A DNA stretch of 64,000 nt from an uncultured Paracoccaceae bacterium (GTDB taxonomy: Bacteria; Pseudomonadota; Alphaproteobacteria; Rhodobacterales; Rhodobacteraceae). Below are positions 1-64,000 of the stretch, one piece after another (positions within the stretch are counted from its first letter, which is position 1; each line of letters starts with the position of its first letter). The stretch is taken from NCBI GenBank assembly GCA_947500775.1, contig CANMTD010000002.1, positions 248,001-312,000 on the forward strand, written 5' to 3'. A program made the translations under genes and the position numbers. A model generated the notes under the pieces. The model was not told the origin of the DNA. It ran no database searches and was given only the letters and a program-made list of their open reading frames with translations.

Positions 1-386
1 GCGCTGTGGTCCTGATCGTCGATCACCATGTCGAACATCATCCCGTCGACCTGGGCCAGCGCGGGGATGATCCATGTGGTCAGGCTGTCGGCGTTGACCG
101 CGATCCGCAACCGGCTGCGCGCCGGGGCCGGGGCCTGAATGTCGCGCGCCAGCTGCGATTCCAGCAATTCGACCGCCTCGGCGTGGCGGGCCAGGCGGCG
201 GCCGACCTCGGTGCCCGTGCAGGGGTGGCCCCGTTCGATCAGCGGGCTGCCCAGCCGTTCCTCAAGCGCGCGGATACGCTGCGATACGGCCGAGGGTGTG
301 ATCGACAGTTCGGCGGCGGCGGCGTCGAAACTGCCGCCGCGCAGGATGGCGGCAAGCGTGGCAAGCTGGGCGTAATCGTATTTCAT
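1..386 (-). CDS. LysR-family regulator, ArgP/LysG type (partial)
   Basis: Only the N-terminal 128 residues are present; the C-terminus runs off the window start. The reverse-strand reading starts MKYDYAQLATLAAIL and contains a winged helix-turn-helix (about residues 2-60, with ITPSAVSQRIRALEERLG as recognition region). The effector domain begins with VNADSLTTWIIPAL and FDMVIDDQDHS, sequences typical of ArgP/LysG (IciA), the basic-amino-acid-sensing activators of LysE/ArgO exporters. It is divergent from a LysE/ArgO exporter across 93 bp, the classical argP-argO / lysG-lysE arrangement. It probably activates that exporter when lysine or arginine is high. Family call is firm; the ligand is inference. 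Confidence 0.85.
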   Translation of the reverse strand, partial: MKYDYAQLATLAAILRGGSFDAAAAELSITPSAVSQRIRALEERLGSPLIERGHPCTGTEVGRRLARHAEAVELLESQLARDIQAPAPARSRLRIAVNADSLTTWIIPALAQVDGMMFDMVIDDQDHS

Positions 387-408
387 GAAGCTATGCTTAC
401 TTGTGATT

Positions 409-431
409 AGATAAATTAACTACACTTATCT
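409..431. promoter_or_regulatory. Inverted repeat, candidate LysR-type operator
   Basis: AGATAA and TTATCT flank an 11-bp AT-rich spacer, midway between the divergent regulator and exporter genes. This has the T-N11-A geometry of LysR-family boxes. Assignment to the adjacent ArgP/LysG-like protein is inference from position. Confidence 0.5.
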
Positions 432-479
432 GGTCGATCCGATGTACCACGCCCCGGCACAACAGGAGCAAAGATCGGC

Positions 480-1073
480 ATGTTCAGCTATATCGCGGGG
501 TTCTCTCTTGGTTTTTCCCTGATCCTGGCGATCGGCGCGCAGAACGCATTCGTGCTGCGGCAGGGGTTGCGGCACGAACATGTCTTTGCGGTCTGCCTGA
601 CCTGCGCGCTGTCCGACGCGCTGTTGATCGCGGCCGGGGTTGCGGGGTTCGGGGCGTTGGTGACGGCGCTGCCATGGCTTGAAAACGCCATGCGCTTTGG
701 CGGGGCGGCGTTTCTGATCTGGTATGGCGCGCGGGCGTTGCTGGCGGCCTGGAAGGGCGGCGAGGTGCTGGAGGCGGGCAATGGCGCGCGCGTCAGCCTG
801 CGCAGCGCTTTGCTGACCTGTCTGGCGCTGACATGGCTGAACCCGCATGTCTATCTGGACACGGTGGTCCTGTTGGGCAGCGTGTCGGCGCAATATGACG
901 ACAGGCCGCTTTTCGCGCTGGGGGCGGCAAACGCGTCTTTCGTCTTTTTCTTCGGGCTGGGATATGGCGCGCGGTTGCTGCGCCCGTTCTTCGCGCGGCC
1001 TGCGTCCTGGCGCATTCTGGATGCGGTGGTCGGGCTGACCATGTGGGCAATTGCGGCCAGCCTGATGCTTTAG
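480..1073 (+). CDS. LysE/ArgO-family amino acid exporter
   Basis: This 197-residue inner-membrane protein has about six hydrophobic segments. Its N-terminus carries the LysE/ArgO signature GAQNAFVLRQGLRHEHVF (about residues 19-36). A central TWLNPHVYLDTVVLLG motif is also typical of the family. The length matches the family norm of about 200. It should export basic amino acids such as arginine or lysine. It is divergent from the ArgP/LysG-like regulator at 1-386, which supports the assignment over the related RhtB exporters. The substrate cannot be fixed from sequence. Confidence 0.88.
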   Translation: MFSYIAGFSLGFSLILAIGAQNAFVLRQGLRHEHVFAVCLTCALSDALLIAAGVAGFGALVTALPWLENAMRFGGAAFLIWYGARALLAAWKGGEVLEAGNGARVSLRSALLTCLALTWLNPHVYLDTVVLLGSVSAQYDDRPLFALGAANASFVFFFGLGYGARLLRPFFARPASWRILDAVVGLTMWAIAASLML

Positions 1074-1112
1074 GCGCTTGCGCTTGGTCGCGCCATGGGA
1101 TCAGGTGCGGGC

Positions 1113-2018
1113 ATGACCACACCCCTCAATCCCCGCCCCGTGGCCGGTGTCCTGTGGATGCTGCTGACCGGGGCGAATTTCGTCGCCGTCACCGCCATCG
1201 TCAAACATGTCGGCAGCGGCGTGCCCGCCCCGCAGGCGGCGTTCCTGCGCTATGTGCTGGGGCTGGTGTTCCTGTTGCCGATGATCGGGCCCATGCGGCG
1301 GGCGCGGCTGGACCGGCGCGCCCTGACGCTGTTTTCGGTGCGCGGGGTGGTGCATTCGCTGGGGGTGATGTCGTGGTTTTACGCGATGACCAAAATCCCC
1401 ATCGCTGAGGTGACGGCGATGAATTACCTGTCGCCGGTCTATGTCACGCTGGGGGCGGCGCTGTTTCTGGGCGAACGGCTGGCGCTGCGGCGGGTCATGG
1501 CGGTGGTGGTCGCGCTGATCGGCGTGGTCATCATCCTGCGGCCCGGATTCCGCGAGGTGTCAAGCGGGCATATCGCGATGCTGGGCACGGCGGTATTGTT
1601 CGCGGCGTCCTATCTGATTGCCAAACGGATGGCCGATCTGGTCAGCCCGGCGGTGGTGGTGGGGATGCTGTCGGTGACGGTCACCATCGGGCTGGCACCC
1701 TTCGCCTGGGCGGTCTGGGTGACGCCGACGCTTTTGGATGTGATGTGGCTGTTTCTGGTCGCGGGGTTTGCCACGGCGGGGCATTTCACGATGACAATGG
1801 CGTTCCGCGCGGCCCCGATGACGGTGACGCAGCCGGTCAGTTTCCTGCAACTGGTCTGGGCGACCCTGCTGGGCTGGCTGGTGTTTGCCGAGGCGATCGA
1901 CATCTGGGTCGTGACCGGCGGGCTGATCATTCTGGCCGCGGTCAGCTTTATCACCTGGCGCGAGGCCGTTTTGAACCGGCGCGCGATCACGCCGGGGGTG
2001 AACGCCCCTAAAGTCTAG
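1113..2018 (+). CDS. EamA/DMT-family transporter
   Basis: The 301-residue protein has about ten transmembrane segments in two EamA repeats (about residues 10-140 and 150-285). Typical elements are PAPQAAFLRYVLGL in repeat one and PMTVTQPVSFLQLVWATLLG in repeat two. It is a predicted inner-membrane drug/metabolite exporter; the substrate is unknown. An upstream ATG at 1095 is in frame, but the ATG at 1113 has a better-placed AGGTG ribosome-binding sequence and is preferred. It follows the LysE-type exporter on the same strand, so co-transcription is possible. Confidence 0.85.
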   Translation: MTTPLNPRPVAGVLWMLLTGANFVAVTAIVKHVGSGVPAPQAAFLRYVLGLVFLLPMIGPMRRARLDRRALTLFSVRGVVHSLGVMSWFYAMTKIPIAEVTAMNYLSPVYVTLGAALFLGERLALRRVMAVVVALIGVVIILRPGFREVSSGHIAMLGTAVLFAASYLIAKRMADLVSPAVVVGMLSVTVTIGLAPFAWAVWVTPTLLDVMWLFLVAGFATAGHFTMTMAFRAAPMTVTQPVSFLQLVWATLLGWLVFAEAIDIWVVTGGLIILAAVSFITWREAVLNRRAITPGVNAPKV

Positions 2019-2090
2019 CGGCTGGCACAAAAAGAATATCCGCAAGCCGTGTTGGACCCAATATGCACGCCGTCGAAGCCACGCCACATG

Positions 2091-2167
2091 CCTGAGCCAA
2101 GGCTCAGGCAGCGCCCGAACCGCCCCCACGGGGCGGGCGCTTCTCGCCCACCCCTCGGTTCGGGCGC
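2091..2167. other. Two-hairpin structured intergenic element
   Basis: Two strong hairpins lie in the 263-bp gap before the zeta-subunit gene. The first is CCTGAGCC-AA-GGCTCAGG (2091-2108). The second has a perfect 12-bp outer stem, GCGCCCGAACCG with CGGTTCGGGCGC (2111-2122 and 2156-2167), and an inner GGGG-C-GGGCG stem with one mismatch. Read on the minus strand, the order long stem then short CCUGAGCC hairpin recalls 6S RNA, but I could not close a convincing basal stem. It may be a small RNA or a transcription-modulating structure. No ORF is convincing here. Confidence 0.4.
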
Positions 2168-2230
2168 GGCGGTTCCTTGTGTGGGAAGATGCCGTCAGGC
2201 CCGCAAGGTAGGCCAGGGGAACACAGAATG

Positions 2231-2255
2231 AAAAAAGCGCCCGGAAATCGGGCGC
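2231..2255 (-). terminator. Rho-independent terminator of the zeta-subunit gene
   Basis: A perfect 7-bp stem GCGCCCG/CGGGCGC with loop GAAAT is followed on the minus strand by six T residues. It starts 27 bp after the stop codon of the minus-strand gene at 2282-2596. A weaker CTTTC tract on the other side might also serve plus-strand transcription. Confidence 0.8.
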
Positions 2256-2281
2256 CTTTCAATCTGGTATCTAAGGATGGC

Positions 2282-2596
2282 TCAGGCTTCGTCCATCATC
2301 TGGGCCTTGGCCGTTGCCAGAACCTCGATCATTTTGGCGCGAATGCTGGCCTCGTCGGCCTTGTCGCCCAGATCGGCCGAGACCTTGCGAAAGACGTCTT
2401 CGTGACCGGCTTCTTCGAAATCGGATTTGATCACATCGGCCGCATAGGCCGCCGCGTCGTCGCCGGTTTTGCCCAGCAGCTCGGCTGCCCAAAGGCCCAA
2501 CAGCTTGTTGGCCCGCGCCTGTGCCTTGAAACGCATTTCTTCGTCATGGGCGAATTTGTTCTCGAATGCGCTTTCGCGATCGTCGAATGTTGTCAT
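2282..2596 (-). CDS. F1-ATPase inhibitor zeta subunit (DUF1476)
   Basis: The 104-residue, charged, helical protein begins MTTFDDRESAFENKFAHDEE and continues with a KLLGLWAAELLGKTG motif. This is the hallmark of the DUF1476 family, identified in Paracoccus denitrificans as the zeta inhibitor of F1-ATPase, which blocks ATP hydrolysis. A longer reading frame extends upstream to 2677, but family homology begins at the ATG at 2596. It is divergent from purC, a neighbourhood I recall from many alphaproteobacteria. It ends in a strong terminator. Confidence 0.9.
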   Translation of the reverse strand: MTTFDDRESAFENKFAHDEEMRFKAQARANKLLGLWAAELLGKTGDDAAAYAADVIKSDFEEAGHEDVFRKVSADLGDKADEASIRAKMIEVLATAKAQMMDEA

Positions 2597-2789
2597 CGGA
2601 GGATCCTCATTTTCGATCTGTTGACCTGTCTTTGCCAGAACAGCCGCAAGACGACAAGTCTTGGCTTTGCGACGCATTGGTCACAGGGCCGGATTTGGCG
2701 TCAAACTTGCCCTGCGTCACATCATCGCCTAAGAGCGGCAGGGACAGCCGGGGCAGTTGATTCCCGGCCCATCCCCAATTGGAGAGCCC

Positions 2790-3551
2790 ATGGCGCGCCG
2801 CAAAAAGGTCTATGAGGGCAAGGCAAAAATTCTGTACGAAGGCCCCGAACCCGGAACGCTCGTTCAATATTTCAAAGACGATGCAACCGCCTTCAACGCC
2901 GAGAAACGTGATGTGATCGAAGGCAAGGGCGTGTTGAACAACCGCTTGTCCGAGTTTTTCATGACGGGTCTGAACACCATCGGTGTGCCGACCCATTTCA
3001 TCAAACGCATCAACATGCGCGAACAGTTGATCCGCTCGGTTGAGATTATTCCGCTGGAAGTGATCGTGCGCAACTATGCCGCCGGGTCGATGGCCAAGCG
3101 TCTGGGCATGGAAGAGGGCGCAGCGCTGCCGCGTCCGATCGTCGAATTCAGCTATAAGGATGACAGCCTGGGCGATCCGCTGGTGCCCGAGGAATATATC
3201 ATCGCCTTCGGCTGGGCCACGCAGCAGGATCTGGACGACATCGTGGCGCTGGCGCTGCGGGTCAATGATTTCATGTCGGGTGTCATGTATGGCGTCGGTA
3301 TCAAACTGGTGGATTTCAAGATCGAGATCGGCCGGATTTGGGACGGTGATTTCATGCGCCTTGTGGTCGCCGATGAAATCAGCCCCGACAGTTGCCGCCT
3401 GTGGGACGTCAAAACCGGCCAGAAACTGGACAAGGATGTGTTCCGCCGCGATCTGGGCAATCTGACCGACGCCTATACCGAGGTTGCCAAACGTCTGGGC
3501 GTGATGCCCACGAATGTGACGCATGCCACCAAGCCGACGCTGATCAACTGA
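2790..3551 (+). CDS. purC: Phosphoribosylaminoimidazole-succinocarboxamide synthase
   Basis: This 253-residue enzyme joins aspartate to CAIR with ATP, a step of de novo purine synthesis. It starts [20 protein letters not shown], the ATP-binding signature of SAICAR synthetases, and contains [20 protein letters not shown] and SPDSCRLWD. The ATG at 2790 has GGAGAG just upstream; an in-frame TTG at 2757 is not needed. It opens a pur cluster: its stop codon overlaps the next start (TGATG), and purS and purQ follow. Confidence 0.97.
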
Positions 3552-3940
3552 TGCGCATTCTGAACCTGATTTTTTCCTGTGTTCTTGCAATCGCGGCCAT
3601 GACCTGTGCCGCTAACGCGATAGGCGAAAAAGCACTGAATGATCAGGTTCGGGCGCAGCTCTCTGCGGCAGGTGACAATGGTGCAAAGCCTCGGTTGGTA
3701 ACACATTGGGCCTATCCCGAACGCGGTCGGAAATCTGTTTCGCGTAAGGCGGCTAAAAAGTTCCTGCAGAAGCGTGGATATCAGGTTCGCAATGCGGCCA
3801 CAGACGGCGGCGTGATGTTCGAAAAGGTTCAAACACCTGCGGACCGAACGTTCGACAAGGAAACACAGTTGCTCAGAGACAGCTTTGCTGCTTCGGGGTG
3901 GTTTTACGACGGTTGGGAAACTTTTGCTGTCAGAGAATAG
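3551..3940 (+). CDS. RraB-like protein with predicted signal peptide
   Basis: The 129-residue product starts in a TGATG overlap with the purC stop. Residues 1-23 look like a Sec signal peptide ending near CAANA. The rest resembles the RraB (regulator of RNase E activity B) fold: an HWAYPERGRKSVSRKAAKKF strand-helix start, a GYQVRNAATDGG strand, and a C-terminal ASGWFYDGWETF motif. RraB is normally cytoplasmic, so an exported copy suggests another role. Base composition is less GC-rich than its neighbours. The RraB resemblance is from motif memory; the function is unknown. Confidence 0.7.
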   Translation: MRILNLIFSCVLAIAAMTCAANAIGEKALNDQVRAQLSAAGDNGAKPRLVTHWAYPERGRKSVSRKAAKKFLQKRGYQVRNAATDGGVMFEKVQTPADRTFDKETQLLRDSFAASGWFYDGWETFAVRE

Positions 3941-3949
3941 GAGAGAGCC

Positions 3950-4189
3950 ATGAAGGCCCGCGTACATGTCATGCTGAAAAACGGTGTTCTGGATCCGCAG
4001 GGCGAGGCCGTGCGCCACGCGTTGGGGACCCTTGGCTTTGACGGCGTCGAAGGCGTGCGTCAGGGCAAGGTGATCGAACTGGACCTGGCCGAAACCGATG
4101 CCGCCAAGGCCGAAGCCAGCGTCACCGAGATGTGTGAAAAGCTGTTGGCCAATACGGTGATCGAAAGCTACCGCGTGGAGATCGCCTGA
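3950..4189 (+). CDS. purS: FGAM synthase subunit PurS
   Basis: The 79-residue protein matches the usual PurS length and begins [20 protein letters not shown], the family signature. PurS bridges PurQ (glutaminase) and PurL (synthase) in the three-subunit formylglycinamide ribonucleotide amidotransferase. A GGAGAG ribosome-binding site precedes the ATG. It overlaps purQ by one base (TGATG), which implies coupled translation of the two partners. purL is not in this window. Confidence 0.96.
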
Positions 4190-4863
4190 TGCGCGCGGCG
4201 GTCATTCAGTTTCCCGGATCGAACTGCGACCGGGACATGGCCGTGGCCCTGTGCCATGTGGCGGGCAACGGTCAGGTCGACATCGTCTGGCACAAGGAAA
4301 CCAGCCTGCCTGACGGGCTGGATATCGTGGCCATTCCGGGCGGGTTTTCCTTTGGCGATTACCTGCGCTGCGGCGCGATTGCGGCGCGCTCGCCTATCGC
4401 CACCGCGATCAGGGCCTTCGCCGACAAGGGCGGATTTGTTCTGGGGGTCTGCAACGGCTTTCAGGTGCTGACCGAAACCGGGTTGCTGCCGGGGGTGCTG
4501 ATGCGCAATGCCGGGCTGAAATACATCTGCAAACCGGTGTCGCTGACCGTGCAGAGCACCGACAGCGTTTTCACCTCGGGGTATGAGCCGGGCCAGCAGG
4601 TCACCTTTCCGATTGCCCATCACGATGGCAATTACAACGCCGATGCCGACACTGTGGCGCGGTTGCAGGGCGAGGGGCGCGTGGCCTTTACCTATGACGA
4701 CAACCCCAACGGGTCGGTCGCCGACATCGCCGGTGTGTTCAGTGAAAACCGCCGGGTGCTGGGGATGATGCCGCATCCCGAACGGATGGCGGAACCCGCG
4801 CATGGTGGTGTCGAGGGGGCGGTGCTTTTCCGCTCATTGCTGGACGGGATGGCCACTGCCTAG
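4189..4863 (+). CDS. purQ: FGAM synthase glutaminase subunit PurQ
   Basis: This 224-residue class I glutamine amidotransferase supplies ammonia to PurL. The nucleophile Cys sits in [11 protein letters not shown] (about residues 84-94). The oxyanion region [18 protein letters not shown] and the C-terminal catalytic His/Glu motif GMMPHPERM are present. The length fits bacterial PurQ. It is translationally coupled to purS. It ends 45 bp before the sensor kinase gene, with no clear terminator between. Confidence 0.97.
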
Positions 4864-4908
4864 ATCAGATGGCTTGAGCGGGCTGCGCTCTCGGCGTAGT
4901 TTTGCTGA

Positions 4909-6672
4909 ATGAAAGACACCCGGGACCCGAACAAGCAGGCTGGCGAACAGGCCGGTGTCGGCTGGCCGATGCGCAGTGCCGTGCTGGCGCTGATCATCGT
5001 TGCCGTGGCCCTGATCTGGGGCACCAACAGCTGGCTGACCGAACGGTTCACCGAAACCACCCGCAACCGGGCGCAGGTGCGGCTTGCGCTCTATTCCGGC
5101 AACGTTGTCAGTGAATTGCAGCGGGCCTCGGTGGTGCCTTTGTTGCTGTCGCGCGATCCCACGCTGATCGGCGCGCTGAATTCGGGCGATTACACCAACA
5201 CCTCGCAGCGGCTGATTTCCTATGTCGAGGAAATCGGCGCCGCCTCGCTGATCCTGCTGGATGATTCCGGCCGGGTGGTGGGGGCCACCGACCGCAACCT
5301 GATCGGCGCAAATCAGCGGACCCAGCCCTATTTCGTGAACACCCAACGGGCCAGCGACACGATCTTTCTGGCCGCCAATGCCGAACAGGGCGGGTTCAAC
5401 TTTACCTATTCGCGCCGGGTGATCAGCGACCGCAAGACCATCGGCGTGATCGTGGTCGAGGTCGATCTGGCCAAATTCGAACGCAGTTGGGCGGGGATTT
5501 CGGATGCGGTGATCGTGACCAACAGCGAAGGTCAGGTGATCCTGTCCACCGAACCCCGCTGGCGCGGCCATTCCATCGAAGAGGCGCTGGCCACGCGATC
5601 GGCGCCCACGGCCATCGAACGGGCGATTCAGGCCACCGCCGATTGGGGCGTGCTGCCGCCGGCGGCCTATATCACCGGCGAACGGGTGATGCGCAACGAC
5701 GCGCGCATCCCGTTTCAGGGCTGGCGGCTGGTGTCCTTCACCACCTATGCCTCCGTGCGCGAACGGGTGAACGGGGTTCTTGCGTTGGAAATCATGGGCT
5801 TTGCCATCCTTCTGGCGCTGAGTTTTTACATGATGTCGCGCAAGGCCCAGTCGCGGTCGATGTTCTTTCAGCGAGAATCAGCAGATCTTCGCCAGTTGAA
5901 CGACCGGTTGCAGCGGGAAATCGCCGAGCGGGAAAAGGCCGAAAAGAACCTTGAAGTGGCCGAACAGACCCTTGCGCAAAGTTCGAAACTGGCGGCTTTG
6001 GGCGAAATGTCGGCGGCCGTCAGCCACGAGTTGAACCAGCCGCTGGCGGCGATGAAAACCTATCTGGCGGGGGCCCGGTTGCTGATGCAGCGGCGCCGCT
6101 CGGACGAGGCGCTGTCGTCGTTCCAGCGGATCGACGATCTGATCGAACGGATGGGGGCGATCACGCGCCAGTTGAAAAGCTATGCCCGCAAGGGTGGCGA
6201 TGCGTTCGAACCCTTGGATTGCAGGGCTTCGGTGGCCGCGGCGCTGTCGATGATGGAACCGCAGCTGAAGACCCGGCAGGTCGAAATCACCCGGATCATG
6301 CCGCGCGAACCGGTGATGGTGATGGCCGATAAAATCCGGCTGGAACAGGTCATCATCAACCTGCTGCGCAACGCGCTGGACGCCACCAAACTGACCAAGG
6401 ATGCCAAGATCGACCTGATCCTGTCGGCAGGCGAAACCGCAACGCTGGTGGTGCGCGACAACGGCCACGGCATCACCGATCTGGATGATCTGTTTGAGCC
6501 GTTCTACACCACCAAACAGCCCGGCGATGGCGTCGGGCTGGGGCTTGCCATTTCCTCTGGGATCGTGAACGACCTTGGCGGTCGCCTGACGGCCCGCAAC
6601 GGGCGACAGGGCGGGGCTGTATTCGAAGTGCAGCTTCCCATATTGGGCAAAGAGATCAAAGCGGCGGAATAG
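4909..6672 (+). CDS. dctB: DctB-type sensor histidine kinase
   Basis: The 587-residue membrane kinase has one transmembrane helix near residues 24-45, a periplasmic double-PAS (dCache-like) sensor to about residue 285, and a second helix (VLALEIMGFAILLALSFYMM). A coiled coil, a HisKA domain (SHELNQPLAAMKTY, phospho-acceptor His373) and an HATPase domain (INLLRNALDA, DNGHGI, GVGLGLAIS) follow. This order matches DctB, the C4-dicarboxylate sensor. The cognate regulator starts 14 bp downstream. No DctP/M/Q transporter genes are adjacent, so ligand assignment is inference. Confidence 0.85.
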   Translation: MKDTRDPNKQAGEQAGVGWPMRSAVLALIIVAVALIWGTNSWLTERFTETTRNRAQVRLALYSGNVVSELQRASVVPLLLSRDPTLIGALNSGDYTNTSQRLISYVEEIGAASLILLDDSGRVVGATDRNLIGANQRTQPYFVNTQRASDTIFLAANAEQGGFNFTYSRRVISDRKTIGVIVVEVDLAKFERSWAGISDAVIVTNSEGQVILSTEPRWRGHSIEEALATRSAPTAIERAIQATADWGVLPPAAYITGERVMRNDARIPFQGWRLVSFTTYASVRERVNGVLALEIMGFAILLALSFYMMSRKAQSRSMFFQRESADLRQLNDRLQREIAEREKAEKNLEVAEQTLAQSSKLAALGEMSAAVSHELNQPLAAMKTYLAGARLLMQRRRSDEALSSFQRIDDLIERMGAITRQLKSYARKGGDAFEPLDCRASVAAALSMMEPQLKTRQVEITRIMPREPVMVMADKIRLEQVIINLLRNALDATKLTKDAKIDLILSAGETATLVVRDNGHGITDLDDLFEPFYTTKQPGDGVGLGLAISSGIVNDLGGRLTARNGRQGGAVFEVQLPILGKEIKAAE

Positions 6673-6686
6673 CAAGGGATGCAACC

Positions 6687-8018
6687 ATGACCCGGTCTAT
6701 GAAAATTGCGATCATCGACGACGAACAGGACATGCGGCAGTCGATCAGCCAGTGGCTGGCGCTGAGCGGCTTTGACACCGAAACCTACGCCTCGGCGCAG
6801 GAGGCGCTGAAATCCATCGGCTCGGATTTCCCGGGCGTGGTGGTCAGCGACATCAAGATGCCGGGCATGGATGGCATGGCCTTTCTGAAACGCCTGATGA
6901 GCGTCGACAGCAGCCTGCCGGTGATCATGATCACCGGGCATGGCGACGTGCCGATGGCGGTCGAGGCGATGCAGCTGGGCGCCTATGATTTTCTGGAAAA
7001 GCCGTTCAACCCGGACCGGATGACCGAACTGGCCAAACGCGCCAGCCAGACCCGACGCCTGACGCTGGACAACCGCGCCCTGCGGCGCGAACTGTCCGAT
7101 GGCACGGTGCTGATGAAAAAGCTGATCGGGTCCAGCCCGGTGATGGAACGGCTGCGCGAGGATATCCTTGATCTGGGGCAGGCCGACGGCCATGTGCTGA
7201 TCGACGGCGAAACCGGCACCGGCAAGACGCTGGTGGCCCATGCGCTGCATGCGGTGGGGCCGCGGGCCGGTAAGAAATTCGTGCATCTGTCCTGTGCGGC
7301 CCATGCCGACAGCGACCTGTCGGCCAAACTGTTCGGCCCGGTCGACGATGGCAGCCCGCTGCCGCTGGTCGAAGAGGCGCGCGGCGGCACCCTGTGTCTG
7401 GAAGATATCGAGGCCCTGCCACAGGCGCTTCAGGCGCGGTTGCTGACCTTTATCAACGATCAGGGCACGCCGTCGGAAACCCGGATCATCGCGGTGTCGA
7501 ACCTGCAGGAGCAGGACAAGACCTGCGAAGACGTGCTGCGGCCCGATCTGTATTACCGGCTGGCCGCGATGAAGATCACCCTGCCACCGCTGCGCCAGCG
7601 CGGCGAAGACATCCTGACGCTGTTCACCCGTCTGAGCGAACAGTTCGCCGAGGAATACGGCTGTGATGCGCCCGAGGTCAGCGCTCAGGAGGCGGCCCAG
7701 CTGTTGCAGGCGCCTTGGCCCGGGAACGTGCGACAGCTGATCAATGTCGCCGAACGCGCGGTTTTGCAGAACCGGCGCGGGTCGGGCACCATCGCGTCGC
7801 TGTTGATGGCCGACAGCGAAGAGGCGCAGCCGGTGATGACCACCGAAGGCAAGCCGCTGAAGGAATATGTCGAGGCGTTTGAACGGATGCTGATCGACAA
7901 CACCATGCGGCGGCACAAGGGATCGATCGTCAATGTGATGGACGAGCTGTGTCTGCCCCGGCGGACGCTGAACGAGAAAATGGCGAAATACGGGTTAAGC
8001 CGGTCGGAATACCTGTAG
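6687..8018 (+). CDS. dctD: DctD-type response regulator lacking the GAFTGA motif
   Basis: The 443-residue protein has a receiver domain (phospho-acceptor Asp55 in SDIKMPGMDG), a central AAA+ domain (Walker A GETGTGKT, residues 174-181) and a C-terminal Fis-type HTH (about 405-440). Sigma54 activators carry GAFTGA in loop L1 after LFG. Here the chain runs LFGPVDDGSPLPLVEEARGG and the motif is absent. Walker B reads LCLEDIE instead of the usual LFLDEIE. The arginine-finger region LRPDLYYRLAAM is intact. It probably pairs with the upstream kinase but may not act through sigma54, as described for Rhodobacter capsulatus NtrC. Confidence 0.85.
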   Translation: MTRSMKIAIIDDEQDMRQSISQWLALSGFDTETYASAQEALKSIGSDFPGVVVSDIKMPGMDGMAFLKRLMSVDSSLPVIMITGHGDVPMAVEAMQLGAYDFLEKPFNPDRMTELAKRASQTRRLTLDNRALRRELSDGTVLMKKLIGSSPVMERLREDILDLGQADGHVLIDGETGTGKTLVAHALHAVGPRAGKKFVHLSCAAHADSDLSAKLFGPVDDGSPLPLVEEARGGTLCLEDIEALPQALQARLLTFINDQGTPSETRIIAVSNLQEQDKTCEDVLRPDLYYRLAAMKITLPPLRQRGEDILTLFTRLSEQFAEEYGCDAPEVSAQEAAQLLQAPWPGNVRQLINVAERAVLQNRRGSGTIASLLMADSEEAQPVMTTEGKPLKEYVEAFERMLIDNTMRRHKGSIVNVMDELCLPRRTLNEKMAKYGLSRSEYL

Positions 8019-8524
8019 TGCGCTGCCCCGGATTGCGCCGCGCTGACGCGCGGCGCGGTGCCTCCGGCGGGAGTATTTTGCCAAAAAGAAACCAGGCGGG
8101 CAGGGGGACAGGCAATGATCGTGTTGCCGTGTTGGCGAAAAGGCCATTGTCATTCCCTGTCAACTGCCGCTAAGGTCGCCAGACGGCAGGTTGCATTTTC
8201 ATTTTGCGACTCTGCCCCACTCAGTTTTGCTGTTTTTCGTGCCGTTGAGGTAAAGACACCCAAGCCGCGAAAACAGACCGACCGGCCAATGTGGCCTAAC
8301 AGATTGACCTGATCCGGTATCCCGGCAGGCTTTACCAATGGGTGCCGATAACGGCATCGGAGACAAACCGCGATGGAACGCGTGAGCACGGACAGGCACA
8401 GAACGAGCAGGCTTAAGGCCGCTTGCGCATGCCCCGTTGCACACCCCCACGCCCAAACAAGACACCACCCGCAACGTCATGGCCCGCCCGGGTCAAGGCG
8501 CGTGCCGCGGTGCAAAGAGATACA
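8019..8524 (+). promoter_or_regulatory. Long intergenic/leader region upstream of RNase E
   Basis: This 506-bp gene-free stretch separates dctD from rne. It holds a strong GC-rich hairpin near 8035-8056, then a moderately AT-rich block (about 8190-8290) that could contain the rne promoter, then about 250 nt of likely 5' leader. In E. coli the rne leader mediates autoregulation by RNase E; a similar role here is inference. No ORF is supported. Confidence 0.5.
8035..8091. repeat. Hairpin plus GCCTCCGGCGGGAGTATTTT-type intergenic motif
   Basis: A perfect 9-bp hairpin (GCGCCGCGC-TGAC-GCGCGGCGC, 8035-8056) is followed by a CCTCCGGCGGGAGTATTTTG motif and an A-rich tail. I recall this motif as a frequent intergenic sequence after genes in Rhodobacterales genomes, but only one copy is seen in this window. 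It may act as a dctBD terminator or be a dispersed repeat. Confidence 0.45.
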
Positions 8525-11260
8525 ATGGCTAAAAAAATGCTTATCGACGCCACCCACCCGGAGGAATGCCGGGTTGTGGTGGTTGACGGAAACAAGGTTG
8601 ATGAATTTGACTTTGAAAGCGTCAACAAACGCCAGCTAGCTGGCAACATCTATCTGGCAAAGGTGACACGGGTCGAACCGTCGCTTCAGGCGGCTTTTGT
8701 CGACTACGGCGGGAACCGTCACGGGTTTCTGGCCTTTTCGGAAATCCACCCCGATTATTATCAAATTCCCACCGCGGATCGCGAAGCCTTGCTGGCCGAG
8801 GAACGCGCCTATGCCAAGGCGATGGAAGAGGACGAACCCAAAGAGGGCGGCAAATCGCGTTCCCGTTCCCGATCCCGGTCGCGCGGACGGTCCAAGGCGG
8901 AAAAGGCCAAGACCGATGATGCGGTTGAAACCCGCGAGCTGAGCGATAGCATCTCGGGGATGGATGTTGTCGATCTGGGCGAAGATACCGATCCGCTGGG
9001 CGACAATCTTGAACCGGCGGAGGGTGCCGAAAAGGCGCCTGAGGCCGAGGTGACCGCAGATACGCCGAATGAGGCCGAGGCGGGCGACACCCCCGTGACC
9101 GAGCAGGCCGAGGCCACCACCGAGGCGGCGGCAGCAGCCCCGGCTGACGAGGCCAAGGAGACCGAAGAGGCCGGCGAAACCGCAGAGTCTGGCGAAACCG
9201 CAGAGGCCGCAGAGGATGCGGCCGAAGGCGAAGAAGGTGACGCCACCGCCGAAAGCGACGCGGATGATGACGCTGACGATGCGCCGGTGCTGGATGCCAC
9301 GGAGCGCGACGAAGACATCGAATCTGTCGCCGACGAGGATGTGACCGAAGAAATCCGCCCCCGCAAACCCCGCGCGCGGCGGTATAAAATTCAAGAGGTC
9401 GTCAAGGTCCGTCAGATCCTGCTGGTGCAGGTCGTCAAGGAAGAGCGCGGCAACAAGGGTGCCGCCCTGACCACCTATCTGTCGCTGGCAGGCCGCTATT
9501 GTGTGTTGATGCCCAACACCGCCCGTGGCGGCGGCATCAGCCGCAAGATCACCAATGCCGTTGACCGCAAGAAGCTGAAAGAGATCGCAGGCGAGATCGA
9601 GGTGCCCGAAGGCGCCGGTCTGATCGTGCGGACCGCAGGTGCCAAACGCACCAAGGCCGAGATCAAGCGCGACTATGAATACCTGCAACGCCTGTGGGAA
9701 CAGATCCGCGAGCTGACGTTGAAATCCATCGCGCCCGCCCCCGTCTATGAAGAGGGCAACCTGATCAAACGGACGATCCGCGACCTGTATAACCGCGAGA
9801 TCGACGAGGTTCTGGTCGAGGGCGAGGCCGGGTATCGCGTGGCCAAGGACTTCATGAAAATGATCATGCCGTCCCACGCCAAGAACGTGAAACACTATAC
9901 CGAAGCGATGCCGCTGTTCGCGCGGTTCCAGGTGGAAAGCTACCTGAACTCGATGTTCAACCCGACGGTTCAGTTGAAGTCGGGCGGCTATATCGTGATC
10001 GGCGTGACCGAGGCCCTGGTGGCGATCGACGTCAACTCAGGGAGGGCGACCAAGGAAGGCTCGATCGAGGATACCGCGACCAAGACCAACCTTGAAGCCG
10101 CCGAAGAGGTGGCCCGCCAGCTGCGCCTGCGCGATCTGGCCGGTCTGATCGTCATCGATTTCATCGACATGGAAGAGCGCCGCAACAATTCCGCCGTCGA
10201 GAAAAAGCTGAAAGACAAGCTGAAAAACGACCGCGCCCGTATTCAGGTGGGCCGCATTTCCGGCTTTGGTCTGATGGAAATGTCGCGGCAACGTCTGCGC
10301 CCCGGCATGATCGAGGCGACGACCCAGCCGTGCCCGGTCTGTCATGGCACCGGGTTGATCCGGTCGGATGACAATCTGGCGCTCAGCGTGTTGCGCCAGC
10401 TGGAAGAAGAGGGCGTGCGCGGCCGGTCGAAAGAGCTTTTGCTGAAGGCGCCGGTGGGCATCGTCAATTTCCTGATGAACCAGAAACGCGAACATATCGC
10501 CCAGATCGAAGCACGCTATGGCATCTCGGTCCGGGTCGAGGCCGATCCGATGCTGGTCAGCCCCGATTTTTCGATCGAACGGTTCAAAACGGCGACCCGC
10601 CATGTGCCCGATGTGATCGCGCCGGTGATTTCGATCGATACCTCGGATATGCCCGATCTGGTCGAAGAGGATGAGGCCGAGGTTGTCGAAGCCGACAGCG
10701 AAGAAACCCAGGCACCCAAAAAGCGCCGCCGCCGGCGTCGTCGCAAGAAAAGCGGCAATGGCAATGGCGAACAGTCGGACGCCAACGAGGGCGACAAAGA
10801 CGCGGCCGGAGCAGAGGCAGAGGGGGGCGACACCCCGTCCGACGCCCCCGCCGAGGCAACCGAGCCCGCAGCGGAACCCGCAACCGACGAGGCGCCCAAA
10901 AAGAAAACGCGCACCCGGTCGAGATCGCGAAGCCGGAAAAAAGATACGGCTGTCGCGGCTGACGCCACGACCGAGGCCGCGGTTACAGAGCCGGTCGCAG
11001 AGGCCGCAGCCGAGCCGGTCGCAGAGGCGGAACCCGCCCCCGAAGCCGAGCCCGTCGTGGCCGAGCCTCCGGTCGAACCGGTTGCAGCCGAGCCCGTGGC
11101 GGAACCCGAACCCGAGCCCGTGGCGGAACCCGAACCCGAGCCCGTGGTCGCGTCCAAACCCGAGCCGGTCGCCGAAAAGGCGCCGGAACTGGTGGCCGAG
11201 GCCGAACCCGAAGATCCCAACAAGCCCAAGCGCCGCGGCTGGTGGTCGCTGGGACGCTGA
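8525..11260 (+). CDS. rne: Ribonuclease E
   Basis: This 911-residue endoribonuclease is the probable degradosome scaffold. The catalytic half has an S1 domain interrupted at about residues 95-285 by an acidic Ala/Glu-rich insert with an RS-repeat start. The two magnesium-binding aspartates are in IDVNSGRATKEG (Asp502) and IVIDFIDME (Asp545), 43 apart as in E. coli (303/346). The Zn-link is CPVCHGTG (about 603). The C-terminal 240 residues are disordered: an Arg-rich patch KKRRRRRRRKK, then EPVAEPEPEPVA-type repeats, typical RNA- and partner-binding tails. The ATG at 8525 is chosen because homology begins at MAKKMLIDATHPEE. Confidence 0.95.
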   Translation: MAKKMLIDATHPEECRVVVVDGNKVDEFDFESVNKRQLAGNIYLAKVTRVEPSLQAAFVDYGGNRHGFLAFSEIHPDYYQIPTADREALLAEERAYAKAMEEDEPKEGGKSRSRSRSRSRGRSKAEKAKTDDAVETRELSDSISGMDVVDLGEDTDPLGDNLEPAEGAEKAPEAEVTADTPNEAEAGDTPVTEQAEATTEAAAAAPADEAKETEEAGETAESGETAEAAEDAAEGEEGDATAESDADDDADDAPVLDATERDEDIESVADEDVTEEIRPRKPRARRYKIQEVVKVRQILLVQVVKEERGNKGAALTTYLSLAGRYCVLMPNTARGGGISRKITNAVDRKKLKEIAGEIEVPEGAGLIVRTAGAKRTKAEIKRDYEYLQRLWEQIRELTLKSIAPAPVYEEGNLIKRTIRDLYNREIDEVLVEGEAGYRVAKDFMKMIMPSHAKNVKHYTEAMPLFARFQVESYLNSMFNPTVQLKSGGYIVIGVTEALVAIDVNSGRATKEGSIEDTATKTNLEAAEEVARQLRLRDLAGLIVIDFIDMEERRNNSAVEKKLKDKLKNDRARIQVGRISGFGLMEMSRQRLRPGMIEATTQPCPVCHGTGLIRSDDNLALSVLRQLEEEGVRGRSKELLLKAPVGIVNFLMNQKREHIAQIEARYGISVRVEADPMLVSPDFSIERFKTATRHVPDVIAPVISIDTSDMPDLVEEDEAEVVEADSEETQAPKKRRRRRRRKKSGNGNGEQSDANEGDKDAAGAEAEGGDTPSDAPAEATEPAAEPATDEAPKKKTRTRSRSRSRKKDTAVAADATTEAAVTEPVAEAAAEPVAEAEPAPEAEPVVAEPPVEPVAAEPVAEPEPEPVAEPEPEPVVASKPEPVAEKAPELVAEAEPEDPNKPKRRGWWSLGR

Positions 11261-11266
11261 TCTGAT

Positions 11267-11297
11267 AAAACGCCGGGCCAATCAGCCCGGCGTTTTT
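11267..11297 (+). terminator. Rho-independent terminator after rne
   Basis: A perfect 8-bp stem CGCCGGGC/GCCCGGCG with a 6-nt loop is followed by five T residues. It begins within 15 bp of the rne stop codon. Confidence 0.9.
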
Positions 11298-11398
11298 CGT
11301 TGGTGTTGCCTGTGTGACATCCTGTCCACGCAATTGTGAGCCGCCATGGCGTGACCTTGCCTGCGTGCTGGTCTATGCCGGGGACAAAGGGATCGGAT

Positions 11399-12154
11399 AT
11401 GTTCGGAATAGAGATTATCGACGCAGGGCTGTTGCCCGCCATGCTGGTGGCGCTGGTCGCCGGATTGCTGAGCTTCCTCAGCCCCTGCGTCCTGCCGATC
11501 GTTCCGCCCTATCTGGCCTATATGAGCGGCATCAGCATGACCGAACTGGGCGGGGACGAAGCCGCCGCACGACGTCGCGCGACGCTGAGTGCGCTGTTCT
11601 TCGTGCTGGGCCTGTCGACGGTGTTTCTGTTCCTGGGCTTCACCGCCTCGGCCTTTGGGGCGTTTTTCCTGCAAAACAGCGATTGGTTCAACACGGCCGC
11701 AGGCGTGATCGTGATGATCTTCGGCGCGCATTTCGTGGGGGCGATCCGCATTCCGTTCCTGAACTCCGAGGCGCGGCTGGATGCGGGCGACCGGGGCGGA
11801 TCGGCCTTTGGCGCCTATGTGCTGGGGCTGGCCTTTGCCTTTGGCTGGACGCCTTGTATCGGCCCGCAACTGGGCGCGATCCTGACCATGGCCGCATCCG
11901 AGGCCAGCGTCGCACGCGGCACGCTGTTGCTGGCGGTCTATGCGGCGGGGCTGGGCATTCCGTTCCTGTTGGTGGCGGCGTTCTTCCCGCGTCTGACCGG
12001 CGTCATGGGCTGGATGAAGCGCCACATGGAACAGATCGAGCGGATCATGGGGCTGCTTTTGTGGACCATCGGGTTGCTGATGCTGACCGGTGGCTTTGCC
12101 AGATTTTCCTATTGGCTGCTGGAAACCTTTCCGGCGCTCGCCGCTTTGGGCTGA
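11399..12154 (+). CDS. ccdA: CcdA-type cytochrome c biogenesis / thiol-disulfide transporter
   Basis: The 251-residue protein has six predicted transmembrane helices. The two conserved cysteines lie in LSFLSPCVLPIVPPYLAY (helix 1) and FGWTPCIGPQLGAI (helix 4). CcdA proteins pass electrons from cytoplasmic thioredoxin to periplasmic thioredoxin-like partners for cytochrome c maturation or disulfide isomerisation. A reading frame extends 63 bp upstream, but MFGIEIIDAGLLPAML at 11399 is the family-like N-terminus. No partner thioredoxin gene is adjacent. Confidence 0.92.
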   Translation: MFGIEIIDAGLLPAMLVALVAGLLSFLSPCVLPIVPPYLAYMSGISMTELGGDEAAARRRATLSALFFVLGLSTVFLFLGFTASAFGAFFLQNSDWFNTAAGVIVMIFGAHFVGAIRIPFLNSEARLDAGDRGGSAFGAYVLGLAFAFGWTPCIGPQLGAILTMAASEASVARGTLLLAVYAAGLGIPFLLVAAFFPRLTGVMGWMKRHMEQIERIMGLLLWTIGLLMLTGGFARFSYWLLETFPALAALG

Positions 12155-12215
12155 ATGACTTACCATCGCGTCAGACTATCGCTATGATTGCGCGCAAAGC
12201 AACGCGCGGGCAGCA

Positions 12216-13427
12216 ATGGCAGGCACTCAGGACGAAGGGGTAAGGCGACGCCGGGTGTTTTACATTCCGGGCTACGATCCCATTCCCCCCCGGCGCTACC
12301 GCGAACTTTACCGAACAGAATCCGCCGCGCAGGCGGGGATATCCGGGTATCGGATCGCAGTGCAGGCGAAACAGGGCGATGGCCCCTATGGCTGGCATGT
12401 CGCGGCGCAGATCGACGGGGCCGAGGTTCACAGCGATATCGAAGTTCTGGTCTGGTCCGACATCGTGCGCGCCTCGATGGACAAGGGGTTGCTGGCGACC
12501 TATGGCGCGCTGATCCGCACCGCGTGGATCTATCTGGCCTCGGGTGCGCTGTTCCGGCTGGCGCGGCTGCGCAAGGGGCCGTTGCTGGCCGCCCTTTATC
12601 CGGTGGCGATGCTGTTGGGGCAGCTGATGCTGGCGCTGGGTCTGGCGTGGGTGTTGGGCGCGTTGCTGGCGCTGACCGGGGTGCCCGGGATCGGGTGGCT
12701 GGGGCTGGCGGCGGTCTGGCCGATGCTGGCGTGGTTCCGCAAACAGGACGGCCGGGTCTATGCCTATTACCTGATGCATGACTACGCCTATTCGGCCCGC
12801 TGGAAGGGGGCAATTCCACCGCCGCTGACCGCGCGGATGGCCGAGTTCGGCACACAGATCGCGGCAGCACTGGACAGCGACGTAGACGAGGTGCTGGTGG
12901 TCGGCCATTCCTCGGGCGCGCATCTGGCGATCTCGATCCTGTCCGATCTGCTGCGGGACCGCGCGCCGGGGCAGGGCGGGCCGGTGCTGTCGTTCCTGTC
13001 GCTGGGGCAGGTGGTGCCGATGGTGTCGTTCCTGCCGGATGCCGGGCGGCTGCGCGCCGATCTGCAGTTTCTGGCGGGACAACAGGCGATGCCCTGGGTC
13101 GATATCACCGCCCCCGGCGACGGCTGCGCCTTTGCCCTGTGCGATCCGGTCGCGGTTACAGGGGTTGCCCCGGCGCAGAAACACTGGCCGCTGGTGCTGT
13201 CGGGGGCCTTTACCAAGACCCTGTCGCCCGAACGGTGGAAGGAGCTGCGCTGGCGGTTTTTCCGGCTGCATTTCCAGTATCTTTGCGCCTTTGACCGGCC
13301 GGGGGCCTATGATTATTTCCAGATCACCGCCGGGCCGATGACCCTGGCCGACCGTTTTGCCGGGCGCGCCCCATCGCAAAGCCGGATTGAAACCCCAACC
13401 TCGGGCTATCGGAGCATGACACCGTGA
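12216..13427 (+). CDS. Membrane alpha/beta-hydrolase-like protein
   Basis: The 403-residue protein opens with RRRVFYIPGYDPIPPRRYRE, resembling the first strand and oxyanion region of alpha/beta hydrolases. It has two or three hydrophobic segments at about residues 105-175 and a nucleophile elbow VVGHSSGAHLA with predicted catalytic Ser232. A late GPGAYDYF/HW region may contribute other active-site residues, but I cannot assign them. Its stop overlaps the P450 start by 4 bp (GTGA), so the two are probably translated together. Substrate unknown; lipid or ester hydrolysis linked to the oxygenase is inference. Confidence 0.7.
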   Translation: MAGTQDEGVRRRRVFYIPGYDPIPPRRYRELYRTESAAQAGISGYRIAVQAKQGDGPYGWHVAAQIDGAEVHSDIEVLVWSDIVRASMDKGLLATYGALIRTAWIYLASGALFRLARLRKGPLLAALYPVAMLLGQLMLALGLAWVLGALLALTGVPGIGWLGLAAVWPMLAWFRKQDGRVYAYYLMHDYAYSARWKGAIPPPLTARMAEFGTQIAAALDSDVDEVLVVGHSSGAHLAISILSDLLRDRAPGQGGPVLSFLSLGQVVPMVSFLPDAGRLRADLQFLAGQQAMPWVDITAPGDGCAFALCDPVAVTGVAPAQKHWPLVLSGAFTKTLSPERWKELRWRFFRLHFQYLCAFDRPGAYDYFQITAGPMTLADRFAGRAPSQSRIETPTSGYRSMTP

Positions 13428-14776
13428 TCCGCCCGCCCAAACCCGCCAGCCGCCCGGAAAAAGTGTCGTTCTGGCGCTATCTGCGGCTGTTCCGGGCCGA
13501 TATCCTGTCGGCCCAGCCTGCCAAGCTGTACCGCGCCAAGATGGCCGTGTTCCGCACACCGTTTTTCCGGTCCTACCTGCTGAACCAGCCCGATCTGATC
13601 CGCACCGTTCTGAAAGAACGCCCCATGGATTTCCCCAAATCGGACCGGATCAGCGAAGGGCTGCGGCCGCTGTTGGGCGATGCGGTGTTCCTGACCAATG
13701 GCGCCACATGGCAACGCCAGCGACGGATCATCGATCCCGCGTTCGAAGGCGGACGGCTGCGCGACAGTTTTCCCGCGATGGTCGCCGCCGGGCAGGGGGC
13801 CGTCGCGCGCCTGCCGGGGGGCGTGGTCGAGATCGAGGAACACGCCAGCCATGCCGCCGCGGATGTGATTTTCCGGACGCTGTTTTCGCTGCCGATCGAA
13901 GACCGGATCGCGACACAGGTGTTCACCCAGTTCCGCGCCTATCAGCGCAGCCAGCCGATCCTGAATCTGGCGGCCTTTGTCCCGATGCCCCGCTGGATGC
14001 CGCGCCTGCACCGGCGGCGCACCCGGCAGGCGGCCCGCGCCATTCGCGACCTGATCGCCGAACTGACCGCCCGCCGCATGGCCGAGATCAGCGCAGGCAC
14101 CGCGCCTGACGATCTGGCCACCAAGATCATGACCACGCCCGACCCGCAGACGGGAACCCGGTTTGACGTCGATGAAATGGTCGATCAGGTCGCGATCTTC
14201 TTTCTGGCCGGGCATGAAACCTCGGCCTCGGCGCTGTCCTGGGCGCTGTATCTGCTGGCCTGCGATCAGGATGCGCAGGACAGGGTGGCGGCCGAGGCGC
14301 AGGCCCTGGGCGCGGCCCCGTCGTTTTCGGACCTCGCGCGCCTGACCTTCACCCGAAATGTATTCCGCGAGGCGCTGCGGCTCTATCCGCCGGTGCCGAT
14401 GATGGTGCGCGAAACCACGCAGGCCGAAGCTTTTCGCGACCGCATCGCCCCGCGCGGCAGCCAGATCGTGCTGAGCCCGTGGCACCTGCACCGGCACAGC
14501 CTGTTGTGGGACACCCCGGATGAGTTCAACCCGGACAGGTACGAAACCGAGGCCGGCAAGACCTGTCTGCGTGACGCGTTCATTCCGTTTTCAGCAGGGC
14601 CGCGGGTCTGCCCCGGCGCAGGGTTCGCCATGGTCGAAGGGCCGCTGTTGCTGGCGCAGCTGATCGGTGCAAACCGCTTCGAAACGACGGGGGATATTCC
14701 GATTCCCGTGGCGCATCTGACGGTCCGGTCGCGGGACGGAATTTGGCTGAAAACCACGCCGCGCGGGCAAAAATAG
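13424..14776 (+). CDS. Cytochrome P450
   Basis: The 450-residue monooxygenase shows all P450 landmarks. The I-helix oxygen-binding motif is AGHET (residues 262-266), the K-helix ExxR is in FREALRLYPP, and the heme-ligand loop is FSAGPRVCPGAGFAMVEG with Cys396. The N-terminus lacks a membrane anchor, so it is soluble and needs separate ferredoxin/reductase partners, none of which lie nearby. The GTG start at 13424 overlaps the hydrolase stop. The spacious AGHETSASAL motif is of the CYP4/CYP102-like kind, but substrate cannot be inferred. Confidence 0.93.
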   Translation: MIRPPKPASRPEKVSFWRYLRLFRADILSAQPAKLYRAKMAVFRTPFFRSYLLNQPDLIRTVLKERPMDFPKSDRISEGLRPLLGDAVFLTNGATWQRQRRIIDPAFEGGRLRDSFPAMVAAGQGAVARLPGGVVEIEEHASHAAADVIFRTLFSLPIEDRIATQVFTQFRAYQRSQPILNLAAFVPMPRWMPRLHRRRTRQAARAIRDLIAELTARRMAEISAGTAPDDLATKIMTTPDPQTGTRFDVDEMVDQVAIFFLAGHETSASALSWALYLLACDQDAQDRVAAEAQALGAAPSFSDLARLTFTRNVFREALRLYPPVPMMVRETTQAEAFRDRIAPRGSQIVLSPWHLHRHSLLWDTPDEFNPDRYETEAGKTCLRDAFIPFSAGPRVCPGAGFAMVEGPLLLAQLIGANRFETTGDIPIPVAHLTVRSRDGIWLKTTPRGQK

Positions 14777-14958
14777 GCCATTCCCGGCATTTGTGACGTC
14801 GCGGAACTTTTTTGCCGAGCCTTCAATTAAACCTTTGCCAAACAAATACTTGCCTAATTTTGCAGCAGAATTGTGACAAAAACTTGTTGGCTTTCCCCTC
14901 ATCGGTGCAACCCCACGCCATTAAATCAAACTCAGCAAGATCATTCTGGGGGATTGGT

Positions 14959-15231
14959 ATGCAGTCTGACGATGAAATAGCCACGACGAACAATGCGGCC
15001 CGCAAGGCGTTTCGCATCGCGATTCCGGCATTCTTTATTCGTTCAGGCGCACGAACCGCCGAAGATTTCGACAACGAAGATGTGGATAAGGCACAGGCTG
15101 CAGAATACCGCAAAGTATTCGAAAGGGACCTGAAGGCCTTTGATTCCGTGGATTTCCGTCTGTCGCGGGCGGACCGTCACCTGGTCGACAAGACCCGCCA
15201 ACTGCGCGCTGCACTTTGCAAAAAACGCTAG
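14959..15231 (+). CDS. Small hypothetical protein with FRIAIPAF motif
   Basis: The 90-residue acidic protein starts MQSDDEIATTNNAARKAFRI. A short FRIAIPAFFIRSG stretch (about residues 17-30) is followed by a charged helical region. The upstream 180 bp are AT-rich and probably hold its own promoter. The ATG at 14959 follows GGGGGATTGGT. A related FRLAIPDFGF stretch occurs in the next small gene, so the two may belong to one family. I do not recognise a known domain; possible ties to the P450 are positional only. Confidence 0.6.
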   Translation: MQSDDEIATTNNAARKAFRIAIPAFFIRSGARTAEDFDNEDVDKAQAAEYRKVFERDLKAFDSVDFRLSRADRHLVDKTRQLRAALCKKR

Positions 15232-15244
15232 GCGAAGTTTCGCC
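15231..15244. terminator. Small hairpin after the 90-residue gene
   Basis: GGCGAA-GT-TTCGCC forms a 6-bp stem directly at the stop codon of the preceding gene. The downstream sequence has only TTGG, so termination is possible but weak. Confidence 0.35.
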
Positions 15245-15363
15245 TTGGCCTGCGCAGGGGCGCAAATCACTTGAAACGTTGATTGTTCCCGTTCATGCTA
15301 CAATTATAGGGAGAGTGGCGGTATTCTACTCGCCAATAGTGATGTCATTTTCGGGGGAAAGAC

Positions 15364-15627
15364 ATGCTTGCGAATATGGGACAGCCCGTCGTCGAGACAA
15401 CACAGCCTGAACAACCGCGCGCGCGGTTTCGTCTGGCCATTCCGGATTTTGGGTTCGCCCGCCCGTGGCTCGCGCGCAATCGCCGCGACCTGCGGATATC
15501 CAAAGATGAACTGCTCAGGATATTCGGGCCGGATTTGCGGGATCCCGGCAGATGCCCGGCTCCCTTGACCCGTGGCGAGCAGCGCCAGTTGCGCGACATG
15601 GCAAAGCTGCGCCAGGCCCTGATCTAA
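15364..15627 (+). CDS. Small hypothetical basic protein with FRLAIPDF motif
   Basis: The 87-residue protein starts MLANMGQPVVETTQPEQ and contains RFRLAIPDFGFARPWLARN (about residues 21-39), followed by an Arg/Lys-rich helical tail. A purine-rich GGGGGAAAG ribosome-binding site precedes the ATG. The motif echoes the FRIAIPAF stretch of the upstream gene. The end overlaps the converging RHH gene by 4 bp. No known function is recognised. Confidence 0.6.
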   Translation: MLANMGQPVVETTQPEQPRARFRLAIPDFGFARPWLARNRRDLRISKDELLRIFGPDLRDPGRCPAPLTRGEQRQLRDMAKLRQALI

Positions 15628-15857
15628 AGCGGTTGCTGGTCACGGGCCCGGTAATACGCCAACACGTACAGCCGGATCGCCGAGGCAAGGCCGGATTCGA
15701 TCCCGCGCTCTTCATCAATATCGGCGGCCAACTTATTGATTGCCAACCCTTTTGCCTTGGCGATCTCGCAGAATGCCTGCCAGAATTCATCCTCCAGCGA
15801 CACGCTGGTGCGATGCCCGCGCAGGGTCAGCGACCGTTTGACGGGCCGCCCGCTCAT
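15624..15857 (-). CDS. Ribbon-helix-helix domain protein (RHH_4 type)
   Basis: The 77-residue protein carries RSLTLRGHRTSVSLEDEFWQ, then a helix (AFCEIAKAKG) and a SAIRLYVLAYYR segment. This is the layout of the Rhodobacterales/alphaproteobacterial RHH_4 family of small predicted DNA-binding proteins. It overlaps the DUF4169 gene by an ATGA junction and is the third gene behind fumC, so it is likely co-transcribed with it. The target is unknown. Confidence 0.8.
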   Translation of the reverse strand: MSGRPVKRSLTLRGHRTSVSLEDEFWQAFCEIAKAKGLAINKLAADIDEERGIESGLASAIRLYVLAYYRARDQQPL

Positions 15858-16033
15858 GTCTTGTCGCGGCGGTGCGCGTCCAACCGGCTGCGGGCCTGTT
15901 CGGCCTGCGTTTCCTCAAGCTTTTTCTGTTCTTTGGTGCGGCCATGGCGGGCCGCATTCTGATCTGCCTCTGCGCGCCGCTCCTGGCGTTCGCGTGCCTT
16001 GCGGGCCGCGCGCAGATTGACAGGTTTCGCCAT
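15854..16033 (-). CDS. DUF4169 family small protein
   Basis: This 59-residue, highly charged protein reads [18 protein letters not shown] at the start and ends ARSRLDAHRRDKT. Both are hallmark sequences of DUF4169, found behind fumC in many Rhodobacterales. Its ATG overlaps the fumC stop (TGATG), and its stop overlaps the RHH gene start (ATGA). The protein is predicted to be one long helix; its role is unknown. Confidence 0.9.
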   Translation of the reverse strand: MAKPVNLRAARKARERQERRAEADQNAARHGRTKEQKKLEETQAEQARSRLDAHRRDKT

Positions 16034-17427
16034 CAGCCCTTGGGGCCGATCATGTTTTCGGGCCGCACGACGGCATCAAAGGTGGCCTCATCGACAAAGC
16101 CCAGGGCAATCGCCTCTTCCTTCAGGGTGGTGCCGTTTTTATGCGCGGTCTTGGCGACCGTGGTGGCGTTGTCATAGCCGATGGTCGGGGCCAGCGCGGT
16201 GACCAGCATCAGGCTTTCGCGCATCAGCTTGTCGATCCGCACCGTGTCGGCGCGCAGGCCGGTCACCAGATTGTCGGTGAACGCGCTGGCGCTGTCGCCC
16301 AAAAGCTGGATGGATTGCAGCACGTTATAGGCCATCATCGGCTTATAGACGTTCAGTTCGAAATGCCCCTGCGACCCGGCAAAGCCGACGGCGGCGTCAT
16401 TGCCCATGACATGGGCGCAGACCTGTGTCAGCGCCTCGCATTGCGTGGGGTTCACCTTGCCCGGCATGATCGAGCTGCCGGGTTCGTTTTCCGGCAGGAT
16501 CAGCTCGCCCAGACCGCAGCGCGGGCCCGAGCCCAGCAAGCGGATGTCATTGGCGATCTTGAACAGGCTGACGGCCACGGTTTTCAGCGCGCCCGAGATT
16601 TCGACCATCGCGTCATGGGCGGCCAGCGCTTCGAATTTATTGGGGGCGGTGACGAAGGGCAGGCCGGTGATTTCGGCCATATTGGCGGCGACCATCACAT
16701 CCCAGCCCTTGGTGGTGTTCAGCCCGGTGCCGACGGCGGTGCCGCCCTGCGCCAGTTCGTAAATCCGGCCCAAGGCGTCCTTGACCCGCGCGATGCCCAT
16801 GGCAACCTGATGGGCATAGCCGGAAAACTCCTGGCTGAGCGTCAGGGGCGTTGCGTCCTGGGTGTGGGTGCGGCCGATCTTGATGATCCCGTCGAATTCC
16901 TTGATCTTGGCGTCCAGCGCGAAATGCAGCTTGGCCAGACCGGGCAACAGCACGTTATGCGCGCTCATTGCGGTGGCGATATGCATGGCGGTGGGGAAGG
17001 TGTCGTTCGACGACTGGCCCATGTTGCAGTGATCGTTGGGGTGCACGGGGTCCTTGGACCCGATCTTGCCGCCCAGAATTTCGATGGCGCGGTTGGCGAT
17101 CACCTCGTTCGAATTCATGTTCGACTGGGTGCCGGACCCGGTCTGCCAGACGACCAGCGGAAAATTGTCGTCGAACTTGCCTTCGAAAACCTCGCCCGCG
17201 GCCTGAATGATGGCGTCGCCGCGTGTCGCGTCCAGATGGCCCAGCCGCACGTTGGCCTGCGCGCAGGCCTTCTTGATCACCCCAAGCGCGCGCACGATTG
17301 CGACGGGCTGCTTTTCCCAGCCGATGGGAAAGTTGAGGATCGACCGCTGGGTCTGTGCGCCCCAGTATTTATCGGCGGGAACCTCAAGCGGGCCGAAACT
17401 GTCGGTCTCGGTGCGGGTCTGGGTCAT
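16033..17427 (-). CDS. fumC: Class II fumarate hydratase
   Basis: The 464-residue enzyme interconverts fumarate and malate in the TCA cycle without an iron-sulfur cluster. It contains the fumarase/aspartase signature [20 protein letters not shown] with the catalytic serine loop, an N-terminal YWGAQTQRS motif, and [12 protein letters not shown]. The length is standard for FumC. It leads a three-gene unit with the DUF4169 and RHH genes. Confidence 0.97.
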
Positions 17428-17537
17428 TCAAGCTCTCCTCACGCATATGTCGGGATAGGCTATAAGCTGCGATGGGCTGCTTGACAATTGATCAGAGCTA
17501 AGCCGGTGAATGAAAACCGGTTTCCGGGCGGCCGGAC

Positions 17538-18005
17538 CTATTTGCGAAAGCTGTCCAGGCTGACAACTTCGGCCTCGACCGAGCTGTCTTCGGGTTCGGG
17601 CGGCGTATCCTCGCTCAGATCCTCGTCGTCCGGATCATCCTCATCGTCGCTGTCCTGGGTTTCGAACCGCAATCCGAATTCGACCGAGGGGTCCACAAAG
17701 GTGCGGATCGCATCATAGGGGATGAACAGCGGTTCGGGGCTGTCGCCAAAGTTCAGCGTGATCGCAAAGGCGTCGTCGCCGACCTCCAGACCGTCGAACC
17801 AATGCTGGACCACCACGGTCATTTCTTCGGCATAGCGGTCACGCAGCCAATCGGCGATGACCACATCGGGATGGCGCGTATCGAAGGTGATGAAAAAATG
17901 ATGATCGCCCGGCAAACCATTGTCGGCCACATCCTGCAGAACCTGTTTGATCAGGCCCCGCATGGCGGTGTGCATCAGATTGCCATAGTCAATCGAGCGC
18001 GACAT
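17538..18005 (-). CDS. sspB: SspB-family ClpXP adaptor
   Basis: The 155-residue protein starts MSRSIDYGNLMHTAMRGLIK and contains HHFFITFDTRHPDV, the N-terminal fold of alphaproteobacterial SspB. A highly acidic flexible linker (about 115-140) leads to a short C-terminal tail EVVSLDSFRK, the probable ClpX-docking motif. SspB delivers ssrA-tagged proteins to ClpXP. The ssrA gene itself lies about 2.3 kb away on the same strand. Confidence 0.92.
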   Translation of the reverse strand: MSRSIDYGNLMHTAMRGLIKQVLQDVADNGLPGDHHFFITFDTRHPDVVIADWLRDRYAEEMTVVVQHWFDGLEVGDDAFAITLNFGDSPEPLFIPYDAIRTFVDPSVEFGLRFETQDSDDEDDPDDEDLSEDTPPEPEDSSVEAEVVSLDSFRK

Positions 18006-18091
18006 TTTTTACCCCATAGCCAGCGTTGCCGTCAGCATAGGGGATTCGATGATTTATGAAAGAGGTCGGTCAAGCAAAGTGAGCGTCACAC

Positions 18092-19342
18092 TCAGATCGC
18101 CGTTGCAGCGACCCCCGCCAGCGCCATCAGCCCCAGTACCAGCGGCAGGTTCCAGCGCAGCCACAACAGCAGGACAGCGGCGATCAGCGACAGGCCGACA
18201 GCCGTTAAATCCACACTGTAAATATCTGGCATAATTAGGTTTATGGGACCTGCGGTCCAGAACCCGGTGTCGCGAAAGATCACATGGATCGCGAACCAGA
18301 TCGACAGGTTCAGGATCACGCCGACCACCGCCGCGGTGACGCAGTTCAGTGCGGCGGAAAGGCGCGGCTGCCCGGCCAGCCGGTCGATATAGGGGGCGCC
18401 CGCGAATATCCACAGAAAACAGGGCACGAAGGTCACCCACAGGGTCACCACGGCCGCCAGTACCGCCATGCCCAGCCCGCCGGTTTTGAACCCGGCCAGA
18501 AATCCCACGAATTCGGTGACCAGGATCAGGGGGCCGGGGGTGGTTTCGGCCAGACCCAGCCCATCCATCATCTCAGGCGTGCTCAGCCAGCCGAAATCGC
18601 CCACCACCGCCTGCGTCATATAGGCCAGCACCGCATAGGCGCCGCCAAAGGTGACGACCGCCAATGTGGAAAAGAACCCGGCCAGTTGCGCCAGAAATGG
18701 CGCCTCCAGCAGCCACAACAGCGCGACGGGACCCAGCCACAGCGTCGACCAGATCAGGATCGTGCGCAGGGTGCGTGGTTGGGTGGTGGTCGTGGGGGCA
18801 GGGGCGTCGCCCCCGGTGCTGGTCACGAACCCATAGGCCGCGGCCAGCGCGATGATCACCGGAAACGGCAGGCCAAGCGCGAATATCCCCAGAAAGGACA
18901 GCCCCGCAATTGCCCAACGGTCCGGGCTGCGCAGCGCCTTTTTCGACACTTTGATCAGCGCCTCGATCACGATGATCACCACCGTTGCCTTGACCCCCAG
19001 AAACAGCGCCTGCACCAGCGGGACCGCGCCGAAATAGGCATAGATCATGGCCAGCCCCAGCACCACGCAGGCGCCGGGCACAACGAACAGCAGCCCGGCC
19101 AGAACGCCACCGGGCACCCCGCGCAGCCGCCAGCCCGCATAGGTCGCCAGTTGCATCGCCTCGGGGCCGGGCAGCAACATGCAAAAGCTGAGCGCACGCA
19201 GGAACTGGTCTTCGCTCAGCCAGTCGCGCTGTTCCACCAGCTCGCGGTGCATCAGGGCGATCTGCGCCGCCGGACCGCCGAAGGACAACAGCCCGATCCG
19301 GCCAAAGATGCGCGTCAGCGCGCGGAAACTGTGATGCTGCAT
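18092..19342 (-). CDS. chrA: Chromate efflux transporter ChrA
   Basis: The 416-residue membrane protein has two CHR domains (long-chain ChrA), about 12 hydrophobic segments, and the signature FGRIGLLSFGGPAAQIALMH with MLLPGPEAMQLATYAGW. It should expel chromate, or act on related oxyanions. The ATG at 19342 is the family-like start (MQHHSFRALTRIFGRIG); an upstream ATG at 19417 lies inside the preceding gene. It starts 4 bp after that gene's stop, so the pair forms an operon. Confidence 0.92.
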   Translation of the reverse strand: MQHHSFRALTRIFGRIGLLSFGGPAAQIALMHRELVEQRDWLSEDQFLRALSFCMLLPGPEAMQLATYAGWRLRGVPGGVLAGLLFVVPGACVVLGLAMIYAYFGAVPLVQALFLGVKATVVIIVIEALIKVSKKALRSPDRWAIAGLSFLGIFALGLPFPVIIALAAAYGFVTSTGGDAPAPTTTTQPRTLRTILIWSTLWLGPVALLWLLEAPFLAQLAGFFSTLAVVTFGGAYAVLAYMTQAVVGDFGWLSTPEMMDGLGLAETTPGPLILVTEFVGFLAGFKTGGLGMAVLAAVVTLWVTFVPCFLWIFAGAPYIDRLAGQPRLSAALNCVTAAVVGVILNLSIWFAIHVIFRDTGFWTAGPINLIMPDIYSVDLTAVGLSLIAAVLLLWLRWNLPLVLGLMALAGVAATAI

Positions 19343-19346
19343 GATC

Positions 19347-20159
19347 TCAGCCCCGCCCGGTTGGCCAGTCGTGGGATTCGTCGAACCCGTCGCGCGCCCA
19401 GCGGTACAGCGCGTCATAGAGCGCCATACCAGCGATCAGCTGTTCCTGATCGTCGCGATACTGGCGCGACAGCCCGACCGACAGCGCCAGCAGGCCAGCC
19501 GCTTGCGGCGCCAGATCGTGCCGGTCGGTATCGGCCGCGCGCACGACCTGCGCCAGCCGCATCAGCGCATCGGTCTGCAGGCCGAATTCATCCAGCATGG
19601 TGTCGAAGGTGCAGCTGTCGCCGCGATGGCTCCAGAACACATCCTCGACATCGAAGGGGGTGGCGCCAAAGCGGTCGGCGACGCCCATCACCTCGGCCGG
19701 AGAAACGAACAGGAACCGCGCGCCCGGATCGACAAACCGGCGGATCAGCCACGGACAGGCGATCCGGTCGATCTTGGGCCGGTGGCGGGTGACCCACAGG
19801 GTGCCGCCGCCCACCGGGGCCGGGATGGCGCCCGCCGGAACGCAGGGCGCCTTGGCGGTATCGCGCCAGCCGTATTTGCCGCCCTGCAGATATTCGGCCT
19901 CGATCCCGTCGCCGCGCAGCCAGGCGACCAGACCCTGGCTCAGCTTGATGCCTTTCTGGCAGGTCACGACACAGGCGCGTCCCTGCAATCGGGCCATCAG
20001 GCCGGGGATATCGGTATGGGGGTGGCGAAACGATCCGGGGATCAGATAGGGGTCTTCGGCGAAATCGGGATCGATCGAGATATCGACGATCACCGGCGCC
20101 TCGGGTGTGCCGATCAGGCGCAGAAGCTGGGAAACGGTGATTTCGTTCGGGGCAGCCAT
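19347..20159 (-). CDS. Rhodanese/chromate-resistance fusion protein
   Basis: The 270-residue protein joins an N-terminal rhodanese domain (about 5-105, with ACVVTCQKGIKLSQG carrying the presumed active-site Cys) to a chromate-resistance (ChrB-like) domain. The latter shows VTRHRPKIDRIACPWLIRRF and WSHRGDSCTFDTMLDEFGL. This matches the family labelled sulfurtransferase/chromate resistance protein and sits directly before chrA. The ATG at 20159 is preferred because AAGGA is 8 nt upstream; the ATG at 20168 overlaps that sequence. It could also be a sensor or regulator. Confidence 0.85.
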   Translation of the reverse strand: MAAPNEITVSQLLRLIGTPEAPVIVDISIDPDFAEDPYLIPGSFRHPHTDIPGLMARLQGRACVVTCQKGIKLSQGLVAWLRGDGIEAEYLQGGKYGWRDTAKAPCVPAGAIPAPVGGGTLWVTRHRPKIDRIACPWLIRRFVDPGARFLFVSPAEVMGVADRFGATPFDVEDVFWSHRGDSCTFDTMLDEFGLQTDALMRLAQVVRAADTDRHDLAPQAAGLLALSVGLSRQYRDDQEQLIAGMALYDALYRWARDGFDESHDWPTGRG

Positions 20160-20336
20160 GGCATGCATCCTTGTCTTGCGGAAACATGCGAACCTCTGGC
20201 TGGCGCCTCACGGGGCGTTCGCGTTCATCCCCATGGGCCATAATGATCAGGCGGGGCCGGTCAGGTCAAGATCGTGGGGGGATGAAAGTGCAGGCTTCTG
20301 TTGCCAGGTGCCTGCGAACCCCGCCAAGGCCTGCAA

Positions 20337-20602
20337 AGGCCAGGGACTTAAGTTTTCGATTTCTCGAACTGCTTACGCAGCCAGAGCAACCGGAGCACGA
20401 TTGTCATTTGCAATTGTACTTGTCGGGCCGATACGGTGGCACCCCGCCGAAACAAAGCTAACCCCTTTAGACGTTCGTCGATCCTGTTTCGACCCCATGA
20501 TCCCCAAATGAAGGATATTTGGTGGAGTCGCCGGGTACCGCCCCCGGGTCCGATCCGCGTATTACGAGCGCGTTTATGTCCATAGTCCCGAAGGACATTC
20601 CG
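20337..20602 (-). ncRNA. ssrA: Two-piece (circularly permuted) tmRNA
   Basis: On the minus strand the acceptor piece comes first and ends CCGGCGACTCCACCA (CCA at 20520). After a 23-nt spacer the coding piece starts GGGGTCGAAACAGGATCGACG (20496). The 5' GGGGTCG pairs with CGACTCC and gives the G-U third pair that marks alanine tRNA-like domains. The tag frame (20411-20373) reads A-NDNRAPVALAA-stop. A UUCG-capped hairpin lies at the acceptor 5' side. Gene order acceptor then coding is the alphaproteobacterial permuted form. Outer ends are approximate. Confidence 0.93.
20373..20411 (-). other. tmRNA proteolysis-tag reading frame
   Basis: The resume codon GCA at 20411-20409 is followed by codons for NDNRAPVALAA and a TAA stop at 20375-20373. 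The tag ends in the LAA degron recognised by ClpXP/SspB systems. Confidence 0.92.
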
Positions 20603-21106
20603 AATATATGGGGGCATGGGGCAGGTTTCAAGCGGCAAAGGGGCGGGCCCGCGCCAAATCTGACGCGCCGATGCATCCGGACGGGCGCGGGCGGTGTTAC
20701 ATGTTTTCTTGCAGGTCTTTAAAGGTTCTGGAGGGGGGAGTTTAAAGTCTTGGGGGGTGTTTGGGGCTTGAAAGATGAGGTGTTTGGGGCGCTAGTGGGG
20801 GTGCCCGGCCCGATGCTGCCGCTCAACTTCGCGGCGATTGCTGCGGTCGCGGCAAGTCATTCCGGCCGTTCGCTGTCACCGCGAAGTCTTGGACCGAAGG
20901 GGCGACCGCAGTGCGGACATACCATTAATTCGCTGTAGTGGCGTCAAAGTCCGCTTTATTCTCCATGGTCATCGACTGTCTACCAAGTTGGTCGCCACTC
21001 GGCGGGCTGATGCTGCCACGCTCAACGCACAACAATGCACCACCCTTTTCGCCAGTTTGAAGGTGGAAGTTGTGGTTGGCATTCGGCTTCGCCCTACATA
21101 TAGTTC
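20603..21106. other. Gene-free, probably decayed stretch beside ssrA
   Basis: About 500 bp lie between the tmRNA acceptor piece and the nuclease-like gene. Short frames here lack codon bias or recognisable domains. Two TTTAAAG-type repeats occur near 20720-20745. The sequence may hold the ssrA promoter (near 20603-20660) and remnants of an integrated element, but nothing can be named. Confidence 0.5.
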
Positions 21107-22423
21107 GTGACAAGAAATCACACACAATACGGATTTATGATGCGAAGCCACAATTCAGGGTCAAATGATCTGCTTTTCAACCAAGGGGACTGGCACGCTA
21201 CGCAAGATGGTTGGAAGAAGCAGATGGTATCTGCGATTGAGGCCATGGATGGGGACGAACTCCTGAATACTTCGACAACTGACTTGGCCCGTTACTACGC
21301 GGACCAATACGCTTTCGAGGCGCCGACCATTCATCCAGACGATCTTGTGGTGGATCAACGTGAAACCCAAATCGACGTCAGCCACGATAGGAACCGATTG
21401 ATACACGACCGCTCGCGCCCTCTCTACATGACCGGCACGGCACTGGACGTTGAGATTCCTTACTCTGGCAACAAGCTTGGCTTCGACATACAGCCTACGA
21501 CATGGAGCACAGGAAAGCCGCGCGGCACCGTTGCTGCGAATGTTATTAAGTTCACCATTTCCGGCACAGACCTGACGCAAGACAGTGTGAAAAGCGAAAT
21601 CGAAAGACGCACTGCTGGACTGAACGAACACCTTGAGTGGTTGCGCAACGATGCTCGCGGCTACAATGCTGGGCTTGAAGCACTTGCGACACAAACCATT
21701 GAACGGCGTAAAGAAAAACTCCTAAAAGATAAGTCTTTGGTGACAGGCTTGGGCTTCAAAATGAAGCAACGCCCCGGTGCCGCTGAAACCTATGCTGCTC
21801 CGCAGGTGCGGAGGAAAATCCGCCCGGCTACGCCGAAACCTTCTGCTTCGCGCGCTCCCTACAAGCCTGAACCGACGCTTAGCGTCGAAGACTACGAGCA
21901 CATACTGACGGTGCTTGAGAACATGGTTAGCGTCATGGAACAAAGCCCCGGTGCTTTCCGTGAAATTGACGAAGAAAGCCTTCGGACGCATTTTCTTGTT
22001 CAGTTAAATGGTCACTACTTCGGAGATGCCTCCGGAGAAACCTTCAATTACGAGGGCAAAACCGACATTCTAATCAAGGCCGATGGGCGAAACATCTTCA
22101 TCGGCGAATGCAAGTTCTGGACCGGTGAGAAAGCGTATCTCGAAGCGTTGGACCAAGTGCTTTCCTATTTGAGCTGGCGCGACACGAAGGCCGCAGTGCT
22201 AATATTTAGTCGAAATAAAGACTTCACCGGCGTTCTAGAGAAGATTTACAGCAGCACGCCGAACCACGCAAACTTCAAAAAGCTGCTAAAGCAACGTTCC
22301 GAAAGTAGCCGGACCTACCTTTTCGGCCACAAAGACGACCCCAACCGCGAAATTTCCATCACGGTTCAAGCCTACAACGTGCCGGAGCGTATCGAGCCGC
22401 GTATTCGGCCGCTCGGACGGTAG
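21107..22423 (+). CDS. PD-(D/E)XK nuclease-like protein of unknown function
   Basis: The 438-residue protein has a visibly lower GC content than its neighbours. The N-terminal two-thirds match nothing I know; it includes a possible coiled coil at about 165-210 (EIERRTAGLNEHLEWLRNDA). The C-terminal domain (about 265-420) shows a restriction-endonuclease-like core: a conserved helix, then GKTDILIK with Asp320 and FIGECKFW with Glu334 and Lys336, then YLEALDQVLSYLSWRDTKAA. This is the D-x14-E-x-K active-site pattern. The start is GTG 21107 or ATG 21137. A defence or DNA-processing role is inference. Confidence 0.75.
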   Translation: MTRNHTQYGFMMRSHNSGSNDLLFNQGDWHATQDGWKKQMVSAIEAMDGDELLNTSTTDLARYYADQYAFEAPTIHPDDLVVDQRETQIDVSHDRNRLIHDRSRPLYMTGTALDVEIPYSGNKLGFDIQPTTWSTGKPRGTVAANVIKFTISGTDLTQDSVKSEIERRTAGLNEHLEWLRNDARGYNAGLEALATQTIERRKEKLLKDKSLVTGLGFKMKQRPGAAETYAAPQVRRKIRPATPKPSASRAPYKPEPTLSVEDYEHILTVLENMVSVMEQSPGAFREIDEESLRTHFLVQLNGHYFGDASGETFNYEGKTDILIKADGRNIFIGECKFWTGEKAYLEALDQVLSYLSWRDTKAAVLIFSRNKDFTGVLEKIYSSTPNHANFKKLLKQRSESSRTYLFGHKDDPNREISITVQAYNVPERIEPRIRPLGR

Positions 22424-22625
22424 AAAATGCCGCGCAATCGGCACGGCAAGGTGCAGATGGTTGACTGCAAATGACGATATGGTTCAAGGCTTTCGTCCGA
22501 TGGGCTCAAAGCGTTCATGTGTTGCCGCATCGGCTCGCCGGAAGCTGCGGGCCCAAGACGTCTGCTTTTGCGGATTGGTCCAAAGCATCTCGCCTCCGCG
22601 GCGAAAGACCGGAATCCGCCCAGAC

Positions 22626-24095
22626 CTACTCCGCCGCCTTCAACTCGAACCCGTCGGCGATCATGTCGGCGGGGGCGACCGGGTATTCGCCGGAGAAGCA
22701 GGCGTCGCAGTATTTCGGGGCTTTGGGGTCGCGGCCGGCGGCTTCGCCCACGGCGCGGTAGAGGCCGTCGAGCGAGATGAATTTCAGGCTGTCGACGGCC
22801 AAATGGTCGCGCATTTCCTCTTCGGACATGGTGGCGGCCAGCAGCTTTTCGCGTTTGGGGGTATCGACGCCGTAGAAACAGGGCCATGCGGTGGGGGGGC
22901 TGGCGATACGGAAATGCACCTCGGCCGCGCCCGCATCCAGAATCATCTCCTTGATCTTGCGGCTGGTGGTGCCGCGCACGACGGAATCGTCGACCAGGAT
23001 CACCCGCTTGCCCTTGATCAGCGCGCGGTTGACGTTCAGTTTCAGCCGCACGCCCATATTGCGGATCTGTTCGGTGGGCTCGATGAAGGTGCGGCCCATG
23101 TACTGGTTGCGGATGATGCCCATGGCATAGGGGATGCCGGATTCCTGGCTGAAGCCGATCGCCGCGGGCGTGCCGCTGTCGGGCACGGGGCAGACCAGGT
23201 CAGCCTCGACCGGGGCCTCTTTGGCCAGTTCCACGCCGATCTGGCGGCGGGTTTCATAGACCGAGCGGCCGCCCTGAATGCTGTCGGGGCGCGAGAAATA
23301 GACATGTTCGAAGATGCAGAACCGCGAGGCGCGCTTTTCGAAGGGATGAAAGCTTTCGACGCCGCCGTTTTCGGTGATGACGACCATTTCGCCGGGTTCA
23401 ACCTCGCGGATGAATTCGGCGCCGATGATGTCCAGCGCGCAGGTTTCCGAGCTCAGCGCCCAGCCGTTGTCGCCGATCCGGCCCAGCACCAGCGGCCGCA
23501 CGCCCAGCGGGTCGCGCACGCCGATCAGTTTGGTGCGGGTCATGGCCACGATGGAAAAGGCACCTTCGACCCGGCGCAGCGCGTCTTTCATCCGTTCGGG
23601 GATGTTGCGTTGCAGGCTGCGGGCCATCAGGTGGATGATGCATTCGCTGTCGGAGGAGCTTTGGAAGATCGAGCCGCGCTCGATCAGCTCGCGCCGCAGG
23701 GCGTTGGCATTGGTGATGTTGCCGTTATGGGCAATCGCCGCGCCGCCCATGGAAAATTCGCCAAAGAAGGGCTGGACGTCGCGGATCTGGGTCTGGCCCT
23801 TGGAGCCGGCGGTGGAATAGCGCACGTGGCCGATGCTGAGGCTGCCGGGCAGGGTTTCCATCAGGCTGGCCTTGGTGAAATTGTCGCGGACATAGCCGAA
23901 GCGGCGGGCCGAGTTGAACCCGGGGCCGGGGGCATAGGACACGATGCCGCCCGCCTCTTGCCCGCGGTGTTGCAGCGCGTGCAGGCCAAGGGCCACGAAG
24001 TTGGCCGCGTCGGTCACACCGACAACGCCAAATACGCCGCATTCCTCTTTCAGTTTATCGTCGTCGAACGGGTGGCTGGGGGGCATCTCGCGCAT
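22626..24095 (-). CDS. purF: Amidophosphoribosyltransferase
   Basis: The 489-residue enzyme commits PRPP to purine synthesis. The N-terminal nucleophile is Cys19 in KLKEECGVFGVVG, exposed after removal of a short propeptide as in the Bacillus-type enzyme. LHALQHRGQEAGGI, the PRPP loop region ILVDDSVVRGTTSRK, and C-terminal cysteines (WPCFYGVDTP, YCDACFSGEYP) that fit iron-sulfur cluster ligands are present. Gene order purF, (hypothetical), cvpA, radA resembles the common alphaproteobacterial radA-cvpA-purF arrangement with one gene inserted. Confidence 0.96.
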   Translation of the reverse strand: MREMPPSHPFDDDKLKEECGVFGVVGVTDAANFVALGLHALQHRGQEAGGIVSYAPGPGFNSARRFGYVRDNFTKASLMETLPGSLSIGHVRYSTAGSKGQTQIRDVQPFFGEFSMGGAAIAHNGNITNANALRRELIERGSIFQSSSDSECIIHLMARSLQRNIPERMKDALRRVEGAFSIVAMTRTKLIGVRDPLGVRPLVLGRIGDNGWALSSETCALDIIGAEFIREVEPGEMVVITENGGVESFHPFEKRASRFCIFEHVYFSRPDSIQGGRSVYETRRQIGVELAKEAPVEADLVCPVPDSGTPAAIGFSQESGIPYAMGIIRNQYMGRTFIEPTEQIRNMGVRLKLNVNRALIKGKRVILVDDSVVRGTTSRKIKEMILDAGAAEVHFRIASPPTAWPCFYGVDTPKREKLLAATMSEEEMRDHLAVDSLKFISLDGLYRAVGEAAGRDPKAPKYCDACFSGEYPVAPADMIADGFELKAAE

Positions 24096-24338
24096 GTCTG
24101 CGGGGTTCCGAATCCAATGGGTCAGGATGGCCCCTACTTAGGGGTTCTGAACGCGGCTGTCACCAGTCGGTGTCACGAAACGATCATAAAACCCGAAATA
24201 GCGGCGGGCCAAACGTATAGTCCCCCACGGCTTTGGCCCAATTTTCCGGTTGTCGGCCACCAGCCCACGCTCTGTATCGGCCGGATCAGTGGCCTAGCCT
24301 AAGGTCAGTGGCATTCCGGTGGTATTCAGTTGCCAATC

Positions 24339-25022
24339 TTAAGTGATCGGCGCCAGAAGCCAGGATGTGATTAAGATTTTTGGTCCCAAGCTATCATCCG
24401 AAGCAATCGTGGCACTGTCCAGTCTGCGGATGGAATTCCAGTCACCATGGCTTGCTTCGATCAAGAAAGATCCTGAACCGAACAGGTTAGGCAGACCATC
24501 TTTGACTTGCACATCTGAGAAGACAGCACCAAGTGCGCTTGTCGCAGCGTTACCATCGACGTGCTGTTCAGTATTGATCGAGCAATCCAGACGTGCAGTC
24601 GCGTCATTTGCAAAGGCGGGCATGGGGTCTGGCCATGATCCTTGCAGCGTCAATTGCGGGTCGAGGAGATCTGCAAAGGACTTGGATGACGTCATGCCCC
24701 GATATCCGGGCGTCCGTAGCAAAAGAACGCTTTCGTGGCCGATGCGATTGCACTGTGCCCACAGTTTATACCCGTCAACGGATGTGCGAAAAGTCACGGC
24801 CCAATACATCGGGTCATCATGCCCATCGGGCATGTCGTTGGGGCCGAAAGATTGATCGAACACCACTGGTTCTGAAAAGGACCCCATGACATGATCCATG
24901 AACTCTTCGAGGTCTGTTTCGGGTCTGTCCGCCAGGTGGATGGCGATGTCGACCAGCGGGTCAGCCATGGCCGCCCCAGGCCAGATCGAACTGATCATGC
25001 AAAAAATGAACGCGTATTTCAT
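24339..25022 (-). CDS. Hypothetical exported protein
   Basis: The 227-residue protein has a Sec signal peptide (MKYAFIFCMISSIWPGAAMA, cleavage about residue 20) and three cysteines in the mature part. The mature chain has YWAVTFRTSVDGYKLWAQC and an Asp/Ser-rich C-terminal half. No domain is recognised. It sits between purF and cvpA, interrupting a usually close pair, and its base composition is lower in GC than those neighbours, so recent insertion is plausible. Confidence 0.6.
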   Translation of the reverse strand: MKYAFIFCMISSIWPGAAMADPLVDIAIHLADRPETDLEEFMDHVMGSFSEPVVFDQSFGPNDMPDGHDDPMYWAVTFRTSVDGYKLWAQCNRIGHESVLLLRTPGYRGMTSSKSFADLLDPQLTLQGSWPDPMPAFANDATARLDCSINTEQHVDGNAATSALGAVFSDVQVKDGLPNLFGSGSFLIEASHGDWNSIRRLDSATIASDDSLGPKILITSWLLAPIT

Positions 25023-25370
25023 GGCGTGATTTCGATGCCTTTTGTGTACTACCGAGGCCCCCAGAAGGTTGGTGGACCCGCGAAAAATCTTTTTGCCGAC
25101 ATTCCAACAATTTCATCCAGCTTGTCAGCGAGATTGCATGATTTTGCCTGCTCATCAAATGTGCCGAACCCCGCGCTGCGCCTGCACAAGGTGCATGTAT
25201 GCGCGCGTCTCCATAAAGGCCCAGTTTGTCGGCAGAGCCGACATTGGGTCAGGTTTGCGCGGGGGTGGGCAATGTTTGCACGGGGGATAATATGGTCTGA
25301 CAGATCAGCCCCCATGGGTTCAGAATGTCTCTGTCCCCGGTCCGTGTTGCCGGACGTTTCACGCCAAGGC
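25023..25370. other. Gene-free stretch between cvpA and the exported protein
   Basis: About 350 bp contain only short reading frames with poor codon use. A perfect GTCGGC-AGA-GCCGAC hairpin lies near 25229. It presumably holds the promoter of the exported-protein gene; no specific element is identified. Confidence 0.5.
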
Positions 25371-25931
25371 TTATTCAGCCGCGCCGCATGCGCCGACAAG
25401 CTGATCGTACTGGTCGGTCAGCCAGCCAAGCGCATCCTCGGGGTTCCGTTCCTGGATGCGGTCGGTCAGATTGGCAAAAACCTTGGCCGAGCGGCTGTCG
25501 TCAACCAGCGGCACAGGTTCGGTGGTGATCACCGCGTCATAGACAAAGAAGGCAACCGCGACCAGCAGAACGCCGCGCACCACGCCGAACAGGAACCCAA
25601 GCCCCTGATCGACACCGCCAAGCGCCGAGCGCTGGATCAGCGAAGAAAACAGCGGGGTAAAGATCGACATCACCACCAGCGCAAGGGCGGCGACGATGGC
25701 AAAGGACGCAAGGATCGAGATTTCACAGCTGTCGCCCAGAAACTCGCCCACCACGGGAATTTGCCGGACCAGCGGTTCGGCCTGCGGCGCGAAGATGAAC
25801 CCCAGAACCGCCGCCGCGATCCAGCCGAGGATCGCCATGGTTTCGCGCACCACGCCGCGGGAATAGGCCAGCAGGGCTGACAGGATAATGACAACGGCAA
25901 CCACCGCGTCGACAATAGTGAAACCTTCCAT
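25371..25931 (-). CDS. cvpA: CvpA family membrane protein
   Basis: The 186-residue inner-membrane protein begins MEGFTIVDAVVAVVIILSAL and has four hydrophobic segments. The motif YSRGVVRETMAILGWIAAAV and the later GVDQGLGFLFGVVRGVLLV are the CvpA (colicin V production) family signature. GGAG lies 6 nt before the ATG. It follows radA by 20 bp on the same strand and precedes purF, a conserved order. Its precise role, in envelope homeostasis, is unsettled. Confidence 0.92.
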   Translation of the reverse strand: MEGFTIVDAVVAVVIILSALLAYSRGVVRETMAILGWIAAAVLGFIFAPQAEPLVRQIPVVGEFLGDSCEISILASFAIVAALALVVMSIFTPLFSSLIQRSALGGVDQGLGFLFGVVRGVLLVAVAFFVYDAVITTEPVPLVDDSRSAKVFANLTDRIQERNPEDALGWLTDQYDQLVGACGAAE

Positions 25932-25951
25932 GACCTACTCCCAGCCGAAGC

Positions 25952-27319
<1,368 letters not shown>

Positions 27320-27378
27320 ATATCCTCTGTGCCCCAGCCCGCCGGACCAGACAAGGCCGGGTTTATCGGGCCCATGCC

Positions 27379-27834
27379 TTAGCCCGATGCGCGCGCGGCT
27401 TTGCGCGCCCGTTCGGTTTGAATTGAAATGCCAAGCGACAGCAGCACGCAGCCGGTGAACAGATACAGCCCCCAGGCGGTTTCGACCCGGCCAATGCCAA
27501 CCCCTTTGGCCAAGACGATATAAAGGGCGATCAGAAAGATATCGGCCATCGCCAGTTTGCCCAGCAGATGCAGCACCGGCAGCAGCCGGGGCGAGGCCAG
27601 CCGGAAATGCACCAGCGCCAGACCGATGGTTTTCAGATAGGGGGCGAACAGGGCGAATACCGTGACCAGCAGCGCCAGAAACACGTCGCTGCGCCACAGC
27701 GATTGCAGCCCGGTGATGACAGAGATTTCGCTGAGCCCGAACAGCGGCAACAGCCCGGCGCGCATCAGCGGGGCGAACCACGATATCGGGAACAGCAGCA
27801 ACAGGCTGAGGTTGAGAATCTTAAGCACAGACAC
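27379..27834 (-). CDS. PqiA-like (paraquat-inducible protein A) membrane protein
   Basis: The 151-residue protein has four transmembrane segments. LHLLGKLAMADIFLIALYIV resembles the PqiA-domain WSMLDVFVVALLV region. This is a single PqiA-type domain, shorter than the two-domain E. coli PqiA. No partner pqiB/MCE gene is adjacent. A role in envelope lipid handling is known for the family in general; here it is inference. Confidence 0.72.
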   Translation of the reverse strand: MSVLKILNLSLLLLFPISWFAPLMRAGLLPLFGLSEISVITGLQSLWRSDVFLALLVTVFALFAPYLKTIGLALVHFRLASPRLLPVLHLLGKLAMADIFLIALYIVLAKGVGIGRVETAWGLYLFTGCVLLSLGISIQTERARKAARASG

Positions 27835-27880
27835 CCCAGATCAGTGCCACGGGGGCCGGTTCAAGGAAAGCCGAAACCGA

Positions 27881-28201
27881 TCAGGCCGTGACGGTGGCGT
27901 AATAGGTGCTGCGGTTTTGATAGGGGCGATAGTGGTTGGTCTGGGTCATGCTGCTCATCAAACGCAGGACCTGCCATGCGGATGCCAGGATGATCAGGGC
28001 CGGAACGGCCTGAATGACGACAGCGCCCGATCCATGCATCAGGGCCAGGGTGATCACGCCCACCGACAGGAAGGCCACGACGAAAAAGGCGGCGTAAAGG
28101 AAGATATTGCTGCTTTTGGACAGAACGACACGTCGCCCGCTGACAAAGACCAGCGCCATCAGGCCCGACAGGCAGATGAGGGTGACGATAGTATCGATCA
28201 T
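27881..28201 (-). CDS. Hypothetical small membrane protein
   Basis: The 106-residue protein begins MIDTIVTLICLSGLMALVFV and has three hydrophobic segments, ending in a polar tail with YRPYQNRSTYYATV. The ATG at 28201 is preferred over an upstream TTG-initiated frame because AGGAGCTG/GGAGCTGG lies just upstream on the minus strand. No family is recognised. It lies 47 bp before the PqiA-like gene and may be co-transcribed. Confidence 0.6.
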   Translation of the reverse strand: MIDTIVTLICLSGLMALVFVSGRRVVLSKSSNIFLYAAFFVVAFLSVGVITLALMHGSGAVVIQAVPALIILASAWQVLRLMSSMTQTNHYRPYQNRSTYYATVTA

Positions 28202-28415
28202 GGTTCCAGCTCCTGAAAGCTTTCCGGGCGGCAGCACGCGGAATCACTACAATTTGTCTCAATATGTTTTGGCCCGGCTTTTGGCCACTGGCGTGCAAGA
28301 ATTGGGGCGAAACTGTGGTTTGGGGTGGGGCTGCGATGCCGCTGTACCGAAAATCTCAGCCGTTTGGCTTGCGCAATGGATGGGGTTTGGGCTGTAAGTT
28401 GTTGTTATATATAAA

Positions 28416-29162
28416 TTATCTTACAGATGCTATCGGCCCATCGGCGCGCCCGTTGATGAACTGATCGACATAGGGATCGCCGCAGTCATCCATCTGGGCA
28501 ACCGGGCCGGTCCATTGGATAACCCCGCCATGCAGCATCGCCACACGGTCGGCGATGGCGCGGACCGAGCTCATGTCATGGGTGATGGTCATGGCGGTGG
28601 CGCCCATTTCCACCACGATTTCACGGATCAGATCGTTGATGACGCCGGACATGATCGGGTCCAGCCCGGTGGTCGGTTCGTCGAAAAAGATGATCTGCGG
28701 GTCGGCGGCGATGGCGCGGGCAAGGCCCACGCGTTTCTGCATCCCGCCCGACAGTTCGGCGGGGAACAGATCGGCCACATCCGGGGTCAGTCCGACCCGT
28801 TTCAGTTTCTGGATGGCAATCTCGCGCGCCTCGTCCAGCGGGCGTTTCAGCGATCCGCGCAGCAGGCGAAAGGCCACGTTCTGCCAGACCGGCAGGCTGT
28901 CGAACAGGGCGCCGCCCTGAAACAGCATCCCGAAATGCGCCAGAAACGCGTCGCGGTCGGCGTGGGTGACATCTTCGCCATTGACCAGGATTTTTCCGCC
29001 ATCAAGTTTAATAAGGCCAAGTATGCATTTGAGAAGAACGGATTTTCCGGTGCCGGATCCGCCGATGATCACCATGCTTTCGCCTTTGGGGATCGTCAGG
29101 TTGACGCCTTGCAAAACGCGTTTCGGGCCAAAGGCCTTGTGAACATTCTCAAGCTGTATCAT
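28416..29162 (-). CDS. mlaF: MlaF-type ABC transporter ATP-binding protein
   Basis: The 248-residue ATPase has Walker A GGSGTGKSVLLK, signature ELSGGMQKRVGLARA, and Walker B IIFFDEPTTGLDP. ELSGGM and GLDPIMSGVINDL are characteristic of the Mla/Ttg2A phospholipid-transport ATPases. It overlaps mlaE by ATGA, so the two form a complex. The MlaD-type MCE subunit that would complete the transporter is not adjacent. Confidence 0.9.
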   Translation of the reverse strand: MIQLENVHKAFGPKRVLQGVNLTIPKGESMVIIGGSGTGKSVLLKCILGLIKLDGGKILVNGEDVTHADRDAFLAHFGMLFQGGALFDSLPVWQNVAFRLLRGSLKRPLDEAREIAIQKLKRVGLTPDVADLFPAELSGGMQKRVGLARAIAADPQIIFFDEPTTGLDPIMSGVINDLIREIVVEMGATAMTITHDMSSVRAIADRVAMLHGGVIQWTGPVAQMDDCGDPYVDQFINGRADGPIASVR

Positions 29163-29938
29163 CCGGTGAAAAACAACTCTGTCAGCAGATAGTTGGCGGC
29201 CAGGATCAGGACCGACGCGGTGACGACCGCCGATTTGGTGGCCTTGCCGACGCCCTGCGCGCCGCGGCCCGAATTCATGCCGAAGTAACAGCCGACCAGC
29301 GCGATCAGAAAGCCAAAGACCGCGCCCTTGATCAGGCCCGAGGTAACGTCCCAGACCTCTAGAAAGTCCGAGGTGTTTTTCAGATAGGCCGCCGCGTTGA
29401 ACCCCAACCGCCCGGTGCCCACCAGATAGCCGCCAAAGATGCCGATGCTGTCGCCCACGGCCACCAGGATCGGCACGGAGATCGTTGCCGCCAGAACGCG
29501 CGGGACGGTCAGGTATTTCATCGGATCGGTCGACAGGGTGACCAGCGCGTCGATCTGTTCGGTCACCTTCATCGTGCCGATTTCGGCAGCAATGCTGGAG
29601 GCGACCCGCGCCGCCACCATCAGCCCGCCCAGCACCGGACCCAATTCGCGGGTCATGCCGATCGCCACGATCGACGGCACCACCTGTTCGGCGTTGAACC
29701 GCGATCCGCCGGCGTAAATCTGCAAGGCCAGCGCGCCGCCGGTGAAAACCGCGGTCAGCCCCACGACCGGCAGGCTGTTATAGCCGATGGTCCACAGCGC
29801 ATTCCAGAATTCGCGCAGGTAAAACGGCGGGCGCAGCAGGGCGGCCATGGTCTGAAGGAAATAAAGCCCGATCTTTCCGATCCCGGCCAGCAGGGCCAGG
29901 GTTGAGCGGCCAATGCCCGCGACAGGTGTCAATATCAT
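29159..29938 (-). CDS. mlaE: MlaE-type ABC transporter permease
   Basis: The 259-residue permease has about five to six transmembrane segments and the MlaE signature [19 protein letters not shown] followed by [19 protein letters not shown]. It should form the inner-membrane core for phospholipid movement between inner and outer membranes. Its start overlaps the alr stop (ATGA) and its stop overlaps the mlaF start, giving the tight order alr-mlaE-mlaF. Confidence 0.92.
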
Positions 29939-30987
29939 TGACCGGCACCCCCGCTGTAGCGGCGCTTGTACCTTGCGCCAAGGCTTGTCAGGATTTCATA
30001 GCCGATGGTCTGCGCAGCATCGGCCACTGTATCGATGGGTTGATCTATTCCAATGATATCAAGCTCTTTCGGGTCATTCTTCAGGTCGGTGATATCAACG
30101 GTGATCAGGTCCATCGACACGCGTCCGGCCATCGCGCAGGCCATGCCTTCGTGATACAGTTGCCCATGCCCGCCCATCGCCCGGATCAGCCCGTCGGCAT
30201 AGCCTGCGGCCACGGTGGCGATCCGGCGCGGGCCATCGGCGGTCCAGGTGGCGCCATAGCCCACGGTTTCGCCGTCGACCACATCGCGGATCTGGATCAC
30301 CGGCAGCGACAGGTGAACCACGGGCTGGGCGTCGCTGAACGGCAGCCCGCCATACAGCCCGACGCCGGGTCGGGTAATGTCGAAATGATATTCGGGGCCC
30401 AGCAGGATGCCGCCCGTGGCCGCCAGCGAGCGGGGCACGCTGATGCCGTCGGTCATGGCGTGGAAGTTCGCCAGCTGTTCGGCGTTCTGGGCGTGATCGG
30501 GGTCGTCGGCGCAGGCCAGATGGCTGATGATCAGCCGGGGCTTGGCGTTCAGGGCGATCTGGGCGACGGCGGACCATTCGGCCAGCTCCATGCCCAGCCG
30601 GTTCATGCCGGTGTCCAGTTGAATGCCAAAAGGGTGATCTGGCAGCGCCTCGAAATGGCGGGTCAACTGATCGACGGAATTCAGCATCGGCACCAGATCA
30701 AGATCGTTGATCATATCAGTGTCGCCCGGCATGTGACCGGAAAATATGTATATTTCCGGACCGCGCCCCAAAGCTTCGCGCAGGGCGGCGCCTTCTTCGG
30801 CGACGGCCACGAAAAACCTGCGCGCCCCTGCACGGGCCAGCGCCCGCGCCACGCGCCCGGCACCCAGCCCATAGCCATCGGCCTTGACCACGGCGGCGGT
30901 TTCCACGGTGTCCGCCGACAGGCGATCCAAAGCGCGCCAATTGGCGGCGATGGCATCAAGATCAATGGTCAGGGTTCCGGTAGACAT
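29935..30987 (-). CDS. alr: Alanine racemase
   Basis: The 350-residue PLP enzyme makes D-alanine for peptidoglycan. The PLP lysine is in [17 protein letters not shown] (about residues 29-45), and the [25 protein letters not shown]-type region (tyrosine base) is present. The ATG at 30987 ([20 protein letters not shown]) marks the start of homology, although a good Shine-Dalgarno is lacking there; an upstream frame runs to 31038. It follows dnaB by 47 bp, a pairing seen in other alphaproteobacteria. Confidence 0.93.
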
Positions 30988-31034
30988 GACAGTGGTTTTG
31001 ACAGCCCTGCGTTCGAGGTCAAGAGCGAAACGGA

Positions 31035-32525
31035 TCAATAGCCACCATAGTCGGCGCCCTGCTGATAGGCTTTCACAAGGTTGCCAAAGCGGGTGAACTG
31101 CGCTTCGAACGACAGCTCGACCGTGCCGATGGGGCCGTGCCGCTGTTTGCCGACGATCACTTCGGCCTTGCCGTGCAGGCGCTCCATATCCGCTTTCCAG
31201 CTTTCGATGGCGGTCATATCCGCCTCGTCCGGCTTTTCGCGTTCCTTGTAGTATTCGCCGCGATAGACGAACAGCACCACATCGGCATCCTGTTCGATCG
31301 AACCCGATTCCCGCAGATCGCTAAGCTGTGGGCGCTTGTCGTCGCGGTTTTCGACCTGACGGCTGAGCTGGGACAGGCCGATGACAGGAATTTGCAGCTC
31401 TTTGGCGATGGCCTTCATGCCCATCGAAATCTCGCCAATCTCGTTGACCCGGTTGTCGGCGGTGCCGCGGCACAGCTGCAGATAGTCGATGATCAGCAGG
31501 TCCAGCCCGTGGGTCCGTTTCAGGCGCCGGGCGCGGGCGGCCAGCTGGCTGATCGGCAGGGCAGGCGTGTCGTCGATGAACAGCGGGCAGGCCTCAAGCG
31601 TCTTGGCGGCCTCGACAAAGCGGCGGAATTCCTCTTCGGTCATGTCGCCCTGACGGATCTTATGCGACGAAATCTCGGAGGCTTCGGCCAGAACCCGGCC
31701 GGCCAGCTGTTCGGCGCTCATCTCCAGCGAAAAGAACCCGACCACGCCGCCATCGACCGCACCTTCGGTGCCATCGGGGCGTTTGCCGCGCTTATAGGCC
31801 TTGGCGACGTTGAAGGCGATGTTGGTCGCCAACGAGGTTTTACCCATCGACGGGCGTCCGGCAAGGATCAGCAAATCCGACGGGTGCAGCCCGCCCAACT
31901 GTTTGTCCAGATCGGTCAGGCCGGTGGACAGACCGGCCATGCCGCCGCCGCGCTGATAGGCGGCGTTGGCAACATGAACCGCATCGGTGACGGCGCGCAG
32001 GAACGACTGGAACCCGCGTTCGGTCTGGCCCTGTTCGCCCAGTTTATAAAGCTGCTGTTCGGCCTCGACGATCTGTTCGGTGGGTTCGCTTTCCAGATCG
32101 ACCTTGCCAGCCTTGGCGGCGATATCGCCGCCCAGCCGGATCAATTCGCGCCGGATCGCGAAGTCATAGATCATCTGGGCGTAATCGCGCGCCGCGAAGG
32201 ACGAAATCGCAGCGCCCGCAAGGCGTGCCAGATAGGCGGGGCCGCCCAGTTCCTTCAGCCCTTCGTCGTCTTCCAGAAACGCCTTCAGCGTGACGGGCGA
32301 GGCCAGCGCGTTTTTCTGAATGCGGCGCATCGCCACTTCGTAGATGCGTTCATGCACGGGTTCATAGAAATGATGGGGCTGAATGATGGACGCAACCCTG
32401 TCGAACACATCGTTATTCGTCAGAATCGCGCCCAGCAATTGCTGCTCGGCCTCGATAGAATGTGGGAGCGTTCCGCTCTCTTCACTGCTCTGTTGGTCTT
32501 GCCGTATCGCGGCGATTTCATTCAT
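31035..32525 (-). CDS. dnaB: Replicative DNA helicase DnaB
   Basis: The 496-residue hexameric helicase has an N-terminal domain ([18 protein letters not shown]) and a RecA-like C-terminal domain. Walker A is [14 protein letters not shown] and the Walker B/sensor region is [29 protein letters not shown] is the DnaB signature. The ATG at 32525 ([12 protein letters not shown]) is chosen over an open frame to 32660. The gene heads the dnaB-alr-mlaE-mlaF unit. Confidence 0.96.
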
Positions 32526-32592
32526 TGACTGCCCCTGTCCTTGGCCGATTGGCATACAGGCGTTTGATGGCGTGGCGCAAATTGTATGTTTC

Positions 32593-32612
32593 TGTGGGTA
32601 AGTTGTGGATAC
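32593..32612 (+). promoter_or_regulatory. Two DnaA-box-like 9-mers upstream of dnaB
   Basis: TGTGGGTAA (32593-32601) and TGTGGATAC (32604-32612) each differ by one base from the reverse of the DnaA consensus TTATCCACA. They are tandem, 2 bp apart, and lie 68-87 bp upstream of the dnaB start. An AT-rich block follows at about 32690-32715. They suggest DnaA control of dnaB. Confidence 0.5.
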
Positions 32613-32762
32613 CTGCCCGGACACAAATTGTAGCGAGATTTGCCCGGTCTGTCGCCACAAATTGGGTCAGTGTCTTTGACCGGTGTGCAATAAAATTTTT
32701 ACAAGGGTTTTACACGACCTCGCGTCGGTTTTCCCGATTTCCCTTGAACCGGGACAGAATCG

Positions 32763-33443
32763 TCACTCTTTCCGGCGCGCGTCCTGCCAGGCGCGCGGAT
32801 CGTTCAGAAACGATTCGACCTCGCGCAGGGTGTCACTGTCGAACGCGCCCGAGGCCTTGGCCTCGGCCAGCACGTCCCACCATGTGCACAGGTGGTGCAA
32901 TTGCACCCCGTGATCGCCCAGCGTTTTCTCGGTATCGGGGAAGATGCCATAGTAGAAAATCACCGCCGTATGGCCGCAGGTGGCGCCGGTTTCGCGGATC
33001 GCATCGACAAAGGACAGCTTGCTGCCGCCGTCGGTTGTCAGGTCTTCGACCAGCAGCACCCGTTCGCCTTCGGTCATCGCGCCTTCGATCCGGGCGTTGC
33101 GGCCATAGCCCTTGGGTTTCTTGCGCACATAGGTCATCGGCAGGGCCATGCGTTCGGCCACCAGCGCGGCAAAGGGGATGCCCGCGGTTTCGCCGCCCGC
33201 GATGTTGTCGAACGCCTCGAACCCGGCGTTGCGCATCACGGTGACGGTCAGGAAATCCATCAGCGTGCTGCGGATGCGCGGAAAGCTGATCAGCTTGCGG
33301 CAATCGATATAGGTCGGGCTGGGCAGGCCCGAGGCCAAGGTGAACGGCTCGGCCGCGTTGAAATGCACCGCCTGAATTTCCAGCAGCATCTTTGCGGTCA
33401 GGCGGGCGATTTCCTGGGACGAGGGGTAGGAGCTGGGGATCAT
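32763..33443 (-). CDS. pyrE: Orotate phosphoribosyltransferase
   Basis: The 226-residue enzyme makes OMP from orotate and PRPP. The PRPP-binding motif is [20 protein letters not shown] (about residues 128-147); an [20 protein letters not shown] substrate motif is near the N-terminus. Position near pyrC makes a small pyrimidine neighbourhood, although a kinase gene lies between. The start is ATG 33443. Confidence 0.96.
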
Positions 33444-33514
33444 GGCGGCGGTCCTTGGGTCAAAGGGCTGGGCAGAACGGTTCCGTCACGGTTACCCCGA
33501 CGGCGGTGCAAAGT

Positions 33515-34828
33515 TCAAGCAGGCTTGTCCGTGGCCGTGGCCGGGGGCGGCAGGGGCAGGCGCAGACAGAACACGCTGCCCTTGTCCTTGCCGGGGCTGT
33601 CGGCGGTGACGGTGCCGCCGTGGGCCGTGGCCAGATCGCGCACGATGCTCAGCCCCAGCCCGGTCGAGGATTCGCCGCCCGTGGGCGTGGCCGACAGCAT
33701 CTGGAACCGGCCGAACACGTTTTTCAGATCGACCTCGGTCATCCCCTGACCGGTATCGCTGACCCGGATTTCGGCACAGGGGCCGCAAACCGTGCCCGAG
33801 ATCGCAACCCGCCCGCCGAAACCTGTGTATTTGACCGCATTGCTGATCAGATTGTCGATCGCCGAGATCAGCAGTGTTTCATCGACCTCTGCCGGGATGG
33901 GCGCCGGGATCGTGACATCAAGGGCGATGGATTTGCGCGCGGCTTCGTCCCGGTTGGCCTGTGTCGCGATGCGGATCAGCGGGCCAATGTCCATCCGGCG
34001 CAGGTTCAGCACCAGATCGGCCTCGTCCGACCGGGCCCGTTCCAGCGTGGCGGTGATCAGGTCGGACATGCGGTCGGCGTTGCGGATGACCTTTTCCAGC
34101 GCGGTGCCAACGCCGGCCGGTTTGGGCGGGGTCGCATTGGCGCGTGCCAGCCCCAGTTCAGCCTGCGACAGGACCGAGGCCAGCGGGCTGCGCAGATCAT
34201 GGGCGATGATGCCGATCAGCCGGGTCTTGAAGGCGCTTTCGCGGCGGATCTTGAGGTATCCGTCCTGCAGGCGGGTGTTCGCTTCGGACAATTCCGCGAT
34301 CATCGACTGGCGCTCGGCCTCATAGGCGATGCGGCGCAGCTCTGCCTCGGCCCGCTGGGCGAAAATCCGGATGATCGCCGCGGCGAAATCGGTCTGTTCG
34401 ATGGGCGAGGTGGTAAAGACGGCCAGATGCCCCACCACCCGGTCCGAGATGTCGTGCAGCGGAATGCCGATATAGCCCTCGAATCCCGCCTCTTTGGGGT
34501 AAAGATCGGCAACCTTGCAGGGGATCACCAGGGTTTCCCCGTTATAGACCCGTTCACAGGGGGTGCCCTCCAGCGCATAGCGTATGTCCTGCGCCACGGC
34601 GTTGCCTTTCAGGGCGAAAATGGCGCGGGCGTGGGTGTAGGGCGTGCCTTCGCCCTGGGTGATGGCAACGAAACCGGCCTGAATCTTTTGGCCAAGCGTT
34701 TCGACCAGCCCGGTCAGGAACGCATGCCCGACCTTGCCTGCGACCGCTTCGGCAATGGTGCGGAACCTTTCGAAATCGGTTTGCGTCTCAGTCCCGGTTT
34801 CCAACCCCACAGCCCCAGTGTCGCGCAA
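33515..34828 (-). CDS. GAF-domain sensor histidine kinase
   Basis: The 437-residue protein has no transmembrane segments. An N-terminal GAF-like domain (about 20-170) is followed by a coiled coil, HisKA (GIIAHDLRSPLASVLSQAE, phospho-acceptor His) and HATPase (IDNLISNAVKYTGFGG, SDTGQGMTEVD, STGLGLSIVRDLATAHGG). It is cytoplasmic and likely senses a small molecule, redox or light state through GAF. No response regulator gene is adjacent, so it is an orphan kinase lying between pyrE and pyrC. Confidence 0.88.
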   Translation of the reverse strand: MRDTGAVGLETGTETQTDFERFRTIAEAVAGKVGHAFLTGLVETLGQKIQAGFVAITQGEGTPYTHARAIFALKGNAVAQDIRYALEGTPCERVYNGETLVIPCKVADLYPKEAGFEGYIGIPLHDISDRVVGHLAVFTTSPIEQTDFAAAIIRIFAQRAEAELRRIAYEAERQSMIAELSEANTRLQDGYLKIRRESAFKTRLIGIIAHDLRSPLASVLSQAELGLARANATPPKPAGVGTALEKVIRNADRMSDLITATLERARSDEADLVLNLRRMDIGPLIRIATQANRDEAARKSIALDVTIPAPIPAEVDETLLISAIDNLISNAVKYTGFGGRVAISGTVCGPCAEIRVSDTGQGMTEVDLKNVFGRFQMLSATPTGGESSTGLGLSIVRDLATAHGGTVTADSPGKDKGSVFCLRLPLPPPATATDKPA

Positions 34829-34899
34829 ATGAAAAGATCAATTGGCGGGCAGTCTAGGGGGCGGCGGGCCGGCGCGCAATTTGTTCGGCGCGGGTGCGA

Positions 34900-35943
34900 T
34901 TATCCGGGCAAGACCTGCCAGTGCAGCGCGAATCCGGGGTCAAAGACGGTGACATCGCCGTCGCCGGTGTGGATTTTTGCCGGATAGGCCACAGCATCGC
35001 CTTTGGTCAGGGTGATCGTGGCGGCGTTGGCGGGCAGCCGGTAAAAGGCGGGGCCGTTCAGCGAAGTGAACCCTTCCAGCCGGTCCAGCGCGCCTTCGTC
35101 TTCGAACACATGGGCAAGGATCGACATGGTGTTGGTCGCGGTGAAACACCCGGCACAGCCGCAGGCGCTTTCCTTGTTGGGGTCGGTGTGCGGGGCGCTG
35201 TCGGTGCCCAGGAAAAAGCGTTTGTCGCCGCTGGTGGCGGCGGCGCGCAGGGCAAGGCGATGGGTTTCGCGTTTGGCCACGGGCAGGCAGTAATAATGCG
35301 GTTTGATGCCACCGACCAGAATGTGGTTGCGGTTGATGATCAGGTGGTGCGTGGTGATCGTGGCGCCCAGATCGCGGTCATGCGCCTGTACATAGGCGAC
35401 CCCGTCGGCGGTGGTGATATGTTCCATCACCACGCGCAGGCCGGGTGTGGCGCGGCGGACCGGGTCCAGCACGCGGTCGATGAACACGGCCTCGCGGTCG
35501 AAGATGTCCACCGCCGGATCGGTGACTTCGCCATGCACACACAGCGGCAGGCCGATGTCGGCCATTTTTTCCAGCACGCCGCGCACCTTGTCGAAATCGC
35601 TGACACCCGAGGCGGAATTGGTCGTGGCCCCGGCGGGATACAGTTTCACCGCCTTGACCAGCCCGCTGGCATGGGCGGCGGCCACATCCGCGGGATCGGT
35701 GTCTTCGGTCAGATACAGCGTCATCAGCGGTTCGAACGCCATGCCGTCGGGCAGGGCGGCCAGAATGCGGTCGCGATAGGCGGCGGCCTGCGCGCCGGTC
35801 ACCACGGGCGGCACCAGATTGGGCATGATGATGGCGCGGGCAAAGTGACGGGCGGTTTCGGGCAGCACGCCGGACAGCATCGCGCCGTCGCGCAGATGCA
35901 GGTGCCAATCGTCGGGGCGGCGAAGGGTCAGGGAATGGGTCAT
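34900..35943 (-). CDS. pyrC: Dihydroorotase (PyrC type)
   Basis: The 347-residue metal-dependent amidohydrolase closes carbamoyl-aspartate to dihydroorotate. Zinc ligands are in [10 protein letters not shown], the carbamylated Lys in [17 protein letters not shown], and later histidines in PLCVHGE and [16 protein letters not shown] supplies the catalytic Asp. The homodimeric E. coli-like PyrC length matches. ATG 35943 ([16 protein letters not shown]) is the start of homology. Confidence 0.96.
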
Positions 35944-36091
35944 AGGGCAGGGCGTTACACAATTGGCCGCCTTCTTTCCAGTGCGATTGTGGATCATCCG
36001 CCTGCGCCGCCTTTCGGCAAATTCCGGCCCGTTGCCCGGATTTTCGGCGCGGATAGGGGAAAATTTGGTGTTTTTGCCCGAAATCAACCAT

Positions 36092-36124
36092 TGCTGCAGT
36101 GCAGCAATGTGCTATCCTGCAGCA
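36092..36124 (+). promoter_or_regulatory. TGC-rich palindrome, candidate PhaR operator
   Basis: A perfect 7-bp inverted repeat TGCTGCA-G-TGCAGCA (36092-36106) is followed by a further CTGCAGCA half (36117-36124). It lies 78 bp before a phasin-like gene. PhaR of Paracoccus/Rhodobacter binds TGC-rich inverted repeats upstream of phasin genes; assignment here is by pattern and context. Confidence 0.6.
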
Positions 36125-36183
36125 AATGGAATGTGGATGTGCCCGTTGCATGCTGGGGCCGACGACCAAAAGGATGACAACAG

Positions 36184-36894
36184 ATGATGTGTGTTCCAAA
36201 AGCCAAATTGCCAGCGGACTTTGCCGCGGCCCCCGTCAAATTCTGGGCCATGGCGGTCGAGATGCAGTTGGATCTTGCCGATGCCTGGATGAAGACGGCG
36301 ATGCAGTTCAACCCCATGATGTTGGCGATTGACCCCAAGAGTTTTGCCAAACCCTGTGCCGCCCCCAAAGAGCGGGCCCCGGTTGTAAAAGCAGCTCCGG
36401 TTGCGAAGGCTGCGCCCGCCACCAAAACCGCGCGGGTTGCCAAGGCTGCCCCGGTCGCAAAGGCCGCTCCGGCCCCGAAACCCGCCGTGAAACCGGCGGT
36501 AAAAGCACCGGCTGCAAAAGCGGCGCCTGCCGCGAAGGCGGTTGTTGCAAAAGCGCCCGCGGCGAAGGCGCCCGCCCCGAAACCAGCGACGGCAAAGGCC
36601 CCTGCGGCTGCAAAATCCGCCGCCGCCGCAGTGACCAAGAAACCTGCGCCCCGCAAGGCCGCGACGGCGAAACCCGCAGCGCGCAAAGCCGCGACAGCCC
36701 CCGCGACCGCGCCCAAACCGGCCGCAGAGACCGCGAAAAAGGCAGCCCCCAAGAAAGCAGCCCCCGCCGCCGCGAAAACCGCCGCCGCCGCGAAAACCGC
36801 CACCGATGCCAAATCCACACCCGCCGCAGCCAAACCAGCGCCGCAACGCCGGCGCCGCGCCCCGGCAAAACCAGCGCTTCCGTTTAAAGAGTGA
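36184..36894 (+). CDS. Phasin-like protein with histone H1-like tail
   Basis: The 236-residue protein has a short N-terminal amphipathic region (about 10-50: APVKFWAMAVEMQLDLADAW) and then about 180 residues of Ala/Lys/Pro repeats such as AAPAAKAVVAKAPAAKAPAP, ending RRRRAPAKPALPFKE. This resembles PhaF of pseudomonads, where a phasin helix binds polyhydroxyalkanoate granules and an AAKP tail binds DNA. A PhaR-like palindrome lies upstream. The N-terminal helix is much shorter than a full phasin. The function is inferred from this layout. Confidence 0.65.
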   Translation: MMCVPKAKLPADFAAAPVKFWAMAVEMQLDLADAWMKTAMQFNPMMLAIDPKSFAKPCAAPKERAPVVKAAPVAKAAPATKTARVAKAAPVAKAAPAPKPAVKPAVKAPAAKAAPAAKAVVAKAPAAKAPAPKPATAKAPAAAKSAAAAVTKKPAPRKAATAKPAARKAATAPATAPKPAAETAKKAAPKKAAPAAAKTAAAAKTATDAKSTPAAAKPAPQRRRRAPAKPALPFKE

Positions 36895-36961
36895 TCGCGA
36901 CGTCAGCCACCATCCACGGCAATATCGCTAAGACAAAACGCCAATCCGTCGGAGAATAACC

Positions 36962-37282
36962 ATGTTTATGAACCGTCTGGACCGGACTGTTGATGTGTGC
37001 CGTACCACGCTGGAGCTGTGGCATCTGGGGGTGGAAACGCAAATGGTGGTGTCGATGCGCCTGATGGGATTTGCCGGGCTGTGGTCGATCACGCCCCACG
37101 AAAAACACCGCATGGTCAGCGAAAAAACCTCGGCCTTCGCGGAATCGGTGATGGCGGCGGGTGCGGCCACCCTGCGTGGGGACCGGCCCGATCAGATCGT
37201 CCTGGCCGCAACCCAGCCGCTGCGCCGGAAAACCCGGTCAAACTCCAGACGGCTGGTCAAACGCGGATCGAACTGGGGCTGA
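36962..37282 (+). CDS. Phasin-like small protein
   Basis: The 106-residue protein has an amphipathic helix (LELWHLGVETQMVVSMRLMG, about 17-36), then GLWSITPHEKHRMVSEKTSA and a basic tail RRKTRSNSRRLVKRG. I recall a Rhodobacterales family of this form that is often mislabelled antifreeze protein. The W-x-x-x-VE-x-Q helix resembles the N-terminus of the preceding gene product, so both may bind granule or membrane surfaces. GGAG lies upstream of the ATG. Confidence 0.6.
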   Translation: MFMNRLDRTVDVCRTTLELWHLGVETQMVVSMRLMGFAGLWSITPHEKHRMVSEKTSAFAESVMAAGAATLRGDRPDQIVLAATQPLRRKTRSNSRRLVKRGSNWG

Positions 37283-37395
37283 CACGGCGGTTGACGCAAG
37301 GCAGCAATGCAAGATCAGCATTGGATATGTCAGCAACTCTGCCGTAGATTAGAAGGCGGGAGGAAACACTTGTTTTAGCTACAGGAGTTTCTGTA

Positions 37396-37626
37396 ATGGC
37401 AACTGCAACCGCAACCACCGATATCACCCCCTCCGCCGGGGGTCTTTCCATCCTTGCCGCACCGTTTCGCGCCCTTGGCCGTCTGATGGTGATGATCATG
37501 GAAAACAACTCGCGCGTTCGCCGCGTTGAATACCTCAACAGCCTGAGCGATGCGCAACTGGCCGCCAAAGGCATGAAGCGCGAAGACATCGTGCGCCACG
37601 TCTTTCGCGATGTGTTTTACGTCTGA
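37396..37626 (+). CDS. DUF1127-like small protein
   Basis: The 76-residue protein has a hydrophobic middle (LSILAAPFRALGRLMVMIME) and a C-terminal segment RRVEYLNSLSDAQLAAKGMK that matches the DUF1127 (YjiS-like) pattern of Leu-Ser-Asp-x-x-Leu-x-x-x-Gly. An AGGAG site precedes the ATG. In other alphaproteobacteria DUF1127 proteins are RNA-binding or stress/phosphate-related; no function is assigned here. It converges on the next gene. Confidence 0.75.
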   Translation: MATATATTDITPSAGGLSILAAPFRALGRLMVMIMENNSRVRRVEYLNSLSDAQLAAKGMKREDIVRHVFRDVFYV

Positions 37627-37647
37627 TCTGATCCTCAGGCCCTGAAC

Positions 37648-38610
37648 TTACGGGTCCTCGGTCTGGGGTTTGTCCTTGTCGACCCACGGCAGGCTGCGGC
37701 CCTTGCTGGCCAATTCGTTTTCCAGTTCGGACAGCCGGTTGCGAAACCGGGGGCGCGATATCCGTTCGGCCGCGTTATGGCACAGCAGCGCGGTCAGATA
37801 GGGGCGTTTGGTTTGTTCCAGATGCTCCATCAGCTCGCGGATATAGGGCGGGTAATCGCGCCGCGCCCGGAACAGGCGGTGGAACACCATCTCGTTCAGA
37901 TGCCCTTCGCAGGCGGCATCGATCAATTCGGTCAGAACCCCCATGTTCAGCAGATCCGGTTCGATACCGCGCCCCAGCATCCGGCACCGCAGCTTGGAAA
38001 CATTGGGCCGGGTGAACAGCGCCGCGTGAATGGCATCCAGACGGATTTTGGGATCATACAGGATATAGGCGTGATCCGCCGCTTCCAGCATGTCGGGCGC
38101 ATATCCATAGCGGTCCGTGAACGACAGGCGCCGGCGCGTCAGGTATCGGCGGTCCCATTCGGTGACGCGCGGGTCAAGCGTGGCCTGCGGGCTGATCGCA
38201 ATCACGGTCGCGCCGGGGGCCGCCACTGAAAAGGCCGCTGCCGCATAGCCGCACATGCCGGTGCCGTAGAACACCACACGGTCGTAATTGTCGAAGAACC
38301 CATCGTCGGTCAGCCCGTCGAAATAGGCATAGATCACCGGATCGCGATACCAGGTGTCGGCCTCTGTGATGATGGTCAGTTGCGAAAATCCGGCCTCGTC
38401 CACCAGGGTTGTCGCCAGCGGCAACTGGTCCAGTCGCGCCCCCTGAATCGAGCTTGCAGTTTCGAAGGTCACCAACAGCATCGGGCCACCGTCCAGCAAC
38501 AATGCTGAATACCCGGCTCCCAACCTTTCAAAGCTGCCCTCTGCCGCACCTGCGTCTGTCAGCCGAGCATATAGCTCTGCCTTGGTGCCGCCGTCGTTAC
38601 CGACCTGCAT
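37648..38610 (-). CDS. Hypothetical protein, degenerate hydrolase-like
   Basis: The 320-residue protein contains FYGTGMCGYAAAAFSVAAPG (about 114-133), which looks like an alpha/beta-hydrolase nucleophile elbow, but the Ser position is Gly118. AISPQATLDPRVTEWDRRY follows. Related roseobacter proteins are often labelled PAPS reductase, without visible support here. It neighbours a glycosyltransferase and a methyltransferase, suggesting a role with surface polysaccharide. It lies 134 bp before, and points away from, the 38745 gene's stop. Confidence 0.55.
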   Translation of the reverse strand: MQVGNDGGTKAELYARLTDAGAAEGSFERLGAGYSALLLDGGPMLLVTFETASSIQGARLDQLPLATTLVDEAGFSQLTIITEADTWYRDPVIYAYFDGLTDDGFFDNYDRVVFYGTGMCGYAAAAFSVAAPGATVIAISPQATLDPRVTEWDRRYLTRRRLSFTDRYGYAPDMLEAADHAYILYDPKIRLDAIHAALFTRPNVSKLRCRMLGRGIEPDLLNMGVLTELIDAACEGHLNEMVFHRLFRARRDYPPYIRELMEHLEQTKRPYLTALLCHNAAERISRPRFRNRLSELENELASKGRSLPWVDKDKPQTEDP

Positions 38611-38744
38611 TTTAGGAACTTCCCGTAATTACTCGTATCTACACTAAAGTTTCTGAAGGTTAATGGTTTTGAGGTGCCCGTGGCAATGGAAAGTGGTTGG
38701 TTTGAACAAAGAAACCGCGACTTAAAACCGGCATTGAAACCCGT

Positions 38745-39770
38745 TCATGAACGATTCGCGAATTCTGTCATGAATCGTGCAGCATTCAGCGACACCGGTT
38801 GCGATGGGGGGGCCATCAGCAAGCGGCCAAAAAGGGCGCGGAACGGTTCTTGTTGCATCAAATCGTCAAAACGGCGTTTGCGCCAGACCACCGCCGACCG
38901 GTGCAGATCGGCCAGTTCGGAATCGGCCATCAGCGCCGAAATCTGCGCGTCGCGCGCCGGGGCAAGGCTGTTGATCGAGGTGTCCTCGGCGATGTTGAAA
39001 TTGCGTTCGATCCAGTAATCCATGCCCAGCAAATCCGCGACATTCACCCGCCCGCGATCCCGTTTCACGATATAGCTTTCCATCGCGCCCAGCGGATAGT
39101 GGTTCAGCTGAACCAGGCCGTAATTGTCGCGGCGATAGTCCGAAAAGATGCGTTGGCGGGCAAACAGCGGCGGCAGGGCGCGGCCGGACCCGTCGAACCA
39201 GCGGGCATCGGCCAGTTTGGCGTCGTCGGGATTGCGGGGGCGGTGCACGCCCAGTTTCCGGTACGTGCCATCGTTGCGAAACAACGTCTTGAACATCGCG
39301 GCGCGCCACGGCCAGTGCATGACCGCCGGGGCCGCGCGGGTGAACTGGGCCGTGACCGGCGCATCCGCATAGCGCACGACACCGGCGTTGCCGAACAGCC
39401 GCCAGGTCAGGGGAATGGCCGTGGCCTCGGGCAGGGCGGCGAACAGGGCGGGCAGGGTATGATCGCCGGTGTGGATGTTCACGAATTCATCGATATCCAG
39501 CACCAGAATCCAGTCGGCCTGTTTGACCAAAGGATGCGCGTCGGCGGTTTTCAGGGCGGTCCATTGCACGCCGCCCTCATGCGGGCCGTCATTGCGGATA
39601 TGGGTCAGATGCCCCAGCGCCTGCAACCGGTCCAGCATCGCATCGGTGCCATCGTCGCAATCGTTCGAAAACACCAGAAAATCGGTAAATCCCACCGCCT
39701 GATGATGGGCCAGCCATTCCAGCACAAAGGCGGCCTCGTTCCGGACGGTCAGTACGGCCAATGCGCGCAT
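38745..39770 (-). CDS. Glycosyltransferase family 2-like protein
   Basis: The 341-residue cytoplasmic protein begins MRALAVLTVRNEAAFVLEWL, the start of GT2_4-type glycosyltransferases. DWILVLDIDEFVNI (about 96-109) supplies the nucleotide-sugar DxD motif, and FNHYPLGAMESYI-like LNHYPLG and ARWF motifs are present. No transmembrane helix is evident. It overlaps nothing but starts 4 bp after the methyltransferase stop, so the two are co-transcribed. Sugar and acceptor are unknown. Confidence 0.82.
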   Translation of the reverse strand: MRALAVLTVRNEAAFVLEWLAHHQAVGFTDFLVFSNDCDDGTDAMLDRLQALGHLTHIRNDGPHEGGVQWTALKTADAHPLVKQADWILVLDIDEFVNIHTGDHTLPALFAALPEATAIPLTWRLFGNAGVVRYADAPVTAQFTRAAPAVMHWPWRAAMFKTLFRNDGTYRKLGVHRPRNPDDAKLADARWFDGSGRALPPLFARQRIFSDYRRDNYGLVQLNHYPLGAMESYIVKRDRGRVNVADLLGMDYWIERNFNIAEDTSINSLAPARDAQISALMADSELADLHRSAVVWRKRRFDDLMQQEPFRALFGRLLMAPPSQPVSLNAARFMTEFANRS

Positions 39771-39774
39771 CCGC

Positions 39775-40449
39775 TCAGTCCTCGCGCTGGAAGGTGACGG
39801 TCCGGCCCACCGAACCGGTGGCGGAATAGGTCAGACCGGCGGCATGCAGGGCATTGAACACCGCTTTGGTGCCTGCGGGGCCGGTCAGATGCGGGTGCAG
39901 CTCGACAATGGCGCAGCGCAGGCCGGACAGGTCCATGGCGGGCAACAGCGCGGCCTCGGCCCCGCCGATATCACAGATCAGAACCGTGGGCCTGAGCCTT
40001 TGAAACAGGGTATTTGCGTTAACCACCTCGACATTTTTGACCTCGGTTGGCGCGGCGTCGTCCGTGCGATCCCGCAGGTAACAGGTGGCGGTGCCATCTG
40101 CCGGGCCCAGTGCGGCGTGGCGCAGGGTGACATGGGCGATGCCGTTTGCCTCAAAAACCGAGCGCATATAGCAGATCAGCTGCGGGTCGATTTCGAACGC
40201 ATGAAGGTGCCGCACCCCCAGTTTGGTGGCCATCAGCGCCGTCAGATACCCGATGCCCGCGCCCAGTTCGACAACCGTGTCATCGGGGCGGACGGTTTTC
40301 AGAACCGCGTTGGCCGCGTCCAGCTTATGGCTGTCGCGGCGCAGGCCAAGCCGGCGGCGGCGATAGATCACCTCCGGATCAAGCGGAAAGCCCAGGCCAC
40401 GCGAGCGCATGATCTTTGGGGGAAGAACCGGGGTCTCGGGGGTGTCCAT
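39775..40449 (-). CDS. FkbM-type methyltransferase
   Basis: The 224-residue SAM-dependent enzyme has motif I VVELGAGIGYLTALMATKLG (about 63-82), HAFEIDPQLICYM (motif II), and a late LICDIGGAEAALLPAMDL motif that corresponds to the FkbM DIEGxE strand. The ATG at 40449 starts MDTPETPVLPP. It leads the glycosyltransferase gene and probably methylates a glycan, which is inference. Confidence 0.8.
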   Translation of the reverse strand: MDTPETPVLPPKIMRSRGLGFPLDPEVIYRRRRLGLRRDSHKLDAANAVLKTVRPDDTVVELGAGIGYLTALMATKLGVRHLHAFEIDPQLICYMRSVFEANGIAHVTLRHAALGPADGTATCYLRDRTDDAAPTEVKNVEVVNANTLFQRLRPTVLICDIGGAEAALLPAMDLSGLRCAIVELHPHLTGPAGTKAVFNALHAAGLTYSATGSVGRTVTFQRED

Positions 40450-40671
40450 GGTTAGCCCCCCTCTGAGACATTGGTGCCGATTGCCGCGAATATCCGCATG
40501 TGCCTGACCGCCTTGATGGGGTTTTGCCCCCCAGTGTTCATTGGGTTTCTTGGGACCATACCTGACAAATCTTTGGGAAAGCGTCAATTCTTGGCCTGTG
40601 GATCGGGCGGCCAGGGCGGTACATCTTGTCGCTTGACCTATGTATCCTGAGGTGCAGCATGGGCCGCAACC

Positions 40672-41601
40672 ATGGGAAAGGGCCGAACCTTGACATCACG
40701 ACCTTCCGATATCGCCGATGTGCAGGCCATGCTGGGCGAGGAAAACTATATCTGCGGGCGCCCCTTGGCCACGGTGGTTTTCCTGGCGCTGAAACTGGGC
40801 CGGCCGCTGTTTCTGGAAGGCGAGGCCGGCACCGGCAAGACCGAAATCGCCAAGGCCATCGCCGCCGCCCTGGGCCGCCGTCTGATCCGGCTGCAATGCT
40901 ACGAAGGGCTGGACGCGGCCAGCGCGGTTTACGAATGGAACTTTGCCGAACAGATGATCGCGATCCGCACGGCCGAGGCCGCGGGCGGCGCCGACCGCGA
41001 CGTGCTGAAGACAGAGCTGTTCACCGAAGAATACCTGATCGAACGCCCGCTGTTGCAGGCGATGCGCCCGCAACCGGGCGGCGCGCCGGTGCTGCTGATC
41101 GACGAATTGGACCGCACCGATGAACCGTTCGAAGCGTTCCTGCTGGAGGCGCTTAGCGATTTTCAGGTCACCATCCCCGAGCTTGGCACCATACGCGCGC
41201 CCGAACCGCCGATCGTGATCCTGACCTCGAACCGCACGCGCGAGGTGCATGACGCGCTGAAGCGCCGGTGCCTGTATCACTGGGTCGATTACCCCAGTTT
41301 CGACCGCGAGATCGAGATTCTGCACGCCCGCGCCCCCGAAGCCGCCGAAACCCTCAGCCGCGAGGTGGTGGCCTTTGTCCAGAAACTGCGCACCGAGGAT
41401 CTGTTCAAGAAACCCGGCGTGGCCGAAACCATCGACTGGGCCAAATGCCTGCTGGCGCTGGATGCGATCGACCTGAGCCCCGAGATGATCGCCGACACCA
41501 TCGGCGCGATCCTGAAATATCAGGACGACATCCAGAAACTGGAAGGGTCCGAGGCGAAACGCATTCTGGATGAGGTCCGCAAGGAACTGGCCCCGGCATG
41601 A
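40672..41601 (+). CDS. coxD: MoxR-family AAA+ ATPase (CoxD-like)
   Basis: The 309-residue ATPase has Walker A LEGEAGTGKTEIAKAI (about 44-59), Walker B VLLIDELDRTDEPFEAFLLE (about 140-159), sensor 1 ILTSNRTRE and a lid domain. In aerobic CO-dehydrogenase loci CoxD is the chaperone that helps build the Cu-S-Mo site. It is followed after 18 bp by the VWA partner gene. In form II enzymes, which lack the copper-bound cysteine motif, its exact task is less certain. Confidence 0.88.
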   Translation: MGKGRTLTSRPSDIADVQAMLGEENYICGRPLATVVFLALKLGRPLFLEGEAGTGKTEIAKAIAAALGRRLIRLQCYEGLDAASAVYEWNFAEQMIAIRTAEAAGGADRDVLKTELFTEEYLIERPLLQAMRPQPGGAPVLLIDELDRTDEPFEAFLLEALSDFQVTIPELGTIRAPEPPIVILTSNRTREVHDALKRRCLYHWVDYPSFDREIEILHARAPEAAETLSREVVAFVQKLRTEDLFKKPGVAETIDWAKCLLALDAIDLSPEMIADTIGAILKYQDDIQKLEGSEAKRILDEVRKELAPA

Positions 41602-41619
41602 TACGCGACAGGGCCCCCG

Positions 41620-42879
41620 ATGCCTGAATACGCCCCCCTCAGCATTCCCGAAGATGGCAAGCTGAGCCATAACATCACCCATTTTGCCCGGGCGCTGCGG
41701 GCCGCGGGCTTGCCGATCGGGCCGGGCCGGGTGGTGCAGGCGATCCGCGCGGTCGAAGCGGCGGGGTTCAGCGAACGCCACGATTTTTACTGGACGCTGC
41801 ACGCCTGTTTCGTCAGCAAACCCGAACAGCGCGATGTCTTTGGCCAGGTCTTTCGCCTGTACTGGCGCGACCCGCGATATCTGGAACAGATGATGAGCCT
41901 GATTACCCCCACCGTGCGCGGGGTATCGGCGGAACGGCAGATCAAATCCGCCGAAAAACGCGCCGCCGAGGCGTTGCTGGACGGGGTGCAGCGCGATGTG
42001 CCCGATCTGCCCGACACGGATGAGGGCAGCGAGGTTGAGATCGACGCCTCGGCCACCGCGTCCTCCGAAGAACGGCTGAAAACGCTGGATTTCGAACAGA
42101 TGAGCCTGTCCGAGATGGCCGAAGCCCGGCGGATGCTGGCGCGGCTCAGCCTGCCGGTGAAGCCGCTGACATCGCGGCGCACGCAGGCCGATCTGCGCGG
42201 CGCGCAGGCCGATTGGCGCCGCACCATGCGCGCGGCGATGCGGCAGGGCGGCGATATCACCGCGCTGGCGCGGCGCGCCCGGCGCACCCGCTGGCCCAAT
42301 CTGGTGGTGCTGTGCGATATTTCGGGATCGATGAGCCAGTACAGCCGCATGGTGCTGCATTTCCTGCATGCGGTCGCCAATGAAAAAGGGGCAGGCTGGG
42401 CCCGGGTTCACGCCTTTACCTTCGGCACCCGGCTGACCAATATCACCCGCCATCTGGCCACCCGCGATGTCGATGCGGCGCTGGCCGCCGCCGGGGCCGA
42501 GGCGCAGGATTGGGAAGGCGGCACGCGGATCGGCGAGGCGCTGCACGCCTTCAACCGCGACTGGTCGCGCCGGGTGCTGGGCACGGGCGCGGTTGTCCTG
42601 TTGATCACCGACGGGCTGGACCGGGGCGATCCCGACCTGCTGGCGACCGAGGCCGAGCGGCTGCACCTGTCGGCCCGGCGGCTGATCTGGATCAACCCCT
42701 TGCTGCGCTGGGACGGATTCGCGCCGCGCGCCGCCGGGGTGCGGGCGCTGTTGCCGCATGTCGATTGCTTTCGCGCGGGCCACAACATCGCCTCGCTTGA
42801 AGCATTGGCCGCATCGCTGTCCAGCGCCCATGACAGCGGCGACAAACCCCGGCTGATGGCGGCCTTGCGCGCGATTTGA
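41620..42879 (+). CDS. coxE: VWA-domain protein (CoxE-like)
   Basis: The 419-residue protein has an N-terminal helical domain, an acidic linker (about 115-155), and a C-terminal von Willebrand A domain with MIDAS VVLCDISGSMSQYSRMVL (about 228-245). VWA proteins act with MoxR ATPases in metalloenzyme maturation. Its position directly behind coxD and upstream of CO-dehydrogenase genes supports CoxE. Its final codons overlap a perfect FnrL-type box. Confidence 0.88.
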   Translation: MPEYAPLSIPEDGKLSHNITHFARALRAAGLPIGPGRVVQAIRAVEAAGFSERHDFYWTLHACFVSKPEQRDVFGQVFRLYWRDPRYLEQMMSLITPTVRGVSAERQIKSAEKRAAEALLDGVQRDVPDLPDTDEGSEVEIDASATASSEERLKTLDFEQMSLSEMAEARRMLARLSLPVKPLTSRRTQADLRGAQADWRRTMRAAMRQGGDITALARRARRTRWPNLVVLCDISGSMSQYSRMVLHFLHAVANEKGAGWARVHAFTFGTRLTNITRHLATRDVDAALAAAGAEAQDWEGGTRIGEALHAFNRDWSRRVLGTGAVVLLITDGLDRGDPDLLATEAERLHLSARRLIWINPLLRWDGFAPRAAGVRALLPHVDCFRAGHNIASLEALAASLSSAHDSGDKPRLMAALRAI

Positions 42880-42889
42880 TCGACATCAA
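42876..42889. promoter_or_regulatory. FNR/FnrL-type box (perfect consensus)
   Basis: TTGAT-CGAC-ATCAA fits the FNR consensus TTGAT-N4-ATCAA exactly. It overlaps the coxE stop codon. The next plus-strand gene begins 246 bp on, after a terminator. Placing the box at -41.5 would put a start site near 42924. Confidence 0.6.
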
Positions 42890-42922
42890 AGTGAGCGGAT
42901 TTCAGGGCTGTTAGCAGTCAGG

Positions 42923-43050
42923 GGAACCGGGCCGAAGCAGCGTTGTTGGTAACCTGTTGATGTGCCGCATTTGCCCGGCGTTCAAAGGGCGCTGTTCCCC
43001 CAGACAGGCCACGAATTGCACCGCGGGCCCTCCCTCCCGCGGTGCTTTTT
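42923..43050 (+). ncRNA. Candidate small RNA downstream of an FnrL box
   Basis: About 128 nt without a credible ORF lie between a perfect FnrL-type box and a strong rho-independent terminator. The sequence allows a long-range pairing of AGCAGCG (42936) with CGCTGTT (42990) before the terminator hairpin. The arrangement recalls FNR-activated small RNAs such as FnrS in E. coli. No sequence similarity is claimed, and the 5' end is estimated. Alternatively this is only the coxDE 3' untranslated region. Confidence 0.4.
43018..43050 (+). terminator. Strong rho-independent terminator after coxE
   Basis: A perfect 10-bp stem GCACCGCGGG/CCCGCGGTGC with an 8-nt loop is followed by five T residues. Confidence 0.92.
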
Positions 43051-43061
43051 GTTCATTCAAA

Positions 43062-43079
43062 CATTGACATGTGTCAATG
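43062..43079. promoter_or_regulatory. CRP/FNR-like palindrome (TTGAC-N4-GTCAA)
   Basis: CATTGACA-TG-TGTCAATG has perfect 8-bp arms and includes TTGA-N6-TCAA, the core of FNR/FixK/Dnr-type sites. Its first half, TTGACA at 43064, could instead be a -35 element for the sulfur transporter genes. Confidence 0.5.
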
Positions 43080-43097
43080 CAAGGGGTTGTCTGTATT

Positions 43098-43119
43098 TAT
43101 ATTCTTAAAATGGAATATA
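43098..43119. promoter_or_regulatory. Inverted repeat TATATTC-N8-GAATATA, SqrR/BigR-type operator
   Basis: The arms are perfect 7-bp complements and contain ATTC-N8-GAAT, the consensus I recall for the persulfide-responsive repressor SqrR of Rhodobacter. It overlaps the probable promoter/leader and ends 15 bp before the YeeE/YedE start codon. No SqrR/BigR gene is in the window. Confidence 0.55.
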
Positions 43120-43134
43120 ACAGGAGGACGCAAA

Positions 43135-43686
43135 ATGACGCTTTCATGGAAAACGGGGGGATTGGCGCTTGGCCTGGTGTTTTTCCTGGCCGTTCTGCTG
43201 GTCAAACCGATCGGCGTTTCAACGCAATTCGTGATTCTGGACGGCATTCTTTGGGACGGGCTGAACCCCGAGGTCGTGACCCAGACCGACGACGGATACA
43301 CATCCACCAACGCCTATCTGGCGAAATCGGGCGGGAAATACGCGAAATCCGTGGCCAACCCGATGAATTATTCCTTCATCTTCGTTCTGGCGATGATGTT
43401 GGGGGCGGGCGTGTCGTCCTATCTGCGCAAGGGCGTGTCGGCCGAGGAACGCACCATGCCCAACCTGTGGCGTGCCAATTTCGGGGATGGCGTGACCAAA
43501 CGCTATCTGGTCGCCTTTCTGGGCGGATTCATCGTGCTTTATGGTGCGCGGCTGGCGGGCGGCTGCACCTCGGGGCACATGATGTCGGGCATGATGCAGA
43601 CCGCGCTGTCGGGCTATATCTTTGCCGCGGGCGCCTTTGCCGCGGCCATTCCAACCGCACTTATCCTGTTCAAATCGGAGGGCTGA
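43135..43686 (+). CDS. YeeE/YedE family sulfur transporter, subunit 1
   Basis: The 183-residue membrane protein has about four to five helices and a conserved GARLAGGCTSGHMMSGMMQ motif with the permeation-path cysteine. The family (YeeE/YedE, PmpA) imports thiosulfate or other sulfur species. The ATG at 43135 follows GGAGGA; an upstream frame from 43042 is noncoding. A partner half follows after 3 bp. The pair sits inside the cox locus, where it could supply sulfur for the molybdenum site, which is inference. Confidence 0.85.
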   Translation: MTLSWKTGGLALGLVFFLAVLLVKPIGVSTQFVILDGILWDGLNPEVVTQTDDGYTSTNAYLAKSGGKYAKSVANPMNYSFIFVLAMMLGAGVSSYLRKGVSAEERTMPNLWRANFGDGVTKRYLVAFLGGFIVLYGARLAGGCTSGHMMSGMMQTALSGYIFAAGAFAAAIPTALILFKSEG

Positions 43687-43689
43687 GCC

Positions 43690-44271
43690 ATGACCGGCAT
43701 TCTTCTTGCAATCGTGATCGGCGCGGCCTTTGGCGCCGTGCTGGACCGGGTCGGGGCGACCAACCCCAACCTGATCGGTAAAATGCTGAACCTGACCAAC
43801 CTGCACCTGATGAAGGCGATCCTGCTGGCCATCGGCACCGGGTCGGTTCTGATGTTCGCAGGCCAGATGCTGGGCCTTGTCGAGGTCGGGCATATGTCGG
43901 TCAAGACCGCCTATGTCGGCGTCTTCATCGGCGGGCTGATGCTGGGCGTTGGCTGGGCCGCGTCGGGGTTCTGCCCCGGCACGGGCGTTGCCGCCGCCGC
44001 CTCGGGGCGGCGTGATGCGCTGATGTTCATCGCCGGGGGCCTGTTGGGCGCCGCGGCCTATATGGCGACTTACCCGATGTGGAAAGCCTCGGGCCTGTTG
44101 TCGGGCAAGGCGCTGACGCTGGGGGCCGTGCCCGGCGCGAAATATGACGCGCTGTTCCCGTCCTTGCCCGGCGATATCGTCGGTATCGTGCTGGGGGCGG
44201 CGTTCATCGCCGTGGCCTTTGCCCTGCCATCCCGTCTGGATTTGGGCGGACAGAAGGCAACAGCGACCTAA
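43690..44271 (+). CDS. YeeE/YedE family sulfur transporter, subunit 2
   Basis: The 193-residue membrane protein has about five helices and the motif AASGFCPGTGVAAAASGRRDA with the conserved cysteine. It is the second half (PmpB-like) of a split YeeE/YedE transporter, coupled to the preceding gene by 3 bp. Terminator at 44291-44325 ends this two-gene unit before the XdhC-type gene. Confidence 0.85.
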   Translation: MTGILLAIVIGAAFGAVLDRVGATNPNLIGKMLNLTNLHLMKAILLAIGTGSVLMFAGQMLGLVEVGHMSVKTAYVGVFIGGLMLGVGWAASGFCPGTGVAAAASGRRDALMFIAGGLLGAAAYMATYPMWKASGLLSGKALTLGAVPGAKYDALFPSLPGDIVGIVLGAAFIAVAFALPSRLDLGGQKATAT

Positions 44272-44290
44272 GTCGCCCGTATATAACCTG

Positions 44291-44325
44291 AAAAACGCCG
44301 CTGACTTCGGAACGCGGCGTTTTTT
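44291..44325 (+). terminator. Rho-independent terminator after YeeE/YedE pair
   Basis: AAAACGCCGC and GCGGCGTTTT form a 10-bp stem around a 12-nt loop, with a T-rich end. Confidence 0.85.
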
Positions 44326-44379
44326 ATGTCTGGAAACCTGCGCCAACGGCTCCATAGTAGTGGCTGGAGGAGAGCGCAG

Positions 44380-45360
44380 ATGACCCAAGCGACCCATGAC
44401 CGGATTCCCGAAACCGCTTTGGCCTGGCATCGCGCCGGCACAGGGGCCGCTTTGGCGACGGTGGTGCAGACCTGGGGCAGCGCGCCGCGCCCCGTGGGCA
44501 GCCAGCTTGCCATATCGGGGCAGGCGGAAATCGCGGGGTCGGTTTCGGGCGGCTGCGTCGAAGGCGCTGTGGTGGCCGAGGCGCTGGAGGTGCTGGACAC
44601 CGGCGAAAGCCGGGTGCTGGAATACGGTGTCAGCGATGATGAGGCCTTTGCCGTCGGGCTGGCCTGCGGCGGCACGATCCGGGTGCTGGTCGAACCGGTG
44701 GGCGCGGGGCTGTCCGAAGAGATGCTGGCCGATCTGGTGGCCCGGCGCGCCACGCGTGCGGGCGTGGCCTATGCGGTCAATACCGCCAGTTGGGAACGGG
44801 CGCTGCGCGGTCCCTCCGATCCGGAGTTGCAGGACCGGTTTCGCGCCGACCGTTCGGGGTTTCTTGAAGACGGCGACACCTTTGTCGCGATCCACAACCC
44901 GCCGCTGCGGATGGCGATCGTCGGCGCGGTGCATATCGCGCAATATCTGGCCGATATGGCGCGGATGGCGGGCTTCGACGTCACGCTGATCGACCCGCGC
45001 GAGGCGTTTGGATCGGCCGCCCGGTTCCCGGATGAAACGGTGCTACACGACTGGCCCGACGCGGCGCTGGCGGCCCACGGGCTGGACCCGCGCACGGCCG
45101 TGGTGACCCTGTCGCACGACCCCAAACTGGACGATCCCGCCATCACCGCCGCGCTGCGGTCGCAGGTGTTCTATCTGGGGTGCCTGGGATCGACCCGGAC
45201 CCACGCCAAACGCGTGGCCCGGCTGCAAGAGGCCGGGTTCGATGACGCCACAATCGCCCGCATCCACGCGCCGGTCGGGCTGGACATCGGCGCGAAATCC
45301 CCGGCCGAGATCGCGGTGTCGGTCATGGCCCAGATCATCCAGCGCCTGAGGCGCGGCTGA
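44380..45360 (+). CDS. XdhC/CoxF-family molybdenum-cofactor maturation factor
   Basis: The 326-residue protein has an N-terminal XdhC/CoxI domain (ALATVVQTWGSAPRPVGSQL, SGSVSGGCVEGAVVAEA) and a C-terminal Rossmann-like domain (MAIVGAVHIAQYLADMAR, FYLGCLGSTRTHAKRVARL). XdhC proteins bind and hand over sulfurated molybdenum cofactor to xanthine-dehydrogenase-family enzymes. The ATG at 44380 follows GGAGGAGAGCG. It overlaps the next gene (TGATG) and precedes coxSLM. Confidence 0.9.
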   Translation: MTQATHDRIPETALAWHRAGTGAALATVVQTWGSAPRPVGSQLAISGQAEIAGSVSGGCVEGAVVAEALEVLDTGESRVLEYGVSDDEAFAVGLACGGTIRVLVEPVGAGLSEEMLADLVARRATRAGVAYAVNTASWERALRGPSDPELQDRFRADRSGFLEDGDTFVAIHNPPLRMAIVGAVHIAQYLADMARMAGFDVTLIDPREAFGSAARFPDETVLHDWPDAALAAHGLDPRTAVVTLSHDPKLDDPAITAALRSQVFYLGCLGSTRTHAKRVARLQEAGFDDATIARIHAPVGLDIGAKSPAEIAVSVMAQIIQRLRRG

Positions 45361-46358
45361 TGCGGTTCGGCCCGGTTCCTTCGCAGAGCGCGGCAGGGGC
45401 GATCTTGGCGCATTCGCTGCGGCTGAACGGAAAGGTTCTGAAAAAGGGCCGGGTGCTGGATCAGGGTGATGTGCAGGCTATTCTGGCGGCGGGGCTGGAT
45501 CAGGTCGTCGTGGCGCGCGCCGACCCTGATGATGTGGTCGAAGATATCGCCGCCACGCGGCTGGCCGCAGCCCTTGTGCCCGATCCGGCGGCGGCGCATC
45601 TGCGCCTGACGCCCGCGGTCACCGGCAGGGTCAATCTGAACGCCAAACGCCCCGGGATCGTCATGCTGGATGCCGGGGCGATTTTACGGCTGAACCGCAT
45701 CCATCCCGAAATCACGCTGGCCACGCTGGCGCCTTTTACCCGGGTGACGCCGCGCCTGTTGGTGGGGACCGTCAAGATCATCAGCTATGCGGTGCCCGAA
45801 ACGGCGCTGGCGGCGGCCTGCGACGCCGCACGGGGCGCGATCCGGGTGCAGCCCGTGCTGCGCAAATCCGCCGGTCTGGTGCTGACCGAGGCACCGGGCC
45901 AGAAACCGGCGCTGGCCGCAAAGGCCCGCATCGCCGTGACCGCGCGGCTGGCGCAGCTTGGCATCACGCTGGAGGCGGTGCGGATCGTCCCGCATCAGAC
46001 GCCCGCGCTGGCCACGGCATTGCAGGACATACCGGGCGACATGGCGCTGATCCTGACCGGATCGGCCACATCGGACCTGAACGACACCGGGCCGCAGGCG
46101 GTGCGCGCGGCGGGCGGGCAGGTGGACCGCTTTGGCATGCCGGTCGATCCCGGCAATCTGCTGTTTCTGGGCCAGCAGGGCGGGCGGCCGGTGATCGGCC
46201 TGCCCGGATGCGCCCGCGCGCCTGCGCTGAACGGGGCCGATTGGGTGCTGGAACGGGTGGCCTGCGGGCTAAAGGTTACGGGCGACGATATCGCGGCCAT
46301 GGGGGTGGGCGGATTGCTGAAGGAAATCCCGACGCGCCCGCATCCGCGCGAAGGATGA
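45360..46358 (+). CDS. Molybdopterin-binding (MoeA-like) protein
   Basis: The 332-residue protein resembles the molybdopterin-binding domain proteins encoded beside XdhC. The start [20 protein letters not shown] and the C-terminal [32 protein letters not shown] and [17 protein letters not shown] fit the MoCF-binding fold. It is shorter than full MoeA and lacks some N-terminal domains. TGATG coupling to the XdhC-like gene indicates joint action in cofactor loading (also compared to mobA-type nucleotidylation in dehydrogenase loci, which is less likely). Confidence 0.8.
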
Positions 46359-46443
46359 TACGCTAAGGCAACCGCGACTAAAGTCAACGGTTCTCAAACC
46401 CGATGACACATGCTTAACTGGACGAAATTCAGGGAGGAAATTT

Positions 46444-46926
46444 ATGTCAAACGTCACGATGAAGGTGAACGGCAAACCTGTCTCCGGAGAGGTTGAGGGC
46501 CGCACGTTGTTGTCTTCGTTCCTGCGCGAAGGGCTGGAGATGACCGGCACGCATATCGGCTGTGATACCAGCCAGTGCGGCGCCTGCGTGGTGCATGTGA
46601 ACGGGCAGGCCGTCAAATCCTGCACCATGTTCGCGCTGGAGGCCGAGGGCGCCGAGGTGACCACGATCGAAGGCATGGCAAACCCCGACGGATCGCTGTC
46701 GGTGCTGCAACAGGCGTTCCAGGACCACCACGGGCTGCAATGCGGGTTCTGCACGCCGGGCATGGTGATGTCGGCGGCGGCGCTGTTGCAGGACAACCCC
46801 AAGCCGACCGAGGCCGAGGTGCGCGATTATCTGGAAGGCAATCTTTGCCGCTGCACCGGTTACCACAATATCGTGAAGGCGATCATGGCCGCGTCCGGTC
46901 AGGATGTCGCCGTCGCTGCCGAATAA
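46444..46926 (+). CDS. coxS: CO-dehydrogenase-like small subunit, [2Fe-2S]
   Basis: The 160-residue iron-sulfur subunit has a plant-type cluster motif [19 protein letters not shown] with CxxxxCxxC spacing and a downstream SC, then a helical second cluster domain ([25 protein letters not shown]). This is the standard two-cluster small subunit of molybdenum hydroxylases. GGGAGGAAA lies before the ATG. The order S-L-M is that of form II loci. Confidence 0.95.
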
Positions 46927-46963
46927 GCGGGCCACCCGCACAACAGATTTCTGGGAGGATATC

Positions 46964-49330
46964 ATGCCAAAAGACGGAGGCATCGGCGCCAGTTCAAAGC
47001 GGCGCGAAGACGTTCGGTTCCTGACGGGTCAGGGAAATTACACCGATGACATCAACATTCACGGTCAGGCCCATGCGGTCTTTGTCCGCAGTCAGGTGGC
47101 CCATGGCACGCTGAACGGTGTCGACACCGCCGATGCGGCGGCCATGCCCGGCGTTCTGCGGGTGTTCACCGGCGCCGATTTCGAAGGCGTGGGCAGCATT
47201 CCCTGCGGCTGGCAGGTCACCGACCGCTTTGGCGAGGTGATGCAGGAACCGGGTCATCCGGTGCTGGCGCAGGGCAAGGTCCGCCATGTGGGCGACCCGA
47301 TTGCCGTTGTGGTGGCCGAAACCTATGAACAGGCCCGCGACGCGGCCGAGGCGGTGGTGCCTGACATCACCGATCTGCCCGCCGTCGTCGACATGAAGGC
47401 CGCCCTGGCCGAAGGCGCCCCCAAGGTGCATGACGATCTGACCTCGAACCTGTGTTACGACTGGGGCTTTGTCGAAGACAACCGCGATGCGGTCGATGCC
47501 GCGATCCGCGGCGCCCATCACGTCACCACGCTGGAGCTGGTCAACCAGCGTCTGGTCGCCAACCCGATGGAGCCGCGCGTGGCGATCGGCGATTACGCGC
47601 CCGGCACCGGCGACAGCACGCTGTATACCACCAGCCAGAACCCGCATGTGATCCGCCTGTTGATGGGGGCCTTCGTGCTGGGTATTCCGGAACACAAGCT
47701 GCGCGTGGTCGCCCCCGATGTGGGCGGCGGTTTCGGCACCAAGATCTTCCACTACGCAGAAGAGGCATTCTGCACCTTCGCCGCCAAGGCGCTGAAACGC
47801 GCGGTCAAATGGACCTCGACCCGGTCCGAGGCGTTTATGTCCGACGCCCATGGCCGCGATCACGTGACCAAGATCGAACTGGCGCTGGACGAACAGGGCC
47901 AGTTTCTGGCGCTGCGCACCGATACGCATGCGAATATGGGCGCCTATCTGTCGACCTTCGCGCCGTCGGTTCCCACGTGGCTGCATGGCACGTTGATGGC
48001 GGGCAATTACAAGACGCCGCTGATCTATGTGAACGTCAAGGCGGTCTTTACCAACACCGTGCCGGTCGATGCCTATCGCGGCGCCGGTCGCCCCGAAGCG
48101 ACGTTCCAGTTGGAGCGGGTAATCGACAAGGCCGCGCGCGAAATGGGGATCGATCCCGTTGACCTGCGCCGCCGTAACTTCATCACCGAGTTTCCCTATG
48201 CCACGCCGGTGGCCGTGGAATATGATACCGGCGATTACAACGCGACGCTGGACAAGCTGCTGGAGATTGCGGACGTCGCCGGGTTTTCGGCCCGCGAGGC
48301 GGAAAGCAAGGCGCGCGGTAAACTGCGCGGTCTGGGCCTGAATTGCTATATCGAGGCTTGCGGCATCGCGCCGTCGAACCTTGTCGGGCAGCTGGGCGCG
48401 CGCGCAGGCCTGTACGAAAGCGCCACCGTGCGGGTCAACGCGACCGGCGGTCTGGTGGTCATGACCGGCAGCCACAGCCACGGGCAGGGGCATGAAACAT
48501 CCTTCCCGCAGGTGATTTCCGAAATGATCGGCATCCCCGAGGATATGATCGAAATCGTGCATGGCGACACCGCCAATGCGCCGATGGGGATGGGCACCTA
48601 TGGTTCGCGTTCGCTGGCCGTGGGCGGGTCCGCGATGGTGCGGGCCACCGAAAAGATCATCGCCAAGGCCAAAAAGATCGCGGCCCATCTGATGGAGGCC
48701 GCCGAGGGCGATATCGAACTGAAGGACGGCCAGTTCAGCGTTGCGGGCACCGATAAATCGGTGGCCTGGGGCGATGTCACGCTGGCCGCCTATGTGCCGC
48801 ACAACTATCCGCTGGAGGATATCGAACCGGGGCTTGAGGAAACGGCGTTCTATGACCCGGCCAACTTTACCTACCCCTCGGGCGCCTATGCCTGCGAGGT
48901 CGAGGTCGACCCCGACACCGGCAAGGTCACCATCGAACGGTTCGCGGCGGCCGATGATTTCGGCAATGTCGTCAACCCGATGATCGTGGACGGGCAGGTT
49001 CATGGCGGGCTGGCGCAGGGCATCGGTCAGGCGCTGCTGGAGGGCTGCAGTTACGACAGCGACGGCCAGTTGATCAGCGGCAGCTATATGGATTACGCCA
49101 TGCCGCGCGCCGATGACGTGCCGTTCTACAGCGTCGATCATTCCTGTCAGACGCCCTGTACCCACAACCCGCTGGGCGTGAAAGGCTGCGGCGAGGCGGG
49201 GGCCATCGGATCGCCGCCCGCGGTGGTCAATGCGGTGGTCGATGCCCTGCAACGGGCCGGCCACAGCGACATCACCCATATTGATATGCCCCTGACGCCC
49301 GCGCGCGTCTGGTCGGCAATGAACGGCTGA
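46964..49330 (+). CDS. coxL: Form II CO-dehydrogenase-like large (Mo) subunit
   Basis: The 788-residue catalytic subunit binds molybdopterin cytosine dinucleotide. The active-site loop is AYRGAGR (residues 370-376), the form II motif, in place of form I AYxCSFR, so the Cu-binding Cys is missing. [16 protein letters not shown] and a C-terminal [19 protein letters not shown] (catalytic Glu) are present. Start ATG 46964 follows GGGAGG. Form II enzymes may oxidise CO slowly or act on other substrates, so the substrate remains open. Confidence 0.93.
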
Positions 49331-49342
49331 GGAGAGCAGATC

Positions 49343-50131
49343 ATGTATGATTTCATTCTGGAACGTCCCACATCCCTTGACGCCGCCGTGGCGCTGTTGT
49401 CGGACGAGGACGCGCAGGCGCTGGGGGGCGGGCAGACCCTGATCCCCACGCTGAAACAGCGTCTGGCGCAGCCCGGAAGGCTGGTCAGCCTGACGGCGAT
49501 CCCCGGTATCCGGGGGATATGCCGGGCCGAGGATGGCGCGCTGTGCATCGGCGGCACCACCCCGCATGGCGAGGTGGCCACAGGGGCCACCGCCTATCCC
49601 GCGCTGGCCGATCTGGCGGGCAATATCGGCGATCCGGCAGTGCGCAGCCGGGGCACCATCGGCGGCAGCCTGGCCAACAACGACCCGTCGGCCTGTTACC
49701 CGGCGGCGGCACTTGCCTCGGGCGCGACCATCGTGACCAACGACCGCCAGATCGCGGCAGATGATTATTTCCAGGGCATGTTCACCACGGCGCTGGAGGA
49801 AGGCGAGATCATCACCGAGGTCCGGTTCCCCGTGCCCGAGGTCGCCAATTACCAGAAGTTCGAACAGCCTGCGTCGCGCTTTGCGCTGGTCGGGGTGTTC
49901 GTGGCGAAATACCCCGATGGCGTGCGCGTGGCCGTCACCGGCGCCTCCGAAGAGGGCGTGTTCCGCTGGACCGAGGCCGAGGCGGCGCTGTCGGCCAATT
50001 TCACAGCGGATGCGCTGGACGGGCTGTCGGCCCCTGCGGACGGCATGATCGGCGATCTGCACGGCACACCGGCCTACCGGGCGCATCTGATCGGCGTTCT
50101 GACCAAACGCGCGGTCGCAGCGGCCAGCTAA
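49343..50131 (+). CDS. coxM: CO-dehydrogenase-like medium subunit, FAD
   Basis: The 262-residue flavoprotein passes electrons from the iron-sulfur clusters to an acceptor. FAD motifs are [15 protein letters not shown] (about 30-44) and [20 protein letters not shown] (about 101-120). It lacks nothing obvious relative to CoxM of about 270-290 residues. The gene is the last of coxSLM and is followed by a perfect terminator. Confidence 0.94.
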
Positions 50132-50150
50132 GCCCCTTTGGGTCCATAAA

Positions 50151-50180
50151 AAAAGCCCCCCGTACCCCCGGGGGGCTTTT
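50151..50180 (+). terminator. Rho-independent terminator after coxM
   Basis: AAAAGCCCCC and GGGGGCTTTT form a perfect 10-bp stem about a 10-nt loop. The A and T flanks make it potentially bidirectional. Confidence 0.92.
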
Positions 50181-50443
50181 CTGCGTCGGGGGCGGTCCCA
50201 AGCGCCTTCACCCGGTCCAGCCCGTGGCAGTGTTGCCACAAAGTGACGCGTTTTGCGCCCGGATGGCCAATTTGTCCATAAAATTTCGTAAAATACGCCC
50301 CTTTTCCCAAATTCATGCTATATCGGCTAACGCACCCGCGCGCCCAGACGCGGGACGCTTGCTGAGGTGAAGATCTGAGATGGGATCCAACAGCGGCCAC
50401 AAATGGCTGCGTATCGAGTTTACTGTAAGGCGAGTTCGCTGAC
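50181..50443 (+). promoter_or_regulatory. Promoter/leader region of the Hint-protein gene
   Basis: With the terminator, the gap is 312 bp. An AT-rich block at about 50260-50330 probably holds the promoter. It is followed by about 110 nt of leader with the CGCCCAGACGCGGGACGC pattern near 50340. No specific operator is recognised and no ORF is supported. Confidence 0.4.
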
Positions 50444-51595
50444 ATGCCCAATATCGTTGGCACCAATGGCGCCAATACCATTGATGTCACAGACGACAAT
50501 GGTACGCTGGACGGCACCCCGCAGGGCACGCCGATCGACGATATTCGCGCCCGCAACGGCAACGACACCATCACCGTCACAGACAGTACGATTTCCGAGG
50601 GCGTCCGTGGCAATGGCGGGGCCGACGACATCACCATTACCGACAGCACCGTGTCCGGTTTCGTCAACGGCGGAAACGGTGGCGATACGGTCAATATTAA
50701 GGGCTCGGATATCGGTATAATCCGGCTGGGCGGTGGCAATGATGTCCTGAACCTTATCGGGACCACTGTTGACGGTGGTATCAACGGCGGAAACGGTAGC
50801 GACTCTCTCAACCTGCCTGTCGGGTCGATCATAACTGACGACACCTTCGGGACCATCACGGTTACGGCAAGCGGCAGCTATAGCCTGTCCAGCGGCACGG
50901 TCACCCTGCCGTCGGGAACGACCGTTGCATATACGGCCTTTGAAGACGGGACGGGATTTCCCTGTTTCGTTCAGGGCACGCGGATCGCGACCGGCAAGGG
51001 GGCGATCCGCGTTCAGCGGTTGCAGGTCGGTGACATGATCCCGACAAAGAGCAACGGGCCGCGCAAGATACGCTGGATTGGCAGGCGGCGGTTTGACGCC
51101 GAAGACCTGCGCCGCACCCCCAAGCTGCGCCCGATCCGGATCATGGCAGGGGCCTTGGGCAATGGCATGCCCGAACGCGATCTGCTGGTGTCGCGCCAGC
51201 ACCGCATGTTGGTGCAGTCCCGGATTGCCGAACATATGTTCGGCGCGCCAGAGGTGCTGATCCCGGCGATCAGGCTGATAAAACTGCCGGGCATTTTCAT
51301 CGATGAAGCCGCCCAAAGCGTCGAATATTTCCACCTGCTGTTCGACCGGCACGAGGTTATCTTTGCCGAAGGCGCCCCAACCGAAAGCCTTTACACCGGC
51401 CCCGAGGCGCTTAGATCCATCAGCCCGGACGCGCGGGAAGAGATATTGACGATCTTCCCCGAGGTTGCCGATCAGGATTACACGCCGCAACCCGCACGTC
51501 TTATTCCGCGCAGAAAACAGCAAAAACACCTGATCGCGCGGCACCTGAAAAACAACAAACCGCTTTTGCGCGCAGCCCGACAGGGCCGCGCGTAG
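50444..51595 (+). CDS. Beta-roll / Hint-domain protein
   Basis: The 383-residue protein has an N-terminal Asp/Gly/Asn-rich region (about 1-140) with repeats such as GNGGADDITITDSTVSG and GNGGDTVNIKGSD, resembling parallel beta-roll units. A Hint (Hedgehog/intein, Hint_2) domain follows with FPCFVQGTRIATGKGAIRVQ (nucleophile-like Cys174), LQVGDMIPT and DLLVSRQHRMLVQS. There is no Sec signal peptide; type I secretion is common for such proteins. The Hint domain may self-process; the role is unknown. A poly-basic C-terminus ends the protein. Confidence 0.82.
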   Translation: MPNIVGTNGANTIDVTDDNGTLDGTPQGTPIDDIRARNGNDTITVTDSTISEGVRGNGGADDITITDSTVSGFVNGGNGGDTVNIKGSDIGIIRLGGGNDVLNLIGTTVDGGINGGNGSDSLNLPVGSIITDDTFGTITVTASGSYSLSSGTVTLPSGTTVAYTAFEDGTGFPCFVQGTRIATGKGAIRVQRLQVGDMIPTKSNGPRKIRWIGRRRFDAEDLRRTPKLRPIRIMAGALGNGMPERDLLVSRQHRMLVQSRIAEHMFGAPEVLIPAIRLIKLPGIFIDEAAQSVEYFHLLFDRHEVIFAEGAPTESLYTGPEALRSISPDAREEILTIFPEVADQDYTPQPARLIPRRKQQKHLIARHLKNNKPLLRAARQGRA

Positions 51596-51605
51596 GTCGT
51601 ATGGA

Positions 51606-52559
51606 TCAGACCGTGACCTTGCGATCCGCGGGATGCAGGGATTTGCCCAGAATATGTTCCGATTCATGGATCACATGGGTGGCCCGGCCAACAATCAGCG
51701 GATCGGGGCCATGGGCGATTTTCAAATCCTTGCCGGGGTAATCCACGGTGCTTAGGAAATGCAGCATACAGTTCAGCCGCGCCCGTTTCTTATCGTTTGA
51801 CTTGACCACGATCCAAGGCGCATCGGCGGTGTCGGTGTAAAAGAACATCGCCTCTTTGGCTTCGGTATAGTCATCCCATTTGTCCAGGCTGGCCTTGTCG
51901 ATCGGGCTAAGCTTCCAGCGTTTCAACGGGTCGGTTTCACGGCTGGTGAACCGGTTGCGCTGTTCCTCTTGGGTGACGGAGAACCAGTATTTGTGAAGCT
52001 GAATGCCCGAGCGTACCAGCATGCGTTCAAATTCCGGGGTCTGGCGCATGAATTCCAGATATTCCTGCGGCTGGCAGAACCCCATCACCCGTTCGACGCC
52101 CGCGCGATTGTACCACGACCGGTCATAAAGCACGATTTCGCCCGCGGTGGGCAGGTGGTTGACGTAGCGCTGGAAATACCACTGGCCGCGCTCGTCCTCG
52201 GTGGGTTTGTTCAACGCGACCACGCGGGCGGCGCGGGGGTTCAGGTGTTCGGTGAACCGCTTGATGGTTCCGCCTTTGCCTGCCGCATCCCGGCCTTCGA
52301 ACAGCAATACGAATTTCTGCCCGGTTTCCTGCGCCCACAACTGCGCTTTCAGCAATTCGGCCTGCAGCTTGGCCTTCTGAGCCTCATAGCTGCGGCGCGA
52401 CAGTTTGGTGTCATAGGGGTAGGTGCCGTTTTCAAAAACCTCGCGCACCATCGCCGCGCTTGGATGACGGTTGGGCCGTGACGGGGCCGGTTTGACAGTG
52501 GATGTATCGCCCACGGGCTGTGCGTTTTCTGTGTTCATCTGCGGTGCGTCTTCGGCCAT
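51606..52559 (-). CDS. ppk2: Polyphosphate kinase 2
   Basis: The 317-residue class I PPK2 phosphorylates a nucleoside diphosphate with polyphosphate, or the reverse. Walker A is LLFEGRDAAGKGGTIKRF (about 86-103), and Walker B is IVLYDRSWYNRAGVERVMGF. A lid motif NRFTSRETDPLKRWKLSPID is present. ATG 52559 is preferred because AGGAG is 6 nt upstream; ATG 52565 overlaps it. A perfect FnrL-type box lies about 60 bp upstream. Confidence 0.95.
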   Translation of the reverse strand: MAEDAPQMNTENAQPVGDTSTVKPAPSRPNRHPSAAMVREVFENGTYPYDTKLSRRSYEAQKAKLQAELLKAQLWAQETGQKFVLLFEGRDAAGKGGTIKRFTEHLNPRAARVVALNKPTEDERGQWYFQRYVNHLPTAGEIVLYDRSWYNRAGVERVMGFCQPQEYLEFMRQTPEFERMLVRSGIQLHKYWFSVTQEEQRNRFTSRETDPLKRWKLSPIDKASLDKWDDYTEAKEAMFFYTDTADAPWIVVKSNDKKRARLNCMLHFLSTVDYPGKDLKIAHGPDPLIVGRATHVIHESEHILGKSLHPADRKVTV

Positions 52560-52615
52560 GGACATCTCCTTGCTAACAGGCGCCAGAAAGGTATCAGAAT
52601 AGGCGGCGATACGCC

Positions 52616-52629
52616 TTGATGTGAATCAA
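52616..52629. promoter_or_regulatory. FNR/FnrL-type box upstream of ppk2
   Basis: TTGAT-GTGA-ATCAA matches TTGAT-N4-ATCAA exactly. Its centre is about 64 bp before the preferred ppk2 start (52559), a normal distance for an activator site. Confidence 0.65.
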
Positions 52630-52670
52630 GAGATCGCGTCCATCGGTCGCAGCGGCCATATGGCCTGCTG

Positions 52671-53990
52671 TCAAAGCGGTTTGATTTTCAGGCTGGTGAT
52701 GCGATTGTCGGTGCGGGCGCAGACCTCGAACCGGAACCCGTGGAAATTGAACACCTGTCCTTCGCTGGGGATCATCTGTGCCTCGTGGATCACCAGACCG
52801 GCGACGGTGTTGGCCTCGTCATCGGGCAGTACCCAGTCGGTGGCGCGGTTCAGATCGCGGATGGTCATCGCGCCTTCGACGATAAAGCTGCCGTCATCGG
52901 CCTGATGCAATGTGCCCTCTTCGGCGTCGGTGTCGAATTCGTCGGTGATCTCGCCAACGATCTCTTCCAGAATATCCTCAAGCGTGATCAGCCCCTGCAG
53001 GGACCCGTATTCATCCACGACCAGCGCGAAATGGGTGTGACGGCGCAGGAATTCGCGCATCTGATCGTCAAGCGTGGTGGTTTCGGGCACGAAATAGGGT
53101 TTCATCGCCACGTCCATCACCCGGAAATCCCCGATCGCCTCGGGGGCGGCGTCGGGGCCGCGCACCAGTTTGTACATGGCGCGCAGCAGGTCCTTGGCAT
53201 GGATCAGCCCGACGATATTCTCGGGGTCGTCCTTGAAGATCGGCAGGCGGGTGTGGGCGGAATCCAGACATTGCGCCAGGATCAGCTCGGGCGCCTCATC
53301 CGCGTCGATCATTTCGATCTTGGAACGGTGCAGCATGATCTCTTCGACGTAGCGTTCGCTCAGGTCCAGCGCGCCCAGAATGCGGTCGCGGTCTTCCTTT
53401 TCGACCACCCCTTCGGAATGGCCCAGTTGCAGGGCGCCGGCAATTTCTTCGCGCACGGCAAGGATATGGCTGTCGGGATCGGTTTTCACCCCGAACAGGG
53501 CCAGCACCCAGCGCACCAGAGCCCGCACCGCCGAGACCACGGGCGAAAACACCAGAATGACCAGCCGGATCAGGGGCGAGACCCGGGCAGCGGCGGATTC
53601 GGCGTTGGTGATGGCATAGGTCTTGGGCAGGACCTCGGCGAAGATCAGCACCAGAAAGGTCATCACCAGCGTGGCCAGCGCCACGCCGCTTTCGCCAAAG
53701 GCGCGGGTGAACAGCGCCGTCGCCAGCGAGGCCGCAAGGATATTGACCAGATTGTTGCCCAGCAGGACCGACCCGATCAGCCGTTCGTTGTCTTCGGTGA
53801 TATCCAGTGCGGCGGCAGCCCCCTTGTCGCCCTTGTCGGCCTGACGGCGCAGCTTGCCGCGCGACGCGGCGGTCAGCGCGGTTTCCGAGCCGGAGAAAAA
53901 GGCAGACAGCACCAGCAGCAGCAGGATCGCACCAGAGGTGATCCAGAAGGCGGTGTCCAGTATCGGGGTGGCGGCGGTGGTGGGGTCCAT
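52671..53990 (-). CDS. CorC/HlyC-family DUF21-CBS transporter
   Basis: The 439-residue protein has an N-terminal DUF21 transmembrane domain (three to four helices, FFSGSETALTAASRGKLRR), two CBS domains (about 205-335, including MLHRSKIEMIDADEAPELI and FALVVDEYGSLQGLITLEDI) and a CorC_HlyC domain to the C-terminus. Family members export magnesium or related divalent cations. The gene lies between ppk2 and xerD, without overlap with either. The older hemolysin label has no support here. Confidence 0.88.
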   Translation of the reverse strand: MDPTTAATPILDTAFWITSGAILLLLVLSAFFSGSETALTAASRGKLRRQADKGDKGAAAALDITEDNERLIGSVLLGNNLVNILAASLATALFTRAFGESGVALATLVMTFLVLIFAEVLPKTYAITNAESAAARVSPLIRLVILVFSPVVSAVRALVRWVLALFGVKTDPDSHILAVREEIAGALQLGHSEGVVEKEDRDRILGALDLSERYVEEIMLHRSKIEMIDADEAPELILAQCLDSAHTRLPIFKDDPENIVGLIHAKDLLRAMYKLVRGPDAAPEAIGDFRVMDVAMKPYFVPETTTLDDQMREFLRRHTHFALVVDEYGSLQGLITLEDILEEIVGEITDEFDTDAEEGTLHQADDGSFIVEGAMTIRDLNRATDWVLPDDEANTVAGLVIHEAQMIPSEGQVFNFHGFRFEVCARTDNRITSLKIKPL

Positions 53991-54047
53991 TACGTTCCTG
54001 TTGATGGCGACCGCGCTGTTATGGGCGGGAAAGATGACACGATCAAG

Positions 54048-54980
54048 TCAGCCCGACGGATCGCGCGCCAGCGGGTGGTTTTCCAGCACCAGCGCCTTCA
54101 GCCGATCCTCAAGCACATGGGTGTAGATTTCGGTCGTGGAAATATCGGCATGGCCCAGCAGGGTCTGGATCGCGCGCAGATCGGCGCCCCCGGCCAGCAG
54201 ATGGGTGGCAAAGGCATGGCGCAGGGTGTGCGGCGTGACCTTTGCGGCGTCGATCTTGCCCGCGACGGCCAGTTCCTTGATCAGCAGATAGAACCGGTGG
54301 CGGGTCAGATGCCCGTCCTTGGAGGTCGAGGGGAACAGAAACCGGCTGGCCGGGCGGCCCTTTTTGACGGCCAGTGCGTCAACCTCGTCCCGGCGGATCA
54401 GCCAATCGGCCAGTGCGGCGCGGGCCGGGGGCGACAGCGGCACCATCCGTTCCTTGCCGCCTTTGCCCGCCACCAGCAACATCCGCGGATCGCCGCGCGC
54501 CGCCGACACCGGCAGCGACACCAGTTCCGACACCCGCATCCCGGTGGCATACAGCAGCTCCATCAGGCAGGTGTTGCGCAGGCTGTCGCGGCCGTGGGTC
54601 CGGGCGGCGCCCAGCAGGGCGTCGACCTCGTCCACCGACAGGGTTTTGGGCAGGCGCTTGGCCCGGCCCGGCCCCTTGATCTGGATCGCCGGATTGTCGC
54701 TGCGCCAGCCTTCGTCAAAGGCAAAGCGGAACAGCTGTTTGATCGCAGACAGGCGCCGGGCGCGGGTGGCCTGCGCCAGCCCCTGCGCGTCGCAATGGAT
54801 CAGATAAGCCTCGATCTGGTCGCGGGTGACGCTGTCAAAGCACTGATCGCGGTGGGTCAGGTGCCCGGCGAAATCCTTCAGATCGCGGGCATAGGCCAGC
54901 AGGGTGTTCTTGGAGGCATCCAGTTCGGCGGCCTGCGCCTGCAGAAAGGTTTCGATCCAGCGGGCGGTGTCGGGGGTCAT
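54048..54980 (-). CDS. xerD: Tyrosine site-specific recombinase XerD
   Basis: The 310-residue recombinase resolves chromosome dimers at dif. The N-terminal SAM-like domain is at about 5-95. Catalytic residues are Arg in LYATGMRVSELVSLP, Lys in the TKDGHLTRHRF neighbourhood, HTLRHAFATHLLAGG (His-Arg), HADISTTEIYTHVLEDR (His and nucleophile Tyr). The start overlaps the stop of the upstream 511-residue gene (ATGA). XerD rather than XerC is chosen by alphaproteobacterial context near aroK and by length. Confidence 0.92.
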   Translation of the reverse strand: MTPDTARWIETFLQAQAAELDASKNTLLAYARDLKDFAGHLTHRDQCFDSVTRDQIEAYLIHCDAQGLAQATRARRLSAIKQLFRFAFDEGWRSDNPAIQIKGPGRAKRLPKTLSVDEVDALLGAARTHGRDSLRNTCLMELLYATGMRVSELVSLPVSAARGDPRMLLVAGKGGKERMVPLSPPARAALADWLIRRDEVDALAVKKGRPASRFLFPSTSKDGHLTRHRFYLLIKELAVAGKIDAAKVTPHTLRHAFATHLLAGGADLRAIQTLLGHADISTTEIYTHVLEDRLKALVLENHPLARDPSG

Positions 54981-56512
54981 CCGCGCGGCCTCAGGATCAG
55001 CAGTTCCAATGCGGCGCGGCGGGCCACGTCCTCCAGCCCGACATGGCGCAACAGCGCCAGCCCTTCGGTCACATCGGCCACATCGCCGCGCGCGCCTTCG
55101 CTGATCAGGTCGATGGCATGCAGCAACGCCTCGCCCAGCTGACCATTCCGCAGATAGGCGGTCATCGCCGGGCCAAGGGTGGCGGGGGCGTCGACAAAGG
55201 CCTCTTTCACCGCCAGCGCGGTTGGGCCAAGGGCGGTCTGATCGGCCACCGCGCCCTGCGCCAGCCCTTTCAGGAACATCCCGGCGGTGGTGTCGGGGTC
55301 GGACCGGGCGGCGATGGTTTCATAGCCGTCCGACAACAGCCCGATCCGGAACCCCAGTTTGCGGGTCCGCGCGTCCAGATCGATGCGCATCAGCTGTTCG
55401 CCGTAAAGCCGGGCAAAGGGCACCTCCAGCCCCATGTCCTGCATTTCGGACCAGACGCGGGGCAGGGTGGCGGCGATCCGGTCGGCATCGCCCGACAACA
55501 TGGCCACATCGAACCTCTGGACCGCCGCGACCCGGTCCCAGACCCCGCCCGAGGCGGCAGGTTTGCGTTCGGTGTAAATCCCCAGCAACCGGTTCGGCGG
55601 CAGTGCGCCGGTGGCCACCAGCCGTTCGGTGGCTTCGATCTTGGCCTTCCACCCGGCTGAAAACTGCAGATCGGCCTGCGCAAAGGCGCGGGGCAGGGTG
55701 GGGGTGGACAGCGGTTCGCCGATCGCCTCCATCATCCGAAAGACCAGCGGGCTGGGCCGTGGGGGGCTGGGCAGGGCGCCGTCCTCGGGTTGGTCCAGTT
55801 CCAGAAACCGGGCCAACAGCGCGTCTTCTTCGGGGCTGACGTATCCCAGCGCCTTGGCGGTTTCCAATGTCAGGACGGCGGCGTTCCAGTCGTTGCCACG
55901 GGCCAGACAGAAGATGCGGGCCGAAAAGGTCGGCGCGATGCCCGGTGCGGCCAGCATCGCGACGCAGGCGCGATCCTCGTGCCCGGTCAGCAGGGCCACA
56001 TCGAACCAGCGGCGAAACAGCGCCGGATTGGCCGGGCCCGCGCGTTCGATCAGCGCCTGCGCCTGATCCAGCGCGCCAAGATCCAGCAGCTTGTCCAGCC
56101 GGGCCAGCAGCACCGTGCCATCCTTGGCCTCGCCTTCGGGCGGGTCCAGTTCGGCCAGCATCAGCGTGTAAAGCAGCGATTGCACCGCGGGCAGCGTATC
56201 GGCCCGCGCGGCCCGGATCAGCCGCGCCAACTCGCGCGGGTCCGATCCGGCCCATAAGGTTTCGGGCAAGCCGGTGACCGCCGGCGCCAAAAGCCCGACC
56301 GAATCCAGCCGTGGCGCATCCAGCGGCTTGACCGAAATCTCTTCGGGCAGGGCGTTTGTCGTGATCTCGGGTTCGGGTCCGGGCGGGGCGACCGCGGGTT
56401 TGGTGACGGAATCGGACAGCCAGTCGATGGACGACAAAGGTGTCTCTGCCGCCGCCATGCCCGCCAGGGCACAGGCCCAGAATGCCAGAACAACCGGACC
56501 GTTACTTGACAT
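54977..56512 (-). CDS. Hypothetical exported alpha-helical protein
   Basis: The 511-residue protein has a signal peptide (VLAFWACALAGMAAAETP, cleavage about residue 22). A Pro/Glu-rich linker to about residue 70 and then a mostly helical, Ala/Leu-rich body with repeat-like helical pairs (LDKLLDLGALDQAQALIERA, GNDWNAAVLTLETAKALG) follow. These resemble tetratrico-like helical repeats but no domain is certain. It lies in a conserved position between a small membrane-protein gene and xerD, with overlaps on both sides. Function unknown. Confidence 0.72.
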   Translation of the reverse strand: MSSNGPVVLAFWACALAGMAAAETPLSSIDWLSDSVTKPAVAPPGPEPEITTNALPEEISVKPLDAPRLDSVGLLAPAVTGLPETLWAGSDPRELARLIRAARADTLPAVQSLLYTLMLAELDPPEGEAKDGTVLLARLDKLLDLGALDQAQALIERAGPANPALFRRWFDVALLTGHEDRACVAMLAAPGIAPTFSARIFCLARGNDWNAAVLTLETAKALGYVSPEEDALLARFLELDQPEDGALPSPPRPSPLVFRMMEAIGEPLSTPTLPRAFAQADLQFSAGWKAKIEATERLVATGALPPNRLLGIYTERKPAASGGVWDRVAAVQRFDVAMLSGDADRIAATLPRVWSEMQDMGLEVPFARLYGEQLMRIDLDARTRKLGFRIGLLSDGYETIAARSDPDTTAGMFLKGLAQGAVADQTALGPTALAVKEAFVDAPATLGPAMTAYLRNGQLGEALLHAIDLISEGARGDVADVTEGLALLRHVGLEDVARRAALELLILRPRG

Positions 56513-56636
56513 CGAGCGTCACGGGTTCTGTCACCTCTTCGCGGTTCGGACTGAGATCGCTGAGAAACGCAAAGCCCACCAGGCCGATGAATCCCAGCAA
56601 AATAAGGAAAACGAGCAGTTTCAGTAGTCGCCCCAT
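56502..56636 (-). CDS. Small single-pass membrane protein
   Basis: The 44-residue product is too short for most gene finders. It begins MGRLLKLLVFLILLGF, has one transmembrane helix (about 4-26) and a short outside tail with DLSPNREEVTEPVTLDVK. Its stop overlaps the start of the 511-residue gene by 11 bp, which suggests coupled translation. It is divergent from aroK across 95 bp. No function is known; it may anchor or assist the neighbour. Confidence 0.7.
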   Translation of the reverse strand: MGRLLKLLVFLILLGFIGLVGFAFLSDLSPNREEVTEPVTLDVK

Positions 56637-56731
56637 GATGCCTGCCTTTGTCTTTGTCCTGACGGACTGATGAATTTCTGAATATTATATATGGCATTCG
56701 CGCCAAGTTCACGCCATTCAGGGAAAGAAAA

Positions 56732-57304
56732 ATGAAACTTGGCAGGAGGTTGCCCACCTTGGGCTGGCGGTTGAAGAAAACAATTGTGATGGTCGGCATG
56801 ATGGGGGCGGGCAAAACCGCTGTTGGGACGGCATTGGCGCGGCGTCTGGATGTGCCATTTCTGGACAGCGACGAAGAGATGGTCAAAGCCGCCAACATGA
56901 CCATCGCCGAGATTTTCGAACGCGATGGCGAGGCGTTCTTCCGCCAGAAAGAGCGTCAGGTCATCGCCCGCCTTCTGGACGAGGAACGCGGCGTGCTGTC
57001 CACCGGGGGCGGCGCGTTTCTGTCGGCGGAAAACCGCGCGATCATCCGCGACAAGGCGGTGTCGGTCTGGCTGAACGCCGATCTTGATCTGCTGTGGCAA
57101 CGGGTCCGGCACAAGGATACCCGGCCGCTGCTGCGCACCGCCGATCCACGCCAGACCCTAAGCGACATATACCGGGCGCGGGTGCCGCTTTATGCCAAGG
57201 CCGATCTGATGGTCCCGTCCGAGGACAGCTATTCGATCGATGATATGGCCGATGCGGTGATGGCCGCCCTGAAAACCCGCCCGGATGTGTTGGAGAAAAC
57301 ATGA
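56732..57304 (+). CDS. aroK: Shikimate kinase
   Basis: The 190-residue kinase phosphorylates shikimate in the aromatic amino acid pathway. Walker A is VGMMGAGKTAVGTALARRL (about 21-39), the shikimate-binding DSDEEM and the STGGGAFLS (about 89-97) are present, and RPLL is in the lid. An N-terminal extension of about 15 residues precedes the family core. The stop overlaps the aroB start by ATGA. Confidence 0.95.
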   Translation: MKLGRRLPTLGWRLKKTIVMVGMMGAGKTAVGTALARRLDVPFLDSDEEMVKAANMTIAEIFERDGEAFFRQKERQVIARLLDEERGVLSTGGGAFLSAENRAIIRDKAVSVWLNADLDLLWQRVRHKDTRPLLRTADPRQTLSDIYRARVPLYAKADLMVPSEDSYSIDDMADAVMAALKTRPDVLEKT

Positions 57305-58422
57305 CCTCTGATCTGCAAACCGTGCATGTCCCGCTGGGTGACCGCGCCTATGACATTCGGATCGGTGCTGGCCTGTTGGCGCAGGCGGGGGCCCAGATCG
57401 CGCCGCTGTTGCAACGCCCGCGCGTGGCGGTGCTGACCGATGAAAACGTGGCGGCGCTGCATCTTGCGACATTGCGCGACGGGCTGGCCGAAGCGGGGAT
57501 CGACATGGTCTCGCTGGCCCTGCCACCGGGCGAGACGACCAAGGGCTGGGATCAGTTTTCCCGCGCCGTCGAATGGCTGATCGCGCAAAAGGTCGAACGC
57601 CGCGACGTGGTCGTGGCGCTGGGGGGCGGGGTGATCGGCGATCTGGCGGGGTTTGCGGCGGCGGTGTTGCGCCGGGGCGTGCGGTTCGTGCAGGTCCCGA
57701 CCTCGCTTTTGGCGCAGGTCGACAGTTCCGTGGGGGGCAAGACCGGGATCAACTCGCCCTTGGGCAAGAACCTGATCGGCGCGTTTCACCAGCCCAGCCT
57801 TGTGCTGGCCGATGTCAGCGTTCTGAACACGCTGACCCCGCGCGATTTTCTGGCAGGTTACGGCGAGGTTCAGAAATACGGCCTGCTGGGGGATGCCGCG
57901 TTTTTCGACTGGCTGGAGGCGAACGGCCCGGCGCTGGCCGCTGGCGACATGGCGCTGCGGGCGCAAGCGGTGCGCCATTCGTGCCAGATGAAGGCCGATA
58001 TCGTGGTGCGGGACGAAACCGAACAGGGCGACCGCGCGCTGCTGAACCTTGGCCACACCTTTTGTCACGCGCTGGAGGCCGCGACCGGCTATTCCGACCG
58101 GCTGCTGCACGGCGAGGGCGTGGCCGTCGGCTGTGCGCTGGCGTTCGAGCTGTCGGCGCGGATGGGGCTGTGCAGTCAGGAAGACCCCAGCCGGGTACGC
58201 GCGCATCTGGACGCGATGGGCATGAAAAAGGATCTGGCCGATATCCCCGGCGATCTGCCCGATGCCGAGGGGCTGATCGGGTTGATGATGCAGGATAAAA
58301 AGGTACAGGACGGCACGCTGAACTTCATTCTGGCGCGCGGGATCGGTCAGGCCTTTGTGACGTCGGATGTGGACCCCGCCGCGCTGCGTGCGGTTTTGCA
58401 GGACGCGCTGGCCGGGCGCTGA
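57301..58422 (+). CDS. aroB: 3-Dehydroquinate synthase
   Basis: The 373-residue NAD- and zinc-dependent enzyme makes 3-dehydroquinate from DAHP. It contains VVALGGGVIGDLAGFAAAVL, VPTSLLAQVDSSVGGKTGIN (about 139-158), and zinc-ligand motifs NLGHTFCHALEA and LHGEGVAVGCALAFELS. It is translationally coupled to aroK. It meets the site-2 protease gene tail to tail with no gap. Confidence 0.97.
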   Translation: MTSDLQTVHVPLGDRAYDIRIGAGLLAQAGAQIAPLLQRPRVAVLTDENVAALHLATLRDGLAEAGIDMVSLALPPGETTKGWDQFSRAVEWLIAQKVERRDVVVALGGGVIGDLAGFAAAVLRRGVRFVQVPTSLLAQVDSSVGGKTGINSPLGKNLIGAFHQPSLVLADVSVLNTLTPRDFLAGYGEVQKYGLLGDAAFFDWLEANGPALAAGDMALRAQAVRHSCQMKADIVVRDETEQGDRALLNLGHTFCHALEAATGYSDRLLHGEGVAVGCALAFELSARMGLCSQEDPSRVRAHLDAMGMKKDLADIPGDLPDAEGLIGLMMQDKKVQDGTLNFILARGIGQAFVTSDVDPAALRAVLQDALAGR

Positions 58423-59508
58423 TCAGCCCCGCCCGCCGCGACCGCGCACCACCATCAGCTCGCCCATGTTTTCGCGGGTGATATAGCCGATCATGTCGCC
58501 CGCCGGATTAAGCACCGCCAATGCCGGGGCGGCATTGCGGAACAGATGGTCCAGCGCGTGGTCCAATGGGTCGGACAATTGCACGGTGGGGATATTGCCG
58601 GTGGTGATCTGGGCGATATGATTGGGGGCGTTGTCCCCGTTCAAGGCCTCAAAAAGCGCGTTGCGGGTCAGAAAGCCGACCAGTTGCCCGCCGTGGTCCT
58701 TGACCGGGAATTCATGTTGCGTGGTGCGGATCAGCGCGGCGGTGGCGGCCTGCAGGCTGTCATCGGGCGACAGGGTCTCAAACGAGGTGATCATCGCATC
58801 GCGGGCTTTCAGGGTGCGCGCCACCTCGTGCAGGGCAACGTCCGAGTTTTCGGCCGTCGCCGCCATGAAGATGAAGACCGCGATCAGCACCAGCACCGGG
58901 TTGCCGCTGGTCAGCCCCAGCCATCCGAACAGAAAGGCCAGCGCCTGACCGGCCATCGCCGCAATCCGGGTGGCGCGGGCGCGGTCCATCGACAGCGCCA
59001 GAAACGCGCGGAACACCCGTCCGCCATCCATCGGAAAGGCGGGCAGCAGGTTGAACAGCGCCAGAAACAGGTTGACCACCGCCAGCCGCTGCAAAAACCC
59101 GATCTCGACGTTTTCGATGTCGGTGAACCCGGTGATCGAGGTTTTGGCCCCCAGTATCAGCGTCAGCACCAGCCAGATCACGATATTCACCGCAGGCCCC
59201 GCCAGCGCCACGGTGATTTCCTGCGCCGGTTTTTCCGGCATACGTTCCAGCCGGGCCATGCCGCCGATCGGCAGCAGGGTGATATCGGGGGTTTTGATGC
59301 CATAGCGCCGCGCGGTCAGCGCGTGGCCGAATTCATGGGCCACGACACAGGCAAACAGCGCGACCACAAAGGCCACGTTTTCCAGCGCAGCCATGGGGCC
59401 GTCGTCCATATAGGCCGACGCGCCGATCCACATCAGCAACAGAAAGAACGTGGCATGCACCCTGAGGTCAGACCCCAGAATGCGCCCTATGGAAAATGAC
59501 CATGACAT
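58423..59508 (-). CDS. Site-2 protease (M50) with CBS domains
   Basis: The 361-residue membrane metalloprotease has the zinc motif VVAHEFGHALTARRYG (HExxH, about 59-74) and the second ligand motif LLPAFPMDGGRVFRAFLAL, with about six helices to residue 225. Two CBS domains at about 235-355 include MITSFETLSPDDSLQ. CBS-S2P enzymes of this type (Rip/YwhC-like) cleave membrane proteins and may respond to nucleotides through CBS. The substrate is unknown. Confidence 0.9.
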   Translation of the reverse strand: MSWSFSIGRILGSDLRVHATFFLLLMWIGASAYMDDGPMAALENVAFVVALFACVVAHEFGHALTARRYGIKTPDITLLPIGGMARLERMPEKPAQEITVALAGPAVNIVIWLVLTLILGAKTSITGFTDIENVEIGFLQRLAVVNLFLALFNLLPAFPMDGGRVFRAFLALSMDRARATRIAAMAGQALAFLFGWLGLTSGNPVLVLIAVFIFMAATAENSDVALHEVARTLKARDAMITSFETLSPDDSLQAATAALIRTTQHEFPVKDHGGQLVGFLTRNALFEALNGDNAPNHIAQITTGNIPTVQLSDPLDHALDHLFRNAAPALAVLNPAGDMIGYITRENMGELMVVRGRGGRG

Positions 59509-59563
59509 GGCTTAGCCCTTTCTGAGTGTCGGACAAACGCGCATGTCATCATCATGAGGTATG

Positions 59564-60064
59564 TCAGAACGGAATTTCATCATCCAGATCGCTGGCCGGG
59601 GCGGGCGCACTGCTGCCACCGCCGCCGCCGCCGTAGTTGCCCTGCGAACGGCCTTCGTCATAGCCACCGCCGCCACCACCATAGTTGCCGCCACCACCGC
59701 CGCCGCCTTCGCTGCGGCCATCCAGCATCACCAGCGTGCCGTTGAAGCCTTGCAGCACGACCTCGGTCGAATAGCGGTCCTGGCCGCTTTGGTCCTGATA
59801 CTTGCGGGTCTGCAACTGGCCTTCGATATAAACCTTCGACCCTTTGCGCAGGTATTGTTCGGCCACGCGGACCAGACCTTCCTGAAAGATCGCGACCGAA
59901 TGCCATTCGGTTTTTTCACGCCGCTCGCCGGTATTGCGGTCTTTCCATGTTTCCGAGGTGGCGATGCGCAGGTTGCACACTTTGCCGCCGTTCTGAAAAC
60001 TGCGGACCTCGGGGTCGCGGCCCAGATTGCCCACCAGAATTACCTTGTTTACCGATCCAGCCAT
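59564..60064 (-). CDS. ssb: Single-stranded DNA-binding protein
   Basis: The 166-residue SSB starts [20 protein letters not shown] and has an OB fold to about residue 110 ([20 protein letters not shown]). A Gly/Tyr-rich linker follows with [15 protein letters not shown]-type repeats. It ends in the acidic tip DLDDEIPF, which docks SSB-partner proteins. Divergent from the lytic transglycosylase gene. Confidence 0.97.
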
Positions 60065-60207
60065 GCGTTGCTCCCGTCGAATCTTGAAAAACCGTTTCCC
60101 CGGTTACATCACCCCTGCAGGGTTAATGAAAGTTGAAACTTTGGCTTTCGGGTGCAGGGTTCAGGCCACGGTGGGCCTTTGGCCGCGGGCTGGGGGGTAG
60201 TAAAACC

Positions 60208-60843
60208 ATGGAAAACGCGTATATTCGCGGCGCTGTGGGAAACATGGGACGGTTGCCGATGCTGCGTGGTTTTGTTGTGTTTATGTCTGCGGCTGCGCTG
60301 TCTTTGCCGGCCTGGGCGGATTCGACCTATAGTTCGAAATCACGCGCGCGCCTGTTTTCTTCACAGACCAAGGTTCTGGATCGCCGTGCCGCCAGCCAAT
60401 ATGCCAATTCGGTGCGGCTGCAACCCTCAACGGTCCATACCCCGTCAAAATACGGCGCCCCGGCCTATTCGGGCAGCTATCGCGGCCAGTATCTGGAGGT
60501 GGCCCGCGCCGCCGCCCGGCGTCACGGTGTGCCCGAGGATCTGTTTCTGCGGCTGGTCCAGCAGGAAAGCGGCTGGAACCCCCGCGCCAAAAGCCACAAG
60601 GGTGCGCTGGGTCTGGCCCAGTTGATGCCCGCCACGGCCCGCAATCTGGGCGTCGATCCGCGTGATCCGCATCAGAACCTTGAAGGCGGCGCGCGGTATC
60701 TGCGCAAGCAATACGATACGTTCCGCAGCTGGCGGCTGGCGCTGGCGGCCTATAACGCGGGGCCGGGGGCGGTTGAGAAATACAACGGCGTGCCGCCCTA
60801 TCGCGAGACCAAGAACTACGTCCGCAAAATCTGGGGCAGCTGA
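60208..60843 (+). CDS. Lytic transglycosylase (SLT domain)
   Basis: The 211-residue protein has a probable signal peptide around [19 protein letters not shown], and a C-terminal SLT domain (about 110-210). The catalytic Glu is in [20 protein letters not shown], followed by [14 protein letters not shown] and [19 protein letters not shown]. It cleaves peptidoglycan in the periplasm. Start options are ATG 60208 (GGGGGG 10 nt upstream), 60244 or 60259; a frame from 60133 is unlikely. Confidence 0.9.
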
Positions 60844-60844
60844 T

Positions 60845-61429
60845 TCAGCGCGTCAGGATCAGCTTGCCCTGCGCAAACTCCAGCCGTTCGAACCGCTGCA
60901 GATAGGTCATGCCCAACAGGGATGTGTCCAGTTCGCCCTCGTTGACCGAGGCGCCAAGGTTTCTGTCCACGATCGGCCCCAGTTCAACCCGGTCCAGCCG
61001 GACGCGGGCAGTGCGCACTTCGCCATTGGCGGTGCCCGCGCGGCCCAGATAGCGCAGACTGTCGAGATTGAGGCCGATGCTTTGGGCATCCGCCTGGTTC
61101 AATACCACATCCGTGGCGCCGGTATCCACGACAAAGCGGATCGGCGCGTCGTTGATTTTCAGCGTCAGATAATAGTGGCCATCTATGGCCCGTGGGACCT
61201 CGATCCGGCCGCCATCGTCGAACACCTGCTGGCGCGGGGCCACATCGGTGCGAATGTCGGACCACAGGCCAAAGCCCGCAATGGCGCCGACAAAGATCAA
61301 CCCCCAGATCGCGGCCTGTTGCGTCATCTTGCCCAACTGGCGGCGATTGTTAAGCAGGAAATACCCGCCAACCACCGCGCCCAGCAGCACCAGATAGATT
61401 AACCGCCCAATCTCATCTTCCGACATCAT
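60845..61429 (-). CDS. Retropepsin-like aspartic protease (TIGR02281 type)
   Basis: The 194-residue protein has two N-terminal hydrophobic segments (about 8-25 and 42-58) and a single retropepsin-like domain with catalytic motif IRFVVDTGATDVVLNQADAQ (about 100-119). ASVNEGELDTSLLGMTYLQR corresponds to the late hydrophobic-Gly motif. Clan AA proteases of this type act as homodimers on the periplasmic side. It converges on the transglycosylase gene. Substrate unknown. Confidence 0.87.
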   Translation of the reverse strand: MMSEDEIGRLIYLVLLGAVVGGYFLLNNRRQLGKMTQQAAIWGLIFVGAIAGFGLWSDIRTDVAPRQQVFDDGGRIEVPRAIDGHYYLTLKINDAPIRFVVDTGATDVVLNQADAQSIGLNLDSLRYLGRAGTANGEVRTARVRLDRVELGPIVDRNLGASVNEGELDTSLLGMTYLQRFERLEFAQGKLILTR

Positions 61430-61485
61430 CCGACCTTTTGTTGCACTGCCCTCAACCTAGGGGTTTTCCGCGCGATGTGGAGGGG

Positions 61486-62106
61486 TCAAACCGGCGCAAG
61501 CCCGATATCGCGCAGCCCATCCAGCACAAATTGCACCGACAGCGCCGCCAGAAGCATCCCCAACAGGCGGGTGATGACATTGGTGCCGGTCTTGCCAAGG
61601 GCGCGTTCCAACAGGCCCGCGGCCAGACAAAGGACCAGAACCAGCCCGATGACCGACAGCATCACCAGATGCACCAGCGCGATGCTGGCCCAGTCGCCGC
61701 GCACTTCGCCAGTCAGCAGGATCATCGTGGCCAGCGCGCCGGGCCCGGCGATCAGCGGGGTGGCCAGCGGAAAGACCGACGGATCGGGGCGATCTTCGCC
61801 GGTCTGATCCTCGCGCCGTTTGCTGCGGCGTTCAAACAGCATGTCAAAGGCCGTCAGGAACAACAGCAACCCGCCCGCGATGCGAAAGGCGGCCATCGAA
61901 ATCCCGGCAAATCCCAGCACAGCCTCGCCCAACAGCCCGAACAGGGTCAGCAGAACCGCCCCGGTCGCGACCGCCCGAATTGCGATCGCGCGGCGTTCGG
62001 CGGTTTCCATGCCTTGGGTGATCGCCACAAACAGCGGCGCCAGACCGATCGGATCGATCACCACGAACAGGGTGACAAAAGCGCTGATGTAGAATGTCAG
62101 GTCCAT
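61486..62106 (-). CDS. MarC family membrane protein
   Basis: The 206-residue protein has six transmembrane segments and the MarC signature FVVIDPIGLAPLFVAITQG near the start with TPLIAGPGALATMILL in the second half. Despite its name, the family has no proven role in antibiotic resistance; it is an inner-membrane protein of unknown transport activity. It starts 4 bp after the ABC-F gene stop, so co-transcription is likely. Confidence 0.9.
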   Translation of the reverse strand: MDLTFYISAFVTLFVVIDPIGLAPLFVAITQGMETAERRAIAIRAVATGAVLLTLFGLLGEAVLGFAGISMAAFRIAGGLLLFLTAFDMLFERRSKRREDQTGEDRPDPSVFPLATPLIAGPGALATMILLTGEVRGDWASIALVHLVMLSVIGLVLVLCLAAGLLERALGKTGTNVITRLLGMLLAALSVQFVLDGLRDIGLAPV

Positions 62107-62109
62107 GGC

Positions 62110-63960
62110 TTAAGCTTCTGCTTTTTCCAGTTTTTCAAGCGAGGTAACCCACATCGCCTCGGCCCGGTCCAATGCCTCCATCACCTCGGCGTATTTCTTT
62201 TGCCAGACCTGGGATTCACTGATCTTTTCGGGTTCATACATCGCGGGATCGGCCAGTTTCTTGGCCAGTTTGTCGCGCATATCGTTCAGCTTTTCAACGC
62301 GCGCCTCGCATTTGCGGGCATCCGCGCGCAGGGCCTGAACCTGTTCGCGCGACGGGCGTTTCGGTTTGGGGGCACTGGCGGCGGCCGGTTTCACCGGTTT
62401 GTCGGTGGTCAGCAGCAGCTTGCGGTAGGCCTCCAGATCCTCCTCGAACGGTTCGACCCGGCCGTCCTTGACCAGCCACAGCCGGTCGGCGACCATGCTC
62501 AGCAGGTGCATATCGTGGCTGACCAGAATGACCGCGCCGGAATAGGCGGTCAGCGCCTCGACCAGCGCTTCGCGGCTTTCGATATCCAGGTGGTTGGTCG
62601 GTTCGTCCAAAATCAGCAGATGTGGCGCGTCCAGCGTGGCCAGCAACAGCGACAGCCGCGCCTTTTGACCGCCCGACAGCCGTCCGACCTCGGTTTCGGC
62701 CTGATCGGCGCCCAGTCCGAACCCGGCCAGCCGGGCGCGCAGCTTGGATTGCTGTTCGCCGGGGCGTTCGCGTTGCAGGTGCTGTAGCGGGGTTTCGTCG
62801 ATGAACAGCTCATCCACCTGATGCTGCGCGAAAAAGCCGATCCGCAGCTTGTTCGACGATGAAAACCGTCCGCCCATCGGCTCAAGTCGGCCCGATAACA
62901 TCTTGGAAAGAGTTGACTTTCCCTGACCGTTCTTGCCCAGAAGGGCGATCCGGTCATCCTGATCGATGCGCAGGTTCAGCTTGCTGAGCACCGGTTTGCC
63001 GTCATAGCCGACCGACACGCTTTCGGTGGCGATGATCGGCGGCGACAGCTCTTCCGGGGTGGGAAAGGTGAACACGGTGCGCGCGGCATCTTCGGGCGCG
63101 CGGATCGTTTCCATCTTTTCCAGCATCTTGACCCGGCTTTGCGCCTGTTTGGCCTTGCTGGCCTTGGCCTTGAACCGGTCGACAAAGCTTTGCAGATGGG
63201 CGCGGCGCAGGTCCTGTTTCTTGGCGGCGGCGACCTGAACCGCGCGCTGTTCGGCGCGCTGGCGGGCGAATTGGTCGTAGGGGCCGCTCCACAGCGTCAA
63301 CTGGCGGTTTTCCAGATGCAGGATAGCGCCCACCGCGCGGTTCAGCAGCCCGCGGTCGTGGCTGATGATGATGACGGTATGCGGATAGCGCGCCAGATAG
63401 CTTTCCAGCCACAGCGCGCCTTCCAGATCCAGATAGTTGGTCGGTTCGTCCAGCAACAGCAGATCGGGCTGGGCAAACAGGACCGCGGCCAGTGCCACCC
63501 GCATCCGCCACCCGCCCGAGAAATCGGAACAGGGCATCAACTGTTCGGCGGCATCAAATCCCAGACCCTTCAGGATCGAGGCGGCGCGGCCTTCGGCGGA
63601 CCAGGCGTCGATATCGGTCAGCCGGGTCTGAATTTCGGCGATCCGGGTGGGATCGGTGGCGGTGTCCGCCTCGGCCAGCAGTTCGGCGCGTTCGGTATCG
63701 GCGGCCAGAACCGTGTCGATCAGGCTGGTGGATGACGATGGCACCTCTTGCGCCACGCCACCGATGCGCGACCGCGAGGGCAGGGTGATCGACCCGCCCT
63801 CCAGCGCCAGTTCGCCCCGGATCAGCCGGAAAAGCGTGGTCTTGCCCGCGCCGTTGCGCCCCACAAGGCCGACCTTATGGCCGGTGGGAATGGTGGCAGA
63901 GGCGCCTTCAAACAGGGGGCGGCCTTCGACGGAATAGCTGATATCTGAAATGCGTAACAT
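62110..63960 (-). CDS. ABC-F family ATPase
   Basis: The 616-residue soluble protein has two ABC domains without membrane parts. Walker A motifs are VGRNGAGKTTLF (about 33-44) and LGKNGQGKSTLS (second). Signature motifs are DFSGGWRMRVALA and RLSGGQKARLSLL. A charged interdomain linker contains the P-site tRNA-interaction-like helical region. A C-terminal coiled coil (about 530-610: QALRADARKCEARVEKLND) resembles Uup/YheS. ABC-F proteins act on ribosomes. The exact subfamily (Uup-, YheS- or EttA-like) is not settled. Confidence 0.93.
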   Translation of the reverse strand: MLRISDISYSVEGRPLFEGASATIPTGHKVGLVGRNGAGKTTLFRLIRGELALEGGSITLPSRSRIGGVAQEVPSSSTSLIDTVLAADTERAELLAEADTATDPTRIAEIQTRLTDIDAWSAEGRAASILKGLGFDAAEQLMPCSDFSGGWRMRVALAAVLFAQPDLLLLDEPTNYLDLEGALWLESYLARYPHTVIIISHDRGLLNRAVGAILHLENRQLTLWSGPYDQFARQRAEQRAVQVAAAKKQDLRRAHLQSFVDRFKAKASKAKQAQSRVKMLEKMETIRAPEDAARTVFTFPTPEELSPPIIATESVSVGYDGKPVLSKLNLRIDQDDRIALLGKNGQGKSTLSKMLSGRLEPMGGRFSSSNKLRIGFFAQHQVDELFIDETPLQHLQRERPGEQQSKLRARLAGFGLGADQAETEVGRLSGGQKARLSLLLATLDAPHLLILDEPTNHLDIESREALVEALTAYSGAVILVSHDMHLLSMVADRLWLVKDGRVEPFEEDLEAYRKLLLTTDKPVKPAAASAPKPKRPSREQVQALRADARKCEARVEKLNDMRDKLAKKLADPAMYEPEKISESQVWQKKYAEVMEALDRAEAMWVTSLEKLEKAEA

Positions 63961-64000
63961 GGGACGCGCAGTGCCCTATGGGTTTGAAGGTGTCAATGGG

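Follow-up and report, generated by a model that had tools for sequence, protein, structure and literature searches.

The segment at positions 42876-43050 of the window, a 64,000-nt stretch of DNA from an uncultured Paracoccaceae bacterium, is best read as a stand-alone gene for a small RNA (sRNA) that would be activated by FnrL and act at low oxygen like anti-Shine-Dalgarno (anti-SD) sRNAs, a reading to which we assign a probability of about 0.7 on the strength of sequence comparison. An FnrL-activated sRNA had been the proposal of the first-pass annotation of this DNA, and comparison with relatives, in which the box, the -10 spacing and the terminator co-occur, supports it as the best reading; the conserved C-rich loops were absent from that annotation and were added by the comparison. 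The anatomy of the locus, its recurrence, its association with the box and the excess of a C-rich motif all emerge from comparing sequences.

The features of the locus and of its surroundings are collected in Table 1. The perfect TTGAT-N4-ATCAA box described by the first-pass annotation was confirmed and shares bases with the TGA stop of coxE. A potential start at class II distance had likewise been proposed; placing the box centre at -41.5 puts it at 42924, with TAGCAG as the -10-like element, and the TA of this element is conserved at that spacing in relatives. A sigma-70 consensus scan returned no promoter. The perfect 10-bp terminator stem is also as described, spanning 43018-43045 around an 8-nt loop, CCCTCCCT, with TTTTT following. 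The interval had been called free of open reading frames (ORFs) over about 128 nt, which holds insofar as no ORF of at least 9 codons has both its start and its stop inside 42924-43050, but mechanically called ORFs do run across the predicted sRNA, one from a GTG at 42962-43108 (48 aa) and one on the minus strand at 42911-43060 (49 aa).

Table 1. Coordinates of the features discussed, in positions of the window
Feature	Position	Strand	Basis or remark
FNR/FnrL box TTGATCGACATCAA	42876..42889	+	similar boxes recur 5' of homologous hairpins
-10-like TAGCAG, weak match, 22 nt 3' of the box	42912..42917	+	spacing common to family members
Predicted small RNA, ~127 nt	42924..43050	+	5' end predicted by class II spacing, 3' end by the terminator
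Middle hairpin, stem CUGUU/GACAG, C-rich loop CCCCCA	42988..43010	+	MFE and centroid folds
Predicted intrinsic terminator, 10-bp stem, loop CCCUCCCU (43028-43035), T5	43018..43050	+	covarying stem, loop conserved among homologues
coxE (VWA_CoxE, PF05762), 5' neighbour of the sRNA	41620..42879	+	domain match
YeeE/YedE-type sulphur transport gene (PF04143), 3' neighbour of the sRNA	43135..43686	+	domain match
Second FNR-like palindrome TTGACATGTGTCAA	43064..43077	+	outside the sRNA; probably promoter region of the next gene
Candidate target, AGGGAGG ahead of the ATG of a coxS-type gene	46431..46446	+	loop complementarity, prediction
Candidate target, GGGAGG ahead of the ATG of a coxL-type gene (motif AYRGAGR)	46953..46966	+	prediction

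Over 1.1 kb, the terminator scan called 2 terminator-like sites and shuffled sequences gave 1.1 under the same scan, so that the hairpin by itself is weak proof, and the fold scores modestly above shuffles (z of -2.7 for 42926-43054 and -1.9 for 42924-43050). The window copy is lean: its body has a single UCCC, its -10 is weak and these z-scores are modest. Directly before the yeeE genes, a palindrome, TATATTCTTAAAATGGAATATA at 43098-43119, lies beside TTGACATGTGTCAA and in our view resembles BigR/SqrR sites; the two probably form the promoter region of the next gene, outside the sRNA, and a similar pair is found 3' of the sRNA of one relative (L208). Elsewhere in the window, an alphaproteobacterial tmRNA and an adjoining chrB-a RNA match (53 bits, gathering score 43.9) occupy 20157-20635.

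Exact FNR boxes, which the first-pass annotation had expected to be rare by chance, occur at 2 sites in the window and at 22 sites genome-wide (3.97 Mb), where the control read backwards gives 0. With one mismatch allowed the window is unremarkable, its 3 boxes being within the reach of chance (1.1 expected; 11 of 100 shuffles reach 3). The other exact box of the window, at 52616-52629, lies ~50 nt 5' of a minus-strand gene (51606-52565) that by eye resembles polyphosphate kinase 2. The same genome encodes FnrL, which scores 461.8 bits against the NCBIfam equivalog (cut-off 300), has N-terminal cysteines and reads ETVSRQ in its recognition helix; at least one further Crp/Fnr-type protein (L260) is encoded as well.

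A plain DNA search with the sRNA matched 98 of 394 family genomes at E ≤ 0.1, the genome itself included, and the matches listed, apart from its own, are short pieces of ~18-50 nt that match the terminator. We also read the DNA 3' of coxE in 80 named coxE loci, which are the best 80 of 574 genomes encoding a relative and are biased toward close ones. When every locus was scanned for the loop motif, an FNR box together with hairpins bearing GGGCCTCCCTCC turned up in two of them, L082 (Rhodovulum robiginosum) and L045. Among 29 loci from a pattern search (L138-L166), 5 have a box 127-173 nt upstream and 24 have none, the 5 being those in which the motif sits inside a long terminator-like hairpin. 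A hairpin with no box within 260 nt is present in L010 and as the third copy of L004. The pattern occurs once in the genome of the window; the bare pattern GGGCC(N)TCCCTCC was rejected as a marker for being unspecific, with occurrences in 149 of 394 genomes and a reversed control whose counts look about as large in the unsummed table.

A covariance model, R1, was built from the terminator hairpin alone (12 hairpins from 11 loci), the boxes of most seeds being already known before the model was made. All 120 cells of its alignment pair, and both partners differ in 4 of the 10 pairs. Run against 394 family genera, R1 yielded 23 matches of at least 39.7 bits in 22 genomes; its E-values are rough, and 16 candidates were scored per genome, so that a missing match does not prove absence. 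In Rhodobacteraceae the model recovers hairpins that carry the loop CCUCCCU, and weaker matches grade into ordinary terminators. A box stands 100-260 nt upstream in 20 of these 22 genomes, with G373 counted through its second match (its best match has no box within 400 nt), and an FNR-like box is found upstream in 10 of the 12 that contributed no seed, the strong matches in G232 and G281 having none nearby. For comparison, relaxed boxes have a background, per strand and 120 nt, of ~0.003 across the 80 coxE loci and of 0.0075 across the window. Two more genera score under 39.7 bits and have the box, G246 (35.1) and G240 (30.9). Weaker matches served as controls: an upstream box is present at 1 of the 8 loci L189-L196, namely L196 (in G246), the sole locus of that set with the CCUCCCU loop, and at 0 of the 14 loci L245-L258.

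Within the genus that includes G277, a single R1 match above 40 bits, accompanied by a box, occurs in 15 of 16 genomes; among the 14 newly found loci, the box is strict and lies 127-133 nt upstream in 12, and the boxes of L231 and L243 carry a single mismatch. Box, -10 spacing and predicted terminator are found together in these 15 genomes and, across the family, in 22 or more of the 394 genera; L082 has them too, and its genus may already be among the 22. A class-wide search of 385 genomes at E ≤ 1e-5 gave nothing convincing outside the family, its best match, G773 (42 bits), being rejected as a member with another loop and no box. Plasmid searches yielded no match, and Rhodobacter sphaeroides 2.4.1 (G075) yielded no strong R1 match (best E 0.004).

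The promoter and RNA features were compared across 23 members (the 22 genera and L082), which were picked for having the box, none for its -10. In 17 of the 23, the window included, the distance from box to TA is precisely 22 nt; no other offset from 0 to 54 after the box has TA in four or more. Five of the remaining six have TA 1-2 nt away and one, L214, has none. If TA is taken as -12/-11, the box centre falls at -41.5. By sequence, the boxes comprise 8 of the form TTGAT-N4-ATCAA, 8 of the form TTGAC-N4-GTCAA and 7 mixed or G-ending, and this mixture lowered our confidence in the main reading slightly, to 0.70; the TTGAC-N4-GTCAA boxes may belong to another Crp/Fnr regulator in some relatives. 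By eye, ten type A members of different genera (L198, L199, L200, L202, L203, L205-L207, L211, and L216) carry TGTCGCA ~25 nt 5' of the box, and its GTCGC we take to be a possible RegA/PrrA half-site.

The predicted homologues are 92-240 nt long. Type A RNAs measure 123-131 nt, counted from 4 nt ahead of the predicted start; they retain UCUCCC-like motifs at three positions and vary in their stems; in their alignment (24 sequences, from 10 genera and 14 more genomes of one of these), the RNAalifold consensus contains the terminator only, and a single fold of L239 has three hairpin regions. The bodies of the 23 RNAs, terminators removed, contain 81 UCCC motifs versus a shuffled mean of 33 and maximum of 44 (500 shuffles), and 55 of the 81, counted from the listing as a share without control, are fully unpaired in the MFE fold. 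Whole RNAs carry from 2 (L209) to 11 (L197) UCCC; L197, in G373, is a long array after coxE with many UCCC and two terminator-like copies ~300 nt apart.

In the stretches examined, some of them short, coxE lies upstream in 10 of the 23 members, YeeE downstream in 6 and XdhC downstream in 9. Conservation downstream of coxE, on which the first-pass annotation would have had its proposal judged, is borne out in part, by those 10 members and by only 2 of the 80 named coxE loci, which carry the sRNA. By eye, an infC-like gene lies nearby in 6 of 15 loci examined (L198, L203, L206, L208, L210, and L216, where this infC (IF-3)-like gene is on the minus strand), and a MacB-like transporter, also recognized by eye, stands beside 2 of the 15. 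L211 bridges groups, with a type A RNA between coxE and xdhC. Since the contexts differ (coxE, xdhC, infC-like, and MacB-like), the unit appears to be more than a coxE terminator.

This variety of neighbors bears on two readings in which the sRNA gene disappears. In one, the hairpin does no more than end the coxDE operon, or processing of the coxE 3' UTR yields the RNA, and the box is incidental; the box does overlap the coxE stop, and the sections available of a study of R. sphaeroides describe sRNAs cut from 3' UTRs, PcrX and CcsR1-4 (PMC8307010), but 13 of the 23 members keep box and hairpin with coxE undetected upstream in the stretches examined, which leaves this reading quite improbable. 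Even less credible is that the box serves as promoter of the downstream yeeE sulphur-transport genes and the sequence between them is a leader with an attenuator. Some sRNA-less coxE-yeeE intergenic regions (L052 and L085) do have a box directly before a gene that by eye is yeeE-like; in the window, however, an entire terminator stands in between, as does another FNR-like box accompanied by a palindrome, and yeeE follows in just those 6 of 23 members.

Two further alternatives keep the RNA and change either its regulator or its mode of action, and we regard both as unlikely. Another regulator of the Crp/Fnr family could control the sRNA, at least in relatives with TTGAC-N4-GTCAA, which accounts for 8 of the 23 member boxes, and the genome of the window does encode a candidate (L260); the window box, however, has the canonical FNR form and FnrL is present. 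Alternatively, an FnrL-activated RNA could act on a protein or as a sponge of other RNAs instead of on ribosome-binding sites. Repeated C-rich loops would also suit the sponging of G-rich RNAs, and the Caulobacter sRNA CrfA carries a G/A-rich site and acts as a sponge of the C-rich SisA-D, as the consulted part of PMC12559287 reports; against this, the loop is the exact complement of strong ribosome-binding sequences, and anti-SD loops of other sRNAs act on ribosome-binding sites according to the sections available of PMC3927594.

If the RNA acts on ribosome-binding sites, candidate targets lie within the window. The loop CCCUCCCU is predicted to be unpaired and is complementary to AGGGAGG, and the only window ORFs of at least 80 codons with AGGGAG or GGGAGG 3-11 nt before ATG or GTG are those of the coxS-type and coxL-type genes. 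AYRGAGR in the coxL-type product is, we assume, the form II motif; the product scores under the CO dehydrogenase cut-off. In counts not corrected for phylogeny, AGGGAGR precedes coxS in 5 of 5 sRNA-bearing loci versus 8 of 30 sRNA-lacking loci with the start in reach, and precedes coxL in 3 of 4 versus 21 of 23. Either hexamer, AGGGAG or GGGAGG, is found before coxS in 5/5 sRNA-bearing and 29/30 sRNA-lacking loci and before coxL in 4/4 and 23/23, and in coxD, coxE, xdhC, and moe-type genes in 0/20 and 1/176. A duplex-energy ranking of 56 placed coxL 8th (tied) and coxS 12th, singling out neither. Given that the hexamer is equally common in genomes without the sRNA, coxS and coxL are doubtful, hypothetical targets.

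Transcription, FnrL dependence, anti-SD action and targets are what we infer from the features above, and they could combine as follows. At low oxygen, FnrL would bind the box at -41.5 and activate a class II promoter near 42924, and transcription would terminate at the hairpin 43018-43050. The C-rich loops CCCCCA and CCCUCCCU could then pair with G-rich, AGGGAGG-like ribosome-binding sites, which would lower translation of a set of mRNAs, probably for aerobic functions. The Rhodobacteraceae family would keep the FNR-like box, the -10 spacing and the CCUCCCU-type terminator loop, together with a variable number of extra UCCC motifs. More tentatively, the family may represent an oxygen-controlled translational brake of Rhodobacteraceae, in which an FnrL-driven sRNA gains and loses UCCC hairpins as modules and, as oxygen drops, stops translation at strong AGGGAGG ribosome-binding sites, in the cox cluster those of the adjacent CO-dehydrogenase-type subunits coxS and coxL.

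Much work on FNR-activated sRNAs exists for enterobacteria and for Neisseria. For Rhodobacteraceae, the sections available of the literature so far describe FnrL binding near two sRNAs (PMC4263372) and FnrL effects on PcrZ (PMC8139620) and PcrX (PMC8307010). If our reading is true, Rhodobacteraceae, phototrophs and denitrifiers included, would have their own post-transcriptional arm of the oxygen response, and the variable number of loop modules would offer a natural series relating seed count to the reach of an sRNA.

Among known RNAs, no Rfam family reaches its gathering score in the window's sRNA region, nor in any of 20 member loci. The nearest model is ar14 (RF02344), with whole-model scores of 21.8 bits for the window and 30.9 bits for L239; membership was rejected, both being far below the gathering score of 58.8. 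The candidate resembles ar14, whose hairpins bear C-rich CCUCCUCCC loops, and differs from it in its CCUCCCU loop. We know of no FNR promoter for ar14, and the likeness may reflect kinship or convergence. The FnrS promoter has a class II layout and Rfam includes an FnrS model; the lists of Rfam matches to the region, taken to E of 5 and 10, do not include it. Enterobacterial FnrS is directly regulated by FNR, according to the consulted part of PMC4263372; the candidate would share this regulation but is without a covariance match to FnrS in those lists.

The candidate shares anti-SD hairpin loops with SmelA075/SmelA099 and RSs0680a, in which the loop is CCUCCUCCC. RSs0680a is presumably CcsR. 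According to the sections available of PMC3927594, these RNAs fold into two to four hairpins that all present an anti-SD loop. CcsR1-4, which the available part of PMC8307010 describes as cut from a precursor with ccaF1, are stress-linked and precursor-cut, unlike the stand-alone sRNA gene proposed here. In alphaR8/SisA-D of Caulobacter, a C-rich core, UUUCCUCCCU, binds 5' UTRs; there is one core, in a single-stranded stretch, and the promoters have no common motif in the sections consulted (PMC12559287).

DenR/sRNA-29 of Paracoccus was rejected as a different RNA (84 nt, antisense, highest with oxygen). Table 1 of PMC5107571, seen as part of that source, lists Intergenic 36 of P. denitrificans (726444-726596), a 152-nt transcript with ~10-19x more raw reads without oxygen (4807 and 8771, compared with 472 in its presence); its size and behavior fit the family, a likeness by description only. 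PcrZ of R. sphaeroides is described, in the parts available of PMC6238624 and PMC8139620, as an sRNA of 136 nt that has a promoter of its own, is induced by low oxygen and depends on FnrL, perhaps indirectly. Its length, processing and FnrL dependence fit, and sequence rules it out as the same RNA: in 2.4 kb around its reported position (R. sphaeroides 2.4.1 chr1 2,565,820; PMC6238624, consulted in part), there is no UCCC and no FNR-like box upstream. A TTGATGCGGATCAA box lies ~50 nt past the PcrZ end (L228, 1207-1220). RSs2461, we assume, is SorX. FnrL ChIP sites in R. sphaeroides lie near RSs2461 and near RSs0019 (sections available of PMC4263372). RSs0019 is Pos19.

A search of open-licence PMC full text, subscription papers lying outside it, found no report of the candidate RNA in the portions consulted. 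With FNR-activated sRNAs, the candidate has in common a box at about -41.5, by spacing from a predicted start, and an FNR-type regulator in the genome, and with anti-SD sRNAs, loops complementary to the Shine-Dalgarno sequence (the CCUCCCU-type loop and the UCCC excess). Rather than as a member of ar14, PcrZ or FnrS, we file it as an FNR-activated sRNA in kind that would work like the anti-SD sRNAs.
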